Positions 1 to 64,000 of a stretch of DNA of 64,000 nt are shown one piece after another. Every line of letters begins with the position of its first letter. Position 1 is the stretch's first letter. Source of the stretch: Paracoccus haematequi (lineage in GTDB: Bacteria; Pseudomonadota; Alphaproteobacteria; Rhodobacterales; Rhodobacteraceae); NCBI GenBank assembly GCA_945881965.1, contig CAMCVS010000001.1:477402-541401 (forward strand), in the 5' to 3' direction. The notes under the pieces are model-generated. The model saw only the letters and a list, made by a program, of their open reading frames with translations, was not told the origin of the DNA and searched no databases. The translations under genes and the position numbers were made by a program.

Positions 1-1170
1 CTTTTCGACCCATGTCCCCAAGGGCGCAATATCGGACAGGCCCACCGACGGGTTGACCTTGTCGCCTTCGACCTGCCGCCCGCCGCCAAGACGCACCACG
101 ATCAGGCCCAGCGCGTGGGTGTCCATCGCGGTCACATATCCGGCGCGGTCGGCGGCGATTTCGCGGATCACGCTGGCCTCGGGCAGGAAGCGCGCCCAAT
201 CCTCGACGAACCGCAGCGGGCCACCTTGGGCCGCGACCATGCGGGCAAAGGTTTCGGCGGCGCTACCATCGGCGATGGCGTCCGCAATCGCGGCTGCACC
301 GGTTTCGATGTCGCTGGCCAGCCCCGCCTCGGCCAGAGCCAGCCCGCCCAGCACCGCCGTCAGGTCATGCAAGGGGCCACGCGCGGCCCCTGTCAGCACC
401 TGCATGGATGCGGCAACCTCCAACGCATTGCCCGCCGCCGGGGCCAGCGGCTGGTTCATGTCGGTGATCAGGGCCGATGTGCGGCACCCCGCCGCGCGCG
501 CGGTTTCCACGAGGGCCACCGCCAGCGCGCGGGCGTCCGCGTCACTGGCCATGAACGCGCCTGAGCCGGTTTTGACGTCCAGCACCAGCCCGTCCAGCCC
601 CGCCGCCAGTTTCTTGGACAGGATCGACGCGGTGATCAGGTCGATGCTTTCGACCGTGCCGGTCACGTCGCGGATGGCATACAGCCGCTTGTCGGCGGGG
701 GCGATGTCGGCAGTGGCTGAGACAATGGCGCAGCCGACCGAGGCCACCACATCGCGGAACCGCGCCGGGTCCAGCCCGGTCTGGAAACCGGGGATCGATT
801 CCAGCTTGTCCAGTGTGCCGCCGGTATGGCCCAACCCGCGCCCGGATATCATCGGCACCGCCGCGCCACAGGCCGCCAGCGCGGGCGCAAGGATCAGCGA
901 CACGCAATCCCCCACGCCCCCCGTCGAATGCTTGTCCAACACCGGGCGATCCAGCGACCAATCCAGCATCCGGCCCGAATCGCGCATCGCCAGCGTCAGC
1001 GCGACGCGGCCCTGATCGCCCAGCCCCTTCAGCACCACGGCCATCGCAAAGGCGCCCGCCTGCGCGGCGCTGACACCGCCATCGGCAAGGCCCTGCGCGA
1101 ACCAGCGGAGTTCGTCCCGCGACGGCATTTGCCCGTCACGCAGCCGGGTCAGGATCGTGCGCGCATCCAT
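1..1170 (-). CDS. deoA: Thymidine phosphorylase, 3' end outside window
   Basis: This enzyme phosphorolyses thymidine and deoxyuridine to the base and deoxyribose 1-phosphate in nucleoside salvage. 390 codons are visible and the family is about 435-440 residues, so some 45 C-terminal residues lie beyond position 1. The signature KHSTGGVGD is at residues 80-88. R167 (YAIRDVT), S182 and K186 match the known thymidine-contact residues of the E. coli enzyme, and KTGSGAFM starts at 200. The ATG shares bases with the stop of cdd (TGATG), so the two are translationally coupled. It is the last visible gene of a minus-strand operon with cdd and a VOC-cupin protein. The family assignment is very secure. 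Confidence 0.96.
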   Translation of the reverse strand, partial: MDARTILTRLRDGQMPSRDELRWFAQGLADGGVSAAQAGAFAMAVVLKGLGDQGRVALTLAMRDSGRMLDWSLDRPVLDKHSTGGVGDCVSLILAPALAACGAAVPMISGRGLGHTGGTLDKLESIPGFQTGLDPARFRDVVASVGCAIVSATADIAPADKRLYAIRDVTGTVESIDLITASILSKKLAAGLDGLVLDVKTGSGAFMASDADARALAVALVETARAAGCRTSALITDMNQPLAPAAGNALEVAASMQVLTGAARGPLHDLTAVLGGLALAEAGLASDIETGAAAIADAIADGSAAETFARMVAAQGGPLRFVEDWARFLPEASVIREIAADRAGYVTAMDTHALGLIVVRLGGGRQVEGDKVNPSVGLSDIAPLGTWVEK

Positions 1171-1562
1171 CAGGCGCGGTCCATCTGCGCTTGGTCAAAG
1201 GCACCGGGCAGCATCTCGCCCACCGTCGTCCGGCGCGTCAGCCCATCGGTGGTGGCGAGCGTGACAGGCACATCTGCAGCGGCAAATTCCGCCAGCTTTT
1301 GCCGACACCCGCCGCAGGGCGTGACGGGCACCGGGCTGTCGGCGATCACGCAGACCTCGGTGATGACGGTTTCGCCAGCGGCGACCATCGCGGCAATCGC
1401 GCCCGCCTCGGCGCAGGTGCCTTCGGGATAGGCCACGTTTTCGACGTTACAGCCAACATGCACCGCGCCGGATGCCCCCCGGATCGCCGCGCCGACCTTG
1501 AACCGGGAATAGGGCACATAGGCATTTTCACGCACCGCACGGGCGGATTCCAGCAAACTCAT
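1170..1562 (-). CDS. cdd: Cytidine deaminase, homotetrameric type
   Basis: It hydrolyses cytidine and deoxycytidine to uridine and deoxyuridine, feeding deoA next door. The 130-residue length fits the small tetrameric class. The zinc ligands are C50 (in TCAEAG) and C83/C86 (in PCGGCRQ), with proton-shuttle E52. The substrate-binding NVENVAYP segment is at 39-46. The ATG at 1562 was chosen because it gives an N-terminus MSLLESAR of family length and overlaps the upstream stop as ATGA. A longer in-frame extension upstream is only antisense-free read-through of the neighbouring gene. It is coupled to both neighbours by overlapping start and stop codons. Confidence 0.95.
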   Translation of the reverse strand: MSLLESARAVRENAYVPYSRFKVGAAIRGASGAVHVGCNVENVAYPEGTCAEAGAIAAMVAAGETVITEVCVIADSPVPVTPCGGCRQKLAEFAAADVPVTLATTDGLTRRTTVGEMLPGAFDQAQMDRA

Positions 1563-2662
1563 GACGCCTCCTCTTGGGTCTCGACACGGCCCGGCAGGGC
1601 GACTTCCAGCAGTTCCAGATCGGGGGATGGGGCGGCATAGCGTATCCGCAGCCCCGGCGGGATGACAAAGGCGTCGCCTTGTTCCACGGCCATGTCGGGT
1701 TGGCCGTCCGCCTGTAAGACCATCCCGCCTGCCATCACATAGGTGAACAGGATATCGCCGCTGTGGGTATGCCAACGCGGGGCCGCGCCATCGGGGCGCA
1801 CCACCAGCACCCCCGCGACGCCCTGCGTATTTGCGGCAATCGTGGTGTCGCGGGCGACATAGCCCGTCAGGCGATGCGGCTGCCATACGGCGCCGTCGGG
1901 CGTATTCCAGACAAACCGCTGGCCATCCCATTCCCGGTCCGGGCGCAGATGCGGCGTGGGCAGGGTCATCGCATGGTCGATTTCGGTCACGTGGTCGGCG
2001 GGCACGCCGATCTCGATCACCTCGATGCCGTCAGATGCGGTCAGCACGCGGTGCCGGATTTGCGGCGGCTGAATGAAACAGGACCCCGGCGTCAGCCGCA
2101 TGGGCGGACCCTGATCCTCGTAGACCACATCGACCCAGCCCGCGATGCAGAAGATCAACTGAAACCCGATCCGGTGGAAATGCACAGAATCGGGCACCGG
2201 GCCGCCGTCCGGGATCCGGATATGCGACGCGATCATCGCGCCGCCCAGCCGGTCGGGGACCAGATCACGATACATCATGCCCGCGCGGCCCACGACCCAT
2301 GGCGCGCCATCCTTCAACCGCCGCACCGCGAAACTGTGCAGCGTCGGCGGGATCACCATGGGCGGGGTCAGCGCGTCAATGTCCACCCGCGTGCCGTTCG
2401 GCGCGGTCAAGCTGCGCGCGCCCCCGGCAAAGCCATCGGGGTCATCGGTCAGGATGCGCAGCATCGCAGGGGCCGTTGTGGCGTGGCGATCCAGCCGCAG
2501 GTGCAGGCCATGCCCCGACAATAACGCTACCGCCGGATCATCGGCGGGCCATATCGCATCCATCCGCATCCCCAGCACGTCGGTGAAAAACGCGATATCG
2601 GCGCGCAGGTCCTGCGTGGACATATGAATTTCGGCACGAATTGCGGGGTGGATCGTGGTCAT
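1559..2662 (-). CDS. VOC (glyoxalase-like) plus two-cupin fusion protein
   Basis: This 367-residue protein has three parts. Residues 1-95 resemble a VOC/glyoxalase fold (TQDLRADIAFFTDVLGMRM). A first cupin lies around 150-240, with VHFHRIGFQLIF and a later RHRVL. A second cupin lies around 285-360, with PRWHTHSGDILFTYV. The His-rich cupin motifs suggest a metal site. No substrate can be assigned. It is the promoter-proximal gene of the operon with cdd and deoA (4-bp ATGA overlap), which points to a role linked to nucleoside or deoxyribose catabolism, but that is inference. It is divergent from maeB across a 156-bp region. Confidence 0.75.
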   Translation of the reverse strand: MTTIHPAIRAEIHMSTQDLRADIAFFTDVLGMRMDAIWPADDPAVALLSGHGLHLRLDRHATTAPAMLRILTDDPDGFAGGARSLTAPNGTRVDIDALTPPMVIPPTLHSFAVRRLKDGAPWVVGRAGMMYRDLVPDRLGGAMIASHIRIPDGGPVPDSVHFHRIGFQLIFCIAGWVDVVYEDQGPPMRLTPGSCFIQPPQIRHRVLTASDGIEVIEIGVPADHVTEIDHAMTLPTPHLRPDREWDGQRFVWNTPDGAVWQPHRLTGYVARDTTIAANTQGVAGVLVVRPDGAAPRWHTHSGDILFTYVMAGGMVLQADGQPDMAVEQGDAFVIPPGLRIRYAAPSPDLELLEVALPGRVETQEEAS

Positions 2663-2780
2663 GGGCGTCTCCGGTCAGGGCACAAGCGTGGCGCGGGCGG
2701 GCCGGAAATGCAAGGGCGGTGCCATGCGGCCGCCCGGCCACGAAAGTGCAACGAAAACCTGTCTTTCGCCCGTCACAGCG

Positions 2781-2800
2781 ATGGTTTAACCTTAAACCAT
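2781..2800. promoter_or_regulatory. 20-bp palindrome upstream of maeB
   Basis: ATGGTTTAACCTTAAACCAT is a 9-bp perfect inverted repeat with a 2-bp CC spacer, ending 18 bp before the maeB start codon. It is AT-rich within a GC-rich region. It looks like a repressor operator or a small 5'-UTR hairpin; the regulator is unknown. Confidence 0.6.
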
Positions 2801-2818
2801 TCCATCAGGAGCCGCGCG

Positions 2819-5110
2819 ATGTCAGATCCCCAAAGCGAGACACAGAAAGAAAGCCTGCGTCAGGCCGCCTTGGAGTATCACGAATTTCCCCGCCCCGGAA
2901 AACTGGAAATCCGCGCCACCAAGCCCTTGGCGAATGGCCGCGACCTTGCCCGTGCCTATAGTCCCGGCGTGGCCGAAGCCTGCCTTGAAATCAAGGCCGA
3001 CCCGAGCGCCGCCGCCCGCTATACCACACGCGGCAATCTGGTGGCGGTGGTCACGAATGGCACCGCCGTTCTGGGGCTGGGCAATATCGGCGCGCTGGCC
3101 TCCAAGCCGGTGATGGAAGGCAAGGCGGTGCTGTTCAAGAAATTCGCGGGCATCGACTGTTTCGACATCGAATTGAACGAACCCGACCCGGTGCGGCTGG
3201 CAGAAATCGTTTGCGCGCTGGAACCCACATTCGGGGCGATCAACCTCGAAGATATCAAGGCGCCGGATTGTTTCACCGTCGAACGCATCTGCCGCGCGCG
3301 GATGAATATCCCAGTTTTTCACGACGACCAGCACGGCACGGCGATTGTCGTGGGCGCGGCGGCGACCAATGCGCTGCATGTCGCGGGCAAGCGGTTCGAG
3401 GATATCAGGATCGTGTCCACGGGCGGCGGGGCGGCGGGGATTGCCTGTCTCAACATGTTGCTGAAGCTGGGGGTGCGGCGCGAGAATGTCTGGCTGTGTG
3501 ACATTCACGGGCTGGTGCATGTGGGCCGCGAGATGGACATGAACCCGGAAAAGGCCGCCTATGCGCAGGATACCGACCTGCGGACACTGGATCAGGTGAT
3601 CGACGGCGCGGACCTGTTTCTGGGCTTGTCCGGGCCGCGTGTGCTGACGCCCGCGATGGTCGCGCGGATGGCGAAACGCCCGATCATCTTTGCGCTGGCG
3701 AACCCCACGCCCGAAATCCTGCCCGAAGACGCCCGCGCCGCCGCCCCCGACGCGATCATCGCCACCGGGCGCAGCGATTATCCCAATCAGGTCAACAACG
3801 TGCTGTGTTTCCCGTTCATCTTTCGCGGCGCGCTGGATGTGGGGGCGACGGAAATCAACGACGCCATGCAACTGGCCTGCATCGACGGTATTGCGCAACT
3901 GGCCCGCGCCACCACCAGCGCCGAGGCGGCGGCGGCCTATCGCGGTGAAACCCTGACCTTTGGGGCCGAATACCTGATCCCGAAACCGTTTGATCCGCGC
4001 CTGATCGGTGTGGTCGCCGCTGCCGTGGCGCAGGCCGCGATGGACACGGGGGTTGCCACGCGCCCCATCTCTGACATGGACAGCTATCGGCAGCGTCTGG
4101 CCGGGTCGGTGTTCAAATCCGCCTTGCTGATGCGTCCGGTGTTCGAGGCGTCGAAACTTGCCGCGCGCACCATCGTCTTTGCCGAAGGCGAGGATGAACG
4201 CGTGCTGCGCGCCGCCAATGGGATGATGGAGGAATCCAACGATATCCCCGTGCTGATCGGTCGCCCGGAGGTGATCGAGGCCCGGTGTGACCGCCACGGC
4301 CTGACCATCCGTCCCGGACGGGATTTCCAGATCGTGAACCCGGAAAACGATCCGCGCTATCGCGATTACTGGGGCACCTATCAGCAGATCATGGCGCGGC
4401 GCGGCGTCACGCCCGATCAGGCCCGCGCGATTATGCGCACCAATACCACGGCGATTGGCGCGGTCATGGTGCATCGCGGCGAGGCCGACAGCCTGATCTG
4501 CGGCACCTTTGGTGAATACCGCTGGCACCTGAACTATGTGACGCAGGTGTTGGGCACGGACACCTTGCAACCGCATGGCGCGCTGTCGCTGATGATCCTG
4601 GAAGACGGGCCGCTGTTCATCGCCGATACGCAGGTGCGCGTCACCCCCACCCCGTCCGAAATCGCCCAGACCGCGATCGGGGCCGCGCGCCATGCCCGCC
4701 GGTTCGGTCTGGTGCCGCAGGTGGCGCTGTGTGCGCAATCGCAATTCGGCAACATGGCGGGGGGCACCGGCGAGACGCTGCGCGCCGCGCTGGATATCCT
4801 TGACAGTGCGCCGCGCGATTTCGCCTATGAGGGCGAGATGAACATCGACACGGCGCTGGACCCCGATCTGCGGGCGCGGCTGTTGCCGCAGAACCGGCTG
4901 ACTGGCCCCGCGAATGTGCTGATCTTTGCCCATGCCGATGCGGCATCGGGCGTGCGCAACATCCTGAAAATGAAGGCGGGCGGGCTGGAGGTTGGCCCGA
5001 TCCTGATGGGCATGGGCAACCGCGCCCATATCGTCAGCCCGTCGATCACCGCGCGCGGGTTGCTGAACATGGCAGCGATTGCTGGCACGCCGGTGTCGCA
5101 ATACGGCTGA
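2819..5110 (+). CDS. maeB: NADP-dependent malic enzyme with C-terminal phosphotransacetylase-like domain
   Basis: It oxidatively decarboxylates malate to pyruvate with NADP. The 763-residue length is that of the large MaeB class. The malic domain contains AYSPGVAEAC (residues 46-55), GLGNIG (86-91) and the catalytic-lysine stretch MEGKAVLFKKF (99-109). The NAD(P)-binding domain contains FHDDQHGTA and a GGGAAGIA turn. From about residue 430 the protein is phosphotransacetylase-like (RPVFEASKL, FAEGEDERVLRAA), a region that is regulatory rather than catalytic in this family. The start at 2819 follows CAGGAG. A longer upstream in-frame extension lacks family similarity. A palindrome just upstream suggests operator control. 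Confidence 0.96.
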   Translation: MSDPQSETQKESLRQAALEYHEFPRPGKLEIRATKPLANGRDLARAYSPGVAEACLEIKADPSAAARYTTRGNLVAVVTNGTAVLGLGNIGALASKPVMEGKAVLFKKFAGIDCFDIELNEPDPVRLAEIVCALEPTFGAINLEDIKAPDCFTVERICRARMNIPVFHDDQHGTAIVVGAAATNALHVAGKRFEDIRIVSTGGGAAGIACLNMLLKLGVRRENVWLCDIHGLVHVGREMDMNPEKAAYAQDTDLRTLDQVIDGADLFLGLSGPRVLTPAMVARMAKRPIIFALANPTPEILPEDARAAAPDAIIATGRSDYPNQVNNVLCFPFIFRGALDVGATEINDAMQLACIDGIAQLARATTSAEAAAAYRGETLTFGAEYLIPKPFDPRLIGVVAAAVAQAAMDTGVATRPISDMDSYRQRLAGSVFKSALLMRPVFEASKLAARTIVFAEGEDERVLRAANGMMEESNDIPVLIGRPEVIEARCDRHGLTIRPGRDFQIVNPENDPRYRDYWGTYQQIMARRGVTPDQARAIMRTNTTAIGAVMVHRGEADSLICGTFGEYRWHLNYVTQVLGTDTLQPHGALSLMILEDGPLFIADTQVRVTPTPSEIAQTAIGAARHARRFGLVPQVALCAQSQFGNMAGGTGETLRAALDILDSAPRDFAYEGEMNIDTALDPDLRARLLPQNRLTGPANVLIFAHADAASGVRNILKMKAGGLEVGPILMGMGNRAHIVSPSITARGLLNMAAIAGTPVSQYG

Positions 5111-5120
5111 GTCGGGATGA

Positions 5121-5197
5121 TGCAAAGCGGCGCTATCCGCTTTGCAAATCATGCTGACCGCAGGCAATTTTCCCCGCTGCGCGCCGGAGTTTGCAAA
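5121..5197. promoter_or_regulatory. TTTGCAAA half-sites (ScfR/PccR-like) and hairpin upstream of prpE
   Basis: Two perfect TTTGCAAA octamers lie at 5141-5148 and 5190-5197, 49 bp apart, in the 212-bp gap before prpE. A partial copy (ATGCAAA, 5120-5126) forms a perfect 10-bp inverted repeat with the first: TGCAAAGCGG at 5121-5130 and CCGCTTTGCA at 5137-5146. The same hairpin sits 10 bp after the maeB stop and might also help terminate that transcript. TTTGCAAA pairs are, from memory, the reported operator of the propionyl-CoA regulator PccR in Rhodobacter. prpE makes propionyl-CoA, which fits. Confidence 0.6.
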
Positions 5198-5322
5198 ACA
5201 GATGCGATGGCGCGCGACCTGCCGGGCAAATTCCGCATGACGCAACCGTCCTGTTGCCGGTAACGTGCTTGCCCGAGGGCCGCGCGCGGGACTATCCCAG
5301 CGGAACGACGGAGGAGACAGTC

Positions 5323-7218
5323 ATGACCACCTATGCCGCGGTATATGCCGCCTGGAAAGCCGACCCCGAAGCCTTCTGGATGGACGCGGCGCAGCGCATC
5401 CACTGGCATCAGCCGCCGTCGCGCGCGCTGTTTGATCGCGGCAATGACCTGTATGAATGGTATGCCGACGGGCTGACCAACACGTGTTATAACGCGGTGG
5501 ACCGCCATGTCGCAGATGGGCGCGGCGATCAGGTGGCGATTATCCATGACAGCCCGATCACCGGCACCATCCGCAAGATCACCTATGCCGACCTGCTGAC
5601 CCGCGTTGCCACGCTGGCGGGTGCGTTGCAGGCCCAAGGCATCACCAAGGGCGACCGCGTCATCATCTACATGCCGATGGTCCCCGAGGCGGTCGAGGCG
5701 ATGCTGGCCTGCGCGCGGATCGGCGCGATCCATTCGGTGGTGTTCGGCGGCTTTGCCGCGCATGAGCTGGCGGTGCGGATCGACGATGCGACGCCGCGCG
5801 CGATCATCGCCGCGTCCTGCGGGTTGGAACCGGGCCGCGTGGTGCATTACAAACCGCTGCTGGACAGCGCGATTGAACAGGCGACGCACAAGCCCGATTT
5901 CACTGTGATCCTGCAACGCGAACAGGAACCCTGCACGCTGATTGCGGGCCGCGATCTTGACTGGCACGCGTTTCAGGCGGGCGTGACCCCTGCCGATTGC
6001 GTCTGGGTCAAGGGCAACCATCCCGCCTATATCCTGTATACCTCGGGCACCACGGGCCAGCCTAAGGGCGTGGTGCGCCCGACCGGCGGGCATATGGTGG
6101 CGCTGCACTGGTCGATGAAGAACATCTACAACGTCGATCCGGGCGATGTGTTCTGGGCGGCGTCCGATGTGGGTTGGGTCGTGGGGCACAGCTATATCTG
6201 CTATGGCCCGCTGATCCACGGCAACACCACTGTGGTGTTCGAAGGCAAGCCTATCGGCACGCCGGATGCGGGCACCTTCTGGCGCGTCATCAGCGAACAT
6301 AATGTGCGGTCGTTCTTCACCGCGCCGACCGCGTTCCGCGCCATCAAGCGCGAAGACCCCAAGGGCGTGTATCGCGCGAAATATGACCTGTCCTGCCTGC
6401 GCGCGCTGTATCTGGCGGGCGAACGCGCCGACAGCGACACCATCGTCTGGGCGCAGAATATCCTTGGCGTGCCGGTCTATGACCATTGGTGGCAGACCGA
6501 AACCGGCTGGACCATCGCGGGCAATCCGGCGGGGATCGAGGCACTGCCGGTGAAACTCGGCTCGCCCACCGTGGCGATGCCCGGTTATGACGTGCAGGTT
6601 CTTGACGAAGCGGGACACCCTGTGGGCCCGAACACGCTGGGCGCGATTGCCGTGAAACTGCCGCTGCCGCCCGGCACCTTGCCCACGCTGTGGAATGCGA
6701 CGGACCGGTTCAAGAAAAGCTATCTTTCGCATTTCCCCGGCTATTATGAAACGGGCGATGCCGGTATGATCGACGAAGACGGGTATCTGTATATCATGGC
6801 GCGCACGGATGACGTGATCAACGTAGCGGGCCATCGCCTGTCCACCGGCGCGATGGAGGAGGTGCTGGCATCCCACCCCGATGTCGCCGAATGTGCCGTG
6901 ATCGGCGCAGGCGATGAATTGAAGGGGCAGGTGCCCGTGGGTTTCCTGTGCCTGACCAAGGGCGTGAACCGCCCCCATGATGTGATCGTCAAGGAATGTG
7001 TGACGCTGATGCGGGACCAGATCGGCCCGGTCGCCGATTTCAAGCGCGCCGTGGTGGTGGACCGCCTGCCCAAGACGCGGTCGGGAAAGATCCTGCGCGC
7101 CACAATGGTCAAGATCGCCGACAGCCAGCCGTTCAAGATGCCCGCGACGATTGATGACCCTGCGATCCTGGACGAGATCAAGGCCGCGCTGCAAGGCATC
7201 GGCTTCGCCAAGGGCTAA
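5323..7218 (+). CDS. prpE: Propionyl-CoA synthetase
   Basis: This AMP-forming acyl-CoA synthetase (631 residues) activates propionate via propionyl-AMP. The ATP-binding P-loop motif YTSGTTGQPKG is at about residues 239-249. Downstream are the WWQTETGW motif, the hinge-region YETGD and ARTDDVINVAGHRLST, and the C-terminal catalytic lysine in RSGKILR (about 588). The overall wording (WHQPPSRALFD at the N-terminus, NTCYNAVDRHV) is PrpE-like rather than acetyl-CoA synthetase. The start at 5323 follows GAGGAG with correct spacing. Possible ScfR-type sites upstream point to induction by propionate metabolism. It is preceded by maeB, which drains C4 acids to pyruvate and fits downstream propionate assimilation. 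Confidence 0.93.
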   Translation: MTTYAAVYAAWKADPEAFWMDAAQRIHWHQPPSRALFDRGNDLYEWYADGLTNTCYNAVDRHVADGRGDQVAIIHDSPITGTIRKITYADLLTRVATLAGALQAQGITKGDRVIIYMPMVPEAVEAMLACARIGAIHSVVFGGFAAHELAVRIDDATPRAIIAASCGLEPGRVVHYKPLLDSAIEQATHKPDFTVILQREQEPCTLIAGRDLDWHAFQAGVTPADCVWVKGNHPAYILYTSGTTGQPKGVVRPTGGHMVALHWSMKNIYNVDPGDVFWAASDVGWVVGHSYICYGPLIHGNTTVVFEGKPIGTPDAGTFWRVISEHNVRSFFTAPTAFRAIKREDPKGVYRAKYDLSCLRALYLAGERADSDTIVWAQNILGVPVYDHWWQTETGWTIAGNPAGIEALPVKLGSPTVAMPGYDVQVLDEAGHPVGPNTLGAIAVKLPLPPGTLPTLWNATDRFKKSYLSHFPGYYETGDAGMIDEDGYLYIMARTDDVINVAGHRLSTGAMEEVLASHPDVAECAVIGAGDELKGQVPVGFLCLTKGVNRPHDVIVKECVTLMRDQIGPVADFKRAVVVDRLPKTRSGKILRATMVKIADSQPFKMPATIDDPAILDEIKAALQGIGFAKG

Positions 7219-7222
7219 GCGC

Positions 7223-7291
7223 AGAGGGGGCGCTGCCCCCGCCCCGGATTTCATCCGGGGCCCCCCGGAGGTATTTGGGGCAAAATGAAAG
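7223..7291 (+). repeat. Interspersed palindromic element, copy A
   Basis: It begins AGAGGGGGCGCTGCCCCC, has a variable GC-rich hairpin centre, and ends CCCCGGAGGTATTTGGGG then GCAAAATGAAAG-like sequence. Copies B (34498-34575) and C (54875-54961, reversed) share both ends. It lies 5 bp after the prpE stop, in the gap before the CIA30 gene. It probably folds into strong hairpins and may act as a terminator. Confidence 0.75.
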
Positions 7292-7332
7292 CAGGGGGTT
7301 CTTTTGGAGGTGCGCGGGACTATCTTTGCACT

Positions 7333-7854
7333 ATGAAAAGACTGCTCGCCCTGTTCTGCCTCTTGCCCGGCCTTGCATTTGCAGAGGGACTGATGATCGA
7401 CACTTTCCGCGATCCCGCGCGTTGGCAGTTCTTTACCGATCAGGTGATGGGCGGCGTGTCCACCGGCACTGTGCAGGTGGCGGATGGCGTGTTGCGGTTG
7501 TCCGGCGATGTCAGCACCAAGAATCGCGGCGGGTTCATTCAGGCGCGGATTGATCTGCCGGACGGGCTGGCCACGGATACGGCGGCGTTCGTGATGTCGG
7601 TGCGCGGCAATGGCGAGGGCTATTTCCTGCATCTGCGCACGCGGGGGTCGATGCTGCCGTGGCAGTATTATCAGGCACCCTTTGCCAGCAGCGCGGACTG
7701 GACCGAGGTGCGGGTGCCGCTGACCGCGTTCAAACCATCAGGCGCGCTGTTGCGCGATCTGCCGCGCCCGCAGGATATCCGGTCGGTCGCCGTGGTGGCA
7801 TATGGCCGCGATTACCGCGCTGATGTCGAGGTGCGCAGCCTGACGGTGGAATGA
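7333..7854 (+). CDS. CIA30-family secreted protein
   Basis: This 173-residue protein has a typical Sec signal peptide (MKRLLALFCLLPGLAFA, cleavage near residue 18). The remainder resembles the complex I intermediate-associated protein 30 (CIA30) beta-sandwich, with FRDPARWQFFTDQVMGGVSTG, GYFLHLRTRGS and the closing VRSLTVE. Bacterial members are exported and of unknown function; nothing here links it to complex I assembly. The start at 7333 was preferred over an in-frame ATG at 7285 because it gives a proper signal peptide and the longer form would begin inside the palindromic repeat. Confidence 0.8.
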   Translation: MKRLLALFCLLPGLAFAEGLMIDTFRDPARWQFFTDQVMGGVSTGTVQVADGVLRLSGDVSTKNRGGFIQARIDLPDGLATDTAAFVMSVRGNGEGYFLHLRTRGSMLPWQYYQAPFASSADWTEVRVPLTAFKPSGALLRDLPRPQDIRSVAVVAYGRDYRADVEVRSLTVE

Positions 7855-7929
7855 CCCACAGCGACTGTATCCTCTTGGCGGCGGGGTGGACGCGGGTCTA
7901 GGCTGGTGGCGGACAAGGGAGAGCCGCGC

Positions 7930-9360
7930 ATGACCGACCGCCCGCTTTGGCAACTGACCGCCAGACAGATTTCCGAACGGACCCGTATGGGCGCGCTAAG
8001 TGCCGAGGCCGCCGTCGGGGCGGCGATTGACCGGATGCGGGCCGTGAACCCCGCCCTGAACGCGGTGGTGGTCGATCTGGGCAACGAGGCGCTGGACCGC
8101 GCCCGCGCGTTGGATGATGCGGTGGCGGCCGGGACGGCCCCCGGCCCGCTGCACGGGGTCGCCGTGACGATCAAGATCAACGTTGATCAGACGGGCCAAG
8201 CGACCAGCAATGGCGTGGTCGCGTTCAAGGATGTGATCGCGCGCGGGGATGCGCCCCTGGTCGAGCACCTGCAACGCGCGGGCGCGGTCGTGATCGGGCG
8301 GACCAACACGCCCGAGTTTTCGTTCCGCGCCGATACTGACAACCCGCTGCATGGCCGCACGCATAATCCCTGGGGGGGCCATGTGTCGGCGGGTGGGTCA
8401 TCGGGCGGCGCCGGGGCGGCGGTGATGGCGGGGATTGGCCAGTTGGCGCATGGCAATGACATCGGCGGGTCGCTGCGGTTTCCGGCGGCGGCGAATGGCG
8501 CGGTGGCGATCAAACCGGGGCTGGGGCGCGTGGCGGCGTTCAACCCCAGCGCCGGGGCCGAGCGCGGGATGCTGGCGCAATCCATGTCGGTGCAGGGGCT
8601 GTTGGCGCGGTCTGCGGGCGATCTGGCGCTGGCGATGCCCGCGCTGATCCAGCCTGATGCGCGCGATCCGTTCCATGTGCCGATGCCGTGGCGGGGCGCG
8701 GACCTGTCGGGCCCGATCAAGGTCGCGGTGACGCGCAGCGTGCCCGGATTTGCGGTGCACCCCGAGGTGGATGCCGCGATCACCCGCGCGGCGGATGCAC
8801 TGTCGGACGCGGGCTATGCGGTGGCCGAGGTCGCGGTGCCGGACATTGCGGGGTGTGCGATGACGGGATATCGCGCGCTGCTGACCGAGGTGGCGCATCT
8901 GATGGGCCCCGACATCGCGCGGCATGGATCGCCCACCGTGCAGGCGATATTCGCGGAATATTACCGACAATTCCCGCCGTTTGACCCGCCGGACCTGTTG
9001 CGCGCGATGGCGGATCGCAGCAGATACGCCCGCGAATGGTCGGTATTCCTGACGGATTACCCGCTGGTGCTGACCCCGTTCCTGCCGCAGCCGTTCTTTG
9101 CGCCCGACCGCGATACCCAAGGCGCGGACGGAGTCATCGAGGTGCTGGGCGCGGCGCTGTGGTCCTATGCGATCAATTTCATGGGCCTGCCGTCGGGGAT
9201 GCTGACCACGCATGTCGCCGCCCTGCCGCAGGGGCCGCAACCGATGAGCGTGCAACTGATCGGGCAACGCTGGCGCGAGGATGTGATCCTTGACGCAATG
9301 ATGGCGGCAGAGACGCGGCTGGGGTCGGTCTGCGATACTTTGTGGGGGAACATGGCATGA
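7930..9360 (+). CDS. Amidase signature-family hydrolase
   Basis: A 476-residue amidase with the Ser-cisSer-Lys triad: K82 (in AVTIK), S157 in AGGSSGG and nucleophile S181 in GNDIGGSLRFPA. The spacings of 75 and 24 residues equal those in fatty acid amide hydrolase. The substrate is unknown. The start at 7930 follows AAGGGAGA. Its stop overlaps the start of the HMG-CoA reductase (ATGA), so the two are translationally coupled. Whether it acts on a product linked to that enzyme cannot be said from sequence. A second, more distant amidase lies at 54962-56278. Confidence 0.88.
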   Translation: MTDRPLWQLTARQISERTRMGALSAEAAVGAAIDRMRAVNPALNAVVVDLGNEALDRARALDDAVAAGTAPGPLHGVAVTIKINVDQTGQATSNGVVAFKDVIARGDAPLVEHLQRAGAVVIGRTNTPEFSFRADTDNPLHGRTHNPWGGHVSAGGSSGGAGAAVMAGIGQLAHGNDIGGSLRFPAAANGAVAIKPGLGRVAAFNPSAGAERGMLAQSMSVQGLLARSAGDLALAMPALIQPDARDPFHVPMPWRGADLSGPIKVAVTRSVPGFAVHPEVDAAITRAADALSDAGYAVAEVAVPDIAGCAMTGYRALLTEVAHLMGPDIARHGSPTVQAIFAEYYRQFPPFDPPDLLRAMADRSRYAREWSVFLTDYPLVLTPFLPQPFFAPDRDTQGADGVIEVLGAALWSYAINFMGLPSGMLTTHVAALPQGPQPMSVQLIGQRWREDVILDAMMAAETRLGSVCDTLWGNMA

Positions 9361-10604
9361 CATCACGGATTCCGGGGCTGCATGCCCTGCCCCGCGCGGA
9401 ACGGTTGGCGCGGGTGGCCGAGATCACCGGGCTGACAGCCGAAGACATCGCGCATCTGACCCGCGAGGCTGCTGCGGCGGGCGATCTGTGTGACCATCTG
9501 TCGGAAAACGTCATCAGCGTGATGGCGATCCCCTTGGCGGTGGCGACGAATGTAACGGTCGATGGCGTTGATGTGCTGGTTGCAATGGCGACGGAAGAGG
9601 CGAGCGTCGTGGCCGCCGTCAACAACGGCGCGCGGGCCTGTCGCGATGCGGGCGGCATCCATACCTCGGCGGATGCACCCTGCATGATCGCGCAGGTGCA
9701 GATCACCGGCCTGTCCGACCCGCATCTGGCGCGTGCCCGCGTGCTGGAACAGGAAGCGGCGCTGAAGGCGCTGTGCGACGCGGTGGACCCGATGCTGGTG
9801 CGGCTGGGCGGCGGGTTTCGCAGCGTCGAGGCAAAGGTGGCGGGCGGGTTCCTGATCGTGCATCTGATCGTCGATGTGCGCGACGCGATGGGGGCCAATG
9901 CGGTGAACACCATGGCCGAAACCTGCGCTCCGCATCTGGAGGGCTGGACGGGTGGCACCGCACGGCTGCGCATCCTGTCCAATCTGGCGGACAGGCGGCG
10001 GGTGCGGGCGCGCGCGACATGGCCACTGGCGGACTTGGGCGCGGAAACGGTGCAGGGGATACTGGAAGCGTATCAGTTTGCCGCCTGCGACCCCTATCGC
10101 GCGGCGACGCATAACAAGGGCATCATGAACGGCATTTCCGCCGTGGGTCTGGCGACCGGGCAGGATACCCGCGCGCTGGAAGCAGGGGCGCATGCCTATG
10201 CCGCCACGCGCCCCGGTGGCTATGGCCCGTTGACGACCTATGAACGCGACCGCGATGGCAATCTGGTGGGCATGATCGAGGTGCCGATGCCGGTGGGCAT
10301 CGTGGGCGGGGCCACGCGGGCACATCCGACGGCGCGGGCGTCGCTGAAAATCATGGGCATCACGACAGCCGACCGGCTGGCGCGCGTGATGGCCGCTGTG
10401 GGGCTGGTGCAGAATTTCTCGGCGCTGCGCGCGCTTGCGACCGAAGGCATCCAACGCGGACACATGACGCTGCATGCGCGCAATCTGGCGGTGTCGGCGG
10501 GGGCTTTGGGCGATCAGATCGGACAGGTCGCCGCCGAGATGGTGGCGCGCAAATCGGTGCGCGAGGAGACGGCGCGCGAGATTCTGGCGGCGCTGGGGCG
10601 GTAA
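9357..10604 (+). CDS. mvaA: Hydroxymethylglutaryl-CoA reductase, class II (degradative)
   Basis: It interconverts HMG-CoA and mevalonate. The 415-residue length and lack of an N-terminal membrane anchor mark class II, as in Pseudomonas mevalonii. Catalytic residues are visible: the acidic ATEEASVVAA motif (E80/E81), K254 in THNKGIMNG, D270 in TGQD and H373 in LHARN. The K-to-D spacing of 16 matches P. mevalonii. DAMGAN is at 176-181. The start at 9357 overlaps the amidase stop and follows a GGGGGA site. No other mevalonate gene is in the window, so direction (catabolism or synthesis) is open. Class II favours oxidation of mevalonate. Confidence 0.93.
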   Translation: MTSRIPGLHALPRAERLARVAEITGLTAEDIAHLTREAAAAGDLCDHLSENVISVMAIPLAVATNVTVDGVDVLVAMATEEASVVAAVNNGARACRDAGGIHTSADAPCMIAQVQITGLSDPHLARARVLEQEAALKALCDAVDPMLVRLGGGFRSVEAKVAGGFLIVHLIVDVRDAMGANAVNTMAETCAPHLEGWTGGTARLRILSNLADRRRVRARATWPLADLGAETVQGILEAYQFAACDPYRAATHNKGIMNGISAVGLATGQDTRALEAGAHAYAATRPGGYGPLTTYERDRDGNLVGMIEVPMPVGIVGGATRAHPTARASLKIMGITTADRLARVMAAVGLVQNFSALRALATEGIQRGHMTLHARNLAVSAGALGDQIGQVAAEMVARKSVREETAREILAALGR

Positions 10605-10606
10605 CC

Positions 10607-11362
10607 TCAGGCGAACTGTTCGCGGATCAGCCGTTCATCCAACCCATGCCCCGGATCGAACAGCAGCCGATGCGCGATGGACGGTTCGGAATGGATATCG
10701 ACGGTGACCACGTCGCGGACGGAACGAGAATCTGCATCCGCCATGACGGGACGTTTTTCGGGGTCTGTCACCTCGAACCGGACCTGCGCGTCGGAGGGCA
10801 ACAGCGCACCGCGCCAACGGCGAGGACGAAACGGCGCGATGGCGGTCAGGGCCAGCACGTCGGATTTGATCGGCAGGATCGGGCCATGCGCGGAATAGTT
10901 ATAGGCGGTGGACCCGGCGGGGGTGGCGACCAGCGCCCCGTCGCACACCAGCTCTTCCAGCCGCAACCGGCCATCGACCCAGATCTTCAGCTTGGCGGCT
11001 TGCGGACCCTGCCGCAGCAATGACACCTCGTTGATCGCCAGCGCGTGATGCGCGGCACCGTCCATCGTGATGGCCTGCATGGACAGCGGGTGGATCACCG
11101 CCTCTTCGGCGGCGCTGAGGCGGGCGACCAGATCGCCTTCGGAATAACCGTTCATCAGGAACCCGACCGTGCCCCGGTTCATGCCATAGACCGGCACATC
11201 AAGGCTCTGGGTGCGGTGCAGCGTTTGCAGCATGAACCCGTCACCGCCCAAGGCCACGATCACCTCGGCCTCTGCTTCGGGCACCGCGCCATAACGTTCG
11301 ACCAACGCCGCGCGGGCCGTGCGGGAAACCGGGGCCTCGCTGGCGGCAAAGGCGATTTTCAT
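10607..11362 (-). CDS. nadK: NAD kinase
   Basis: It phosphorylates NAD to NADP. The 251-residue protein has the family GGDG motif at 39-42 ([13 protein letters not shown]), the NE motif (AINEVSLLR) and the glycine-rich [16 protein letters not shown] segment. The start MKIAFAAS at 11362 gives a standard N-terminus. An upstream in-frame extension looks non-coding. It converges on mvaA with stop codons only 2 bp apart. NADP supply links loosely to the malic enzyme and HMG-CoA reductase nearby, but no operon joins them. Confidence 0.94.
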
Positions 11363-11530
11363 CAAGGTCTCCGCAGGTTGCAAACGGCTTGAGCCGCGGC
11401 AGAGTGGACCACATGCGACGGGTGATGAAAACCCCTGATGCCCCAGCGGCGCGGCGCAATGCACCCTTTCCCGACCGGGCATGTTGGACTAGACCTGAGA
11501 ACAACGCATGCGCCAAGGGAGTGTCCCGCG

Positions 11531-12838
11531 ATGAAAGACCAAGTTGCCAATCAGATGACCGATGCCGGGTTCTTTACCGAAACGCTGGCCACGCGCGATC
11601 CCGCGATCTGGGCAGCGATGACGTCCGAATTGGGCCGTCAGCGCCACGAGATCGAATTGATCGCGTCGGAAAACATCGTCTCGGCGGCCGTGATGGCGGC
11701 GCAGGGGTCGGTGATGACCAACAAATATGCCGAAGGCTATCCCGGCAAACGCTATTACGGCGGCTGCGATTATGTGGATATCGCGGAGAACCTCGCCATC
11801 GAGCGCGCCTGCCAGTTGTTCGGCTGCGGCTTTGCCAACGTGCAACCCAATTCGGGGTCACAGGCGAACCAAGGCGTGTTCACCGCGCTGTTGGCACCCG
11901 GCGACACCATTCTGGGCATGAGCCTTGATGCCGGCGGGCACCTGACCCACGGCGCGAAACCGAACCAGTCGGGCAAGTGGTTCAACGCCATCCAGTATGG
12001 GGTGCGCCCGCAGGACCTGCGCATCGACTATGACGAGGTGGCCGCACTGGCCACCGAACATCAACCCAAGATGCTGATCGCGGGCGGGTCGGCCATTCCG
12101 CGCGTCATCGACTTTGCGAAAATGCGCGAGATTGCCGACAGCGTCGGCGCGATCCTTTTGGCCGATGTGGCGCATTTCGCCGGTCTGATCGCGGCGGGGG
12201 TTTATCCGTCGCCGTTCCCCCATGCCCATGTCGCCACCACCACCACGCACAAGACCCTGCGCGGCCCGCGCGGTGGCATGATCCTGACCAATGACGAGGC
12301 TCTGGCGAAAAAGATCAATTCGGCGATCTTCCCCGGCATTCAGGGCGGCCCCCTGATGCATGTGATCGCCGCCAAGGCGGTGGCGTTCGGCGAGGCGCTG
12401 CGGCCCGAATTTCGCGGCTATCAGGAACAGGTCATCCGCAATGCGCAGGCGCTGGCGGATGAGCTGATGAAGGGCGGTCTGGACATCGTCACCGGCGGCA
12501 CCGATTGCCACCTGATGCTGGTCGATCTGCGGCCCAAGGGCGTCAAGGGCAACGATACCGAAAAGGCACTTGGACGCGCGCATATCACCTGCAACAAGAA
12601 CGGCATCCCTTTTGACACCGAAAAGCCCACCATCACCTCGGGCGTCCGGTTGGGCACCCCCGCCGGCACCACGCGCGGCTTTGGCGAGGATGAATTCCGC
12701 CACATCGGGCGCATGATCGTGCAGGTGGTCGATGGCTTGGCCGCGCATGGCCCCGAAGCCAATGACGCCGTCGAAGCAGCCGTCAAGGCCGAGGTCGAGG
12801 CGCTGTGCGCGCGGTTCCCGATCTATCCGGGGCTTTAA
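11531..12838 (+). CDS. glyA: Serine hydroxymethyltransferase
   Basis: A PLP enzyme that interconverts serine and glycine while transferring a one-carbon unit to tetrahydrofolate. The 435-residue protein shows [41 protein letters not shown] and the PLP-lysine motif [14 protein letters not shown] (K241). The start at 11531 follows AAGGGAG; an ATG at 11555 is less likely. The 168-bp leader, shared with the divergent nadK, shows no riboswitch that I recognise. A strong terminator follows at 12858. Confidence 0.97.
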
Positions 12839-12857
12839 ACCCCGCCTTAACGTTGAC

Positions 12858-12885
12858 AAGGGCATCGCATCGCGGTGCCCTTTTT
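12858..12885 (+). terminator. Intrinsic terminator of glyA
   Basis: An 11-bp stem (AAGGGCATCGC at 12858-12868 with GCGGTGCCCTT at 12872-12882, one G-T pair), a 3-nt ATC loop and a T-run. It lies 20 bp after the glyA stop and before the DUF817 gene. Confidence 0.85.
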
Positions 12886-12902
12886 CTTTTGGGAGGTGCG
12901 GC

Positions 12903-13802
12903 GTGACCAAGTTTGACACCTGGCTTTTGGCGCATCTGCCGCGCGGGCTGGTGAGGCTGTCGGCGTTTCTGGCCTTACAGGCGGCGGCCTGCCTGTTCGC
13001 GCTGTCGTTTCTGGCAGCGATCCTGATCACGCGGGCGGTCTGGCAGCCGGACTGGCCGATCCATCGTTATGACGCGCTGGTGCTGATCGCGGTGGGGTTG
13101 CAGGCGCTGTTCATCTGGACGCGGCTGGAAACCTGGGAAGAGGCGCGGGTGATCCTGTTGTTTCACCTGACGGGCACTGCGATGGAATGGTTAAAGGTCA
13201 GCGCGGGGTCATGGTCCTATCCCGAACCGGGGGTGCTGAAACTGTTCTCTGTGCCGCTGTTCACCGGGTTCATGTATGCGTCCGTGGGCAGTTACATCGC
13301 GCGCGCGATCCGGCTGTTCGATATCCGGCTGGCCCCGGCCCCGCCATACTGGACCGTCGCGGTGCTGGCGGCGGCGATTTACGTGAATTTCTGGTCGCAT
13401 CATTATGTGGCCGACATGCGCATGGCGCTGTTCGCGGCCACGGTGATCCTGTTCGCGCGCACCCGGCTGTGGTTTCGCACGCTGGATCTGTGGCTATGGG
13501 TGCCGGTGCCGCTGGTGGCGCTTGGGGCGGCGCTGATGCTGTGGGGGGCGGAAAACATCGGCACGCTGACCGGCACGTGGCGCTATGCCGGACAATCGGG
13601 GTGGCAGTTGGTCAGCCTGTCCAAGCTGGGATCGTGGTATCTGTTGCTGTTCGTGGCCTTTGCCACGGTGACGCTGGTGGCGCGGGGGGCGTTGCGCCCG
13701 ACCGCGTGGCACCCGTCAGATGAACCCGCGCAGCCGCAGCACCCACAGCGCCAGCGCGGCAAAGACCAGAAGGTTGAACACCAGCCCCCCCGCAAGGCCT
13801 AG
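12903..13802 (+). CDS. DUF817 polytopic membrane protein
   Basis: A 299-residue inner-membrane protein with about eight hydrophobic segments. Characteristic stretches are TRLETWEEARVILLFHL, TAMEWLKVSAGSWSYPE and NFWSHHYVADMRMALFA, which I recognise as DUF817. Function is unknown. It starts with GTG at 12903 after GGGAGG. The last 29 or so residues (HPSDEPAQPQHPQRQ onward) are hydrophilic and proline/glutamine-rich. They are encoded opposite the C-terminus of the convergent gene at 13716-14087, so the tail looks like read-through into antisense sequence. Confidence 0.8.
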   Translation: MTKFDTWLLAHLPRGLVRLSAFLALQAAACLFALSFLAAILITRAVWQPDWPIHRYDALVLIAVGLQALFIWTRLETWEEARVILLFHLTGTAMEWLKVSAGSWSYPEPGVLKLFSVPLFTGFMYASVGSYIARAIRLFDIRLAPAPPYWTVAVLAAAIYVNFWSHHYVADMRMALFAATVILFARTRLWFRTLDLWLWVPVPLVALGAALMLWGAENIGTLTGTWRYAGQSGWQLVSLSKLGSWYLLLFVAFATVTLVARGALRPTAWHPSDEPAQPQHPQRQRGKDQKVEHQPPRKA

Positions 13803-14087
13803 CCAGAACCCGATCCGGCGGTCGCGCGGATCAATCGCCGCTAGGGCCATCATCGCCAGCCGGTAATCACGGTCAAAGGCCGACAGGTCCAGCCGCGCGG
13901 CCAGTTTCGGGTGCCGCGCCATTTCCTGCGCCGCCGCGATCCGGATCAGCCCCGCGCGCACCGATACTGGCAACCGCCGCCCCGCCCGCCGCGCGCGCCG
14001 CGCCAGATTGCCAGAGGCAAGCCCCAGCTTTTCGCCCATCATCTCGTTGAGACGGCCAACGCGCCCGTCGATATCTTGCAGGTTCAT
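13716..14087 (-). CDS. Small protein with C-terminal membrane helix
   Basis: A 123-residue protein not recognised by family. It begins MNLQDIDGRVGRLNEMMGEK, has an Arg/Ala-rich helical middle (LARRARRAGRRLPVSVRAG), the segment FDRDYRLAMMALAAIDPRDR, and one C-terminal membrane helix (about 95-118) ending LRLRGFI. The codon pattern and clear topology support it as real. It converges with, and overlaps by 87 bp, the DUF817 gene. The start at 14087 was chosen as the first ATG giving this compact protein. The longer open frame upstream runs antisense to the hydrolase gene. Confidence 0.6.
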   Translation of the reverse strand: MNLQDIDGRVGRLNEMMGEKLGLASGNLARRARRAGRRLPVSVRAGLIRIAAAQEMARHPKLAARLDLSAFDRDYRLAMMALAAIDPRDRRIGFWLGLAGGLVFNLLVFAALALWVLRLRGFI

Positions 14088-14180
14088 GGCTGTGTTGCGC
14101 CTCCTGCGGATGGTCATACGCCGGGTGCGCGGCGCACTCAACCTCTGGCCAAGCGTTGTGCGCGCGGCTATCGCTGGGGC

Positions 14181-14939
14181 ATGTTGCATTTCATCGACCA
14201 TCCCGGCCCGGATGACGCGGCCCCGCTGATCATCGCGCATGGGCTCTATGGGTCGGCGCGCAATTGGGGCGGTATCGCGCGCGCGCTGTCGGCCACCCGG
14301 CGGGTGATCGCGGTGGACATGCGCAATCACGGCGACAGTCCTTGGTTTGACACGCATCGGTATCCCGATATGGCCGATGATCTTATCGCGCTGGCCGCCA
14401 CGCTGGGGCGCCCTGTCGATCTGCTGGGCCATTCGATGGGCGGCAAGGCGGCGATGCTGACGGCGATTGCGCGGCCCGATCTGGTCCGCCGCCTGATTGT
14501 CGCGGATATTGCGCCGGTCGCCTATGACCACAGCCACCTGCCCTATATCGAGGCGATGCGCGGCCTTGACCTGACCGGCATCACGCGCCGGTCCCAAGCC
14601 GAAGACGCGCTGCGCGGCCTGATCGACACGCCTGCGCTGGCCGCGTTTTTCGTGCAATCGTTGGACCTGACCGCGCGGGCGTGGAAGCTGAACCTTGATG
14701 TGCTGGCGCGCGACATGGCGTATCTGCTGGGCTTTCCCGCGGTGACGGGTGCGTTCGACGGTCCCACCCTGTTTCTGGCAGGCGCGCTGTCGCCCTATGT
14801 GGCCCCGGCCTATCGTCCGCAGATCAGGGCGTTGTTCCCGCGCGCGGTGATCGCGAAAATCCCCGGCGCGGGGCATTGGTTACATGCAGAAAAGCCTGCG
14901 GAGTTTTCGGCCGCTGTGCAGCATTTTCTGACCGCGTGA
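14181..14939 (+). CDS. Alpha/beta-fold hydrolase (YbfF-like esterase)
   Basis: This 252-residue hydrolase has the nucleophile elbow LLGHSMGG (S85), the oxyanion HGLYGS at 20-25 and the catalytic histidine in PGAGHWLHAEKP near the C-terminus. The phrases VDMRNHGDSP and GKAAM resemble the YbfF esterase subgroup. The substrate is probably a short acyl ester or thioester and is otherwise unknown. The start at 14181 has a poor ribosome-binding site. It is divergent from the small membrane-helix gene at 14087. Confidence 0.88.
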   Translation: MLHFIDHPGPDDAAPLIIAHGLYGSARNWGGIARALSATRRVIAVDMRNHGDSPWFDTHRYPDMADDLIALAATLGRPVDLLGHSMGGKAAMLTAIARPDLVRRLIVADIAPVAYDHSHLPYIEAMRGLDLTGITRRSQAEDALRGLIDTPALAAFFVQSLDLTARAWKLNLDVLARDMAYLLGFPAVTGAFDGPTLFLAGALSPYVAPAYRPQIRALFPRAVIAKIPGAGHWLHAEKPAEFSAAVQHFLTA

Positions 14940-14943
14940 CGGA

Positions 14944-15129
14944 TTATTCGCTTTCCATCATCGCCTTGGCGACGAACCATGTCACCGGCAGCGCGGCGAT
15001 GAACCCAGCTGCCGCGACCAAGAGGATCGGTTGCAGCGTGTCATACCCCATGACCAGCGCGGCGATGATGAAAGACCCGGCCAGCGTGGTCGAAATCAGC
15101 GAATAGAGGATCGAAGCAAGGCGCATCAT
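14944..15129 (-). CDS. 61-residue two-helix membrane protein, probably FnrL-controlled
   Basis: A small protein (MMRLASILYSLISTTLAGSF at the start) with two membrane helices, about 5-28 and 34-56, ending AKAMMESE. Similar small proteins in Rhodobacteraceae are, from memory, often mislabelled 'CTP synthetase'; nothing here supports that activity. The start could be 15129 or the adjacent ATG at 15126. A perfect FnrL box is centred 74 bp upstream, so it may be induced at low oxygen. It lies on the same strand as the cytochrome b561 gene and converges with the hydrolase. Confidence 0.7.
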   Translation of the reverse strand: MMRLASILYSLISTTLAGSFIIAALVMGYDTLQPILLVAAAGFIAALPVTWFVAKAMMESE

Positions 15130-15196
15130 GGCGAAATTCCCTATCAGGGCGCGTTTCCCGGTGACGCCAGCCTGCGCCGGGATCGCCCTGTCCGCC

Positions 15197-15210
15197 TTGA
15201 TCCGGATCAA
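15197..15210. promoter_or_regulatory. FnrL/FNR box
   Basis: TTGATCCGGATCAA is a perfect palindrome matching TTGAT-N4-ATCAA. It lies between the cytochrome b561 stop and the small membrane gene, on whose strand a class II promoter would start near 15162, leaving a leader of about 33 nt. Confidence 0.75.
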
Positions 15211-15216
15211 TCCCGA

Positions 15217-15696
15217 TCACCCGCGCAGCGACATCCGCCGCATCAGCCCATCTTTCAGCCCGAACTGGTGCCAGAGCGCGGCCACCACATGCAGCCCCAC
15301 CAGCGCCATGAGCGCGACCTTCATCACCTCATGCGCCTCGCCCGCGGCAGCGACACCCTGAAACCACGCGACGGCCCCGGAAATCGGCAGCGCGATCATC
15401 AGGCCGAAAAGCCCCAGATGCACCGCCTTGGCCGCCAGTTTCTGCGCCGCCGGACCCTCGGCCTCGGGCGGGACGCCGTTCGACAGGCGCATGGCAATGC
15501 GGGTCAGCGCAAAGACAAAGACCAGAAATCCGCCAAACACATGCGCGGCAATCGCGGGTGCAAACACCACCTCGGTGCCGCGCAGCATGGCGCGGAATGC
15601 CTCTGAGATGGCATCGTGGAACACGAATTGCTGGATGATCAGCAGCAGGGTCACCCAATGCAGGATGATATGGGCGCGGGAATAGGATGTGGGCAT
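15217..15696 (-). CDS. Cytochrome b561-type membrane diheme protein
   Basis: A 159-residue four-helix protein of the bacterial cytochrome b561 family. Candidate haem-ligand histidines occur in the helices: SRAHIILHW near the N-terminus, IAAHVFGG, AAKAVHLG and GLHVVAALWHQF near the C-terminus. It probably passes electrons between quinol and a periplasmic or membrane acceptor. The start at 15696 gives the usual short N-terminus (MPTSYSRAHI). The gene lies just upstream of an FnrL box and the small membrane gene, and downstream of the hypothetical at 15776. Confidence 0.85.
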   Translation of the reverse strand: MPTSYSRAHIILHWVTLLLIIQQFVFHDAISEAFRAMLRGTEVVFAPAIAAHVFGGFLVFVFALTRIAMRLSNGVPPEAEGPAAQKLAAKAVHLGLFGLMIALPISGAVAWFQGVAAAGEAHEVMKVALMALVGLHVVAALWHQFGLKDGLMRRMSLRG

Positions 15697-15775
15697 GGGA
15701 CCGTTCCTTTGAAAACTGACATCAACGTGATACGGCCATCCGGCCCGGTTCCGTCGCACGGGGGGCATTTCCGCC

Positions 15776-16123
15776 TCAGCGGGCAAGCAGGCCGACCGGC
15801 GCATCCACATCGCGGACGAAATCCAGTGCCGCCCGATCCTCGGCCAATGTCGCGCGTTTGAAATCGAACCGCTGTTCGTCGCCATCCGCGTCAGACGCGA
15901 TCACCAGCGCCTGCATCAGGTGCCGCGCGCCGTCGTGGATATCGACCAACCCGCGCAGGTGCGGCGCACCCGCCGCCTCGACCGCAAAGCCGCCATCCCA
16001 CAGCCGCAGGATCGGCCAGGCCTGCCCATCCGCCACCACGCGCAGCCGCGCCGATTTCCGCGCCGCCAGCCGCCGCGCCGCCGCCAGCCCTTCGCGCAGT
16101 TCCGGGGTCAGGAAAGTGGTCAT
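15776..16123 (-). CDS. Conserved hypothetical protein, 115 residues
   Basis: I do not recognise the family. The protein starts MTTFLTPELREGLAAARRLA and has an alpha/beta look, with RLRVVADGQAWPILRLWDGG and a hydrophobic segment RHLMQALVIASD, ending in VRDVDAPVGLLAR. It has no signal peptide or membrane helix. It is encoded 80 bp upstream of the cytochrome b561 gene on the same strand. Start 16123 is preceded by GGTAACC and GGAGG-like bases. Confidence 0.65.
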   Translation of the reverse strand: MTTFLTPELREGLAAARRLAARKSARLRVVADGQAWPILRLWDGGFAVEAAGAPHLRGLVDIHDGARHLMQALVIASDADGDEQRFDFKRATLAEDRAALDFVRDVDAPVGLLAR

Positions 16124-16232
16124 GGTTACCTCCGCATGTGCCGATGCAGGATTGCCGATTGCCGGTTAAGATCAAGCAAACTTATGACAACAAATCCGGT
16201 TTTATTTTGACCGCTATCTGGCGGGCCACAGG

Positions 16233-16266
16233 ATGTCGCACGCGTGTTCATGTGCGATGTCGCACA
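16233..16266. promoter_or_regulatory. ATGTCGCAC repeats and palindrome upstream of GST gene
   Basis: ATGTCGCAC occurs at 16233-16241 and 16257-16265, 24 bp apart. The second is half of a perfect palindrome TGTGCGATGTCGCACA (16251-16266; 7-bp arms, 2-bp spacer). They lie 74 bp and more before the GST start and look like a regulator binding region. Confidence 0.5.
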
Positions 16267-16339
16267 GGGGGTGCGCCCGCTGCGGGCTTTGCACGGCAGG
16301 GCCAGCCCGCTAGCTGCAATGACAGCCCAAGGAGCGCGC

Positions 16340-17323
16340 ATGGGACTTTTGATCGACGGCATATGGCAGGACCAGTGGTATGACACCGCCAGCACGGGTG
16401 GCGAATTTCGTCGCACCACCACCGCCTTCCGCAACTGGATCACGCCCGATGGCGCGCCGGGGCCAACCGGCAAAGGCGGGTTCAGAGCCGAAGCGGGGCG
16501 CTATCACCTCTATGTCTCGCAGGCCTGCCCTTGGGCGCATCGCACGATGATCTTTCGTGCGCTGAAGGGGTTGGCGGGGCTGATCGACGTGTCCGTGGTG
16601 CATCCCGACATGGGCGGCGATGGCTGGACCTTTGGGACGGATTTTGCGGGCACTACCGGGGATCGCCAATTCGGCCTGCCGTTCCTGCGCGACATCTATC
16701 TGCGCGCGGACCCGCAGATCACGGGCCGCGTCACCGTGCCGGTGCTGTGGGACAGCGCCACCGCGACCATCGTGTCGAACGAAAGTTCGGAAATCATCCG
16801 CATGTTCAACGCGGCCTTTGACGGGATCACCGGCAACCGGCTTGATTTCTGGCCTGCGGACCTGCGCGCGGACATGGAGCCGGTGAATGCGCGCATCTAT
16901 GACACGGTCAACAACGGCGTCTATATGGCCGGGTTTGCCACCACGCAGCGCGCCTATGACGCGGCCATCGGCCCGTTGTTCGATACGCTGGATTGGCTGG
17001 AGGCGCGGCTGACCGCGCAGCCCTGGCTGATGGGCGACCGGGTAACCGAGGCCGATTGGCGGCTGTTCACCACGCTAATCCGGTTCGACCATGTCTATCA
17101 CGGGCATTTCAAATGCAACCGGCGGCGGATCGTGGATTACCCGGCGCTATGGTCGCATACCCGCGCGCTGTATAATTGGCCGGGTGTGGCCGAGACGGTG
17201 CATTTCGACCATATCCGGCGGCATTACCACTGGTCACACGACACGATAAACCCCCATCGCATCCTGCCGGTCGGGCCTGATCTGGACCTGTCGCCGCCGG
17301 ACGACCGCCCGCTTCCGGTTTAG
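16340..17323 (+). CDS. Glutathionyl-hydroquinone reductase (xi-class GST)
   Basis: This 327-residue protein has the xi-class active site CPWA at 63-66 (SQACPWAHRTM), followed by GWTFG, RVTVPVLWD, NESSEIIRMFN and the C-terminal all-helical GST domain ending with HYHWSHDTINPHRILPVGPD. Such enzymes reduce glutathionyl-hydroquinones using C63. The start at 16340 follows AAGGAG. It converges with the receiver gene, with a 4-bp overlap of stops. Possible operator repeats lie upstream. Confidence 0.92.
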   Translation: MGLLIDGIWQDQWYDTASTGGEFRRTTTAFRNWITPDGAPGPTGKGGFRAEAGRYHLYVSQACPWAHRTMIFRALKGLAGLIDVSVVHPDMGGDGWTFGTDFAGTTGDRQFGLPFLRDIYLRADPQITGRVTVPVLWDSATATIVSNESSEIIRMFNAAFDGITGNRLDFWPADLRADMEPVNARIYDTVNNGVYMAGFATTQRAYDAAIGPLFDTLDWLEARLTAQPWLMGDRVTEADWRLFTTLIRFDHVYHGHFKCNRRRIVDYPALWSHTRALYNWPGVAETVHFDHIRRHYHWSHDTINPHRILPVGPDLDLSPPDDRPLPV

Positions 17324-17685
17324 TGCCGCGCGTAATGTGCGACCATCGCGGCAAGGTCTTCGGGCGCGGTGCCGGTGGGCAGGAACGCCCGCGCATTGGG
17401 CACATGGGCAAAGATCGACCCGTCCGAGAAAAAGCTGGACGAGGTGACAAAGACGATCCGCGCGGCGGGCTGGCGATAGGCGGCAAGGTCAGCAATCGCC
17501 AGCGCAGAGCCTTCTTCCAGCACCAGATCCATCACGATGACATCAATCATGTGATCATTCAGAACCGCAACAGCATCGGATTGCCCCTGCGCGCAGGTCA
17601 CATGCAGCCCCAGCCGTTCCAGATGGTTGCGCCACAGCATGCAAAGGCCGACGGCAGGTGCGACAATCAGAACTTTTGTACCCAT
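17320..17685 (-). CDS. Degenerate receiver-domain protein
   Basis: A 121-residue single-domain protein with the receiver fold. It keeps the phospho-acceptor position D53 (DVIVMDLVLEEGS) and T81 (IVFVTSSSFF). The acidic pair that binds Mg is replaced by APAVG (9-13), and the conserved lysine is absent (RAFLPTGTAPEDL). Phosphorylation is therefore doubtful and it may be a pseudo-receiver. The start at 17685 (MGTKVLIVAP) fits the domain. An upstream in-frame ATG near 17730 would add about 15 residues. No kinase lies nearby. Confidence 0.75.
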   Translation of the reverse strand: MGTKVLIVAPAVGLCMLWRNHLERLGLHVTCAQGQSDAVAVLNDHMIDVIVMDLVLEEGSALAIADLAAYRQPAARIVFVTSSSFFSDGSIFAHVPNARAFLPTGTAPEDLAAMVAHYARH

Positions 17686-17844
17686 AAATGTCAGGCGTTT
17701 GACCGCCCCGACTCCATCAATCGTTAACATTTCTTGCACGCGAACATAGACGCGCTTTGGCGTCTGCCAAGTCTGTTTCTGCTGTAGGGCTTGAAGCAGC
17801 TGTGGAAAACCGCTTGATACCGGCGGGACTGTGCGGGGGATGAC

Positions 17845-18774
17845 ATGGTACGCGACCACGGCGGCGGGATTGATGCGGCAGCAATGCGGTTCGGCGGCGT
17901 ACGGGCGGATTGGCTTGACCTGTCCACCGGGATCAACCCGCTGCCCTATCCCGTCCGGCTGACCCAGTCTGATGCCTGGACCGCCCTGCCCGACCGCGCC
18001 GCGACGGACCGGCTGATCGCGGCGGCGCGGGTGTTCTGGGGTGTGCCGGACGGGGCCGTGGTGGTGCCCGCGCCCGGTGCCTCGGCGTTGATCGCGCGGG
18101 TGCCGTTGTTGATGGCGGGCGCGCGGGCCTATATCTCCGGCCCGACCTATAACGAACATGCCGCCGCCTTTGCCAGCGTGACCGGGCAGACGGATTTCAC
18201 CGACCACACCGCCCCGGTGCATGTGCATGTGCATCCGAACAACCCCGATGGGAGGCTGTTTCAGGCGGCGCTGACGGCCCAATTGACCGTGATCGACGAA
18301 AGTTTCTGCGACGTGATGCCAGCGGCGTCGCGGGTCGCAGAGGCCGCCCGCCCCGGTGTGGTGATCCTGAAAAGTTTCGGCAAATTCTGGGGCTTGGCAG
18401 GGATGCGGTTGGGTTTTGCGATCTGCGCGCCCGATCTGGCGCAACGGCTAACCGATGCGCTGGGGCCATGGCCGGTATCGGGTCCGGCGCTGGACATCGG
18501 GGCGCAGGCGCTGGCGGACCCGGATTGGGCCACAGCCACGCGCGCGCGGCTGACACGGGATGCGGCGCGGCTGGATGCGCTGATGGCCCCGCATGGCGCG
18601 CTGGTGGGCGGCACCACGCTGTTCCGGCTTTATCGCGTGGCGGAGGCAGGCGCGTTTCAGGATCGTCTGGCGCGGCATCGGGTCTGGTCGCGGGTGTTTC
18701 CCTATGCGACTGACTGGGTCCGGCTGGGTCTGCCGCATCCCGACCGCTGGGCACAGCTGGAGGCGGCGCTGTGA
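17845..18774 (+). CDS. cobC: Threonine-phosphate decarboxylase / CobC
   Basis: A PLP enzyme of the aminotransferase fold that makes (R)-1-amino-2-propanol phosphate for the cobalamin nucleotide loop. The 309-residue protein has [39 protein letters not shown] and the PLP-lysine motif [16 protein letters not shown] (K180). The start at 17845 follows GGGGGA. It overlaps cobD by GTGA. The 159-bp upstream region shows no cobalamin riboswitch core that I can recognise. Confidence 0.92.
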
Positions 18775-19670
18775 TCCTGACGCTGGCATTGATCCTTGAC
18801 GCGATATTCGGAGAGCCGAAATGGCTGTGGGACCGCGCGCCGCATCCGGCGGTGCTGATGGGGCGCGCGGTGGCGTGGCTGGAGGCGCGGCTGAACCACG
18901 GCGCGGCGCGGCGGATCAAGGGCGCGGCGGCGCAGGCGGTGCTGGTCTGCGGCGCGGGGCTGTTGGGCTGGGCCATCACGGGTTTGGGGCCGGTGGCCGA
19001 GGTGATCGCAGCGGCGATCCTGTTGGCGCAGCGCAGCCTGTCGGACCATGTTCAGGCGGTGGCAACCGGCCTGCGCGCAGGTTTGCCGCAGGGGCGCGCG
19101 GCGGTGGCGATGATCGTGTCCCGCGATACTGCCGACATGGACGCCCCTGCCGTGGCCCGCGCCGCCATCGAAAGCGCCGCTGAAAACCTGTCGGATGGTG
19201 TGATCGCGCCTGCGTTCTGGTTCCTGATCGGCGGCTTGCCCGGCCTGATGATCTACAAGATCACCAACACCGCCGACAGCATGGTCGGATACCGCACACC
19301 GCGCCATGCCGCCTATGGCTGGGCGGCGGCGCGGCTGGATGACGTGCTGAACCTGATCCCCGCACGGCTGACCTGTCTGGCCATCGTGGCGCTTTACGGG
19401 CTATGGCCCGCGGCGCGCGATATCCTGGCCGAGGCGCGGCGGCACAAATCCCCCAATGCCGGCTGGCCCGAGGCCGCGATGGCCCGCGCGTTGGACGTGG
19501 CCTTGGCGGGACCGCGCCGCTATCACGGCCAATTGCAGGATTTCCCCTTTGTCCATCCCTTGGGGCGGCGCACGGCGGGTGTGCCCGATATTGACGCGGC
19601 CATCCGGGTGCTGTGGCAGGTCTGGGCGGTGCTGTTGGTGGTGGCGGCAGGGATTTCCGGGCTGACCTGA
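18771..19670 (+). CDS. cobD: Adenosylcobinamide-phosphate synthase
   Basis: A membrane enzyme (CobD/CbiB) that attaches the aminopropanol arm to adenosylcobyric acid. The 299-residue protein shows [47 protein letters not shown] and [13 protein letters not shown], all hallmark stretches, and several membrane helices. Its GTG start overlaps the cobC stop (GTGA), so the pair is co-translated. The two enzymes act in sequence in the aerobic cobalamin pathway; other cob genes lie outside the window. Confidence 0.95.
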
Positions 19671-19717
19671 TCCGCCGCGCCTGCTAGGCTTTGCGAACAT
19701 CTGATGACGGAGAAACG

Positions 19718-20881
19718 ATGCGCACCCCGATCCTGATCGCCGCCCTGCTGGCCCTGTCCACCCCCGCACAGGCCGCTTGCGGCGGCGATTTCGCTGCGTT
19801 TCTGGGCGGGATCAAGGCCGAGGCGGTCGGCAAAGGCCATGCGGCGGCAGATGTGGACCGGTTTCTGGCGCGGGCGAAACGCGACCCGGCGGTGATCGCC
19901 GCGGACCGCAAACAGGGCGTTTATCAGTTGGATTTTACCAGCTTTTCCAAGCGGCTGGTGTCGTTGAAACGCATACAGGACGGGCAAATCCGGTCGCGCC
20001 GCCATGATGCCATCTTCAAGGCCGCCGAACAGCATTACGGCATCCCGCGCGGGGTGCTGTTGGCATTCTGGGCGTTCGAAACGGACTACGGCAATTTCCA
20101 AGGCGATTTCAACACGCTGAACGCGCTGTTGACGCTGTCGCATGATTGCCGCCGCCCCGACCTGTTCCGCCCACAGATATTTGCCGCGCTGACGCTGTTC
20201 GAACAGGGCGATTTTGATCCCGTCCGCACCACCGGGGCTTGGGCGGGCGAGGTCGGCATGGTCCAGATGTTGCCCGCCGATATTCTGGAAAATGGCGTCG
20301 ATGGCAACGGCGACGGCCATGTCACGCTGAAAACCTCGCCTGCGGATGCGCTGTTGTCGGGGGCCAACATGCTGCGCAGTCTGGGCTGGAAGGCCGGTCA
20401 ACCGTGGTTGCAAGAGGTGACGGTGCCCGCGACGATGGACTGGTCGCTGTCGGGCGTGGGCAAACCACGCGCGGCGGCGGAATGGGCGCGGCTGGGGGTG
20501 CGGCCGCGCGCAGGACAGTTGGCGCCTTTGCCAGCCAGCCTGATCCTGCCGCAGGGCCACAAGGGCCCGGCCTTTCTAGCCTATCCGAACTTTGATGTGT
20601 TCTTTGAATGGAACCAAAGCTTTACCTATGTGCTGACGGCGGCTGAATTTGCCAACCGCCTGTCGGGCGCACCGGAATTTCGCGCCACTACGCCAGAGGC
20701 CGGCCTGTCCGGCGACCGGATGAAGGCCCTGCAACAACGGCTGGCGCAGCGCGGCCATGAAGTAGGCCTGATCGACGGTATTCTGGGCGCAGGCACCCGC
20801 GTAGCGGTGCAAAAGGAACAGCAGCGGCTAGGTCTGCCCGCCGATGGCTGGCCCACGGCGGCGCTGTTGGACCGGCTGTAG
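19718..20881 (+). CDS. Lytic murein transglycosylase (MltB-like) with peptidoglycan-binding domain
   Basis: A 387-residue periplasmic enzyme with a signal peptide (MRTPILIAALLALSTPAQA, cleavage near 19-20). The SLT_2 catalytic region has E121 in AFWAFETDYGNFQG and the GEVGMVQMLPADI stretch. A C-terminal peptidoglycan_binding_1 domain begins near residue 335 (MKALQQRLAQRGH, DGILGAGTRVAVQKEQ). It lacks a lipobox, unlike E. coli MltB. The start at 19718 follows ACGGAGAAACG. A bidirectional terminator follows. Confidence 0.92.
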   Translation: MRTPILIAALLALSTPAQAACGGDFAAFLGGIKAEAVGKGHAAADVDRFLARAKRDPAVIAADRKQGVYQLDFTSFSKRLVSLKRIQDGQIRSRRHDAIFKAAEQHYGIPRGVLLAFWAFETDYGNFQGDFNTLNALLTLSHDCRRPDLFRPQIFAALTLFEQGDFDPVRTTGAWAGEVGMVQMLPADILENGVDGNGDGHVTLKTSPADALLSGANMLRSLGWKAGQPWLQEVTVPATMDWSLSGVGKPRAAAEWARLGVRPRAGQLAPLPASLILPQGHKGPAFLAYPNFDVFFEWNQSFTYVLTAAEFANRLSGAPEFRATTPEAGLSGDRMKALQQRLAQRGHEVGLIDGILGAGTRVAVQKEQQRLGLPADGWPTAALLDRL

Positions 20882-20923
20882 GGTGCTTTACTTTTTGGCA
20901 GGGAATTGGCAGTATTTTACCCA

Positions 20924-20937
20924 CGATAGGAGCGTTC
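20924..20937. repeat. Partial duplicate of small-gene start (copy 1 of 2)
   Basis: CGATAGGAGCGTTC recurs as CGATAGGAACGTTC at 21073-21086. On the minus strand the similarity extends to GTGAGG(T/A)C(A/G)CTG with a 4-base gap. It looks like a decayed duplicate of the 5' end of the tiny gene at 21003-21101. Confidence 0.5.
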
Positions 20938-20960
20938 AGTGACCTCACTGAAAAAAACGT

Positions 20961-20995
20961 GGCCAGGCAGGGGTGCGACTCTGCCTGGCCTTTTT
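20961..20995. terminator. Bidirectional intrinsic terminator
   Basis: A perfect 10-bp stem, GGCCAGGCAG (20961-20970) with CTGCCTGGCC (20981-20990), has T5 on the plus side and, read the other way, ACG then T7 (A-run at 20951-20957). It can end both the transglycosylase transcript and the minus-strand smc/small-gene transcript. A second hairpin (TTCAGTGACCTCACTGAA, 20935-20952) lies just before it. Confidence 0.85.
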
Positions 20996-21002
20996 CACCA
21001 GA

Positions 21003-21101
21003 TCAAGACCCGATGAAAAGCCGGATGACAGCAATCACCAGCATTGCTGCCGCGATCACCACCATCCATCTTCGATAGGAACGTTCTTCCAGCGTCCTCA
21101 C
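21003..21101 (-). CDS. Possible tiny membrane protein, about 29-32 residues
   Basis: The minus strand reads a charged segment LEERSYRRWM and then one membrane helix (VVIAAAMLVIAVIRLFIGS), then TGA. AAAGGAG at 21102-21108 is a very strong ribosome-binding site. GTG at 21101 touches that site, whereas CTG at 21092 is at ideal spacing, so the true start is unclear (CTG would give 29 residues). The gene lies after smc on the same strand, before a strong terminator. The motif and site argue for a real gene. Confidence 0.45.
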   Translation of the reverse strand: MRTLEERSYRRWMVVIAAAMLVIAVIRLFIGS

Positions 21102-21180
21102 CTCCTTTCGCCGCGAGGTGTCGCGACGGGGTCAGAGGTAACGCGCAGGCGTTGAATAATGGTTTTACGATTTGGCAGGC

Positions 21181-24100
21181 TCACGCCACCAGCGCGGCCG
21201 CGCGTTTCAGATCGACGGACACCAACTGGCTGACGCCCTGTTCCTGCATCGTGACGCCAAACAGCCGGTCCATCCGCGCCATCGTCACCGCGTGATGCGT
21301 GATGACCAGAAACCGCGTGGCAGTGCGCCGCGTCATCTCGTCCAACAGGTCGCAGAACCGGGTCACGTTGGCGTCGTCCAGCGGGGCATCCACCTCGTCG
21401 AGCACACAGATCGGCGCGGGATTGGCCAGGAACACCGCAAAGATCAGCGCCAGCGCCGTCAGCGTCTGTTCGCCGCCCGACAACAGCGACAGCGTGGACA
21501 GTTTCTTGCCCGGCGGCTGGCACATGATTTCAAGACCCGCCTCCAGCGGATCGTCCGATTCGACCAAGACAAGGCTCGCCTCGCCGCCGCCGAACAGATG
21601 GGTGAACAGCAGCGCGAAACTGGCGTTCACGCCTTCAAACGCGGTCAGCAGGCGTTCGCGGCCCTCACGGTTCAGCCCGGCGATCCCGGCGCGCAGCGCG
21701 CGGATGGCGGCCTCGAGGTCGGATTTCTCGGATGCCAGCGTGTCACGTTCGGTGGCGACCGCGCGCGCGTCGTCTTCGGCGCGCAGGTTGACCGCGCCCA
21801 AAGCCTCGCGTTGGCGTTTCAGGCGGGTGATGTCGGCCTCGATCACATCAAGAGCCGGAATGGCGTCCGGGTCGCCGCCGATCTGGTCTAGCAGGCCCTG
21901 TGGCGTCAGATCAAGGTCTTCGGTGATGCGTTCCACGGCCAGCGTCGCGGCGATCTGGGCGGCATCGGCGCGGGCCTCGGACCGGGCGCGGGCCTCACGG
22001 GCATCAGAGGCGCTGCGCTCGGCATCGCGTTCGGCGGTCTGCGCCGCGCGTAACACGGCCTCGGTGGCGGATAGCGCATTGGCGGCGGCGGCCTTGCGCG
22101 CCTCGGCCTGCGCGATCTGTTCGCCCAAGGCGGCGCGTTTCGCGGCGATGTCGCGCGGCGCGGTGGTGGCGGATTGCAGCGCCAACGCAGTCTCGGCCTG
22201 CCGTTCGGTCAGCTCGGCGGCGCGGGCGCGCGCGGTGTCTAGACGGTGCCGCCAGCCCGACAGATCCTTGGTCACCTCTTGCGCGCGGCGGGTGCGCGCC
22301 TCGCCTTCGCGGCGCAATTCGTCCTGCACCGACCGCGCCGCCAGCATCGTCGCGCGCGCGGCCTCGACGGTATGGCGGGCATCCTCGACAGCGGCGCGCG
22401 CAGCGGCCAGATCATCGAGCGCGGCCAGCATCGCCTCGGCATCCGTCAGCCCGCGCTGCGCCGCCGCCGCATCATCCGCATGGCGGGTCACGGCCAACCC
22501 AAGGCTTTCCAGCCGCGCGCCCGCCAGATCGCGGTCGGCATCCGCGCGGCTGACGGCGCGGGCGGCCTCTGTTACCAGCCGGTCGGCCTCGCGGCGGGCA
22601 TTGCGGGCGGCCTGATCGGCCTGCGCCAATCGCGCCAGCCGCGCAGTGAGCGCCTCATGCGCGGCGCGCGCTCCCTCAACCCGCGCCGTGGCCCGTGCCA
22701 TCTGCTGTTTCAAGGCCTCCAGCCGGTTCAACTGTTCCAGCCGCAGCGCGGCGGCGGTCGGCGCGGCCTCGGCAGCGGCGCGGAACCCGTCCCATCGCCA
22801 CAGATCGCCTTCGACCGTCACCATCCGCTGGCCGGGGCGCAACAGCGGGTGCAGCCGCGCTGCATCCGCCCGCCCGATCAGGCCGATCTGCCCCATCCGC
22901 CGCCCCAGCACATCGGGCACCGAGACATGGCGCGACAGCGGCGTGACCCCATCGGGCAGCGGTTGCACCACATCATAATCCGGCAGTTCGGCCCATCCCG
23001 ACGCCGTGCCCGCCCCCACCTGCGGCGCGCGCAGATCATCGGCCAAGGCCGCGCCAAGCGCCTTTTCAAACCCCTGTTCGACTTGCAGCCGGTCGATGAT
23101 CTGCCCGCCTTCGGCGGTATCGCGTTGCAACAGACGCGCGAGCGCGCCTGCCTCGGCGCGGATCGCGTTCAATTCGCCCTCGGCCTCGGACCGTTCGGCG
23201 CGGGCCACCGCCTCGCGGCTTTGGGTGTCAACGCGGGCGGCCTCGGCCTCGGCCAGCGTCGCTTCGGCACTTTGCGCGGTGGCCTGCGCGCGTTCGGCGG
23301 TTTGTCGCGCGGTGGATTGCGCGGTTTCTGCCGTAGCCACCGCCGCCTGAGCCGCGTCAACAGCGGCGCGCGCGCGCTGCATCTCGACCTCTGACCGCGC
23401 CAGCGTCTTGCGGGTGTCATCCAGCAGCCGTTGCGCCGATTGATGCCGCGCGGACAGCCGCGCCATGTCTTCGGTCGCCTGCGATTGCGCCGCTTCGACC
23501 GTTTGCAGGTTTGCCGCCGCCGCGCGCGCGGCCTCTGTTGCTGCGGCCAGCCGTTCGGGATGACCCGCGCCCGCCTTGGCCAGTTCGCGCGCCTCCCAGT
23601 CCAGCCGCGCGATCATGTCATGGGCGTCGCGGTCAAGCGCGGTTTCGCGGTCGCGGTCCTGCGCGATCTGGGCGGCGCGCGCGGTCAGACGGGTGATTTC
23701 GGCCTGCGCCTGATCGGCCTCGCGCGTCAGCGCGTCGCGCTGCACCAACAGGCGTTGCAGGATCGCCGCCGCAATCACGTCTTCGTCGCGACGGGGCGGC
23801 AGCGCGTCCTCGGCCTGCGCGCGGGCGCGGGTCGCGGTGCGCGCCGCCAATTCGGCCTGCGCAGCAGCGCCCACCCGCGCGCGCAGATCATCAGCCGCAA
23901 CCGCCCGCGCCGCATCCGCCTCGCGCCAGCGGCGATAGAGCGCCATCCCCTCGGCCTGCCGCAATTCGGCGGCGATGATGCGATAACGCGCGGCCTGTTT
24001 CACCTGCCGGTCCAGCGCGGCGAGCTGTTGCGCCATCCCGTCCAGCACATCATCCACACGGGCGAGGTTCTGTTCGGTGCTGTTCAGCTTCAACTCGGCT

Positions 24101-24636
24101 TCGTGGCGGCGCTGATACAGGCCGGAAATGCCGGCCGCTTCTTCCAGAATCCGGCGGCGGCTTTTCGGGCGCGCGTTGATCAGTTCCGCAATCTGGCCTT
24201 GGCGGACCAAGGCGGGCGATTGCGCGCCGGTCGAGGCATCCGCAAACAGCATCTGCACATCGCGCGCGCGCACATCGCGGCCATTGACCTTATAGGCCGA
24301 CCCCAGATCGCGGGTGACGCGGCGGGTGATTTCCAGCAGATCCTGATCGTTGAACCCCGCCGGGGCCAGCCGGTCGCCATTGTCGATCACCAAGGCCACT
24401 TCGGCAAAATGCCGCGCCCCGCGCGTGGCGGCCCCGGCAAAGATCACATCCTCCATGCCGTCGCCGCGCATGGCGGTGGGGCGGTTTTCGCCCATGACCC
24501 AGCGCAGCGCCTCCAGCAGGTTGGATTTGCCGCAGCCGTTCGGGCCGACAACACCGGTCAGCCCGTCCTGAATGATCAGTTCGGTCGGATCGACAAAGCT
24601 TTTGAACCCCGACAGCCGGAGGCGCGAGAATTGCAT
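21181..24636 (-). CDS. smc: Chromosome segregation protein SMC
   Basis: A 1151-residue SMC ATPase that organises the chromosome. The N-terminal Walker A GPNGCGKSN is at 31-39, followed by ALRWVMGE. Two long Ala/Arg/Glu-rich coiled coils flank a hinge near 500-650. The C-terminal head has the signature LSGGEQTLTALALIFAVF and Walker B ICVLDEVDAPLDD. The start MQFSRLRLSGFKSF at 24636 is the family N-terminus; upstream in-frame residues are not conserved in look. The very GC-rich, Ala-heavy coiled coils explain the long antisense open frames opposite this gene. Confidence 0.97.
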   Translation of the reverse strand: MQFSRLRLSGFKSFVDPTELIIQDGLTGVVGPNGCGKSNLLEALRWVMGENRPTAMRGDGMEDVIFAGAATRGARHFAEVALVIDNGDRLAPAGFNDQDLLEITRRVTRDLGSAYKVNGRDVRARDVQMLFADASTGAQSPALVRQGQIAELINARPKSRRRILEEAAGISGLYQRRHEAELKLNSTEQNLARVDDVLDGMAQQLAALDRQVKQAARYRIIAAELRQAEGMALYRRWREADAARAVAADDLRARVGAAAQAELAARTATRARAQAEDALPPRRDEDVIAAAILQRLLVQRDALTREADQAQAEITRLTARAAQIAQDRDRETALDRDAHDMIARLDWEARELAKAGAGHPERLAAATEAARAAAANLQTVEAAQSQATEDMARLSARHQSAQRLLDDTRKTLARSEVEMQRARAAVDAAQAAVATAETAQSTARQTAERAQATAQSAEATLAEAEAARVDTQSREAVARAERSEAEGELNAIRAEAGALARLLQRDTAEGGQIIDRLQVEQGFEKALGAALADDLRAPQVGAGTASGWAELPDYDVVQPLPDGVTPLSRHVSVPDVLGRRMGQIGLIGRADAARLHPLLRPGQRMVTVEGDLWRWDGFRAAAEAAPTAAALRLEQLNRLEALKQQMARATARVEGARAAHEALTARLARLAQADQAARNARREADRLVTEAARAVSRADADRDLAGARLESLGLAVTRHADDAAAAQRGLTDAEAMLAALDDLAAARAAVEDARHTVEAARATMLAARSVQDELRREGEARTRRAQEVTKDLSGWRHRLDTARARAAELTERQAETALALQSATTAPRDIAAKRAALGEQIAQAEARKAAAANALSATEAVLRAAQTAERDAERSASDAREARARSEARADAAQIAATLAVERITEDLDLTPQGLLDQIGGDPDAIPALDVIEADITRLKRQREALGAVNLRAEDDARAVATERDTLASEKSDLEAAIRALRAGIAGLNREGRERLLTAFEGVNASFALLFTHLFGGGEASLVLVESDDPLEAGLEIMCQPPGKKLSTLSLLSGGEQTLTALALIFAVFLANPAPICVLDEVDAPLDDANVTRFCDLLDEMTRRTATRFLVITHHAVTMARMDRLFGVTMQEQGVSQLVSVDLKRAAALVA

Positions 24637-24753
24637 CTGATCGCCCCCCATGTTGTGCGTGTGGCGCGTATGTTGCCAAAACGGGCGGGGGCGCGTCAAT
24701 GCGGCGCTGCGGGATATAGCGGCTCCGCAGGGGTTATCCCCAAGATATTGCGG

Positions 24754-25032
24754 TCAGCACGCCAATCGCGCCACGATCACCGCCGCATCGCCCCGAATAT
24801 CGCGCACCTTGCACCCGGTCGCCTGCGCAATCGCGCGTTCGGCGCGATTGGCCACGGGATACAGCCGGGGGGCCCATTCGGTGTTGGTGCGCACCGCCTC
24901 GGCCAGATCATTGCGGCGGCGCACGACAAAGGTGGAACCGTCCACCGTCACCGTCACTGGTTCAATCCCGGAGAAATGCGGTGTCGGCCCGGAACATGCG
25001 GCAAGGAACAGAAGGGCGATCAGGCGTGTCAT
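24754..25032 (-). CDS. Small lipoprotein
   Basis: A 92-residue protein with a lipoprotein signal (MTRLIALLFLAAC, lipobox LAAC, lipidated Cys13). The mature part has VTVTVDGSTFVVRRRNDLAE and two more cysteines (C74 and the C-terminal C92). I do not recognise a family beyond conserved Rhodobacterales hypotheticals. It lies upstream of smc on the same strand with a 117-bp gap, and is divergent from the membrane-protein gene at 25170, whose operators occupy the shared region. Confidence 0.75.
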   Translation of the reverse strand: MTRLIALLFLAACSGPTPHFSGIEPVTVTVDGSTFVVRRRNDLAEAVRTNTEWAPRLYPVANRAERAIAQATGCKVRDIRGDAAVIVARLAC

Positions 25033-25112
25033 GCCCCAAGCCTGCGCCGCGCGTGGTTAACATCGGGTAAAGATGCGGGCTGCGCCACAGGCTGCCAAAA
25101 TTTTCGCTTCAC

Positions 25113-25153
25113 ATTCCAAATTTGGCATGCAATAAACATTCCATAACTGGAAT
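25113..25153. promoter_or_regulatory. Two tandem ATTCCA-N4-TGGMAT operators (SqrR/BigR-like)
   Basis: Site 1 is ATTCCAAATTTGGCAT (25113-25128) and site 2 is ATTCCATAACTGGAAT (25138-25153). Their centres are 25 bp apart, and site 2 ends 16 bp before the start codon. Site 2 fits ATTC-N8-GAAT exactly and site 1 differs at one base. That pattern is, from memory, the binding sequence reported for the sulfide-responsive repressor SqrR. Repression of the following gene is likely. Confidence 0.65.
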
Positions 25154-25169
25154 ATAAAGGAGTCACCTC

Positions 25170-26381
25170 ATGGCCTATCCCGCCTCTCGTCCCGCAGACA
25201 CCTATTCGCCGCTGTATTTCCTCGCCTCGCTTGGCGCGGGTGGTCTGGCGGTGACGTTCTTCATGTATCTGATGTTCTGGGTGCCGCATCCCGGACGTCC
25301 GGTGCCGATATTTGAGGATATCGCCGCCGTGTTCGCCAATGGCCCGCTGCTGTTGCAACTGTCCACCGGGATTGCCGTCGCAGGCATTGCCGTGCTGGCG
25401 TTCCTGAACGTGCAATACCTGATCTGGAACCTTGGCGCGCTTACGCGGTTCGCCAAGACTGATGCCTATGCCAAACTGCGCGCCGGGAACGGCGAAACCG
25501 CGCTGCTGGCCGCGCCGCTGGCCGCCGCGATGACGGTCAACGCGTTGTTCGTCGTGGGCCTGGTGTTCGTGCCAAAGCTGTGGACCGTGGTGGAATACCT
25601 GTTCCCGCTGGCGTTGGTGGCCTTTGTGGCGATCGGCATCTGGGCATTGATGCTGATCGGGGCGTTTCTGGGCCGGGTGTTGGGCAAGGGCGGCTTTGAC
25701 AGCCAGGCGAACAATTCCTTTGCGCAACTGATGCCCAGCTTCGCGCTGGCCATGGTGGCTGTCGGCCTGTCCGCACCGGCGTCCATGAGCGTGACGCCCC
25801 TGACCGTGGGTCTGGCCCTGATCCTGTCGGGCGTCTTTGGCACTATCGCGATCGTGTACGGCATCGCGATGCTGATGGTCGCGCTGCCTGCGATCTTCAA
25901 GAACGGCGTGGCGCGCGAAGCGGCCCCGACCCTGATGGTCATCGTGCCGATGCTGACGGTGCTGGGGATCATGGGCCTGCGACAGGCGCATGGCCTGCAC
26001 ACCACCTTTGACGCGCATGTCACCCCCGGTGAAACACTGCTGTTCCTGACCAAACTGCTGACAGCGCAGATTGCCGTGTTGGCGGCGGGAGTGCTGGTGT
26101 TGCGGCGGCAGGGCTATTTCACGGACTATGTCTGGGGCCGTAAGACCTCGGTGGGATCCTATGCGCTGGTCTGCCCCGGTGTGGCGCTGTCGGTGATGAT
26201 CCAGTTCTTCGTGAACAAGGGGCTGGTCGAGGCGGGCGTAATCGCCAAGTTCGGCACCGCCTATTGGGGGCTGACGGCCATCGCGCTTGTGGCACAGTTG
26301 GCCATGGTGGTGTTGGTGTGGCGGTTGAACCGGCAGCATTTCCGCGCCACCCCCATGGTTGCGCTGCAACCGGCAGAATGA
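25170..26381 (+). CDS. Polytopic membrane protein, possibly TsoY family
   Basis: A 403-residue protein with about ten membrane helices, starting SYSPLYF-like (DTYSPLYFLASLGAGGLAV) and containing LMFWVPHPGRPVPIFEDI and YFTDYVWGRKTSVGSYALVC. The layout recalls the TDT/TehA-like transporters. The wording resembles proteins I know as the 'TsoY family', whose function is not established; this name is from memory. The start at 25170 follows AAGGAG. Two SqrR/BigR-like operators overlap the promoter region, so a link to sulfide or persulfide metabolism is inferred. A terminator follows at 26397. Confidence 0.7.
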   Translation: MAYPASRPADTYSPLYFLASLGAGGLAVTFFMYLMFWVPHPGRPVPIFEDIAAVFANGPLLLQLSTGIAVAGIAVLAFLNVQYLIWNLGALTRFAKTDAYAKLRAGNGETALLAAPLAAAMTVNALFVVGLVFVPKLWTVVEYLFPLALVAFVAIGIWALMLIGAFLGRVLGKGGFDSQANNSFAQLMPSFALAMVAVGLSAPASMSVTPLTVGLALILSGVFGTIAIVYGIAMLMVALPAIFKNGVAREAAPTLMVIVPMLTVLGIMGLRQAHGLHTTFDAHVTPGETLLFLTKLLTAQIAVLAAGVLVLRRQGYFTDYVWGRKTSVGSYALVCPGVALSVMIQFFVNKGLVEAGVIAKFGTAYWGLTAIALVAQLAMVVLVWRLNRQHFRATPMVALQPAE

Positions 26382-26396
26382 CCTGAACCGACCAGG

Positions 26397-26430
26397 ACGG
26401 GCGGTCTGCATCCGCAGGCCGCCCGTTTGC
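26397..26430 (+). terminator. Hairpin terminator after the membrane-protein gene
   Basis: A 13-bp stem (ACGGGCGGTCTGC at 26397-26409 with GCAGGCCGCCCGT at 26414-26426, one G-T pair) and an ATCC loop. It is followed by TTGC, so the T-run is weak. Confidence 0.7.
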
Positions 26431-26515
26431 ATTTCTGCGGGGCTTGTTGCGCGGCGGGCGGCATGGTCAAATGATACGACTTACAGTCACCTTCAATGCG
26501 ACCGATCCCTGCGCC

Positions 26516-27289
26516 ATGCCGTTTCGTCCCGTCCAACCCGAAAAGATCAGCACGGCTGTCACCCGACAGATCGAACAATTGATCCTGCGTGGCATCCTGC
26601 GGCCCAGTGACCGCTTGCCGTCCGAGCGTGAATTGTCGGACCGGTTCGGGGTGTCACGCCCGTCGCTGCGCGAAGCGCTGGCGGATTTGCAGGAACGCGG
26701 CCTCTTGGTCAGCCGCGCCGGGTCGGGCGTGTTCGTGGCCGATGTGCTGGGATCGGCGTTTTCCCCCGCGCTGATCCAACTCTTCGCAGCGCATGACGAG
26801 GCGGTGTTCGACGCCATCGCGTTCCGCCGCGACATGGAAGGGCTGGCCGCCGAACGCGCCGCGCGGTTCGCGTCAGACACCGATTTGCAGGTGATCCAGA
26901 CCATCTTCGACAAGATGGAGGCCGCGCACCAGAAACGCGATCCGGCCGACGAAGCGCAGCATGACGCCGATTTTCATCTGGCGATCATCGAAGCAAGCCA
27001 CAATGTGATCATGCTGCACATGATGCGGTCGATGTATGACCTGCTGCGCGAAGGGGTTTTCTATAACCGGCAGGTGATGTTCAAACAGCGCCCGACGCGG
27101 GCGATCCTGCTGGACCAGCACCGGGCGATGAACGCCGCGTTGCAGGCGCGCGACCCGGAACAGGCCCGGGCGGCCGTTGTGGCGCATATGGACTACGTCG
27201 AAGGTGCGCTGCGCGACCAACGCCGCGCCGACCGCAACGAGGACATCGCCCAACTGCGCCACGCGCATGAGAAATCCCGCGAAATCTGA
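26516..27289 (+). CDS. GntR-family regulator, FadR/FCD subfamily
   Basis: A 257-residue transcriptional regulator. The N-terminal winged HTH has AVTRQIEQLILRGILRPSDR, LPSERELSDRFGVSRPSLRE and RAGSGVFVAD. The C-terminal FCD ligand domain has DFHLAIIEASHN and the metal-type histidines in LLDQHRAMNAAL and VVAHMDYVE. FadR-type members respond to organic or fatty acids. ATG at 26516 gives the usual N-terminus; an earlier ATG at 26471 is possible. No Shine-Dalgarno site is obvious. The target is unknown. It is separated from the ATP synthase genes by a bidirectional terminator. Confidence 0.9.
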   Translation: MPFRPVQPEKISTAVTRQIEQLILRGILRPSDRLPSERELSDRFGVSRPSLREALADLQERGLLVSRAGSGVFVADVLGSAFSPALIQLFAAHDEAVFDAIAFRRDMEGLAAERAARFASDTDLQVIQTIFDKMEAAHQKRDPADEAQHDADFHLAIIEASHNVIMLHMMRSMYDLLREGVFYNRQVMFKQRPTRAILLDQHRAMNAALQARDPEQARAAVVAHMDYVEGALRDQRRADRNEDIAQLRHAHEKSREI

Positions 27290-27303
27290 TCGGCAAACAT
27301 GAC

Positions 27304-27330
27304 AAAGCCCGCGCTGACGGCGCGGGCCTT
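27304..27330. terminator. Bidirectional terminator between GntR gene and ATP synthase operon
   Basis: GCCCGCGC (27307-27314) pairs with GCGCGGGC (27320-27327) around TGACG. Read on the minus strand it is followed by TTTGTC, ending the Fo operon; on the plus strand by CTTG. Confidence 0.75.
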
Positions 27331-27340
27331 GAAGGATGGA

Positions 27341-27904
27341 TCAGTGCAGCTTTGCGCCCACTTCGGCAATCGAGGCGTCGATCATCGCTGCGCCATTCTG
27401 GGCGGTCATGCCACGGGCCAGCACGTCGCGCGCCGCCGCAGTGGCCACGCCAATCGCCGCATCGCGCACCTGACGCACAGCGGCGGCTTCGGCAGAGGCC
27501 AGCTTTTCCTCGGCCCCGGCCAGACGGCGGGCGATGGACAGTTGCAGATCGGCCTTGGCCTTTTCGGCGGCCTTGTTCGCCTCGGCGCGCGCTTCGGTCA
27601 CGATGCGGTCGGCCTGTTCCTGCACCTCGCGCTTGCGGCGTTCGTAGGTGGACAGCAATTCCTGTGCCGCGTCACGCAGCGCGCGCGCCTCGGCCAGATC
27701 GGCGCGGATACCTTCGGCGCGCTTGTCCAGCATGCCCGCGATCATTGACGGCACCTTGAACCAGAACAGCACCGCGATGAACAGCAGGAACCCCAGCAGC
27801 ACCACGAAATCGGTGTTGCGCAACGAGATGAACGGGCCAGAGGCCGCAACGGCAGGCGATGCGGCAACCAGCGCGGCGAGTGTCACGATACGGCGCATTT
27901 GCAT
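27341..27904 (-). CDS. atpF: ATP synthase Fo subunit b
   Basis: A 187-residue peripheral-stalk subunit. It has an N-terminal hydrophobic stretch, a membrane helix (VVLLGFLLFIAVLFWFKVP) and a long charged coiled coil (DKRAEGIRADLAEARALRD). It starts at 27904, overlapping the b' stop (TGATG). A TTG a little upstream is less likely. The order I-a-c-b'-b, with F1 genes elsewhere, is typical of Rhodobacterales. The operon ends at the terminator just downstream. Confidence 0.95.
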   Translation of the reverse strand: MQMRRIVTLAALVAASPAVAASGPFISLRNTDFVVLLGFLLFIAVLFWFKVPSMIAGMLDKRAEGIRADLAEARALRDAAQELLSTYERRKREVQEQADRIVTEARAEANKAAEKAKADLQLSIARRLAGAEEKLASAEAAAVRQVRDAAIGVATAAARDVLARGMTAQNGAAMIDASIAEVGAKLH

Positions 27905-28443
27905 CAACCTTTCATCTGGGCCGCGACAGCGGCGGCGATTTCGGTGGCATCAGCCTTGCCACCCAAGGCGGCAACCAGGGCTTCGGTTGTGTCGGTGGCA
28001 ACCTGCGCGATGCTGTCGGTGGCCGAGCGGCGGATGGCGGCAATGGCGGCCTCGCCTTCGGCAGTGCGTTCGGCAATCTCGACATCGGCGCGGGCGATGG
28101 CGGCGTCGACCTCGGCCTGAATGGCGGCACGGGTTTGCGCGGCGATGCGACCGGCCTCTGCGCGGGCGGCGGCCAGCGCGGCGTCATAGGCTTTTTCCGC
28201 CTCCAGCGCGCGCTGCTTGAAATCATCTGCGGTGTTGAGATCCTTCAGAATGGTGTTCTGACGGTCTTCAAGAACGGCCCCGATACGCGGCAGCGCGATG
28301 CGTGACAGCACGACATAGATCACGACCAGCGTGACCATCAGCCAGAAAATCTGATTGCCCCAGGTGGTGAAATCAAGCTGCGGCATGCCGGGCGCTGTGA
28401 CTGCGCCATGCGCGGCATCGGCAGCGGGGGAAGTGGTCGCCAT
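27904..28443 (-). CDS. atpG: ATP synthase Fo subunit b'
   Basis: A 179-residue second stalk subunit, found in photosynthetic and related alphaproteobacteria. An N-terminal Ala-rich tail is followed by [21 protein letters not shown] (membrane helix) and the coiled coil [17 protein letters not shown]. The start at 28443 follows GGAGGA. It forms the heterodimeric stalk with the downstream b subunit, to which it is translationally coupled. The gene symbol for b' varies between atpG, atpX and atpF2. Confidence 0.93.
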
Positions 28444-28521
28444 GCTGTCCTCCGGGGACCGAGGGATGAATAGCGGGCAGACCCAAAGGCCCACCCGCGC
28501 GTAAGGATCAGATGTTGCGGA

Positions 28522-28746
28522 TCAGACCGCGAACATCAGCAGCAGCGCCACCAGGAACGAGAAGATGCCCAGGGCTTCGGCAAATGCGATGCCGATGAAC
28601 AGGGTTGCGGTCTGCGATGCAGCAGCCGACGGGTTGCGCAGCGCGCCTGCCAGGAAATTGGCGGCCACGTTGCCGACGCCGAGCGCCGCGATGCCCGTGC
28701 CCATGCCAGCCAGGCCAGCGCCGATGTGTGCGAGATTGCCTTCCAT
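28522..28746 (-). CDS. atpE: ATP synthase Fo subunit c
   Basis: A 74-residue proteolipid that forms the rotor ring. It has two helices, [17 protein letters not shown] and the second with the proton-binding E57 ([13 protein letters not shown]), joined by the polar loop ALRNPSAA. The start at 28746 follows AAGGAG. The site looks proton-type rather than sodium-type, since it lacks the sodium-ligand glutamine and serine pattern; this is inference. Confidence 0.96.
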
Positions 28747-28822
28747 GGTGGTGTCTCCTTGAGATTGGAAGTTGCTTGATTGAGGTCGTTTGGTCGTCAG
28801 ACGGGCACAGCGCCCGCCGTCA

Positions 28823-29572
28823 TCAGTGTCCGGGGTGCAGCGCATCCTTCAGATACACGCAGGTCAGGATGGTAAATACGTAGGCCTGAATGAAGGCCAC
28901 CAGCACCTCAATGCCATACATCGCGGTGATGGCCAGGATGGACACCGGGCTGACCACGGCCAGCGCCGCGAACCCGGCGAACACCTTGATCACGGCGTGA
29001 CCGGCCATCACGTTCCCGGCCAGACGAATGGAATGGCTCACAGGGCGCACGAAGTAAGACACCAGTTCGATGATCGCCAGCACCGGGCGCAGCGCCAGCG
29101 GGGCCGAGGTCACCCAGAACAGTTCCAGAAAATGCACGCCGTTCTTGATGAAACCGACGATGGTCACCGTCAGGAATACCAACAGCGCCAGCACGATGGT
29201 CACCGCGAAATGCGAGGTCGTGGTAAAGGACATCGGGATCAGGCCAAGGAAGTTCGAGAACACGATGAACAGGAACAGCGTCATCACATAAGGAAAGAAT
29301 TTCACCGCATCCTTGCCCGCCACATCCTCGACCATCTTGTAGATGAACCCGTAGGCCAACTCTGCAACCGACTGGATCCGCGAGGGGATCGTGGCGCGGC
29401 CCGTGGTGCCGAACACCATCAGCGCGATCACGCACAGCGCGGCCAGACCCATCCACAGGGTGACGTTGGTGGGGGTGTACCAATGAATGACATCGCCGAA
29501 CAACGGCTTGACGATGAACTGGTCCATCGGGTGAAACACCAACCCGGTGCCGCTTTCTGCCTCAGTCGCCAT
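28823..29572 (-). CDS. atpB: ATP synthase Fo subunit a
   Basis: The 249-residue stator subunit with proton half-channels. It has five or more membrane helices and the essential arginine motif [20 protein letters not shown], plus [16 protein letters not shown] and [17 protein letters not shown] near the end. It overlaps the atpI stop by 11 bp and precedes atpE by 76 bp. Confidence 0.97.
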
Positions 29573-29948
29573 TCTGATCCCTCGCCCCGTCTGCGTTCCG
29601 TGCCGTGCCCTGCGGCCCAGCGGTCTCTGTCTTGTGCGGGTGACCCGCCTGCGCCGCCGCTTCGATCTCGCGCGCGGTGCGCATCATCGTCTGGATGCCC
29701 GCCGCCAGACCGACCAGCGTGAACACCACCATCAGAAACGGCAGTGTGCCAAAGGCAACATCAAGCCCGTATCCGATGCCGAAACCGATCCCCAGACCAG
29801 CCACCAATTCCGTCACCATGCGCCAGGCCACGCTGGCCGCCGAATAGTGGTCGTCCTGCCGGGGCGCCTCTTGCAGATGCTGCTTCTTGGCGGCGGCGAT
29901 CCGCGCTTCCAGCGCCGCAATCTGCCGCCGTTCATTGGCGTCCTGCAT
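29562..29948 (-). CDS. atpI: ATP synthase protein I
   Basis: A 128-residue accessory protein with an N-terminal coiled region ([20 protein letters not shown]) and two membrane helices ([20 protein letters not shown] and [17 protein letters not shown]). It helps assemble the c ring or Mg uptake in other bacteria. The start at 29948 follows a GGGGAT site. A longer in-frame extension upstream is not needed. It is the first gene of the Fo operon; the promoter must lie in the 201-bp gap up to the ArsR gene, in which no clear -35/-10 was found. Confidence 0.9.
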
Positions 29949-30102
29949 GGGGCGATCCCCTTTCGTTGCCGTGGTGCTAATGGCTGACCGGCCCGGAGTC
30001 AAGCGTGGCCGCAGCGCAGCATTTCTGACGCAAGCTGTTGGTTTTATTCGGCTTTCACCGCGCCGTCATATTGGCCGCGCGCCATGCCGCCTTGTTGCTC
30101 AT

Positions 30103-30118
30103 TCAACCATCCGGTTGA
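30103..30118. promoter_or_regulatory. Probable ArsR autoregulatory operator
   Basis: TCAACCATCCGGTTGA is a perfect 6-bp inverted repeat with a 4-bp spacer, 31 bp before the ArsR start codon. That is a usual position for self-repression by ArsR-type proteins. Confidence 0.55.
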
Positions 30119-30149
30119 CGGTTTCCCAGCAATTGCGCAGGGTTGGCGG

Positions 30150-30506
30150 ATGGAACATACGCCGCTCTCGCCGCTGGATGCCGTTTTCGCCGCCCTGTCG
30201 GACCCGACACGGCGCGCGATCCTGACCATGCTGCTGGAAGACGACATGGCCGTGACCGATGTGGCCGAACCCTTCGCGATGAGCCTTGCCGCGATTTCCA
30301 AGCATCTGAGTGTGCTGGCCGATGCGGGCCTGATCAGTCAGGAAAAGCGTGGCCGGGTGAAATGGTGCAAGCTGGAACCGGACGCGCTGCGCGAGGCATC
30401 GGTGTGGATGCAGGGGTTCGGCATGATGGGGGCGCTGGATCTGGAAGGGTTCGAGCGGTTTCTGGCCGTGGAACTGCGCGCGCCCGATCACGACCCGCCG
30501 CCCTGA
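30150..30506 (+). CDS. ArsR-family winged-helix regulator
   Basis: A 118-residue repressor-like protein with DAVFAALSDPTRRAILTML and the recognition region MSLAAISKHLSVLADAGLI, then the wing EKRGRVKWCKLE. It lacks the metal-binding cysteines of true arsenic or zinc sensors and resembles the group that partners SRPBCC proteins. No such partner is adjacent; the next gene is a fasciclin protein. The start at 30150 gives a domain of normal length. A perfect palindrome lies just upstream. Confidence 0.88.
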   Translation: MEHTPLSPLDAVFAALSDPTRRAILTMLLEDDMAVTDVAEPFAMSLAAISKHLSVLADAGLISQEKRGRVKWCKLEPDALREASVWMQGFGMMGALDLEGFERFLAVELRAPDHDPPP

Positions 30507-30603
30507 TCATCACGCTATCGCGAGCGGCGGCAACTTTGCCCCCTGCCCCGGCGTTCCTTTGGCACTGGACGCGATGACGCGTTCCCAACCCGAGGAACCC
30601 CAG

Positions 30604-31158
30604 ATGACACATTCCGCCCGCAATATCCTGCTTGCCGCCGCCATCATCGGCGCAGGTCTGCCCGCCCATGCCGAAAACCCGACTGTCGGCGGCGCGGCCA
30701 TGTTCGAATCGAAGAACATCATTGAAAACGCGGTCAATTCCGCTGATCACACCACGCTGGTGGCCGCCGTCAAGGCCGCCGGTCTGGTCGATGCGCTGCA
30801 ATCGCCGGGGCCGTTCACCGTGTTCGCGCCGGTGAATGCCGCCTTTGCCGCCCTGCCCGCCGGCACCGTGGACACGCTGTTGATGCCGGAAAACAAGCCG
30901 ACCCTGACCAAGGTGCTGACCGCGCATGTCGTCGCGGGCAACCTGTCGGGCGCGGATATCATGCGCCGCGCCAAGGCAAGCAGCGACGGATATTTCCACA
31001 TGCAAACCCTGTCGGGCGATGCGCTGTCGGCCACCGTGCGCGGGCGCAACCTGTACATCGTGGATGAAAGCGGCAACGCGTCCCAGGTCACCATTGGCGA
31101 CGTGAACCAGTCAAACGGCGTCATCCACGTCGTGAACACCGTGCTGCTGCCGAAATAA
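30604..31158 (+). CDS. Secreted fasciclin-domain protein
   Basis: A 184-residue protein with a signal peptide (MTHSARNILLAAAIIGAGL, cleavage after PAHA near residue 23) and one FAS1 domain. Typical stretches are HTTLVAAVKAAGLVDALQ, GPFTVFAPVNAAFAAL, VLTAHVVAGNL and SNGVIHVVNTVLLPK. Such domains act in adhesion or matrix binding. ATG at 30604, after GAGGA, was chosen over an earlier TTG at 30559 that would obscure the signal peptide. A terminator follows. Confidence 0.92.
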   Translation: MTHSARNILLAAAIIGAGLPAHAENPTVGGAAMFESKNIIENAVNSADHTTLVAAVKAAGLVDALQSPGPFTVFAPVNAAFAALPAGTVDTLLMPENKPTLTKVLTAHVVAGNLSGADIMRRAKASSDGYFHMQTLSGDALSATVRGRNLYIVDESGNASQVTIGDVNQSNGVIHVVNTVLLPK

Positions 31159-31176
31159 TCGGCGGCGGCGCGGCGG

Positions 31177-31215
31177 CAGCCCCGGCCTGTGCCAATCCTG
31201 GTCGGGGCTGTTTTT
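31177..31215 (+). terminator. Intrinsic terminator after the fasciclin gene
   Basis: CAGCCCCG (31177-31184) pairs with CGGGGCTG (31203-31210), followed by T5 (31211-31215). The loop is 18 nt and may fold further. Confidence 0.7.
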
Positions 31216-31295
31216 GCAGGACGCAGACGATGCCAAGCCTTGAGCCACGCCCGTCGCTGCATTAACCTTTGGGCGAAATCCAACGGGGTGACGCC

Positions 31296-32720
31296 ATGCT
31301 GCGCAGAACGGCCTTCAGCGTTATGTTCGCCCTGCTCGCGCTGTTCTGGACCCCGCCTGTGGCGGCGCAAGGCATTGATCCACTGCTGGCGCGGGAATTT
31401 GACGCGCGCGACTATGCCAGCTCCGAATTGCGGCTGCTGCAATGGGCGCTGTCACTGTCGGGCGATTACAACGGCTTGCTGGACGGCAAATGGGGCAAGC
31501 GCAGCCAGACCGCGCTGGAACGCTATAGTTTCCGCGAATTCGAGGACCGCCCGCGCAACCTGCATCTGCCGGTGTTGGCGGTGTCACTGGTCAACGGGTT
31601 GCGCGATGATGGCTGGCAGTTTTCCGGGCATCCCGGATTTGGCGGGTCGATGCTGTTTCCAACAAAGACCGCCGTGCAACAGCGCGCGTCGGGGTCGTTC
31701 CAGAACTGGCAGCATACGACATCCTCACTGCGCTATGGGTTTGCCCTGACGACGGGCGATGCGCTGGACGGGTTTCACCGCTTTGTCGCCGACCTTGGCC
31801 CGTTACAGGAACCGATCTATTGGGTGCGCCGCGCCGACCGGGTGGTGACATCTGCCGTGCTGCGGTCGGGCGAACGGGTCTATATGCGGTCCGATCCGGT
31901 GGGGCGGCTGTGGCGCACGGTGGTGCTGCGCGCCGAATATCAGGATCGCAACCTGTTGGCCGCTGTGGCCGCCAGCATTTCGGGCGATGCGCCGCTGCCG
32001 CTGTATCTGCCAGAAAATGGCCAGTTGCAGCGCGTGATGAACCGCCTGTCGGCCGAGATTGACCGCGAGAACGCCGTGGACAAGCCCCCCGCGCCTGCAC
32101 CTGCGCCACAAGTGTCGGGCCGGTCCGGGTCGGGGTCCGGGTTTCTGGTCACGCTGGACGGCCTGGGTCTGACCAACCAGCATGTGGTCGAAGGCTGCGG
32201 GCGATTGATGGTGAACGGGCAACCGGCCACGGTCACCGCGCAATCCGAAACATTCGATCTGGCGCTGATCCGGTTGACGGCGCCGGCGGGCCTGCGTCCG
32301 GCGATATTCGCCGACCGGCCTGCGGCGCTGAACGCCGATGTGGTGGTGGCGGGGTTCCCGTTCGCCGGGGTGCTGGAAGGGCTGAACGTCACGCGCGGCG
32401 CGGTGTCATCATCCAAGGGGCTGGCGGGCGATGACATCAACATCCAGATTTCGGCCCCGGTGCAGCCCGGCAATTCCGGCGGGCCGCTGTTGAACGAATA
32501 CGGTCAGGTCGCCGGCGTCGTCGTGGCCAAGCTGCGCGAGGCGGCGGGCAGTCCTGCACCCGAGAACGTGAATTTCGCGGTGGCGGGCGAGATTGCCAAG
32601 CTGTTCCTGGCGCGCAACGGCGTGGTGCCGCAGATTGCTGGCCCGACGGAAAGGCTCGATGGCGCAACGCTGGGTCAGGTGGCAACCGCGATCACATTCC
32701 TTGTGGAATGTTTCCCCTAA
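31296..32720 (+). CDS. Exported trypsin-like serine protease
   Basis: A 474-residue protein with a signal peptide (MLRRTAFSVMFALLALF, cleavage near AAQG). Residues 30-70 look like a peptidoglycan-binding_1-like repeat (LLQWALSLSGDYNGLLDGKW, SQTALERY). The C-terminal half is a chymotrypsin-fold protease with H296 (TNQHVVEG), D321 (FDLALI) and S394 (QPGNSGGPLLNEYG). No PDZ domain is visible. It probably acts in the periplasm in envelope quality control. A TTG at 31269 is an alternative but less likely start. The final stop lies inside an inverted repeat shared with the LysR gene. Confidence 0.88.
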   Translation: MLRRTAFSVMFALLALFWTPPVAAQGIDPLLAREFDARDYASSELRLLQWALSLSGDYNGLLDGKWGKRSQTALERYSFREFEDRPRNLHLPVLAVSLVNGLRDDGWQFSGHPGFGGSMLFPTKTAVQQRASGSFQNWQHTTSSLRYGFALTTGDALDGFHRFVADLGPLQEPIYWVRRADRVVTSAVLRSGERVYMRSDPVGRLWRTVVLRAEYQDRNLLAAVAASISGDAPLPLYLPENGQLQRVMNRLSAEIDRENAVDKPPAPAPAPQVSGRSGSGSGFLVTLDGLGLTNQHVVEGCGRLMVNGQPATVTAQSETFDLALIRLTAPAGLRPAIFADRPAALNADVVVAGFPFAGVLEGLNVTRGAVSSSKGLAGDDINIQISAPVQPGNSGGPLLNEYGQVAGVVVAKLREAAGSPAPENVNFAVAGEIAKLFLARNGVVPQIAGPTERLDGATLGQVATAITFLVECFP

Positions 32721-32734
32721 GCCTCAGGAAACAT
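32708..32734. terminator. Hairpin between convergent protease and LysR genes
   Basis: ATGTTTCC (32708-32715) and GGAAACAT (32727-32734) form an 8-bp perfect stem around an 11-nt loop. It covers the protease stop codon. There is no T-run, so termination is only possible. Confidence 0.4.
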
Positions 32735-32740
32735 GACGCC

Positions 32741-33619
32741 TCAGGCCCAGCCTGTCGCCGCGTCTTTCAGCACCTTCAGGAACGCCTGCACCTTGGCGGT
32801 GCGGTGCAGATCGACATGCGTGACCAGCCACAACGGCGCATCCCATTCCGGCAAGGGCGGGCTGATGGTCAAGAGATCGGGATGATCCGTGGCGACCTGC
32901 ACCGGCAGGAACCCGACGCCCAAACCCGCAAGCACCGCCGATTGCGCGGCGTGGCTGTCAGAGGTGCGCATTACGATGGCCTCGGGCGGCACGTTGTCCC
33001 ACATCCAGCGAAAGAACGGCGCGCGGGTGGTGCTGTCATCCTCGCCCACGAACCGATGCCCCGCCAGATCGTCCAGACCGGCGGGCAGGCCATGCCGGTC
33101 GGCGTAACCTTGGGTGCAATACAGCCCGTTGCGCAGGCGCAGGAACGGCTGCACCACATTATCGGGCTGATCGGGCACGTTGCCCGCGCGGATCGCCACA
33201 TGCGCCTCGCCATATTCCAGACGGAACAACCGGTTCCCGGTCAGATAGCGCAGGATCACCTGCGGATGATCGGCGCGGAAACGGCTGATCACCGGCATCA
33301 TGAGCCCGTTGAGTGTCGACAGCGCCGTGACCACCAATTCACCCGCCACACGGTCGCCCTGGCCTTTCAGGCGGCTGATCAACTGGGAAAACTGTTCATC
33401 CGTGGTGGCAGCGACCCGCAGCAGATCCTGTCCGGCCTCGGTGGGGGTATAGCCGCGCGCGTGGCGCTGGAACAGGCGCACCCCCAGCCGGGTTTCCAGC
33501 GCGTCGATATGGCGGATGACTGTGGCGTGATGCACGCCCAGCACCTCGGCCGCGCCTGACACGGTGCCAAGGCGGGCGACCTGATACGCGGTGCGGACCT
33601 CGTCCCAGTTATCCATCAT
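32741..33619 (-). CDS. LysR-family transcriptional regulator
   Basis: A 292-residue regulator with the N-terminal HTH VRTAYQVARLGTVSGAAEVL, HHATVIRHIDALETRLGVRLF and the PBP-like effector domain from about residue 90. The target is unknown. It lies 8 bp after trpA on the same strand and so is probably cotranscribed with it, although it does not resemble the divergent TrpI arrangement. The start may be 33619 or the next ATG (33616), which has better spacing to AAGGA. Confidence 0.9.
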   Translation of the reverse strand: MMDNWDEVRTAYQVARLGTVSGAAEVLGVHHATVIRHIDALETRLGVRLFQRHARGYTPTEAGQDLLRVAATTDEQFSQLISRLKGQGDRVAGELVVTALSTLNGLMMPVISRFRADHPQVILRYLTGNRLFRLEYGEAHVAIRAGNVPDQPDNVVQPFLRLRNGLYCTQGYADRHGLPAGLDDLAGHRFVGEDDSTTRAPFFRWMWDNVPPEAIVMRTSDSHAAQSAVLAGLGVGFLPVQVATDHPDLLTISPPLPEWDAPLWLVTHVDLHRTAKVQAFLKVLKDAATGWA

Positions 33620-33627
33620 GCGTTCCT

Positions 33628-34419
33628 TCAGGCGGAATGGGCCCCGTCCGCCAGCCCTTTGACAAAGGCCAGCACCTGATCCACCGATTTGCCCGCCGCG
33701 ATTTCGGCCACGATGGCCGATCCGACGACACAGCCATCAGCGATCCCCGCGATATCGCGGGCGTTATCTGGGGTGCGGATGCCAAAGCCCACAATGACAG
33801 GCAGGTCGGTGGCCGCCTTGATCCGCGCCACTTCGGGGGCGACATGTGCCGCTTCGGCGGCTGCCGCCCCGGTGATCCCGGTGATCGAGACGTAATAGAC
33901 AAACCCGCTGGTGTTTTGCAGCACCGTGGGCAGGCGTTTGGCATCCGTGGTGGGCGTTGCCAGCCGGATGAAATTCAGCCCCGCCGCCTGCGCGGGCAGG
34001 CACAATTCGTCATCCTCTTCGGGCGGCAGATCGACGACGATCAATCCGTCGATGCCCGCCGCCTTGGCATCGGCCAAGAAACGGTCCACGCCGCGCGAAT
34101 AGATCGGGTTGTAATAGCCCATCAGCACGATGGGGGTCGTGGTATCCGTCGCGCGAAAGGCCGCGACCATGTCCAGCGTCATCTGCAGGGTCTGCCCGCC
34201 TTCCAGCGCGCGTTGGCCTGCCAGTTGGATCGTCGGGCCATCCGCCATCGGATCGGTGAAGGGCATGCCCAGTTCAATCACATCCACACCCGCGCCCGGC
34301 ATCCCCTGCATGATCGCGAGCGAGGTCGCCATGTCGGGATCGCCCGCCATCATGTAGGCGACAAAGCCTTTTTTGCCTTCGGCCCGCAGGGCGGCGAATT
34401 TTGCGTCGATCCGTGTCAT
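33628..34419 (-). CDS. trpA: Tryptophan synthase alpha subunit
   Basis: It cleaves indole-3-glycerol phosphate to indole, which is passed to TrpB. The 263-residue TIM barrel shows [44 protein letters not shown] and [11 protein letters not shown]. The catalytic acids are the Glu in ELGMPF and the Asp in the VVDLPPEE loop. Two in-frame ATGs exist, 34425 and 34419; the second has better spacing to AAGGG. trpB is not adjacent downstream; it may lie elsewhere. Confidence 0.96.
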
Positions 34420-34497
34420 GGTCATCCCTTGCGTGTGGTTCCGCCTGATCTGCCCGAATGGCGCGGCAAAGGCAACGGTCGAGGGGGCGGTGAGGGC

Positions 34498-34575
34498 AGA
34501 GGGGGCGCTGCCCCCGCCCTGCGGGCCCCCGGAACACGTCCGGGGTTCCCCGGAGTATTTCGGGCAAGATGAAAG
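34498..34575 (+). repeat. Interspersed palindromic element, copy B
   Basis: AGAGGGGGCGCTGCCCCC at the left and CCCCGGAGTATTT then GGGCAAGATGAAAG at the right, with a different hairpin centre (CCCCCGGAACACGTCCGGGG). It fills the 215-bp gap between divergent trpA and ychF. Confidence 0.8.
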
Positions 34576-34640
34576 GGACGCCCTGCTTGCACCGCAAGGC
34601 CTGCGCCGCTATTGCCGGAGAAAATGCTGTGGAGGCGCGC

Positions 34641-35738
34641 ATGGGGTTCAAGATGGGTATCGTCGGGCTGCCGAATGTCGGCAAATCGACGCTTTTCAAT
34701 GCGCTGACCCGGACGGCCGCCGCGCAGGCGTCGAATTTCCCGTTCTGCACCATCGAGCCGAACGTGGGCGAGGTGTCGGTGCCCGATGCGCGGCTGGACA
34801 GACTGGCCGAGATTGCCGGGTCGAAACAGATCATCCCGACGCGGATGACCTTTGTCGATATCGCTGGGCTGGTGAAAGGCGCGTCCAAGGGCGAGGGGCT
34901 GGGCAACCAGTTTCTGGCCAATATCCGCGAGACGGACGCGATTGCCCATGTGCTGCGCTGTTTCGAGGACGCCGATATCACCCATGTCGAGGGGCGGGTC
35001 GATCCGATTGCGGATGCCGAAACCATTGATACCGAATTGATGATTGCCGATATCGACAGCTGCGAAAAGCGGCTGGCGAATCTGGCGCGCAGGGTCAAGG
35101 GCGGCGACAAGGACGCGCTGGATCAGGAACGCCTGCTGAAGGCGGCGCTGGCGGCGCTGTCGGATGGCAAGCCGGCGCGCACCGTTGCCGTGGCCGCCGA
35201 TGATCAAAAGCAGTGGCGGATGCTGCAACTGTTGACGACCAAGCCGGTGCTGTATGTCTGCAACGTGGCGGAATCCGATGCGGCGACCGGCAATGCCCTG
35301 TCGGCCAAGGTGGCGGCGATGGCGGCGGCGCAGGGCAACAGCCATGTGGTGATTTCCGCCCGCATCGAAGAAGAGCTGGCGCAGATGGACCGCGCCGATG
35401 CCGCCGTGTTCCTTGAGGAAATGGGGCTGGACGAGGCCGGGTTGGACCGGCTGATCAAGGCGGGCTATGCGCTGTTGGGGTTGCAAACCTATTTCACCGT
35501 CGGCCCCAAGGAGGCGCGCGCCTGGACCATTCGCGGCGGCACCTTGGCCCCGCAGGCCGCAGGCGTGATCCACGGCGATTTCGAGCGCGGGTTCATCCGG
35601 GCGGAAACCGTGGCCTATGCGGATTACGTGGCGCTTGGCGGTGAAACCAAGGCGCGGGCCGAAGGCAAGCTGCGGGCCGAGGGCAAGACCTATCTGGTGC
35701 AAGACGGCGACGTCCTGCATTTCCTGTTCAACACCTGA
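34641..35738 (+). CDS. ychF: Redox-regulated ATPase / OBG-type YchF
   Basis: A 365-residue P-loop ATPase that binds ribosomes. G1 is [14 protein letters not shown] at 9-22, followed by the switch region [27 protein letters not shown], and the C-terminal TGS domain with [29 protein letters not shown] and the ending [14 protein letters not shown] specificity is a family trait. The start at 34641 follows GGAGG. It converges with the XRE-TPR gene. Confidence 0.97.
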
Positions 35739-35745
35739 GGCGGGA

Positions 35746-37377
35746 TCACGCCGGAAGGCGCGCGGCGGCGATGCGGGCCAGAAGGTCGTCACAGCGTTCG
35801 GTCTGGTAATCCGATCCGTCCACGAACACAGCGCGGGCGGCGCGAACATGATGTTCCGCCTCGTCCAGTAGCGCCGGGTCGGGGTCCAGATCGTGGCGGG
35901 CAAGGGCCAGGTCAGCGATGTTCCATTGCAGCCCGGCCCATCTGAAAGCAGCCTTCTGGCGCAGGTCAGGGATGGTTTCACAGGCCGCATAGGCATCGCG
36001 CGCCTGTTGCAACAGCGCGCGGTCTCCGGTCAGCGCGCCTTGCCACCGCAGGGCAAGCGCGAGGTTGTTCCGTGTTGTTGTCCAATCCAGCGGGTCTGCT
36101 GCGCGGTTTTTCAGCGACAGCGCGGTGGTCAGGGCCGCCACCGCCTCGGTCAGTGGCGCTGCGTCGCGGGTGATCTCGCCCAATTTGGTCAGAGCACCGC
36201 CGAGGTTGTTCCTTGCATCCTTGGAATCCTCGTCCGCCGTAAGCACACCTAACGCTGAACGATTTGCCGCGATTGCCCGGCGCATGATGGCAGGATCAGC
36301 CGCGCGTTCCCCCATTTCCATCAGCACACCACCAAGTCCACCTTGGCACGCCGCCCAGATCGTGGCGTCCTTGACCGGGGATGTCCGGTCAACGGCTGCC
36401 TGTATCGCATTGTGCGCCAGTTCAAGGTCGCGCGGGCGGCTCGACCGTTCGCCAAGGCGAAGATAGCAAATGCCAAGGTCATGCAGCGCAATCGCCTCCA
36501 GCCCGCGTTTGCCCTTGACCCGGTCCCAATTCCTGCGCGCCAATTCAAGCGCGACGCGCAAGGCAAAGATGTCGCCGCGGCGTTCACCGTCCTGAAGCCA
36601 TTCATCCAAAAGCCTGCTTATCGCCGGGAACAGTTTCCCGCGATCCGGCTGTTGGCGCAGATCGGCCAGCAGCCGGTCCGCCGCCGCTTTGGGGTCGTTG
36701 CGCAGCCGGTCCTGGCTCAACCGTTGGTTCAGCATCTGGCGGCGGGCCTCGGCCATCCGTTCCTGCGTCGCCTGCTGATCCGCCAGCATCCGCCGTTCAG
36801 CCGCGTCCAGCACCGCGTCGGCCTGATCCAGCGCGCCGGCATCGTTCAGCCTGGCCACCTCGGCCATCACGGCGGTCAACTGGCTGCCGACATTATCCCC
36901 CGGCATCGCGCCGCGCGCTCGCAGCGCGGCAGCAGTTTCCAGCGCGATGCGCACCGCATCATAGGCGGTCTGCAAATCGCGGTAGCTGCCTCCGGCATAG
37001 GCATTGGCCAGCGCGATCAGCAAATCTTCGCTGGCCCCTGCGGTCGCGTCGTCGCGGGTGATGCGGTCAAAGATGCGGTCGGCGTCGCGTTCGGCGGGCG
37101 TCTCGTCGGTGTCCGGAGGGGCGTCATCCCCTGCCGTGCCCGCCACCAGAAATCGGTCAACCCAGGCTGGATCAAGGTCCAGCGCAAGGATCAGACGCCC
37201 GACGCTGCGCGCGGTCAGGGTGTCTTTCTGACCATTCTCGATCTTGGACAACAGGGATTTGCCGATCTTCGGCTTCACCGCCGCGCCCAGTTCGTCCAGC
37301 GTCCAGCCGCGCAAGGCGCGCGCGCGTTTCACGGCAGTGCCGAAAGCCAGCAAATCATCAGGGGAAACTTTGGACAA
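35746..37377 (-). CDS. XRE-type HTH protein with long TPR-like helical region
   Basis: A 543-residue cytoplasmic protein. Residues 10-70 form an XRE helix-turn-helix (FGTAVKRARALRGWTLDELG, KIGKSLLSKIENGQKDTL). An acidic linker (PPDTDETPAERDADRIFD) leads to an alpha-helical region from about 115 with TPR-like units, for example GLEAIALHDLGICYLRLG, DARNNLGGALTKLGE and TTRNNLALALRWQG. The design resembles regulators whose TPRs bind a peptide or partner. No partner is obvious; a tiny membrane protein gene lies divergently upstream. Function unknown. Confidence 0.8.
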   Translation of the reverse strand: MSKVSPDDLLAFGTAVKRARALRGWTLDELGAAVKPKIGKSLLSKIENGQKDTLTARSVGRLILALDLDPAWVDRFLVAGTAGDDAPPDTDETPAERDADRIFDRITRDDATAGASEDLLIALANAYAGGSYRDLQTAYDAVRIALETAAALRARGAMPGDNVGSQLTAVMAEVARLNDAGALDQADAVLDAAERRMLADQQATQERMAEARRQMLNQRLSQDRLRNDPKAAADRLLADLRQQPDRGKLFPAISRLLDEWLQDGERRGDIFALRVALELARRNWDRVKGKRGLEAIALHDLGICYLRLGERSSRPRDLELAHNAIQAAVDRTSPVKDATIWAACQGGLGGVLMEMGERAADPAIMRRAIAANRSALGVLTADEDSKDARNNLGGALTKLGEITRDAAPLTEAVAALTTALSLKNRAADPLDWTTTRNNLALALRWQGALTGDRALLQQARDAYAACETIPDLRQKAAFRWAGLQWNIADLALARHDLDPDPALLDEAEHHVRAARAVFVDGSDYQTERCDDLLARIAAARLPA

Positions 37378-37526
37378 CTGCCGTCACTTTCCGGAAACCA
37401 AAGGACACCCGGAACAAGCCCCGGAAACTCTGTGTGACTGCGAAATCCGGCCAGACCTGCGATTATGTCAATGTCGACAACGTCTTAACCAAGGCGGGCC
37501 CGCCGCAACCATAAGAAGGATACCTT

Positions 37527-37685
37527 ATGATGTGGCAACTGCAAGACTATCTGAACTACCTGTTGGGCGCGGACGGGAGCAATCTGGTCTTTGCCATCCT
37601 GTGCCTGTGGGCGGTGACCGGACGCTGGCCGGTCCTGTGCGCGGTGGTGACCGCGTTGGTGCATCTGGCGCTTGTCCTGATGTGA
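37527..37685 (+). CDS. Tiny hydrophobic membrane protein, 52 residues
   Basis: The frame begins ATGATG, preceded by AAGAAGGA at a suitable distance, and encodes MMWQLQDYLNYLLGADGS followed by two hydrophobic helices separated by GRWP. It is short but has good codon use and a proper ribosome-binding site. I do not recognise the family. It is divergent from the XRE-TPR gene and followed by a 15-bp hairpin. Confidence 0.6.
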   Translation: MMWQLQDYLNYLLGADGSNLVFAILCLWAVTGRWPVLCAVVTALVHLALVLM

Positions 37686-37704
37686 AACAGCCTGTGTGAC
37701 CCGG

Positions 37705-37739
37705 CCAGCGCCCGGCGATTTGCATCGTCCGGGCGCTGG
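37705..37739. terminator. Long GC-rich hairpin after tiny membrane gene
   Basis: CCAGCGCCCGGCGAT (37705-37719) pairs with ATCG-T-CCGGGCGCTGG (37724-37739), one bulged T, around a 4-nt loop (TTGC). No T-run follows; it is 20 bp after the stop codon and 119 bp from the convergent polA stop. Confidence 0.5.
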
Positions 37740-37857
37740 GATCATGCGTCTGTATGACTTGGGCCAGCCGGACATTGCGCCACCATTCAAAGGTGTGGCT
37801 TGGCTTGTGTCGGGGCATCCCTTTGCGGCGGGCAGTCGGACGCCATACGGGGTGCAA

Positions 37858-40656
37858 TCAATGCGCCGCCGCCCAGTTCGGGCCCTGCCCGGCATCCACC
37901 ACCAAGGGCACGGCCATGCGCACCGCAGGCTCTGCCGCCTCTTGCATCACGTCGCGGGCGATGGTGATCAGGGCTTCGGCGGCGTCTGCATCGACTTCGA
38001 ACAGCAGTTCGTCGTGGACCTGCAACAGCATCTTCGCGGGCATCCCCGCAATCGCCGCAGGCATGCGGATCATCGCGCGGCGGATCACGTCGGCGGCGGT
38101 GCCTTGGATCGGCGCGTTGATCGCGGCGCGTTGGGCGAAACCGGCTGTTGGCCCCTTGGCGTTGATTTCCGGCGTGTGGATCTTGCGCCCAAACAGGGTC
38201 TGGACATAGCCATGTTGACGGGCAAAGGCCTTGGTCGCCTCCATGTAATCCTTGATCCCCGGAAAGCGTTCGAAATAGCGGTCGATGAAGCCTTGGGCAT
38301 CCGCGCGCGGAATCCGCAGGTTGCGCGCAAGGCCAAAGCCCGAAATGCCATAGATCACGCCGAAATTGATCGCCTTGGCCTGACGGCGGATATCGGGCGT
38401 CATCTGGTCCAAGGGCACGTTGAACATTTCCGACGCGGTGGCGGCGTGGATGTCCTGCCCCTGCCGGAACGCCTCTTTCAGGGCGGGCAGGTCGGCGATA
38501 TGGGCCAGAATGCGCAGTTCGATCTGGCTATAGTCCAGCGATACCAGCACCTTGCCAGGTTCTGCAATGAACGCCTCGCGGATGCGGCGGCCTTCTTCGG
38601 ATCGCACAGGGATGTTTTGCAGGTTGGGGTCGGACGACGACAGCCGCCCGGTATTGGCCCCGGTCTGCAGGTAGGACGTATGCACGCGGCCCGTATCGCG
38701 GTTGATATGGTCCTGCAGCGCGTCGGTATAGGTGGATTTCAGCTTGGCCAACTGCCGCCAATCCAGCACGCGGCGGGGCAATTCATGTTCGGTCGCCAGA
38801 TCCTCCAGCACATCGGCACCCGTCGCGTAGGCGCCGGTCTTGCCGGTCTTGCCGCCCGCCAGCCCCATCTTGTCGAACAGGATTTCGCCCAGTTGTTTGG
38901 GCGAACCTACGTTGAACGGCTGTCCGGCAAGGGCGTGGATATCCGCCTCCAGCCCCGCCATCTGCTGCGCGAATGTGTTCGACATCCGCGACAGGGTTTC
39001 GCGGTCCACCTTGATGCCCGCGCGTTCCATCGCGGCCAGCACCGGCACCAGCGGGCGTTCCAGCGTTTCATAGACGGTCGTCACCTGCGTGCGGTGCAGC
39101 GCGGGTTTGAACGCCTGCCACAGGCGCAGCGTGACGTCGGCATCCTCGGCGGCGTAACGCGTCGCATCCGCAATCGCTACGCGGTCAAAGGTGACGGCGG
39201 ATTTGCCAGAGCCGATCAAATCCTTGATTGGGATCGGGTTGTGGCCCAGATAGCGCTCGGCCAGCGCATCCATGCCATGCCCGTGCAACCCGGCATGCAG
39301 CGCATAGGACATCAGCATGGTGTCGTCGATGGGTGCGATGGTGACATCGTAATTCGCCAGCACCTTGGCGTCGTATTTGATGTTCTGCCCGATTTTCAGG
39401 ATCGCGGGGTCGGACAGAACGGGGGCAAGCGCCGCCAGCACCGCGTCGCGGTCCAACTGTCCGGCTGCGCGCGCCGATGCGCCGAACAGGTCACCGCCGC
39501 CGGTGGTATGGCCCACCGGGATGTAGCAGGCCCGCCCCGGTTCGACCGACAGCGAAATACCGACCAGTTCCGCCACCATTTCGTCCAGCGCGGTGGTTTC
39601 GGTATCAAACGCCACATAGCCCTTTTCGCGGATCGCGTTGATCCAGCCCTGCAAGGCGTCCATGTCGGTCACACAGGCGTAGCCGGCGTGGTCAAACGGT
39701 AGCGCGGCGGGCGCATCCGCCGCAGGCCGCGCGGCCATCGCGGCCTCAGGGATCGCGGGCGGGGCCACCTTCAGCGCATCGGCAATGCGTTTGGTCAGGG
39801 TGCGGAATTCCATCTCGGTCAGGAAACCCAGCAGTTTATCGGCGTCCGGCTCGCGCACCTCCAGATCTTCGAGGCCCACATCCAGCGGCATCGCGCAATC
39901 CAGTTGCACCAGCCGCTTTGACAATTCGATCTGCGCGCGGTGGTTCACCAGTGTTTCGCGGCGTTTCGGCTGCGGGATTTCATGGGCGCGGTCCAACAGT
40001 TCCTCAAGACTGCCGAATTCAGTGATCAACAGCGCCGCCGTCTTGATCCCGATCCCCGGCGCGCCCGGCACGTTGTCAACCGAATCGCCCGCCAGCGCCT
40101 GCACATCCACCACGCGGTCGGGGTAAACGCCGAATTTCTCGAACACGCCGTCGCGGTCGATGATCTTGGCCTTCATCGGGTCCAGCATTTCCACGCCGTC
40201 GCCCACCAACTGCATCAGGTCCTTGTCCGAGGACAGGATGGTGACCCGCCCCCCCGCATCGCGGGCACGGCAGGCCAAGGTGGCGATGATGTCGTCGGCC
40301 TCGAACCCCTCTTGTTCCAGACAGGCGATGTTGAAGGCCAGCGTGGCGGTGCGCGTCAGCGGGATTTGCGGGCGCAGGTCTGCGGGCATCTCCTCGCGGT
40401 TGGCCTTATACAGGTCATACATGTCATTGCGGAAGGTGTGGCTGCCCTTGTCGAACACCACGGCCACATGGGTGACATCGCCGCCCGCGTTGCCCTCGAC
40501 ATAACGTTGCAGCATGTTGCAAAACCCGCTGACCGCGCCAATCGGCAGGCCATCGGATTTCCGCGTCAGGGGCGGCAGCGCGTGATAGGCGCGAAAGATA
40601 TAGGCAGAGCCGTCGATCAGGTGCAGGTGGCATCCCTTGCCGAATGTGGCGGTCAT
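37858..40656 (-). CDS. polA: DNA polymerase I
   Basis: A 932-residue enzyme for Okazaki-fragment processing and repair. The N-terminal 5'-3' exonuclease occupies about 1-290 (FDKGSHTFRNDMYDLYKANR, GFEADDIIATLA). The 3'-5' proofreading domain is about 320-500 and looks active (VAFDTETTALDEMVAELVG). The polymerase domain has SLDYSQIELRILAHI (motif A), RRQAKAINFGVIYGISGFGL (motif B) and LLQVHDELLFEV (motif C). It is complete and of the usual length. The large antisense open frame opposite is spurious. Confidence 0.98.
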   Translation of the reverse strand: MTATFGKGCHLHLIDGSAYIFRAYHALPPLTRKSDGLPIGAVSGFCNMLQRYVEGNAGGDVTHVAVVFDKGSHTFRNDMYDLYKANREEMPADLRPQIPLTRTATLAFNIACLEQEGFEADDIIATLACRARDAGGRVTILSSDKDLMQLVGDGVEMLDPMKAKIIDRDGVFEKFGVYPDRVVDVQALAGDSVDNVPGAPGIGIKTAALLITEFGSLEELLDRAHEIPQPKRRETLVNHRAQIELSKRLVQLDCAMPLDVGLEDLEVREPDADKLLGFLTEMEFRTLTKRIADALKVAPPAIPEAAMAARPAADAPAALPFDHAGYACVTDMDALQGWINAIREKGYVAFDTETTALDEMVAELVGISLSVEPGRACYIPVGHTTGGGDLFGASARAAGQLDRDAVLAALAPVLSDPAILKIGQNIKYDAKVLANYDVTIAPIDDTMLMSYALHAGLHGHGMDALAERYLGHNPIPIKDLIGSGKSAVTFDRVAIADATRYAAEDADVTLRLWQAFKPALHRTQVTTVYETLERPLVPVLAAMERAGIKVDRETLSRMSNTFAQQMAGLEADIHALAGQPFNVGSPKQLGEILFDKMGLAGGKTGKTGAYATGADVLEDLATEHELPRRVLDWRQLAKLKSTYTDALQDHINRDTGRVHTSYLQTGANTGRLSSSDPNLQNIPVRSEEGRRIREAFIAEPGKVLVSLDYSQIELRILAHIADLPALKEAFRQGQDIHAATASEMFNVPLDQMTPDIRRQAKAINFGVIYGISGFGLARNLRIPRADAQGFIDRYFERFPGIKDYMEATKAFARQHGYVQTLFGRKIHTPEINAKGPTAGFAQRAAINAPIQGTAADVIRRAMIRMPAAIAGMPAKMLLQVHDELLFEVDADAAEALITIARDVMQEAAEPAVRMAVPLVVDAGQGPNWAAAH

Positions 40657-40723
40657 CGCGTTCCCCCTTGGTCACCCGCGCGTTTTGCCATGTTCCGCCC
40701 GACGCTGCCAGCCGCTGTTTCGG

Positions 40724-42970
40724 TCAGACAGCGGCCCCCGCCGCCTTGGCGGCCATATCCGCATCGGCCTGTGCCACGGTTTCAGCGGCGGCGGCGGCCA
40801 CGCGCCGCGCCTGATCGTCGGTCAGTGACGCGCCGCCCTCGCCAAGGTTGACCTTGACCTCGCGACGGGCGAACTGGATGCCGGCCTTGTCGAATTCCTC
40901 TTTGACGCGGGTAAAGGCGCGCTTGCGGATTTCGAATTGCTTGCCGGGCTTGTGGGTGAACTTGGCCCGCACCACGACGCCGTAATCGTTGAATTCGGCC
41001 ACGCCCTGGCTTTTGAACGGTTCGATGAAATACGGCCCCAATTCCGGGTCAACCAGCATTTCCTGCCCGATCCGCTTGAAGATCTTGCGCACCTGTTCGA
41101 TGTCGGTGTCGAACGGCAGCGTGAACTTCAGCTTCATGATCCCCCAGTCGCGGCCGAAATTGGTGACGTTCTTGATCTCGCCGTAAGGGATGATCAGAAC
41201 CGGGCCCTTGCTGTCGCGCAAGGTGATCGACCGCAGGGAAATGCGTTCTACCGCGCCGCTGGCCCCGCCGACGTCAATGTATTCGTTCAGCCGGAACGCG
41301 TCGTCGAACAGGAAGAAGATGCCCGACACCACATCCTTGACCAGCGTCTGCGCGCCGAACCCGACGGCAAGACCAACCACGCCCGCGCCCGCGATCAATG
41401 GCCCGACGTTCACACCAAGGCTGGTCAGAATGGCGAACAGACAGGTCATGGCAATGACCACCAGCGCGGTCGCCCGCAGCAACGGCAGAAGCGTGGCGGT
41501 GCGCGTCGCCGCTTCGCCGCCGATCACCTCGTCGCGGTCGCCTTCGGGCATGCCGGGGCGGGTTTCGGATGCCACGCGCACGTCGATGATGGTGCGGATG
41601 AAATCCCAGATCGCCCAGCCGACAATCGCGGTCAACACCACGCTGATGACGGTGCGCAGATTGCGCCCTGCGGGGCCGCTGGCCGCCAGCGTTTCCGGGT
41701 CCAGCCGCCAGATGGCCAGCACGCTGATCAGCCCGGCGGCAATAATCAGCCCGCGCGCCGAGGTGCCGATGGCGGCGCGCACCCGGTCGTCCATGTCTTG
41801 CGCGCGCAGGTAATGCACCAGGATGCGGTAGCCGATCCAGAACCCCACCACTGTCAGGTAGGTGACGAATATCTTGCCCGCCACTACATCGACATTGCCA
41901 TTGATCAGCCCGCCCAGCGTGAACACCGCCCAGACGCACAGGAACAGCACCGATGTGATGGCCGCCCAGTTGCGGGTCAGCGCCGCCATCACCGACCGAT
42001 CATCGGGCGGGGGCAGCAGATCGACCGTCGCGCGGTACACCCACCAGGTGCCCGCCAGCGCCAGAGTGATCCAGACCACGCCCAACAGCAGGGTCCACAG
42101 GTTCGGCGTGCCCTCAGGCGCGCCGAATTGCGCCATCAGGTCGGCGGTCACGGTTTCGAACATCCACAGCCCGGCCAGCGCGGCCAGCACACCATGCACC
42201 CGGGCCGTCGCGGTGTCGCTGAGCGCGACCAGCCGGTATATCGGCCAGTCACGCGGGAACATGAATTCCGCCGCCGCCCGCACGATCATGACAACCGTGA
42301 CCACCGCGATATAGCCCGACGCGAACAGCCGGATATCGGGGTGGTGAAACAGCAGATACAACGTGGCCATCGCGGTGACGGCAAAGGCCAGCACGCCGGA
42401 CAATTCCAGCAGCAGGAAGAACCCGGCATCCAGAATGGTGCGCACCGACCCATAGGACCCCTTGTCGATATTGCGCTGCGCCACGACGGCTTGCTGCGTG
42501 CTGATGCGCTGCCGCCAAAAGTATCGCACCGCGCCCCCGGCGACCACGCTGACCATCAGTGCCAAAAGCCCCAGCCCGACCCCGCCCGCCGCCGCCAATC
42601 GCGCCGGAATTGCGCCGATCCCCGCCCCCAGTTCGGGCAGCTTGGCCAGCAGCGCGGCGGCATTCGCGGTCAGGGTATCGCCGATGTCGCGGGTGCTGGA
42701 CATCATGCCCGCCATCCCCGCACTGGACGCGGCCTCGGCGGCCCGGCGGGTGGCAAATTCGGTGATCAGGATGTCGCGCACCTGTTCATCGCTCAGCCGC
42801 GCCAGCAGGACCTGAAATTCGGCCTCGGTCAATGTTGCGGGCAAAGTGACAGTGGAACCAGGGGCCTGTGCGGTTTGGGCCTGCACGCCGGTCGCAGGTA
42901 ACAGCGCGATCAGGGTCAGGCCAAGGGCCAGCAGCAGCCCGCAAAGCCGGGGGTTTGATCGTTTGAACAT
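40724..42970 (-). CDS. Large MscS-family mechanosensitive channel
   Basis: A 748-residue inner-membrane protein with a signal peptide (MFKRSNPRLCGLLLALGLTL, cleavage near VQAQ). A short periplasmic segment precedes about ten membrane helices. The pore helix has NVGPLIAGAGVVGLAVGFGA, followed by the beta domain FRLNEYIDVGGASGAVERIS and LIIPYGEIKNVTNFGRDW. A C-terminal alpha/beta domain extends to 700. It resembles YbiO/YnaI-like members that relieve osmotic stress. It lies upstream of polA on the same strand with a 67-bp gap. Confidence 0.9.
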   Translation of the reverse strand: MFKRSNPRLCGLLLALGLTLIALLPATGVQAQTAQAPGSTVTLPATLTEAEFQVLLARLSDEQVRDILITEFATRRAAEAASSAGMAGMMSSTRDIGDTLTANAAALLAKLPELGAGIGAIPARLAAAGGVGLGLLALMVSVVAGGAVRYFWRQRISTQQAVVAQRNIDKGSYGSVRTILDAGFFLLLELSGVLAFAVTAMATLYLLFHHPDIRLFASGYIAVVTVVMIVRAAAEFMFPRDWPIYRLVALSDTATARVHGVLAALAGLWMFETVTADLMAQFGAPEGTPNLWTLLLGVVWITLALAGTWWVYRATVDLLPPPDDRSVMAALTRNWAAITSVLFLCVWAVFTLGGLINGNVDVVAGKIFVTYLTVVGFWIGYRILVHYLRAQDMDDRVRAAIGTSARGLIIAAGLISVLAIWRLDPETLAASGPAGRNLRTVISVVLTAIVGWAIWDFIRTIIDVRVASETRPGMPEGDRDEVIGGEAATRTATLLPLLRATALVVIAMTCLFAILTSLGVNVGPLIAGAGVVGLAVGFGAQTLVKDVVSGIFFLFDDAFRLNEYIDVGGASGAVERISLRSITLRDSKGPVLIIPYGEIKNVTNFGRDWGIMKLKFTLPFDTDIEQVRKIFKRIGQEMLVDPELGPYFIEPFKSQGVAEFNDYGVVVRAKFTHKPGKQFEIRKRAFTRVKEEFDKAGIQFARREVKVNLGEGGASLTDDQARRVAAAAAETVAQADADMAAKAAGAAV

Positions 42971-43099
42971 GCGTCATCCTTTCGCGGCGGGCGGTCGTTC
43001 TTGCGCGGCAGGCTTATACCGATGCTGCGACGGTTTCTGTACAGTTCATGACAAACCCGGCGAAACCGCGACGGTATCGACGGGCATAGGGCCTGTTCG

Positions 43100-43594
43100 T
43101 CACGACGCGCCTTGCAGGAAATCCAGCTTGCTCAGGGGGACGCCGTTGTGGCGCAAGATGTTATAGCTGGTGGTCACGTGGAAATAGAAATGCGGCCGGG
43201 CAAAGCGCGCCAAATAGGCCGCGCCGGTCATCATCGGCCCGTCAGACCGGCCGGGCATGGGCAGGTCGCGCGCCTCGGCCCCTTCGAACGCGGCCTCGGG
43301 GATGGTGTCCAGAAAGGCGATGGTCGCCGCGATGCGCGCTTGCAGATCAGCAAATGTCGTTTCGCTATCCTCGTTACGCGGCGCGGGGGTCTGCGACAGG
43401 CGGGCCCCGGTGAATTTGGCGGCATCGCAGGCGGTTTGCACGTTGCGGATCAGGTGGAACATGTCGGGGTAAAGCCGCGCTTTCAGCAGCGCCTCGGGGT
43501 CGATCTTGTGCGCGGCGCAATGCGCCTCGGCCTTGGTCAGGATCGCGGCCAGACAGCGCAAGGCATGGGTGAAATCGGGGATGGGGGTCTGCAT
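43100..43594 (-). CDS. DUF1993 family protein
   Basis: A 164-residue helical protein recognised as DUF1993 (DinB-like four-helix). Typical stretches are FTHALRCLAAILTKAEAH, ALLKARLYPDMFHLIRNVQTACD and RPHFYFHVTTSYNILRHNGVPL with its histidines. The biochemical role is unknown. The start at 43594 follows AGGAGA. It is downstream of the SnoaL-like gene on the same strand, so the two may be cotranscribed. Confidence 0.85.
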   Translation of the reverse strand: MQTPIPDFTHALRCLAAILTKAEAHCAAHKIDPEALLKARLYPDMFHLIRNVQTACDAAKFTGARLSQTPAPRNEDSETTFADLQARIAATIAFLDTIPEAAFEGAEARDLPMPGRSDGPMMTGAAYLARFARPHFYFHVTTSYNILRHNGVPLSKLDFLQGAS

Positions 43595-43668
43595 GGTGTC
43601 TCCTGTCATGCGCGGGAATCGCAGGCGGCCATGGCACCGCCTGCGATCCATGTCGGGATCATTCGCCC

Positions 43669-44529
43669 TTATTTGGCGTCAAAACCGCCAAACATGCCAT
43701 TGGTATTTGCCAATCCTGCCGTCGGAACCGGCTGGATCACGTCCCAATGTTCGACGATCTTGCCGCCGTCCATGCGGAACAGGTCGTAGAAGGCGTTGGT
43801 GGTGCCGTTCCACTGGCCTTCGCTGACGGTCAGGACGAAGTTGCCCTCGCCCAGCACAGCATGGATTTCCTTGTAGACGAACATATTGTTCGCGGCCGTC
43901 AGCGCCTCGACCGCCGCGACGATGCCGCTCAGCCCGTCGGCGATCATCGGGTTGTGCTGGGCATAGCTGTCCGCGCTTATGTAATCGGTGATCTTGGCCG
44001 GGTTCTTGCCCATCAGCACGTCCTCGATCAGCGCCACGGCCAGCGCCTTGTTCGCGGCGGTCTTGTCCAGATCGGTCACTTCGGTCGGGCCGTCGGTTTG
44101 CGTTCTGCCGCTGGCGGTTTCGCTCACCAACACCGTCATCGCATCCCAATGCTCGGCCACCTTGCCATTCTCGTCGACCCGGATGATGTCAAATGCCACC
44201 ATCTCATCAGCGCCGAACGGGGCCGCATTGCGCCAGATGTTGTGCATGAAGACATAGTTGCCGTCCTCGAACATCCGGACGTTTTCGGCCGTGGTTCCGG
44301 CCTCTTTCAGCACCGGCAGCAGCCCGATGAAGGGCTCAAGCCCGGTGGGCACAAAGGGGTTGTGCTGGATGTAATCGGCGTTGGCCATTTCGCGCATCTT
44401 TTCGACATCGCCTTGCATGACAGCACCCAAGAAGGCGCCGACGATGGGCTTGATGGACGCGGCCTCTTGGGCAAAGGCGGTGGTCGCCAATAAAGTGGCC
44501 GCAGTGGCGGCAATCAGGGTCGATGTCAT
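43669..44529 (-). CDS. Exported SnoaL-like (NTF2-fold) protein, two domains
   Basis: A 286-residue protein with a signal peptide (MTSTLIAATAATLLATTAFA). It contains two similar NTF2/SnoaL-like units, about 28-140 and 158-275. Each has an EHWD motif (GKVAEHWDAM and GKIVEHWDVIQ) and a NADYIQHNPF/SADSYAQHNPM motif, so the protein arose by duplication. The substrate is unknown. It is divergent from a TetR gene, which may regulate it. DUF1993 lies downstream. Confidence 0.82.
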   Translation of the reverse strand: MTSTLIAATAATLLATTAFAQEAASIKPIVGAFLGAVMQGDVEKMREMANADYIQHNPFVPTGLEPFIGLLPVLKEAGTTAENVRMFEDGNYVFMHNIWRNAAPFGADEMVAFDIIRVDENGKVAEHWDAMTVLVSETASGRTQTDGPTEVTDLDKTAANKALAVALIEDVLMGKNPAKITDYISADSYAQHNPMIADGLSGIVAAVEALTAANNMFVYKEIHAVLGEGNFVLTVSEGQWNGTTNAFYDLFRMDGGKIVEHWDVIQPVPTAGLANTNGMFGGFDAK

Positions 44530-44638
44530 GGGTCAAGTCCTTCGCGTTGTGGGTCGGTGGGTCGGGCGGCCTTTGGGCGGGTTGTGATCGCCGCTACTGA
44601 GTGGTACAAAAACGAGGGACGCGCCGTCAATAATTAAA

Positions 44639-44650
44639 TACCATTCGGTA
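44639..44650. promoter_or_regulatory. Possible TetR operator
   Basis: TACCATTCGGTA is a 4-bp inverted repeat with a 4-bp spacer, 5 bp before the TetR start codon. A related TGGTAC lies at 44602-44607. Weak evidence, but the divergent layout supports local control. Confidence 0.3.
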
Positions 44651-44655
44651 ACAAA

Positions 44656-45261
44656 ATGTCAGACCCCGATCCGAAGCCAATCCGCGGGCGGCCTCGCACG
44701 ATGAAAAACGACGACGTCCTGGGCGTCGCCATGGCCGCCTATTGGCAGGGCGATCCGGCGGATGTGTCGGTGAACGCGATCACCCAGATGGCGGGGATCT
44801 CGAAACCCTCACTCTACCGCGAGTTTGGCAGCGAGGACGGGCTGAAGCTTGCGGTGCTGGACCGCTATGCTGCGCAGGTGCTGTCAGAGATGTTCGTCAT
44901 CCTGCAAGGCGGGCATGGCCTGCGCGCGACACTGGACGCGATGATCGACTTCGCCAGCGACGATCCCCGGATGGAAACCGGGTGCCTGTTCTACAAGATG
45001 CGCGCGGGCAAGCACCGGCTGGGGCCACTGACCCGCGCGCGCGTCGAACAGATCGACGCAGCGGGGCAGGCCGCCTATGCCGCGTTCCTGCAATCCCGAC
45101 GTGATGCGGGCGAAGGCATCGGCGGGCTGCCGGTGGACGTTGCGGCGGAGTATCTGGGCGAACAGATCGCGCTGGCCATCACCCGGCGCGCGGCGGGCGA
45201 AGACGCGGCCCGAATCCGCGTGATGCTGACCCTTGCGCTGTCGGTGCTGGAACGGCCCTAA
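44656..45261 (+). CDS. TetR-family transcriptional regulator
   Basis: A 201-residue repressor-type protein. An Arg/Pro-rich start ([20 protein letters not shown]) leads to the [22 protein letters not shown]. The C-terminal ligand domain includes [20 protein letters not shown]. The ligand is unknown. The start at 44656 has no clear ribosome-binding site; a later ATG at 44701 is possible but would cut the basic arm. It is divergent from the SnoaL-like gene. It converges with the zinc-finger gene with a 4-bp overlap. Confidence 0.88.
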
Positions 45262-45437
45262 TGCGTGGCGACAAAGTCCCGGTGGACGAACCGGCAATCG
45301 CAATAGGGACATTCGACCATCCCGGTCTCATGCGGCAGGGATAGCCAGACGCGCGGATGACCCAACGCGCCTTCGCCGCCATCACAGGCGACGCGCCATT
45401 GGTCCACAACCTTGGTTTCGGGGGTATCTGGGGTCAT
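45258..45437 (-). CDS. Zinc-finger (CHCC, NDUFS6-like) protein, 59 residues
   Basis: A small protein whose ligands C18 (RVACDGG), H27 (GALGHPRVW), C44 and C47 ([10 protein letters not shown]) match the CHCC zinc finger of complex I subunit NDUFS6 and its bacterial relatives. The N-terminus [18 protein letters not shown] is typical of Rhodobacterales versions. A link to complex I is known for the mitochondrial protein and is inferred here. The start at 45437 gives the full domain. Confidence 0.85.
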
Positions 45438-45588
45438 GTCATGGGCTCCGCTGTCACGCCCGCCTTATCGCCGCAAATGCCGCGTTGCCGCAAGGGGGCA
45501 AGCGTTCAGGTCGTCATGCGGTGTGTTTTCAGAAAGGTCCGGACTTTAGGGTCCATCCTCCTCTGCTCTCCGCTAGCGTGTTCGCACT

Positions 45589-45664
45589 GCAAGCATACTT
45601 GAGAAGTACTTGATCTGTGCTTGCATTTTTTTTGCAAGCATGCTTTCCTAACATCAGCAAGCAT
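45589..45664. promoter_or_regulatory. GCAAGCAT repeats and hairpin upstream of P63C gene
   Basis: GCAAGCAT occurs at 45589-45596, 45634-45641 and 45657-45664. The inverted form GTGCTTGC at 45617-45624 gives a perfect 8-bp hairpin (TGCTTGCA, T7, TGCAAGCA). The repeats lie in AT-rich sequence 12-87 bp before the start and probably bind a regulator, perhaps the P63C product itself. The remaining part of the 238-bp gap (45438-45588) shows nothing else. Confidence 0.55.
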
Positions 45665-45675
45665 GAGGCGGTGTC

Positions 45676-46689
45676 ATGGATGATTCTCCACAAAGTAAAG
45701 GCGGCAAGGCGCGCGCCGACAAACTCACAAAGCTCGAGCGTTCAACTATTGCTAGACGAGGGGCACAGGAGCGCTGGGACAAGGTAAGAGAGTTACCAAA
45801 AGCAACGCATGGCTCCGCAGATCGTCCACTGCGAATTGGGGATGCAGAAATTCCCTGCTACGTACTCGAAGATGGCAGGCGCGTTCTTTCCTTGGGCGGC
45901 ATGATCCGAGCGTTGGCGATGTCTGGCGGGGGGGCAGGTAGCGGGGAGGGTGATCGCCTCTTCAAATTTATGGACGGAAAGAGCATTTCTCAATTTGTTT
46001 CTAGCGACTTGAACGACAGAATCGCTAACCCCATTCGTTTTAGAGCGCCTACTGGCGGTGTTCTTGCGACGGGTTATGAAGCTGAGATTCTTCCAGAGAT
46101 ATGTGACGCCGTTCTTTCGGCCCGCCATGCAGGTGTGCTCCAGAAACAACAACTCCATATTGCTCAGCAGTGCGAGGCGCTTGTCAGAAGTTTTGCAAAA
46201 CTTGGCATTGTTGCGTTGGTAGATGAAGCAACCGGGTATCAAGCTGAAAGGGACAGAGACGAACTCCACAGGATTCTGGAGGCGTATTTGTCGGAAGAAC
46301 GCCTTGCGTGGGCAAAACGTTTCCCTGATGAGTTTTATAAGCAGATTTATCGATTGAGAAATTGGAAATGGCCACCTATGGGTCGAGCAAAACCCGGGGT
46401 TCTTGGACATATCACGAACGACGTGGTATATGATCGCCTTCCACCCGGAGTTCTTACTGAACTGCAAAAGAGAAACCCCACGAATGAAGAAACTAAGCGC
46501 AGACAATGGAAGCACCACCAGTTTCTATCCCAAGATTTTGGTCAACCCGATCTACGGGATCATTTGCTACAAGTGATCGCCGTGATGCGAGTTTCTCGAA
46601 ACTGGGATAGTTTCAAGCGTGCATTCGATGAAGCTTTCCCAAAGCCTGGGTCTCAAATCGAGATGGAATTTCTTAGTGAGGAACAATAG
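45676..46689 (+). CDS. P63C-domain protein (mobile/phage-type)
   Basis: A 337-residue protein of markedly lower GC than its neighbours. The N-terminus (GGKARADKLTKLERSTIARR, AQERW) and the DAEIPCYVLEDGRRVLSLGG segment are as in P63C-domain (PF10546-type) proteins, which occur in phages and plasmids without known function. The C-terminal P63C part includes ERLAWAKRFPDEFYKQIYRL, PGVLGHITNDVVYDRLPPGV and HHQFLSQDFGQPDLRDHLLQ. It stands alone without phage genes. It is flanked upstream by a repeat-rich control region and downstream by a hairpin. Acquired by transfer is the natural reading. Confidence 0.85.
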   Translation: MDDSPQSKGGKARADKLTKLERSTIARRGAQERWDKVRELPKATHGSADRPLRIGDAEIPCYVLEDGRRVLSLGGMIRALAMSGGGAGSGEGDRLFKFMDGKSISQFVSSDLNDRIANPIRFRAPTGGVLATGYEAEILPEICDAVLSARHAGVLQKQQLHIAQQCEALVRSFAKLGIVALVDEATGYQAERDRDELHRILEAYLSEERLAWAKRFPDEFYKQIYRLRNWKWPPMGRAKPGVLGHITNDVVYDRLPPGVLTELQKRNPTNEETKRRQWKHHQFLSQDFGQPDLRDHLLQVIAVMRVSRNWDSFKRAFDEAFPKPGSQIEMEFLSEEQ

Positions 46690-46717
46690 TATTTCTGTTC
46701 GAGTGCAGAAGACTATT
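46685..46717 (+). terminator. Hairpin overlapping the P63C stop codon
   Basis: AATAGT-AT-TTCTG (46685-46697) pairs with CAGAA-G-ACTATT (46706-46717) around TTCGAGTG. The stop TAG lies inside the stem. There is no T-run. Confidence 0.4.
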
Positions 46718-46727
46718 CGGAGGTCGG

Positions 46728-47192
46728 TCAGGCGGGCCGAATCCGCGCCTGCCAGCAGTTGTTCCGGGCCGACCGCACATCGACAAAGGCAATCCGCGGA
46801 TCGGCGAGCACCTTTTGCGCCTGCGCGGTGATCTCAGTGGCAGGCGTGACGCGACCGGTGCCATAGACGATGCGTTCATCCGGCCCGTGCCCTTTCAGCA
46901 GGTAATCGGGGCTGGTGGTGAAAATCTCGGGCACCCCGTCGCCGACAAACGCGGCGCAGGCGTCAGCGCACAGGAACACCGGCCCGACCTCGGCATAGGG
47001 GTGCAGGGTGGCAAACGGGCGATAGGCGAGGATCAGCATCCCCGCACCTTCCGGGATATTGCATAGGCAATGGCGGCAGGGATTGCCCGCACCATCCGAG
47101 ATGTGGTGCTCGGGCGGCAGGCCATGCGCGTCGGGGGCACCGGCGCGAAAGGCAGCGGCGTGGTCGGTCGGCATCGGGTGAAAGCGGATCAT
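46728..47192 (-). CDS. DUF1203 family protein
   Basis: A 154-residue protein recognised as DUF1203: [20 protein letters not shown] with conserved cysteines, [20 protein letters not shown], and the C-terminal [17 protein letters not shown]. Function unknown; the cysteines may bind metal. It is normal in GC, unlike the P63C gene it converges with, and is divergent from adenine deaminase. Confidence 0.85.
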
Positions 47193-47311
47193 CTGTGGCT
47201 CCTGTTTTGCTCAGGGAACCATCACCCGGCCATCGCCCGCGCGAAACCCGATCCTTGCGCATTCCGATTGTCGCATTTCCGTGGCAGGCTGGTGCGAAAC
47301 GGAGGGTTGCC

Positions 47312-49000
47312 ATGCTAGAACGTCACATCGCCCAAGGCGCAGGCTCCGACCCTGCCGATCTGGTCTTGCGCGGGGGCCGGGTGTTCTGCACCGTCACCGG
47401 TGACATGATCGCGGGCGATGTGGCGATCAGCGGCGATACCATCGTCGGCATCGGCGCAGAATATGACGCGGCGCGCGTGGTGGATGTGACGGGCCTGATA
47501 TTGGTGCCGGGGTTCATCGACACCCATCTGCATATCGAGAGCTCTTTGGTGACGCCGCTGGAATTCGACCGCTGCGTGACCCCGCATGGCGTGACCACCG
47601 CCATCTGCGATCCGCATGAAATCGCCAATGTGCTGGGCACCGACGGCATCCGCTGGTTCCAGCAGGCGTCCGAGCGCACCCTGATGGATATCCGCGTGCA
47701 ACTATCGTCCTGTGTGCCGTCATCGCATATGGAAACCGCAGGCGCCCGGATCGAGGCCACCGATCTGGCGCCGCTGATGGGGCATCCGTCGGGGATTGGG
47801 TTGGCCGAGATGATGAATTACCCCGGCGTGCTGGCGCGTGACGCGGGGCTGATGGCGAAACTGGCGCTATTCGCGGGTGGCCATATCGACGGGCACTGTC
47901 CGCAACTGACGGGCCGCGCGCTGAACGGTTACATCGCTGCCGGTATCCGCACGGAACACGAGGCGACGACGGTCGCGGAAGCCCGCGAGAAACTGCAAAA
48001 GGGCCTGCGCGTGCTGATCCGCGAGGGGTCGGTGTCCAAGGATCTGCACGCCCTGGCCCCCCTGCTGACCGAACGGACCAGCGCCTATATGGCGCTCTGC
48101 ACCGATGACCGGAACCCGCTGGATATTGCCGAGGAAGGCCATCTGGATCACATGATCCGCAGCCTGATCGCGCTTGGTGTGCCGCCCCTCGCCGCCTATC
48201 GCGCCGCCAGCCTGTCGGGGGCCGAGGCGTTTGGGCTGAAAGATCGTGGCCAGATCGCGCCGGGCAAGCGGGCGGATATCGTCGCGGTGGGCAGCCTTGC
48301 CGCCTGCGATGTGCGCATGGTCTGGGCGCGCGGGGTGCTGGCGGACAGTGCAGCCTTTGCCGCCCGCGCGCCCATGCCCGATATCGGGCGCGGATCGGTG
48401 CGCGCGCCGCATGTCACGCCCGCCGATTTCCGCAGCCCGGCCAACCGCACCGCGACCGACGTCATCGGCATCGTCGAGGGCCGCATCATCACGGAACACC
48501 TGCACCATGACATTCCCGTGGCCGATGGCGACAAACGCCCCGACGTGGCCCGCGACCTGATCCGCATCGCGGTGATCGAACGCCACGGGGTGAACGGCAA
48601 TATCGCCACGGGGTTCGTGCAGGGGTTCGGCCTGCACCACGGCGCGATTGCCGCCACCGTCTGCCACGACCACCACAACATCGCCTGCGTGGGGGCTGAT
48701 AACGCCGACATGGCGCTGGCTGTAAACCATCTGACCCGGATTGATGGCGGTTTCGTGGTGGTGGCGGATGGCCGCGTGCTGGCCGACCTGCCCCTGCCCA
48801 TCGCGGGATTGATGAGCGACCAACCGTTCGAACATGTCCGCGACCGCCTGCATGACTTGCGCGCCGCTGCGCGGTCATTAGGGGTGACCCTGCGCGAGCC
48901 GTTCCTTCAACTGGCGTTCCTGTGCCTGCCGGTGATCCCGGCGCTAAAGATCACGGATCGGGGGATGGTGGATGTGGTGAAGTTCGAGATTATTCCGTAG
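47312..49000 (+). CDS. ade: Adenine deaminase
   Basis: A 562-residue amidohydrolase that converts adenine to hypoxanthine. The metal-binding motif is [11 protein letters not shown] near residue 70, with [13 protein letters not shown] and the catalytic-acid region [13 protein letters not shown]. The C-terminal half has the adenine deaminase-specific [20 protein letters not shown] and [16 protein letters not shown] stretches. The start at 47312 follows GGAGGG. It may serve purine salvage alongside the pyrimidine genes at the window start. AT-rich sequence begins directly after its stop. Confidence 0.95.
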
Positions 49001-49216
49001 GGCGAAGCATCTGATATGCGATCAAACATATCATACGCACAAGACACACAACGCTTCAGTCAACCCCTGGCTGAAATTTTGAGACGTTTTTTCAACCTAT
49101 GCTGCGACAGAATCGAAGGGCAGTTCTGAGCCCTTAACGTACTATCAGTGCAAGGCTGGACCTCATGGGCATGTGTATGCTACGCCCGATTGAACATTAT
49201 CAATATTGGTTTGTGG
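49001..49216. other. AT-rich intergenic region after ade
   Basis: No gene is visible. It contains TGATATG-N8-CATATCA, TTCAG..CTGAA followed by a T-rich stretch (49087-49092) that may terminate ade, and AAGGGC-N8-GCCCTT (49116-49135). The composition drops to that of the PIN-like gene that follows, marking the edge of an islet. Confidence 0.4.
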
Positions 49217-49825
49217 ATGAAGCTTACCCTCGACTGGAATTGTGTAATTGAAGTTGAGGAGAACCGTTCTCAAGCCGCTTTTGTTTGTGATCTGGTCGAC
49301 CGCCATAGGAAAGGACAGTTTGAGGTAGCACTTCTTGCTGCATCTGCGTCCGAAAACTCAAGATCAAAGCGCTTTCCTGGCAACGCTAATATATTTAAAA
49401 AGAGGGTTTCAGCGCTCGGCTGGCAAGACTTGCCGCTGGTTCCTATGCCCGCGGTTTTCGATTTAAGTTACTGGGACTTCTGTTACTATGTTGCAGATGG
49501 TGAAATATTTCAGCAAGACATGGATGCGTTATGGCAAGCTATTGCCCCGAATATTCCCCGAAAACCATCCGATCACTTGCCATCGGGGATGTCGTTGCAT
49601 GATGGCACGATTCAGTCAGAACATCTTTGGAAGTGGCGAAACACATGGTGTGACGTCATTTCAGCATATTCTCACATTCACGAACGCAGAGACATTTTCG
49701 TAACCAACAATACCCGAGATTTTCAGAAAAAGTTTGCAAAGCTCTCAGCGCTCGGAATGCGCCACATAGCTACACCTTTAGAAACGCTTTCTGCGTTGGA
49801 TAAGCTTCGCTTGGCCGATGACTAG
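49217..49825 (+). CDS. PIN-like nuclease domain protein, AT-rich
   Basis: A 202-residue protein with acidic residues in PIN-domain positions: D6 (LTLDWNCVIEVE), E46 (LAASASENSRS), D146 (NTWCDVISAYSHI) and D168 (IFVTNNTRDFQKK). The last motif followed by ALGMRHIATPLETL is strongly PIN-like. Such domains are usually RNases in toxin-antitoxin or defence contexts. No antitoxin gene is adjacent. GC content is well below the flanks. The start at 49217 gives the PIN N-terminus; an upstream in-frame GTG is unlikely. The function is inferred, and the family is not known to me by name. Confidence 0.6.
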   Translation: MKLTLDWNCVIEVEENRSQAAFVCDLVDRHRKGQFEVALLAASASENSRSKRFPGNANIFKKRVSALGWQDLPLVPMPAVFDLSYWDFCYYVADGEIFQQDMDALWQAIAPNIPRKPSDHLPSGMSLHDGTIQSEHLWKWRNTWCDVISAYSHIHERRDIFVTNNTRDFQKKFAKLSALGMRHIATPLETLSALDKLRLADD

Positions 49826-49928
49826 CCCAATTTCCGCTTTGTCCGCAAAGCCACGCTTCTGAACCGTTCCGATAGCCGATAGCGAACGAACAGAGGCCAC
49901 GCAGCGACCCAGCACAAACCTAAAGCCC

Positions 49929-50516
49929 CTACCGCTGGCTATCAGCACCCTCAATCGCAAAGATCGAATCGCGCAAAGTCTCGCCCACGGTCATCGCGCC
50001 CAGCACCACGGTCGTGCTATTGCCGCCATCGTCGTTCAGAACCCATTGCCGCAGCGCGACCGGGGCATCGGTGAACATCAGTTGAATATTGCCATATTCC
50101 GGGTGTTCCGGGTCTTGGGCGGTGATCGTGGTGGCGGTGCCGTTGTAATCGTGGCCGACCACCATCCGGGCCTGCGCCAGATCGACCTGTTGCGCGAGGA
50201 TGATAGACAGCGGCGTCTTGCGCAGCGGATAGGTTTCGGGCGTCGGCCCCGATTTGGGATCATAGATTGCGACGGCCCCCGCGCTGGCCAACACCAGTGC
50301 CTTTTCCGGCGGATCATATTCGATCCGCATCCGTCCGGGGCGTTTGATGAACAGCGTCCCGGTGGATTTGGTGCCATCACCGTTGATCTGGGTGAATGTC
50401 GCCTGCGCCGTCTGCATCGCGGTCAGATAGGCGGATACCTCGGCCAGCGACAGCTTTTCGGCGGCGGCAAGCGCGGGCGACAGGGTCAGCACAAGGGCAA
50501 GGAGCGCGTTTTTCAT
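49929..50516 (-). CDS. lolA: Outer-membrane lipoprotein carrier protein LolA
   Basis: A 195-residue periplasmic chaperone that carries lipoproteins from LolCDE to LolB. Signal peptide MKNALLALVLTLSPALAAA, then LTAMQTAQATFTQINGDGTK, IKRPGRMRIEYDPPEKALVL and the ending DSIFAIEGA. It lies downstream of ftsK with a 89-bp gap, the usual order in this group. Confidence 0.92.
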   Translation of the reverse strand: MKNALLALVLTLSPALAAAEKLSLAEVSAYLTAMQTAQATFTQINGDGTKSTGTLFIKRPGRMRIEYDPPEKALVLASAGAVAIYDPKSGPTPETYPLRKTPLSIILAQQVDLAQARMVVGHDYNGTATTITAQDPEHPEYGNIQLMFTDAPVALRQWVLNDDGGNSTTVVLGAMTVGETLRDSIFAIEGADSQR

Positions 50517-50605
50517 CGTTAAGACCTAAGCAGCATCGGGGCAGCATACCAGCGGCCCCGGCATCACGTTTCTGTTCCAGGCGCAGCGGGCCAATCCTGT
50601 GCGCC

Positions 50606-53545
50606 TCAATTCTGTTCGGGCACCAGAATTTCGCGCTTGCCGACATGGTTGGCGGGCGTGACGACGCCCTGTTCTTCCATCTGTTCAACGAGTTTCGCGG
50701 CCTTGTTATAGCCGATGCCCAGCTTGCGCTGGATATAGCTGGTGGAACATTTGCGATCCTTGACCACGATGGCGACGGCGGTGTCATAGAGCGCGTCTTC
50801 CATGTCGGTATTGCCGCCCGAGGACAGGCCCAATACCGCGTCAATATCGGCCTCGCGGTCTTCGTCCGGGCCTTCGACCACCGCATTCATATAGGCGGGC
50901 GGGCCGAACGCCTTGAGGTGGTTGACGATTTCCTCGACCTCTTCATCCGACACAAACGGCCCGTGGCAGCGGATGATCTTGGCGCCACCCGCCATATACA
51001 GCATGTCGCCCATGCCAAGCAGTTGTTCCGCCCCCATCTCGCCCAGGATGGTGCGGCTGTCGATTTTCGACGTAACCTGAAACGAAATCCGGGTCGGGAA
51101 GTTCGCCTTGATCGTGCCGGTGATCACATCGACCGACGGGCGCTGCGTGGCCATGATCAGGTGGATGCCCGAGGCGCGCGCCATCTGCGCCAGACGCTGG
51201 ATGCAGGCCTCGATCTCTTTGCCCGCGACCATCATCAGGTCGGCCATTTCGTCAACGATCACAACGATATAGGGCATCTTGACCGGCTGGAATTCCTCGG
51301 TCTCGAACATCGGCTCGCCGGTATCCTCGTCGAACCCGGTCTGCACGGTGCGCGAAAACATCTCGGACCGGGCCAGCGCATCGGCCACGCGGCTGTTATA
51401 TCCGTCGATGTTGCGCACGCCCATCTTGGACATCTTGCGATAGCGTTCTTCCATCTCGCCCACGACCCATTTCAGCGCGACAACCGCCTTTTTCGGATCG
51501 GTCACCACGGGGGACAAGAGATGCGGGATGCCGTCATACACCGACAGTTCCAGCATCTTGGGGTCGATCATGATCAACCGGCAATCCTCGGGTGGCAGTT
51601 TGTACAAGAGCGACAGGATCATGGTGTTGATCGCCACCGATTTGCCCGACCCCGTGGTGCCCGCGATCAAGAGGTGCGGCATCTTGGCGAGGTTGGCGAC
51701 AATCGGCGTTCCGCCGATATCCTTGCCCAGCGCCAGCGGCAGTTTCATGTTGGTGTCGCCAAATTCGCGCGCGGCGAGGATTTCGCGCAGCACCACCTTT
51801 TCGCGGTGTTCATTGGGCAATTCGATGCCGATCACCGACCGCCCCGGCACGGTGGACACGCGCGCCGACAAGGCCGACATCGACCGCGCGATATCATCGG
51901 CCAATCCGATGACGCGGCTGGCCTTCAGCCCCGGTGCGGGTTCCAGTTCGTACATGGTGACGACCGGGCCGGGGCGGACCGACACGATATCGCCCTTGAC
52001 GCCATAGTCATCCAGCACGGTTTCCAGCATCCGCGCGTTTTCTTCCAGCGCCTCGTCGGACAGGGTATGCCGGTGCACCACGGCAGGGCTGGACAACAAC
52101 GACAGCGGCGGCAGTTCATATTCCGGCGCGCCGCCGTCGAATTTCGCCCCGTCAAACAGCGACGGCTGCACTTCGGCCTTGGCGCGGGCCGAAGGTTGCA
52201 CGGGTTTCTTCATGCCATGCTGCACGATGGCGCGGCGCGGCTCTGCCACCGGGATGGCCACGCGCGGGGCGGGCCGGACCGGCGCGACCGGCACATCGTC
52301 ATAACGGTCCAGATCATCGGCAAAGCTGTCGGCCAGCCCTGCGTCATCGTCGATCAGGGCGTCGTCTTCGGGGTGAAACGCATCGCGCGCGCGGATCGCG
52401 GGCACATCGACGAAATCAGTATGATCGGGCATCTGCCGCGCCTCTGGCGCGGGCGGCCGCCGCAGCACGGGTTCCGCGCGCAACACGGGTTCAACGCGGG
52501 GCTGTTCCAGCACCAACGGGCGCGGCCCCTTGATGCGGCCCTGCGCGGCCTGCTGAATAGCGGCGATCACCGGCGACACCATAGGCGCTGCGGGGGGCGC
52601 AACTGGCGCTGGTGCCGCCGCCCGCGCCTTGATCGCATCGGCAATCCGCGACCGGATCCGGTCATCACCGGGCGCGGGAACGCCGGTTTCGGACCAGGTT
52701 TCAACCAGTTCCGCCTCGGGCATCGGGTCGGGGACCGGCGCGGCCAATGGCGCGGACGATCGCCGCACCATCGCAGGCACCCGCGCCAGCAGCGCGGGTT
52801 TTGCCATGACCGGTTCCGCCTGCGGCATCGCGGGCCGCAGCGCCGCCTGTTCCGCGCGCCGGGCCCGCAATGCGACCGCCGCATCCATCGCCTGCCCCGC
52901 GCCACGATCCAGCAGATTGCGCAGCGCGTCATAGCCCGCGATCAGCCCCAGCCACAAAAACCGCCGCAACCGCCCCAATTCGACCCGGTCAAACCCCAGC
53001 ACATAGGCCCCGAACACCAGCACCGCCGCCGCGCTCAGCAGTGACACCAGCTTCAGCGCCACCGCCGCGCCCATCGGCAAGAGGCTCAGCAACATCCCCA
53101 AGACCATGTCGCCGAAATATCCGCCGAGGCCAAAGGATTGCACCCAACCCGCGCCGGGCAGCAGGGTTGCCGCGTGCACCGCGACCAGCGCGATCCAGAT
53201 CGGCGCCAGAATCAGCCGTTCCAATGCGCGCCCCGCCCCGCGATGCAGCGCAAACCGCAGCCCCCAGACCCCCAGCACCAATGCCAGCGACCATCCCGCC
53301 ACCCCGATCAGGATCACCACCAGCGCCGCCACCGCCGCCCCGCTGCGCCCCAGCCAGTTGTTCACCGGGCGGTCCGTCGCGGTCAGGAACGACGGATCAT
53401 CCGGCGAATAGCTGTACAGCAGCAGCGCAATCAGCAGCCCGGCCAGTATCAGCGCCAGCCCGATCACCTCGCGGCCACGCTTTTCGATGGCCTGCGCCAT
53501 GTCGGTGTCGAACAGCGGATCGCGCCCCCGGGTCTGGTATGCCAT
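50606..53545 (-). CDS. ftsK: DNA translocase FtsK
   Basis: A 979-residue septal DNA pump. Four to five N-terminal membrane helices (to about residue 190) are followed by a long Pro/Ala-rich linker (to about 450). The RecA-like motor has Walker [14 protein letters not shown] near residue 625 and Walker [15 protein letters not shown]. The C-terminal gamma winged-helix domain ([27 protein letters not shown]) reads KOPS. It is complete. The linker is shorter than in E. coli, as usual for alphaproteobacteria. Confidence 0.97.
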
Positions 53546-53563
53546 GCCTGTCCTCGTTTCCTG

Positions 53564-54748
53564 TTATCGGTACAGACAGTCGCGCAGGCGGATCAGCCCG
53601 GCTTCCATCTCGTCTTTCGGGGCCACCATGGCGACCCGCACGTAACCCTTGCCCGGACTGTCGCCCTGCGCGTCCGGCTGGCTCAGATAAGCCCCCGGCA
53701 GCACCCGCACCCCGGTGTCACGCCAGACCTTCAGCGCCGCCGCCTCGCCATCTTCGACCGGCAGCCACAAGAAAAACCCGGCCTCGGGGCCCTGATAGCT
53801 GTTCACGCCGCGAAACACCGCATCGGCGACCGTGTATTTTTCCTGATACAAGCGGCGGTTTTCCACCACATGCGCCTCGTCGGCCCACAGCGCCTCGGCC
53901 ACGCGCTGCAACGGTAGCGGCACGGGGGCACCGGCATAGGCGCGCAACTGTTTCGCCGCCGCGATGGACCGGGGCCCGCCCGCGATGAACCCGGCCCGCA
54001 GCCCCGGCAGGTTCGACCGTTTCGACAGCGAATGAAACACCGTCAACCGTTCCGGGTCTGCTCCCATCTCGGCGGCAACTTCCAGCGCGCCAGGGGGCGG
54101 CACGTCGCCACGATAGATCTCGGCGTAACATTCGTCGGCAAGGATACGAAAGCCATAGCGCTCGGCCAGCCCGATCAGTTCGCGCCAATAATCGCGCGAG
54201 GCGACGGCACCCTGCGGATTGGCGGGCGAACAGATATAGGCGGCAGCGACCCGGTTCAGCACCGCAGGCGGCAGCGCAGCATAATCCGGCAGATACCCGC
54301 CCGCCCGCACGGCAGGCACGAACACCGGCTCGGCGGCGACCGAAATCGCCCCGATCATATACACCTGATAGAATGGGTTCGGCATCAGCACGACGGGGCG
54401 CAGCCCCTTGATCCGGTCCGGCACCAGCGCCATGCAGGCGTTATACAACGCCTCGCGCGTGCCATTGGCCACCATCACCTGCGTCTCGGGATCCAGCGTC
54501 ACGCCATAGCGCCGCTGCACCCACGCCGCAGACGCCGCGCGCAGTTCCGGCGTGCCCTCGTTCGGTGGATAAACCCCGAACCCTGCCATCTCGCGCTGCA
54601 AGATTTCGGCAATCCACGCCGGAAACGCATGTTTCGGCTCGCCGATGGTCATATGCACGACCGGGCCGCCCGCCGGATGCGGGTCCAACAGCGCGCGCAG
54701 GCGCGGAAAAGCATAAGCGGGCAGGTTGGAAAACCGCTCGGGAAACAT
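53564..54748 (-). CDS. Class I/II aminotransferase (DapC-like)
   Basis: A 394-residue PLP enzyme with HMTIGEPKHAFPAWI, GVYPPNEGTPELR, YICSPANPQGAVA and the PLP-lysine motif HSLSKRSNLPGLRAGF. The wording matches the succinyldiaminopimelate-aminotransferase-like group common upstream of ftsK; the true substrate is not certain. ATG at 54748 has GAGG at suitable spacing; ATG at 54763 would add five residues. A palindromic repeat lies upstream. Confidence 0.88.
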   Translation of the reverse strand: MFPERFSNLPAYAFPRLRALLDPHPAGGPVVHMTIGEPKHAFPAWIAEILQREMAGFGVYPPNEGTPELRAASAAWVQRRYGVTLDPETQVMVANGTREALYNACMALVPDRIKGLRPVVLMPNPFYQVYMIGAISVAAEPVFVPAVRAGGYLPDYAALPPAVLNRVAAAYICSPANPQGAVASRDYWRELIGLAERYGFRILADECYAEIYRGDVPPPGALEVAAEMGADPERLTVFHSLSKRSNLPGLRAGFIAGGPRSIAAAKQLRAYAGAPVPLPLQRVAEALWADEAHVVENRRLYQEKYTVADAVFRGVNSYQGPEAGFFLWLPVEDGEAAALKVWRDTGVRVLPGAYLSQPDAQGDSPGKGYVRVAMVAPKDEMEAGLIRLRDCLYR

Positions 54749-54874
54749 GACTGACTGCCTCATCGCCGGGGTCTGGAACGCCCCGTTTCGATCACGATAG
54801 CGCAAGCGCGCGGGTTGCGTCCAGTGTCATGCCGCGCGACTGCCACGCATTGTGGCATTTGCGACAAAACCCGC

Positions 54875-54961
54875 TTCATCTTGCTGGAAATACTCCGGGG
54901 GGCGCCGCAGGCGGGGGGGGGGGGCGCCGCAGGCGGGGGGGCAGCGCCCCCCTGCGCCCTC
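54875..54961 (-). repeat. Interspersed palindromic element, copy C, with internal duplication
   Basis: Read on the minus strand it starts next to the amidase stop with GGGGGGCGCTGCCCCC and ends CCCCGGAGTATTTCCAGCAAG, then ATGAA, like copies A and B. The centre holds an 18-bp unit, GGCGCCGCAGGCGGGGGG, twice with a 22-bp period (54901-54918 and 54923-54940), including a run of 12 G (54913-54924). Confidence 0.8.
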
Positions 54962-56278
54962 TCATCCCAACGCGCGCTCGGCGGCCGCCGCGATCCGCAA
55001 CAGCCGCGCCTCGGACCCGGCCGCGCCCAGGATGGTGACACCCGCCCATTGCACCCCCGTGGGCAGCGTCACCGCCGCCGATCCCATCAAATTGCCAACG
55101 CGGGTGTTGCGCAGCGCCTTCAGGTTCCGCGCCGAGAAATGCGCGCCATCCGCCAGTTCCGCCACCGTGGGCGGAGCAATCGCCACGGTCGGCATCAGCA
55201 CGGCATCAAACCCGGCGATCCGGCCTTCCCATGCCACACGCTGCATTCGCAGCGCGCGCCAAAGCGCTACATAATCCGCCGCGCGCACCTCGGCGCCGAT
55301 GCGGAACCGTTTCAGGATTTCCACGAACATCAGGTCGGGTGCGGCCTCGATCACGTCCTTCCAGATGCCATAGGCCTCGGCGGTGAACAGCGGGCTGGCA
55401 TTGCCCATCGCGGCCACCACTTCGGGAGCGTGGATGTCGGTCAGGGTCGCGCCCGCCGCACCGAACACCGACAGCGCGCGTTCGAACCCGATATCGGCGG
55501 GGTTTTCCAGATCGGTCAGCACGATATCGCGCAGCACCGCAAACCGCATCCCTGCCAGCGAGGCCCCCGTCAGGTCCGCCGCAGGCGCACCCTCCAGCGC
55601 GGCAAACATCAGCGCCGCATCTTCGACCGTGTGGCACAGCGGGCCTACGGTGTCGAACATCTCGCAGAGCGGCACGACCCCTTCCAGGCTCAGGCGGCCA
55701 TGCGTGGTTTTCAGCCCGACCAGATCGTTCCAGGCCGACGGCACCCGCACCGATCCGCCGGTATCCGACCCCACCCCCGCCGCCGCCAGACGATAGGCAA
55801 CACTGGACGCCGCCCCGCTGGACGACCCGCCCGGCACCCGCGCCGGATCATGCCGGTTGGGCGGGGTGGCCGTCATCGGGTTATAGCCAAGGCCCGAAAA
55901 CGCCAGTTCGGTCATATGCGTCTTGCCCAGACAGACCAGCCCCTGCGCGGTGGCCGTCTGCAACACGCGGGCATCACGGTCGGGCACCCGGCCTGCCAGC
56001 AGGCGCGATCCGGCCTCGGTCACCGTGCCTGCGGTGTCGAAAAGGTCTTTCCACGACACCGGCACCCCGTCCAGCGGCCCCTTGCGCAGACCCGCGCGGG
56101 CGCGGTCGCGCGCCGCCATCGCCTCGGTGCGCGCGCGGTCGGGCGTCAGGCGCGCATAGATATCCGCCGATGCTGCGGCCCGTTCCAGAAACGCCTCGGT
56201 CAGATCCATGGGATCGACCGTCCCCGCGCCAATCCGCCGCCCCAGTTCCGCCGCCGTCAGGTTCACCGCGTCCATCAT
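54962..56278 (-). CDS. Amidase signature-family hydrolase
   Basis: A 438-residue amidase with the lysine in VSWKDLFDTAGT (about residue 77), the cis-serine in PGGSSSGAA and the nucleophile in GSDTGGSVRVPSAWN. The HMTELAFSGLGYNP stretch fits Asp-tRNA/Glu-tRNA-amidase relatives, but GatA partners are absent and the length is short, so it is probably a free amidase or hydrolase of unknown substrate. It differs from the amidase at 7930. It is divergent from ubiH with an 81-bp gap. Confidence 0.87.
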   Translation of the reverse strand: MMDAVNLTAAELGRRIGAGTVDPMDLTEAFLERAAASADIYARLTPDRARTEAMAARDRARAGLRKGPLDGVPVSWKDLFDTAGTVTEAGSRLLAGRVPDRDARVLQTATAQGLVCLGKTHMTELAFSGLGYNPMTATPPNRHDPARVPGGSSSGAASSVAYRLAAAGVGSDTGGSVRVPSAWNDLVGLKTTHGRLSLEGVVPLCEMFDTVGPLCHTVEDAALMFAALEGAPAADLTGASLAGMRFAVLRDIVLTDLENPADIGFERALSVFGAAGATLTDIHAPEVVAAMGNASPLFTAEAYGIWKDVIEAAPDLMFVEILKRFRIGAEVRAADYVALWRALRMQRVAWEGRIAGFDAVLMPTVAIAPPTVAELADGAHFSARNLKALRNTRVGNLMGSAAVTLPTGVQWAGVTILGAAGSEARLLRIAAAAERALG

Positions 56279-56359
56279 CGTCCCCCCAAAGATGTTTCCC
56301 CAACGCTAGCGGCACTGCGGCGCATGGACAATCCCGCGTCGCGGCGCATATTCGCGGTC

Positions 56360-57592
56360 ATGACACATCACACCGATATCCTGATCGTGGGCGGCGGCCT
56401 GAACGGGGCCGCGCTTGCCTTGGCCCTGTCACAGACCGGGTTGACCTCTGTGCTGCTGGACGCCGCCCCCCGCGTCGCGATGACCACACCGGGCTTTGAC
56501 GGGCGCAGCTATGCGCTGGCGCTGTCGTCGGTGCGGTTGCTGCGCAATCTGGGCCTGTGGTCGCGGCTGGCGCGCGACGCGCAACCGATCCGCGAGATCC
56601 GCGTATCGGATGGCCGCGCGGGCGAAGGGCCGCTGTCGCCGTTTTTCCTGCAATTCGACAGCGCTGCGATAGACGAAAGCGCCGCCGACGGCGCGATGGG
56701 CCAGATGGTCGAGGACCGCCACCTGCGCGCAGCACTGATGGAGGCCGTCGCCGCCGACCCCCGCATCAACGCGCGGTTTGACGCCGTGGTCGCCGCGCAA
56801 TCGGGCGACGCGCACAGCGCGCAAGTGACACTGACGGATGGCCACGTGATCACCGCGCGGCTGCTGGTGGGCGCGGACGGGCGACGATCCGGCACGGCGG
56901 ACCGCGCGGGCATCAAGCGGACGGGCTGGGATTACGGCCAGACCGCTATGGTCTGCGCCATCGGTCATGATCGAGCGCACAACGGCATCGCGCATCAGTT
57001 CTTCATGCCGCCGGGGCCGCTGGCGATTCTGCCCTTGACGGGTAACCGGTCGTCCATCGTCTGGTCCGAAACCCATGCCAATGCGGCGGCGTTCAACGCC
57101 CTGCCCGAGGATGCGTATCTGGCGATGCTGCGCCCGCGTTTCGGCGATTTTCTGGGCGAAATCCGGCTGGCGGGCGCGCGCTATACCTATCCGCTGACGC
57201 TGACCTTGGCGAACAGCTTTGTGGCGGCGCGGCTGGCGCTGGTGGGGGATGCAGCCCATGGTATCCACCCCATCGCGGGACAGGGTCTGAACGCCGGCCT
57301 GCGCGATGTGGCGGCCTTGGCCGACGTGCTGGAGCAGGCCCGCGCGCGCGGCGAAGATATCGGCGCTGCCGATGTGCTGGCCCGCTATCAGCAGTGGCGG
57401 CGGTTTGAAACGACGGCGCTGGCGGTCACAACCGACCTGACCAACCGGCTGTTTTCCAACGATAACCCGTTGCTGCGCGCCGTGCGGGACATCGGCATGG
57501 GCGTGGTCAATGCCACCGGTCCGCTGAAGCGCGCCTTGCAGCGCGAAGCGGCAGGCGTGCGCGGCGACCTGCCGCGCCTGATGCGCGGCTAG
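56360..57592 (+). CDS. ubiH: UbiH/UbiF/COQ6-type FAD monooxygenase
   Basis: A 410-residue flavoprotein that hydroxylates a ubiquinone precursor ring. The FAD-binding motif ILIVGGGLNGAALALALSQ is near the N-terminus. The GADGRRS motif and the C-terminal GDAAHGIHPIAGQGLNAGLRD complete the family signature. Which ring position it hydroxylates cannot be told; UbiH, UbiF and UbiI are close. The start at 56360 removes a long non-coding extension opposite the amidase. Confidence 0.92.
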   Translation: MTHHTDILIVGGGLNGAALALALSQTGLTSVLLDAAPRVAMTTPGFDGRSYALALSSVRLLRNLGLWSRLARDAQPIREIRVSDGRAGEGPLSPFFLQFDSAAIDESAADGAMGQMVEDRHLRAALMEAVAADPRINARFDAVVAAQSGDAHSAQVTLTDGHVITARLLVGADGRRSGTADRAGIKRTGWDYGQTAMVCAIGHDRAHNGIAHQFFMPPGPLAILPLTGNRSSIVWSETHANAAAFNALPEDAYLAMLRPRFGDFLGEIRLAGARYTYPLTLTLANSFVAARLALVGDAAHGIHPIAGQGLNAGLRDVAALADVLEQARARGEDIGAADVLARYQQWRRFETTALAVTTDLTNRLFSNDNPLLRAVRDIGMGVVNATGPLKRALQREAAGVRGDLPRLMRG

Positions 57593-57596
57593 GCGG

Positions 57597-58025
57597 TCAG
57601 AACGGCTCGATCACCTCGGCATCATCGGGGACCGGCCAATCGAAAGCGGCCGAAGGCCGCTTTCGCCCCAGTACGGGCTCGCCTGCGGCTCGCGCGTCCG
57701 GTGGCGCGCCTTCGGCGCGCGGGTTCAGAGGCGCGCCTTCGGCGCGCAGGGGCCGGCAGTGCGCGACCTTGCCGCGGCTTTCGATCAGCACGGTTTGTGT
57801 TTCCGTCACAACCCAGAACCGCGCGTCGTTCTTGATGAAGGCGGGCAGTTGCGCCATGTCCAGACTGCGCCGTTTCTGCACCCTCACCACAACGCGGGAC
57901 TCAAGGCCGTCGCGCAACGCGGGATCGTCCAGCACAATCCGCCGCAACACCGCTTCGCGGATTTTCAGGCGGCGGATGTCATCGCGGATCTGGGCCATTT
58001 CATCGGCCGGAGGCAGGTTGCGCAT
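57597..58025 (-). CDS. Conserved hypothetical protein with palindrome-encoded insertion
   Basis: A 142-residue protein not recognised by name. The N-terminal 90 residues look like a normal compact domain (DEMAQIRDDIRRLKIREAVL, LESRVVVRVQKRRSLDMAQL, NDARFWVVTETQTVLIESRG). Residues about 93-128 are encoded by an array of palindromes (RAEGAPL, NPRAEGAPPDARAAGEP) and look inserted. The tail resumes with AFDWPVPDDAEVIEPF. It converges with ubiH, 4 bp apart. Confidence 0.7.
   Translation of the reverse strand: MRNLPPADEMAQIRDDIRRLKIREAVLRRIVLDDPALRDGLESRVVVRVQKRRSLDMAQLPAFIKNDARFWVVTETQTVLIESRGKVAHCRPLRAEGAPLNPRAEGAPPDARAAGEPVLGRKRPSAAFDWPVPDDAEVIEPF
57642..57747. repeat. Palindrome array inside the 57597-58025 reading frame
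   Basis: GAAAGCGGCC-GAA-GGCCGCTTTC (57642-57664) is a perfect 10-bp hairpin. GGCGCGCCTTCGGCGCGC occurs twice, at 57703-57720 and 57730-57747, and a related GGCTCGCCTGCGGCTCGC lies between. The array keeps the frame open. It is of a kind usually found between genes. Confidence 0.75.
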
Positions 58026-58079
58026 CGGAGGCTCCGTATCAGGTCGCCCGCACCTTGCCCGATCACGGTTAATGCCCGC

Positions 58080-58274
58080 CTAACGCGCGACCGCGTCGTC
58101 GATCTGCCGCGCCTCGTCCACCAGCATCACCGGGATGCCATTGCGGATCGGATAGGCCAGATGCGCCGCGCGCGAGATCAGTTCATCCGCCGCCGCGTCG
58201 TAATCCAACCGCCCGCCGGACTTGGGGCAAACCAGCGCCTCCAGCATCCGGCGGTCGAACAACGGCTCACTCAT
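58080..58274 (-). CDS. Trm112-family protein
   Basis: A 64-residue protein of the Trm112/UPF0434 type: [38 protein letters not shown]. It keeps one Cys of the zinc motif (C16) and lacks the second pair, as many bacterial members do. Trm112 homologues partner methyltransferases. Its ATG overlaps the stop of the Lon-N gene (ATGA), so the two are translationally coupled. Confidence 0.88.
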
Positions 58275-58921
58275 TGCAGCTTGTCCTCGCCGCCCATGCC
58301 GCCGCCCGCACGCATGGCAAATTCCATCAGCGTCACCAGCGTTTCGCGGCGGGTGGACAGGCTGGGGGCCTCCAGCAGGGCCTGCTTGTCCTCGGGGTCA
58401 AGGTCCAGCATCATCGACAGCGCGTTGATCAGCAACTCGTCATCCGCTTCTTTCAGGCTGTCCCAATCGGTGGACAGCCCGCGCGCCGCGAAATACCGCG
58501 ACAAGAGTTCCATGAACGGGCCGCGCTTAAAGCCCGCATCGCGTTCTTCGGGGCCACGATCCGCCTCGAACCCGTCCCAACTGACTTCACAGCGGCGATA
58601 GGGGGTGAACCCCTCGACCTCGCGCTTGATGCGGAACCGCGAGATGCCCGCAAGCGTGACCATATAGCGGCCATCCTCGGTTTCGGAAAACTGCGTGACC
58701 CGCCCGGCGCAGCCAATGCGATACAATGACGGCCCCGAAGGCCCGTCCCCGCGCGACGGCTGGATCATGCCGATCACCCGTTCAGAGGTTTTCAGGCAAT
58801 CGTCGAACATCGCCAGATAGCGCGGTTCGAACAGGTGCAGCGGCAACCGCGCGCGCGGCAGCAACAGCGCACCGGGCAGCGGAAAGACGGGGATCACGTC
58901 GGGCAAATGAAGCTGTTTCAT
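58271..58921 (-). CDS. Lon N-terminal (substrate-binding) domain protein
   Basis: A 216-residue protein with only the LON substrate domain: [60 protein letters not shown] and [13 protein letters not shown]. The ATPase and protease parts of Lon are absent. Function is unknown, perhaps adaptor-like. The ATG at 58921 was preferred to a TTG at 58930. It is upstream of Trm112 and downstream of ybbN on the minus strand. Confidence 0.9.
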
Positions 58922-58962
58922 AATCACCAACCTAAGTCGCGAACCCCGTCAGGCAAACATCA

Positions 58963-59868
58963 TCAGGCAAATATCATCGCCGACAATCTGCGCCGACCTT
59001 TCAACACCAGCGGGTCATTCGGTTTCAGCGCGTCGAAGATCGTCAAGAGTTGCGCCTTGGCCGCGCCGTCGTTCCAGTCGCGATCGCGGCGGAACAGGTC
59101 CAGCAGGTGATCCACGGCACCCTCCACATCGCCCTTGGCGTGCAAGGCGGTCGCCAGATCGAACCGCGCCTGGTGATTGGCGGGGTCGGCGGTCACAGCG
59201 GCCAGCAGGTCGGTCACCGGACCGGCCTCGGCAGCCTGACGGGCGAGGGCCAGTTGCGCGCGTGCGGCCTCGACCGGGGCGGCATGGGCGATCTTTGCGG
59301 GTGCTGCCGCCAGCACGGCGTCGGCCTGATCCAGATCACCGGCGGCGATATGACTGCGCACCACGCCGCTGAAGGCGTCGGCATTTTCCGGCTCTTCACC
59401 CAGTATCGCCAGAAAGGTTTGCAGTGCGTCCGGGATTTCACCGTTGGCCAGCATCTCTTCGGCCATCGCCACCGCCTCGGCCAGACCGCCGTCGCCGCCC
59501 ATATCCGCGACACGTTTCACGAAGGCGTCCACCTCGGATTTCGGCACCGCGCCCTGAAAGCCGTCAACCGGCTGGCCGTTGAAAAACGCATAGACGGTCG
59601 GGATCGACTGCACCCGCAACTGCGCTGCGATGCGCTGGTTCTTGTCCACATCGACCTTGACCATCTTGACCTTGCCCTTGGCGGCGGTCACGGCGGCCTC
59701 AAGCTGTGGGCCAAGCGTCTTGCAGGGCCCGCACCACGGGGCCCAGAAATCGACGATCACGGGCACGTCACGGCTGGCCTCGATGACCTCGGCCATGAAC
59801 TCCATCTCGGTAATGTCCTTGATCGGGGCGGCGGTGGCGGCCCCTGCGGTCTTGCCAAATTCCAGCAT
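58963..59868 (-). CDS. ybbN: Thioredoxin-domain co-chaperone (CnoX/YbbN-like)
   Basis: A 301-residue protein with an N-terminal thioredoxin domain whose active site is WCGPC (C46, C49). Residues about 130-300 form TPR-like helices (AEEMLANGEIPDALQTFLAI, ARFDLATALHAKGDVEGAVD). E. coli CnoX holds oxidised proteins for GroEL and DnaK; the CXXC is intact here, so it may also be a reductase. The start at 59868 follows GGAGG. Confidence 0.92.
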   Translation of the reverse strand: MLEFGKTAGAATAAPIKDITEMEFMAEVIEASRDVPVIVDFWAPWCGPCKTLGPQLEAAVTAAKGKVKMVKVDVDKNQRIAAQLRVQSIPTVYAFFNGQPVDGFQGAVPKSEVDAFVKRVADMGGDGGLAEAVAMAEEMLANGEIPDALQTFLAILGEEPENADAFSGVVRSHIAAGDLDQADAVLAAAPAKIAHAAPVEAARAQLALARQAAEAGPVTDLLAAVTADPANHQARFDLATALHAKGDVEGAVDHLLDLFRRDRDWNDGAAKAQLLTIFDALKPNDPLVLKGRRRLSAMIFA

Positions 59869-59936
59869 CTCTGCCTCCGAATGAACTGTTGCGCCATATA
59901 TGCGTGTGGACGGCGCGTTGTCCAAGGGGCAGCGCG

Positions 59937-60719
59937 TCAGAGATCGAAGGTTGCCAGCACCGGAACGTGATCGGACGGCTGGTCCCAGCCGCGCACATCG
60001 CGCAGGATGCGGCTGGAATGGGCAGAAGCGGCGATGTCTGACGTGGCCCAGATGTGATCCAGACGGCGGCCTTTATCGGCGGCATCCCAATCCTTTGCGC
60101 GGTAGGACCACCACGAATACAGCCGCCCATCAGGGATATCCGCCCGCGTCACGTCCACCCAACGCCCGGCGTCTTGGGCGGCGGTCAGGTGGTCCACCTC
60201 GATCGGTGTGTGCGACACGATTTTCAAGAGCGCCTTGTGATCCCACACATCATCCGGGCGCGGCGCGATGTTCAGATCGCCCACCAGAATGGCCCGTTCC
60301 GGGGGCTCTGCGTGGAAATGATCGCGCATTTCGGTCAGGAAATCGAGTTTCTGCCCGAATTTGTCATTCTGTGCGCGGTCCGGGATATCGCCGCCCGCAG
60401 GCACATAGACGTTGTGGATGACGACACCATTCGCCAGCCGCGCGGACACATGGCGCGCATGACCTAAGGCCGCGAAATCATGCCCGCCCACCTCGGTCAG
60501 CGGCAGTTTCGACAGGATCGCCACACCGTTGTAACCCTTTTGCCCGCGCGCCACGACATGGCCGTATCCTAGGGCGCTGAAATCCGGGATCAGATCGACC
60601 GGGCATTTACATTCCTGCAAGCACAGAACGTCGGGCGCGGATTCGGTCAACAGGCGTTCCACCAGCCCCTTGCGGAGGCGAACCGAATTGATGTTCCAGG
60701 TGGCCAGGGTAAATGCCAT
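59937..60719 (-). CDS. xth: Exodeoxyribonuclease III
   Basis: A 260-residue Mg-dependent AP endonuclease/3'-5' exonuclease. Active-site stretches are LATWNINSVR, LQECKC (the Glu), YNGVAILSK, LVGDLNIAP and the ending RLDHIWATSD, GWDQPSDHVPVLA (Asp-His). Role in base-excision repair. It lies 68 bp upstream of ybbN on the same strand, and 63 bp from DUF2461. Confidence 0.95.
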   Translation of the reverse strand: MAFTLATWNINSVRLRKGLVERLLTESAPDVLCLQECKCPVDLIPDFSALGYGHVVARGQKGYNGVAILSKLPLTEVGGHDFAALGHARHVSARLANGVVIHNVYVPAGGDIPDRAQNDKFGQKLDFLTEMRDHFHAEPPERAILVGDLNIAPRPDDVWDHKALLKIVSHTPIEVDHLTAAQDAGRWVDVTRADIPDGRLYSWWSYRAKDWDAADKGRRLDHIWATSDIAASAHSSRILRDVRGWDQPSDHVPVLATFDL

Positions 60720-60782
60720 GCGCGGCTCCTTTTCTGCTTGGAGCGGCCTAACATGGCGCGCGGGCGGGGAAAACCCGTGCCG

Positions 60783-61439
60783 CTATTCCGCGCCGACCAA
60801 CAGCGTGTGCAGCGGCAGGAAAGGCCGGATTTCATCGGTCAGCGCCGCAATCACGCCCTGTGGCCCCGGCATCCAATAGCGCCCCAGCGACCGCATCGCG
60901 ATCAGGCTCTTGCGGCGCAGCAATTCGCCCTGCGGGTGATCCGCCACAAAGGGTTTCGGCACCCGCGCCAAGGGTTCGGCCATATGGTCGGACAGCACTG
61001 CGCCTGCGGCTGCTATCGCGTCCTGCACCGCGGCTCCGTGCGCGGCCACAAAGGCGCGATAGCGGGTCAGTTCCTCGCCCTTCAGCCCCAGAATCCCGCA
61101 GCCCAGCACGGTATCATCGGGTTCGACGCTGAAAAACAGCACCGGCGACAGCGGGCCGGGATCGAACGGCGACCAGACCATCTGCAACCATGCGTTATAG
61201 GGCGATTTATCCTTGGAAAACCGCACGTCGCGGGTGACGCGGAACAGCTTGGCGCGGTGCGGGGTGCCGGTCAGGCGGGTAATCTCGTCGGCCATGCCAT
61301 GCGACAACAGTTCGGCGGGGCGGCGAATCGCGCTGTCATACTGATCCTTGTGCGCCGCGAACCAGTCGCGCGTGTTATGCGCCGACAGGTCACGGAAAAA
61401 CCCGCGCGCCTCGGTCAGCAAGGCGTCAAAACCGTCCAT
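60783..61439 (-). CDS. DUF2461 family protein
   Basis: A 218-residue protein recognised as DUF2461 (TIGR02453-like): FFRDLSAHNTRDWFAAHKDQYD, KLFRVTRDVRFSKDKSPYNAW and LRRKSLIAMRSLGRYW. Its function is unknown. The start at 61439 has AAGGAAG at a good distance. An in-frame ATG at 61469 would add MAPAPKRKRP, made from a 19-bp tandem duplication, so the shorter start is preferred. Confidence 0.85.
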   Translation of the reverse strand: MDGFDALLTEARGFFRDLSAHNTRDWFAAHKDQYDSAIRRPAELLSHGMADEITRLTGTPHRAKLFRVTRDVRFSKDKSPYNAWLQMVWSPFDPGPLSPVLFFSVEPDDTVLGCGILGLKGEELTRYRAFVAAHGAAVQDAIAAAGAVLSDHMAEPLARVPKPFVADHPQGELLRRKSLIAMRSLGRYWMPGPQGVIAALTDEIRPFLPLHTLLVGAE

Positions 61440-61450
61440 CGGGCGCTTCC

Positions 61451-61488
61451 TTTTCGGCGCGGGGGCCATTTTTCGGCGCGGGGGCCAT
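61451..61488. repeat. Perfect 19-bp tandem duplication
   Basis: TTTTCGGCGCGGGGGCCAT occurs twice in a row (61451-61469, 61470-61488) at the 5' end of the DUF2461 gene. It duplicates a possible upstream ATG. Confidence 0.85.
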
Positions 61489-61596
61489 GGCGCGTGCCAC
61501 GACAATCACAGCGTCGCCTTACACGCCCCCTGCGACAAGACAAATCCTGTTTGGCGACAGATGCGAAAAGATAGCGCGCTATTCCGGCGCATTGCG

Positions 61597-61622
61597 AAAA
61601 AAACCCCGGCGCGGGGCCGGGG
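61597..61622 (-). terminator. Intrinsic terminator (minus strand)
   Basis: CCCCGGC (61622-61616 on the minus strand) pairs with GCCGGGG (61610-61604) around a 5-nt loop, followed by T7 (61603-61597). It ends the response-regulator transcript and/or the small RNA. Confidence 0.85.
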
Positions 61623-61671
61623 TCAGTCCAACAGGGAGGTGCATCTGATGACCCGCAGATGCGCCGGGATG
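61597..61671 (-). ncRNA. Candidate small RNA of about 75 nt, FnrL-controlled
   Basis: Between the response-regulator stop and DUF2461 the minus strand carries, in order: an FnrL box (61705-61718), a -10-like TCTAAA (61684-61679), a hairpin GCATCTG..CAGATGC with an 8-nt loop (61662-61641), an unpaired ACCTCCCTGTTGGACTGA (61640-61623) and a terminator (CCCCGGC/GCCGGGG, then T7). The inferred start near 61671 puts the FnrL box at about -40. The unpaired CCTCCC resembles anti-Shine-Dalgarno seeds of known small RNAs. No open frame is supported on this strand. The end points are inferred. Confidence 0.5.
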
Positions 61672-61704
61672 GGTTTGATTTAGACATGCGCGCGAAATGT
61701 GACT

Positions 61705-61718
61705 TTGATCTGTGTCAA
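61705..61718. promoter_or_regulatory. FnrL/FNR box
   Basis: TTGATCTGTGTCAA matches TTGAY-N4-RTCAA. It lies 30 bp after the response-regulator stop, in a region without a protein gene promoter on the same strand. Confidence 0.65.
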
Positions 61719-61747
61719 ATTCCGCGCGAAAATACCAGAGGTTGTTT

Positions 61748-62434
61748 TCACGCCACCAAGCGGTAACCGCCCGATTCCGTAACCAGCAGGCGGGCATTGG
61801 ACGGATCGGGTTCGATTTTCTGCCGCAACCGGTAGATATGGGTTTCCAGCGTATGGGTGGTGACGCCCGCATTGTATCCCCAGACCTCGTGCAACAGCAC
61901 ATCCCGTGCCACGACGCCATCGGGCGCGCGATACAGGTATTTCAGAATGTTGGTTTCCTTTTCCGTCAGGCGGATTTTCTTGTCGTCCTCGGTGATCAGC
62001 ATCTTCATCGACGGGCGGAAGCTATACGGGCCCAACTGGAACACCGCATCCTCGGATTGTTCATGCGTGCGCAATTGCGCGCGGATCCGCGCCAGCAGCA
62101 CGGGAAACTTGAATGGCTTGGTGACGTAATCATTCGCGCCCGCGTCCAGCCCCAGAATGGTGTCCGAATCCGAATCATGCCCGGTCAGCATCAGGATCGG
62201 GCTTTTCACACTCTGCTTGCGCATCAGGCGGCACAGTTCACGGCCATCCATATCCGGCAGACCGACATCCAGGATCACCAGATCATAAATGCCTTCCTTG
62301 GCGCGTTTCATCGCGTCGCTGCCCGACCCGGCCTCGAACACATCGAAATCCTCGGTCATCACCAACTGCTCGCTTAGGGCCTCGCGCAGGTCTTCGTCGT
62401 CATCGACAAGCAATATCTTCTTGAGCTGCGGCAT
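61748..62434 (-). CDS. OmpR/PhoB-type response regulator, orphan
   Basis: A 228-residue regulator. The receiver keeps all key residues: D11/D12 (LLVDDDED), phospho-site D56 (LVILDVGLPDMDG), T84 and K106 (YVTKPFKF). The C-terminal winged helix has KIRLTEKETNILKYLYRA, THTLETHIYRLRQKIEPD and TESGGYRLVA. No histidine kinase is nearby, so its partner is unknown. The start at 62434 follows AGGAGG. It is divergent from ribA over a 151-bp gap. Confidence 0.95.
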   Translation of the reverse strand: MPQLKKILLVDDDEDLREALSEQLVMTEDFDVFEAGSGSDAMKRAKEGIYDLVILDVGLPDMDGRELCRLMRKQSVKSPILMLTGHDSDSDTILGLDAGANDYVTKPFKFPVLLARIRAQLRTHEQSEDAVFQLGPYSFRPSMKMLITEDDKKIRLTEKETNILKYLYRAPDGVVARDVLLHEVWGYNAGVTTHTLETHIYRLRQKIEPDPSNARLLVTESGGYRLVA

Positions 62435-62585
62435 CGGGGCCTCCTGTGGATAGTTGACCCATACGTGGCGGTCCGGGGGCGGGCTGACAACCTTTGCTGC
62501 AACCTCTCACAGGGACGTGTATTGCACATGCCGAATGTTACATTTCGTCGTGCAGGCTGTTACCACCGCGGCAGGAGGCCCCGCC

Positions 62586-63671
62586 ATGACCCTTGCCCTG
62601 ACGATCACCGAACGCTTGTCCCGTGCCCGCGCCGACCTGCGCATGGGGGTGCCCGTGGTGCTGTCACTGGGCGATGCGGGCGCGCTGATGCTGGCCACGG
62701 AAACCGCGACGCCCCACCGCTTTGCGGCGCTGCGCGCGATGGACCCGGTGCTGGCGATCACGGCGCGGCGGGCGGATACGCTGAAGGCGCGGGCCTATGA
62801 CGATGATCTGGCGCGCGTGGTGCTGCCGCAGGACGCCGATCTGCGCTGGCTGCGCGCCATTGCCGATCCGGCGGATGATCTGCGGATGCCGATGAAAGGC
62901 CCGCTGGTGACGCGGCGCGACGGGTCCGCCGCCCTGCCCCGGCTGGCGCTGTTGCTGGCCAAATCGGCGCATCTGCTGCCTGCCGCGCTGGTCGCGCCGT
63001 TGCCGGATGCCGCTGCCTTTGCCCGCGCCGAAGGTCTGACGCAGATCGACGCCACGCAGGCCGGCCCGATATTGGCCGCGTCCGCGCATCCGCTGCCGCT
63101 GGTGACGGCGCGCCTGCCGGTGGCCGATGCCGGGGCCGGACGGCTGCATATCTTTCGCCCGGCTGATGGCGGCGAGGAACATTACGCTTTTGAAATTGGC
63201 ACCCCGCCCCGCGATACCCCGGTGCTGGCGCGGCTGCATTCGGCGTGTTTCACCGGCGATGTGCTGGGGTCGCTGAAATGCGACTGCGGCCCGCAACTGC
63301 ATGCCGCCCTGCACCAGATGGGAACCGAGGGCGCGGGCGTTTTGTTGTATCTGAACCAGGAGGGGCGCGGCATCGGGCTTGCCAACAAGATGCGCGCCTA
63401 TGACCTGCAGGATCAGGGGTTTGACACCGTCGAGGCCAACCACCGTCTGGGGTTCGAGGATGACGAGCGCGATTTCACCCTTGGCGCGCATATCCTGACC
63501 CAGATGGGGTTCCGCGCGGTGCGGCTGTTGACGAACAACCCGAAAAAGATCGCGATGATGGAAAAGGCGGGCATCACGGTGACCGAACGCGTGCCGCTGC
63601 ATGTGGGTATCGGTGATGCCAACCGTGCTTATCTGGCGACGAAAGCCGCGAAATCGGGGCATATGCTGTGA
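62586..63671 (+). CDS. ribA: GTP cyclohydrolase II
   Basis: A 361-residue protein catalysing the first step of riboflavin synthesis. Zinc ligands are in [41 protein letters not shown] and [17 protein letters not shown] complete the family signature in the C-terminal 200 residues. The N-terminal 150 residues ([19 protein letters not shown]) resemble a degenerate RibB-like domain lacking clear catalytic residues, as in many alphaproteobacterial versions. The start at 62586 follows AGGAGG. It overlaps the next gene by GTGA. No FMN riboswitch was recognised upstream. Confidence 0.94.
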
Positions 63672-64000
63672 CACGTTTCGACATGGTGGTCACGCCCACA
63701 GGCCTGCGGTTCATGAACCGGATGTTTCCCTGCACCATCGGGCGTGGCGGCGTGACCGACCGCAAACGCGAAGGCGACGGCTGCACCCCGCGCGGGGTGC
63801 ATCGGCTGGTTGGCATGCTGTATCGCGCCGACCGCATCCCCCGCCCCGCCGATTGGGCGCTGCCCATCGGGCCGGGCGATCTGTGGTCCGATGATCCCCG
63901 CCACGAGGATTACAACCTGCACGTCCGCGCACCCTATCCCCACAGCCACGAACGCCTGAGCCGCGCCGATCGGATGTATGACATCGTGATCCTGACCGAC
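63668..64000 (+). CDS. L,D-transpeptidase (YkuD)-like protein, partial
   Basis: 111 residues are visible before the window end. The N-terminus ([60 protein letters not shown]) resembles the YkuD-fold proteins of Rhodobacterales, including the conserved EGDGCTPRG-like turn. The catalytic Cys/His motif would lie past 64000, so function is inferred. The GTG start overlaps the ribA stop, so the genes are coupled. Confidence 0.75.

Follow-up and report, generated by a model that had tools for sequence, protein, structure and literature searches.

By its sequence, a real small RNA (sRNA) gene lies on the minus strand of the window, i.e., the whole 64,000-nucleotide stretch of DNA analysed here, and it is an ortholog of SorX, which is known from Rhodobacter. 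We estimate at about 80% the probability that this SorX ortholog is placed in the 3'UTR of cenR, is served by a separate FnrL class II promoter, carries a pseudoknot at its 5' end, and exposes a free anti-Shine-Dalgarno seed (Table 1).

Table 1. Features of the SorX locus and candidate target sites (window positions, unless a contig is named)
Feature	Position	Strand	Remark
Response regulator of the OmpR family, cenR-type; R. sphaeroides ortholog RSP_0847	61748..62434	(-)	3'UTR host
FNR/FnrL box TTGACACAGATCAA, centre 61711.5	61705..61718	(-)	position conserved in relatives
-10 element TAAATC	61677..61682	(-)	conserved T-A pair at box +23/24
Predicted transcription start A, C at -1	61670	(-)	from conserved geometry
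SorX sRNA, RF02784, full length	61597..61669	(-)	covariance model match
Putative pseudoknot stem S1, 5' strand CCCG	61665..61668	(-)	
Stem S2, 5' strand GCATCTG	61656..61662	(-)	
Putative pseudoknot stem S1, 3' strand CGGG	61652..61655	(-)	within S2 loop
Stem S2, 3' strand CAGATGC	61641..61647	(-)	
Anti-Shine-Dalgarno seed ACCTCCCTGTTGGA	61627..61640	(-)	unpaired, nearly invariant
Intrinsic terminator CCCCGGCCCCGCGCCGGGG (61622-61604) and T7 (61603-61597)	61597..61622	(-)	
Seed complement, PreT/PydA-like oxidoreductase RBS	C1:601924 (L307)		candidate target
Seed complement, gentisate 1,2-dioxygenase-like gene RBS	C2:136231 (L308)		candidate target
Seed complement, OYE/FadH-like reductase RBS	C4:168386 (L309)		candidate target

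The RNA matched the Rfam model of SorX (RF02784) with 77.4 bits (gathering score 46.6, E = 5.6e-19), and positions 1-73 of the 73 in the model were covered. Because of this match, the locus belongs to a known sRNA family and a new family was ruled out; the sequence-only reading, which did not take the locus for a known one, was mistaken here. For SorY, Betaproteobacteria toxic sRNA, anti-hemB, and NsiR1, the RNA fell below each Rfam cut-off, e.g., 27 bits against the cut-off of 111 for SorY (RF02651), a CCTCCC sRNA of Rhodobacteraceae. The gene was found between the response regulator and a DUF2461/TIGR02453 gene (60783-61505), with the regulator stop at 61748 and the SorX 5' end at 61669. The order of regulator and SorX was identical in R. 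sphaeroides (L110) and about 200 loci, and the cenR-type regulator orthologs showed 82-91% identity in 80 named contigs. RF02784 matches (E <= 0.001) were found in 382 of the 397 Rhodobacteraceae genomes sampled, and 314 exceeded the gathering score. A minus-strand sRNA gene had already been proposed from the letters of the window, and its named elements, including the strong intrinsic terminator with T7, were all found in their places; a discrete sRNA of ~74 nt is predicted. Loss of box and hairpin in relatives had been set beforehand as a reason to give up the gene, and box, hairpin, and terminator were all kept.

SorX of R. sphaeroides (RSs2461) is transcribed together with RSP_0847, the promoter being of the RpoHI/RpoHII type. 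The RNA is trimmed to 116 nt and then, by RNase E, to 75 nt, and it represses potA in oxidative stress (PMC6238624, PMC9438474, PMC3320616). RSP_0847 is now named CenR (PMC9275681). Reviews class SorX as a type II, i.e., processed, 3'UTR sRNA (PMC7821165). The R. sphaeroides locus (L110) scored 88.8 bits, and its location corresponds to the published coordinate 2,598,224 (PMC6238624). The window RNA and R. sphaeroides SorX share the full-length sequence and structure model, the position in the cenR/RSP_0847 3'UTR, the seed core, and the terminator. They differ in origin and target as published, i.e., R. sphaeroides SorX is described as an RNase E product of the RpoHI/RpoHII transcript that targets potA.

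The promoter elements were placed upstream of the SorX 5' end. The FnrL box had been called a perfect consensus; the box is present, but its left half is TTGAC and not TTGAT. Even so, it agrees with TTGAY-N4-RTCAA and with the FnrL-bound sites of R. sphaeroides. The -10-like element expected downstream of the box was confirmed as TCTAAATC, and its conserved T-A corresponds to 61682/61681. The predicted start lies 41.5 bp from the box centre, i.e., at class II distance, and a single base separates it from the 5' end of the Rfam SorX match. Thus, the earlier estimate of about 40 bp holds, with the pattern conserved in relatives, and the start proposed near 61671 is moved by one base. Two other uses of the box were rejected. 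The box does not act as an RNA hairpin, since the fifth pair is lost in its common form TTGAC....ATCAA, and, by inspection of the window sequence, a -10-like element serving the plus strand was not seen at class II distance.

Comparison with relatives was performed on 209 SorX loci behind the regulator, i.e., 144 genomes (window included) and 65 named contigs, with possible genome overlap between the two sets. In the 115 loci of the 144-genome set with enough 3'UTR, exact TTGA-N6-TCAA between the regulator stop and SorX was found in 42, against 0.3 in shuffles. When the box-bearing loci were aligned on the box, AG directly followed the box, TTTA occupied +21 to +24, and the favoured bases at the predicted start were C at -1 and A at +1. 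Therefore, the T-A of the -10 element falls at -12/-11 and the start at 41.5 bp from the box centre. The -10-like hexamer was located at box +22 in 59 loci, and the next highest offset had 31. A box with a class II-spaced -10 element was found in 72/209 SorX loci (shuffles mean 1.3, maximum 3), and in 43 of these 72 the predicted start fell on the SorX 5' end. Within the genus, the box was found at the same place in two of the three other genomes (L230 and L231); in the third, a clear SorX behind the regulator was not found. This comparative evidence points to an own FnrL class II promoter of SorX in a large minority of relatives. When up to one mismatch is allowed, 85/209 loci have an FNR box and 124/209 have none that is recognizable, and the box state changes about 40 times on the regulator tree. 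Therefore, FnrL control of SorX is not universal.

These counts bear on whether SorX in the window is purely a processed fragment of the cenR 3'UTR, i.e., a type II sRNA, with the FNR box a bystander or serving another gene. This explanation is improbable. It agrees with the RNase E dependence and the RpoHI/RpoHII co-transcription with RSP_0847 in R. sphaeroides, and with the 124 loci without a box. However, box, -10 element, and start are conserved together, the conserved -10 element lies on the SorX strand, and the box to -10 spacing stays constant although the distance from box to SorX ranges from 41 to 57. The FnrL peak reported at SorX in R. sphaeroides also speaks against it. Processing from the regulator mRNA had been named before as an alternative; it stands as the published origin of SorX and is unlikely to replace the FnrL promoter. 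From our analysis, RNase E processing of the cenR 3'UTR and the FnrL promoter probably coexist.

The peak comes from a 2014 ChIP-seq study of FnrL in R. sphaeroides, which reported FnrL bound at the putative promoter of RSs2461, i.e., SorX; the effect of FnrL on its expression was not measurable in that study, as the sRNA was absent from the array (PMC4263372). In R. sphaeroides (L110:1424-1472), a TTGCG-type box, TTGCGTGAGATCAA, overlaps the cenR stop codon and is followed by TATAAA at class II spacing, so the view that this species has no FNR box was ruled out. The box and TATAAA are consistent with the reported peak, and the FnrL class II promoter of SorX probably extends to this model species. 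The arrangement differs from that in the window. The predicted promoter in the window abuts the SorX 5' end, whereas the R. sphaeroides box and TATAAA are farther upstream, with the predicted start about 29 nt before the mature 5' end, and this start coincides with neither of the mapped 5' ends, i.e., of the 116-nt and 75-nt RNAs (PMC6238624). The publications compared here that name both SorX and FnrL draw no link between them, and the published descriptions of SorX compared here, a set outside which the primary paper (Peng et al. 2016) falls, mention neither an FnrL promoter nor a pseudoknot fold.

Of the regulators that may bind the box, FnrL is encoded in the window genome (3.2 Mb), carries N-terminal cysteines, and has a box beside its gene. 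FNR-type boxes numbered 27 in this genome, against 4 for the control (reversed pattern). There is only a small chance that another Crp/FNR protein, i.e., an NO-responding Dnr/NnrR or a CrpK-like protein, uses the promoter rather than FnrL. The genome encodes further HTH_Crp_2 proteins besides FnrL, Dnr sites have been described as indistinguishable from Anr/FNR-type sites, and CrpK has the same binding determinants as FnrL. Against this, the genome has FnrL itself and a box adjoining the FnrL gene, and the SorX box forms, TTGCG....ATCAA included, are those of ChIP-verified R. sphaeroides FnrL sites. Also, the CrpK ChIP-seq table, in the part consulted, names RSs0019 and not RSs2461.

Two side observations concern the promoters of relatives. 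Among the SorX loci without a box, 21 (from Tabrizicola, Fertoeibacter, and relatives; L192, L036, L168, and others) carry the motif GNCTTATTGTTGCCNGAWTC-N6-TAT 54-80 nt before SorX. It occurred in 0 box-bearing loci (shuffles 0.1), and it is possibly a second SorX promoter type; a CenR site (TGA-N8-TGA) does not fit as its source. In L048 and L054, the FNR box and the CCTCCCTGTTGGA core were kept but the S1/S2 fold was lost, and the RNA model begins as little as about 20 nt after the box.

The Rfam consensus of SorX has a single 5' hairpin, i.e., S2, and the terminator, and S1 is not included. Just before S2, nearly every sequence has CCCG/CCCC, complementary to the four bases that open the S2 loop (CGGG/GGGG). 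The elements follow the order S1a, a linker of 1-3 nt in most sequences, S2a, S1b, 4 nt, and S2b, which is the order of an H-type pseudoknot. The geometry is constant, i.e., S1 of 4 bp, S2 of mostly 7-8 bp, no gap, and a third loop of 4 nt, and the total S2 loop is 8 nt in 182/201 sequences. Strict 4-bp S1 pairing was found in 174/201 sequences, compared with at most 139 when loops were exchanged among sequences. At the informative S1 position, 177 of the 179 assignable sequences pair (G-C 117, C-G 51, U-G 9); the other S1 pairs are almost invariant. By co-change on tree branches, S1 ranked sixth among all site pairs; the five ahead of it were S2 pairs, and no unpaired pair ranked as high. This tree rests on ~430 nt, and many of its branches are weak. 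When the well-supported branches were taken by themselves, four informative pairs remained, which is not enough to reach significance. The covarying S1 helix, new relative to the Rfam structure, makes the 5' domain look like an H-type pseudoknot. Accordingly, the 7-bp hairpin read earlier at this place, GCATCTG/CAGATGC, is present but appears to be only half of the fold.

S1 and S2 may instead be mutually exclusive hairpins, and the 5' domain would then be a conformational switch rather than one pseudoknot. Both helices covary and each could form alone, and this possibility deserves some weight. It is nevertheless the less probable one, since the constant S1/S2 geometry is in keeping with an H-type pseudoknot of the classical kind. 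The minimum-energy structure predicted for the window RNA by itself has the 5' end paired with the terminator, and S2 does not form in it.

In the most likely explanation, FnrL drives SorX synthesis at low oxygen, the cenR mRNA yields SorX under stress, and the RNA blocks Shine-Dalgarno sites. FnrL bound at -41.5 would activate the SorX promoter, and transcription would run from the predicted start to the terminator. With its own FnrL promoter, a SorX of ~74 nt would therefore be possible at low oxygen without cenR transcription. The second supply, carried over from R. sphaeroides, would be cenR mRNA made under RpoH-type stress control and processed by RNase E. The 5' end would fold into the H-type pseudoknot (S1 CCCG/CGGG, S2 GCATCTG/CAGATGC), leaving ACCUCCCUGUUGGA unpaired, and this segment would bind Shine-Dalgarno regions and so block translation. 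The analysis shows the membership in the SorX family, the conserved box and -10 element with their spacing, the covariation of S1 and S2, an FnrL gene, and the complementary ribosome-binding sites; we infer transcription from the promoter, FnrL dependence, simultaneous pairing of S1 and S2, and repression of targets. A broader version is put forward tentatively, at slightly below even odds: across Rhodobacteraceae, SorX would have a dual origin, with the same 5' end coming from a primary FnrL-dependent transcript at low oxygen or, in oxidative stress, from cenR mRNA cut by RNase E. A 5' H-type pseudoknot would define and protect this end and leave an anti-Shine-Dalgarno seed exposed to the mRNAs of a conserved group of oxidoreductases.

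FnrS of E. coli is alike in being an FNR-driven sRNA, with repression of translation at low oxygen predicted for SorX as well. It differs in host locus and seed and has no sequence relation; RSs2461 was reported without similarity to FnrS (PMC4263372). 3'UTR sRNAs of type I, e.g., MicL, which have an internal promoter, resemble the window locus in the predicted promoter inside the mRNA 3' region. As SorX has been classed as type II (PMC7821165), the window locus would be both. The existence of such a promoter would reconcile two literatures, i.e., the FnrL ChIP-seq peak at RSs2461, which was not followed up, and the later SorX work on a stress-induced 3'UTR fragment. Low-oxygen and oxidative-stress inputs would then feed one sRNA, and the covarying pseudoknot would be a structural reason for the stable SorX 5' end.

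The anti-Shine-Dalgarno CCTCCC seed claimed for the RNA was recovered within a longer, nearly invariant core, ACCTCCCTGTTGG. Targets were searched in the window genome by pattern searches. Apart from SorX and a SorY-like paralogue, CCAACAGGGAGGT with at most one mismatch was found at four genome sites, and three of them are ribosome-binding sites that match the invariant seed. The three genes were named from sub-cut-off NCBIfam matches and our own reading, i.e., PreT/PydA-like oxidoreductase, gentisate 1,2-dioxygenase-like, and OYE/FadH-like reductase. The gentisate dioxygenase-like site was kept in 3/3 genus members examined (11-13 nt). In orthologs of the PydA-like gene, CCAACAG was found in 5/29 and CAGGGAG in 14/29, against 0/80 and 1/80 in cenR start regions. 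As a control, the cenR start regions are preferable because the second control set (SD-ORF) includes loci fetched for holding a seed complement. The OYE/FadH-like match was mostly confined to the window genome. In the start region of the best potA-like gene, ACAGGGAcGTG matches the seed partially; this match is not kept in orthologs, and the orthology of the gene to the R. sphaeroides target is uncertain. As a conserved seed target, potA is unsupported by the best potA-like orthologs compared. The seed-matched ribosome-binding sites are predicted SorX targets, and they give concrete candidates beyond potA.

Further SorX-like RNAs were found in the same genome. A SorY-like sRNA below the Rfam cut-off is placed after a LysR gene (L002:1473-1556, G000:C3), and its core, ACCTCCCTGTTGGACT, is identical to that of SorX. 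Thus, two sRNAs of the window genome share one seed, and the SorY-like paralogue could be the real partner of the seed-matched sites. A third SorX-like RNA, with 32.5 bits, CTTCCTCCCTGTCAGACT, and a terminator, was found at L003:1501-1568(-) (G000:C5).
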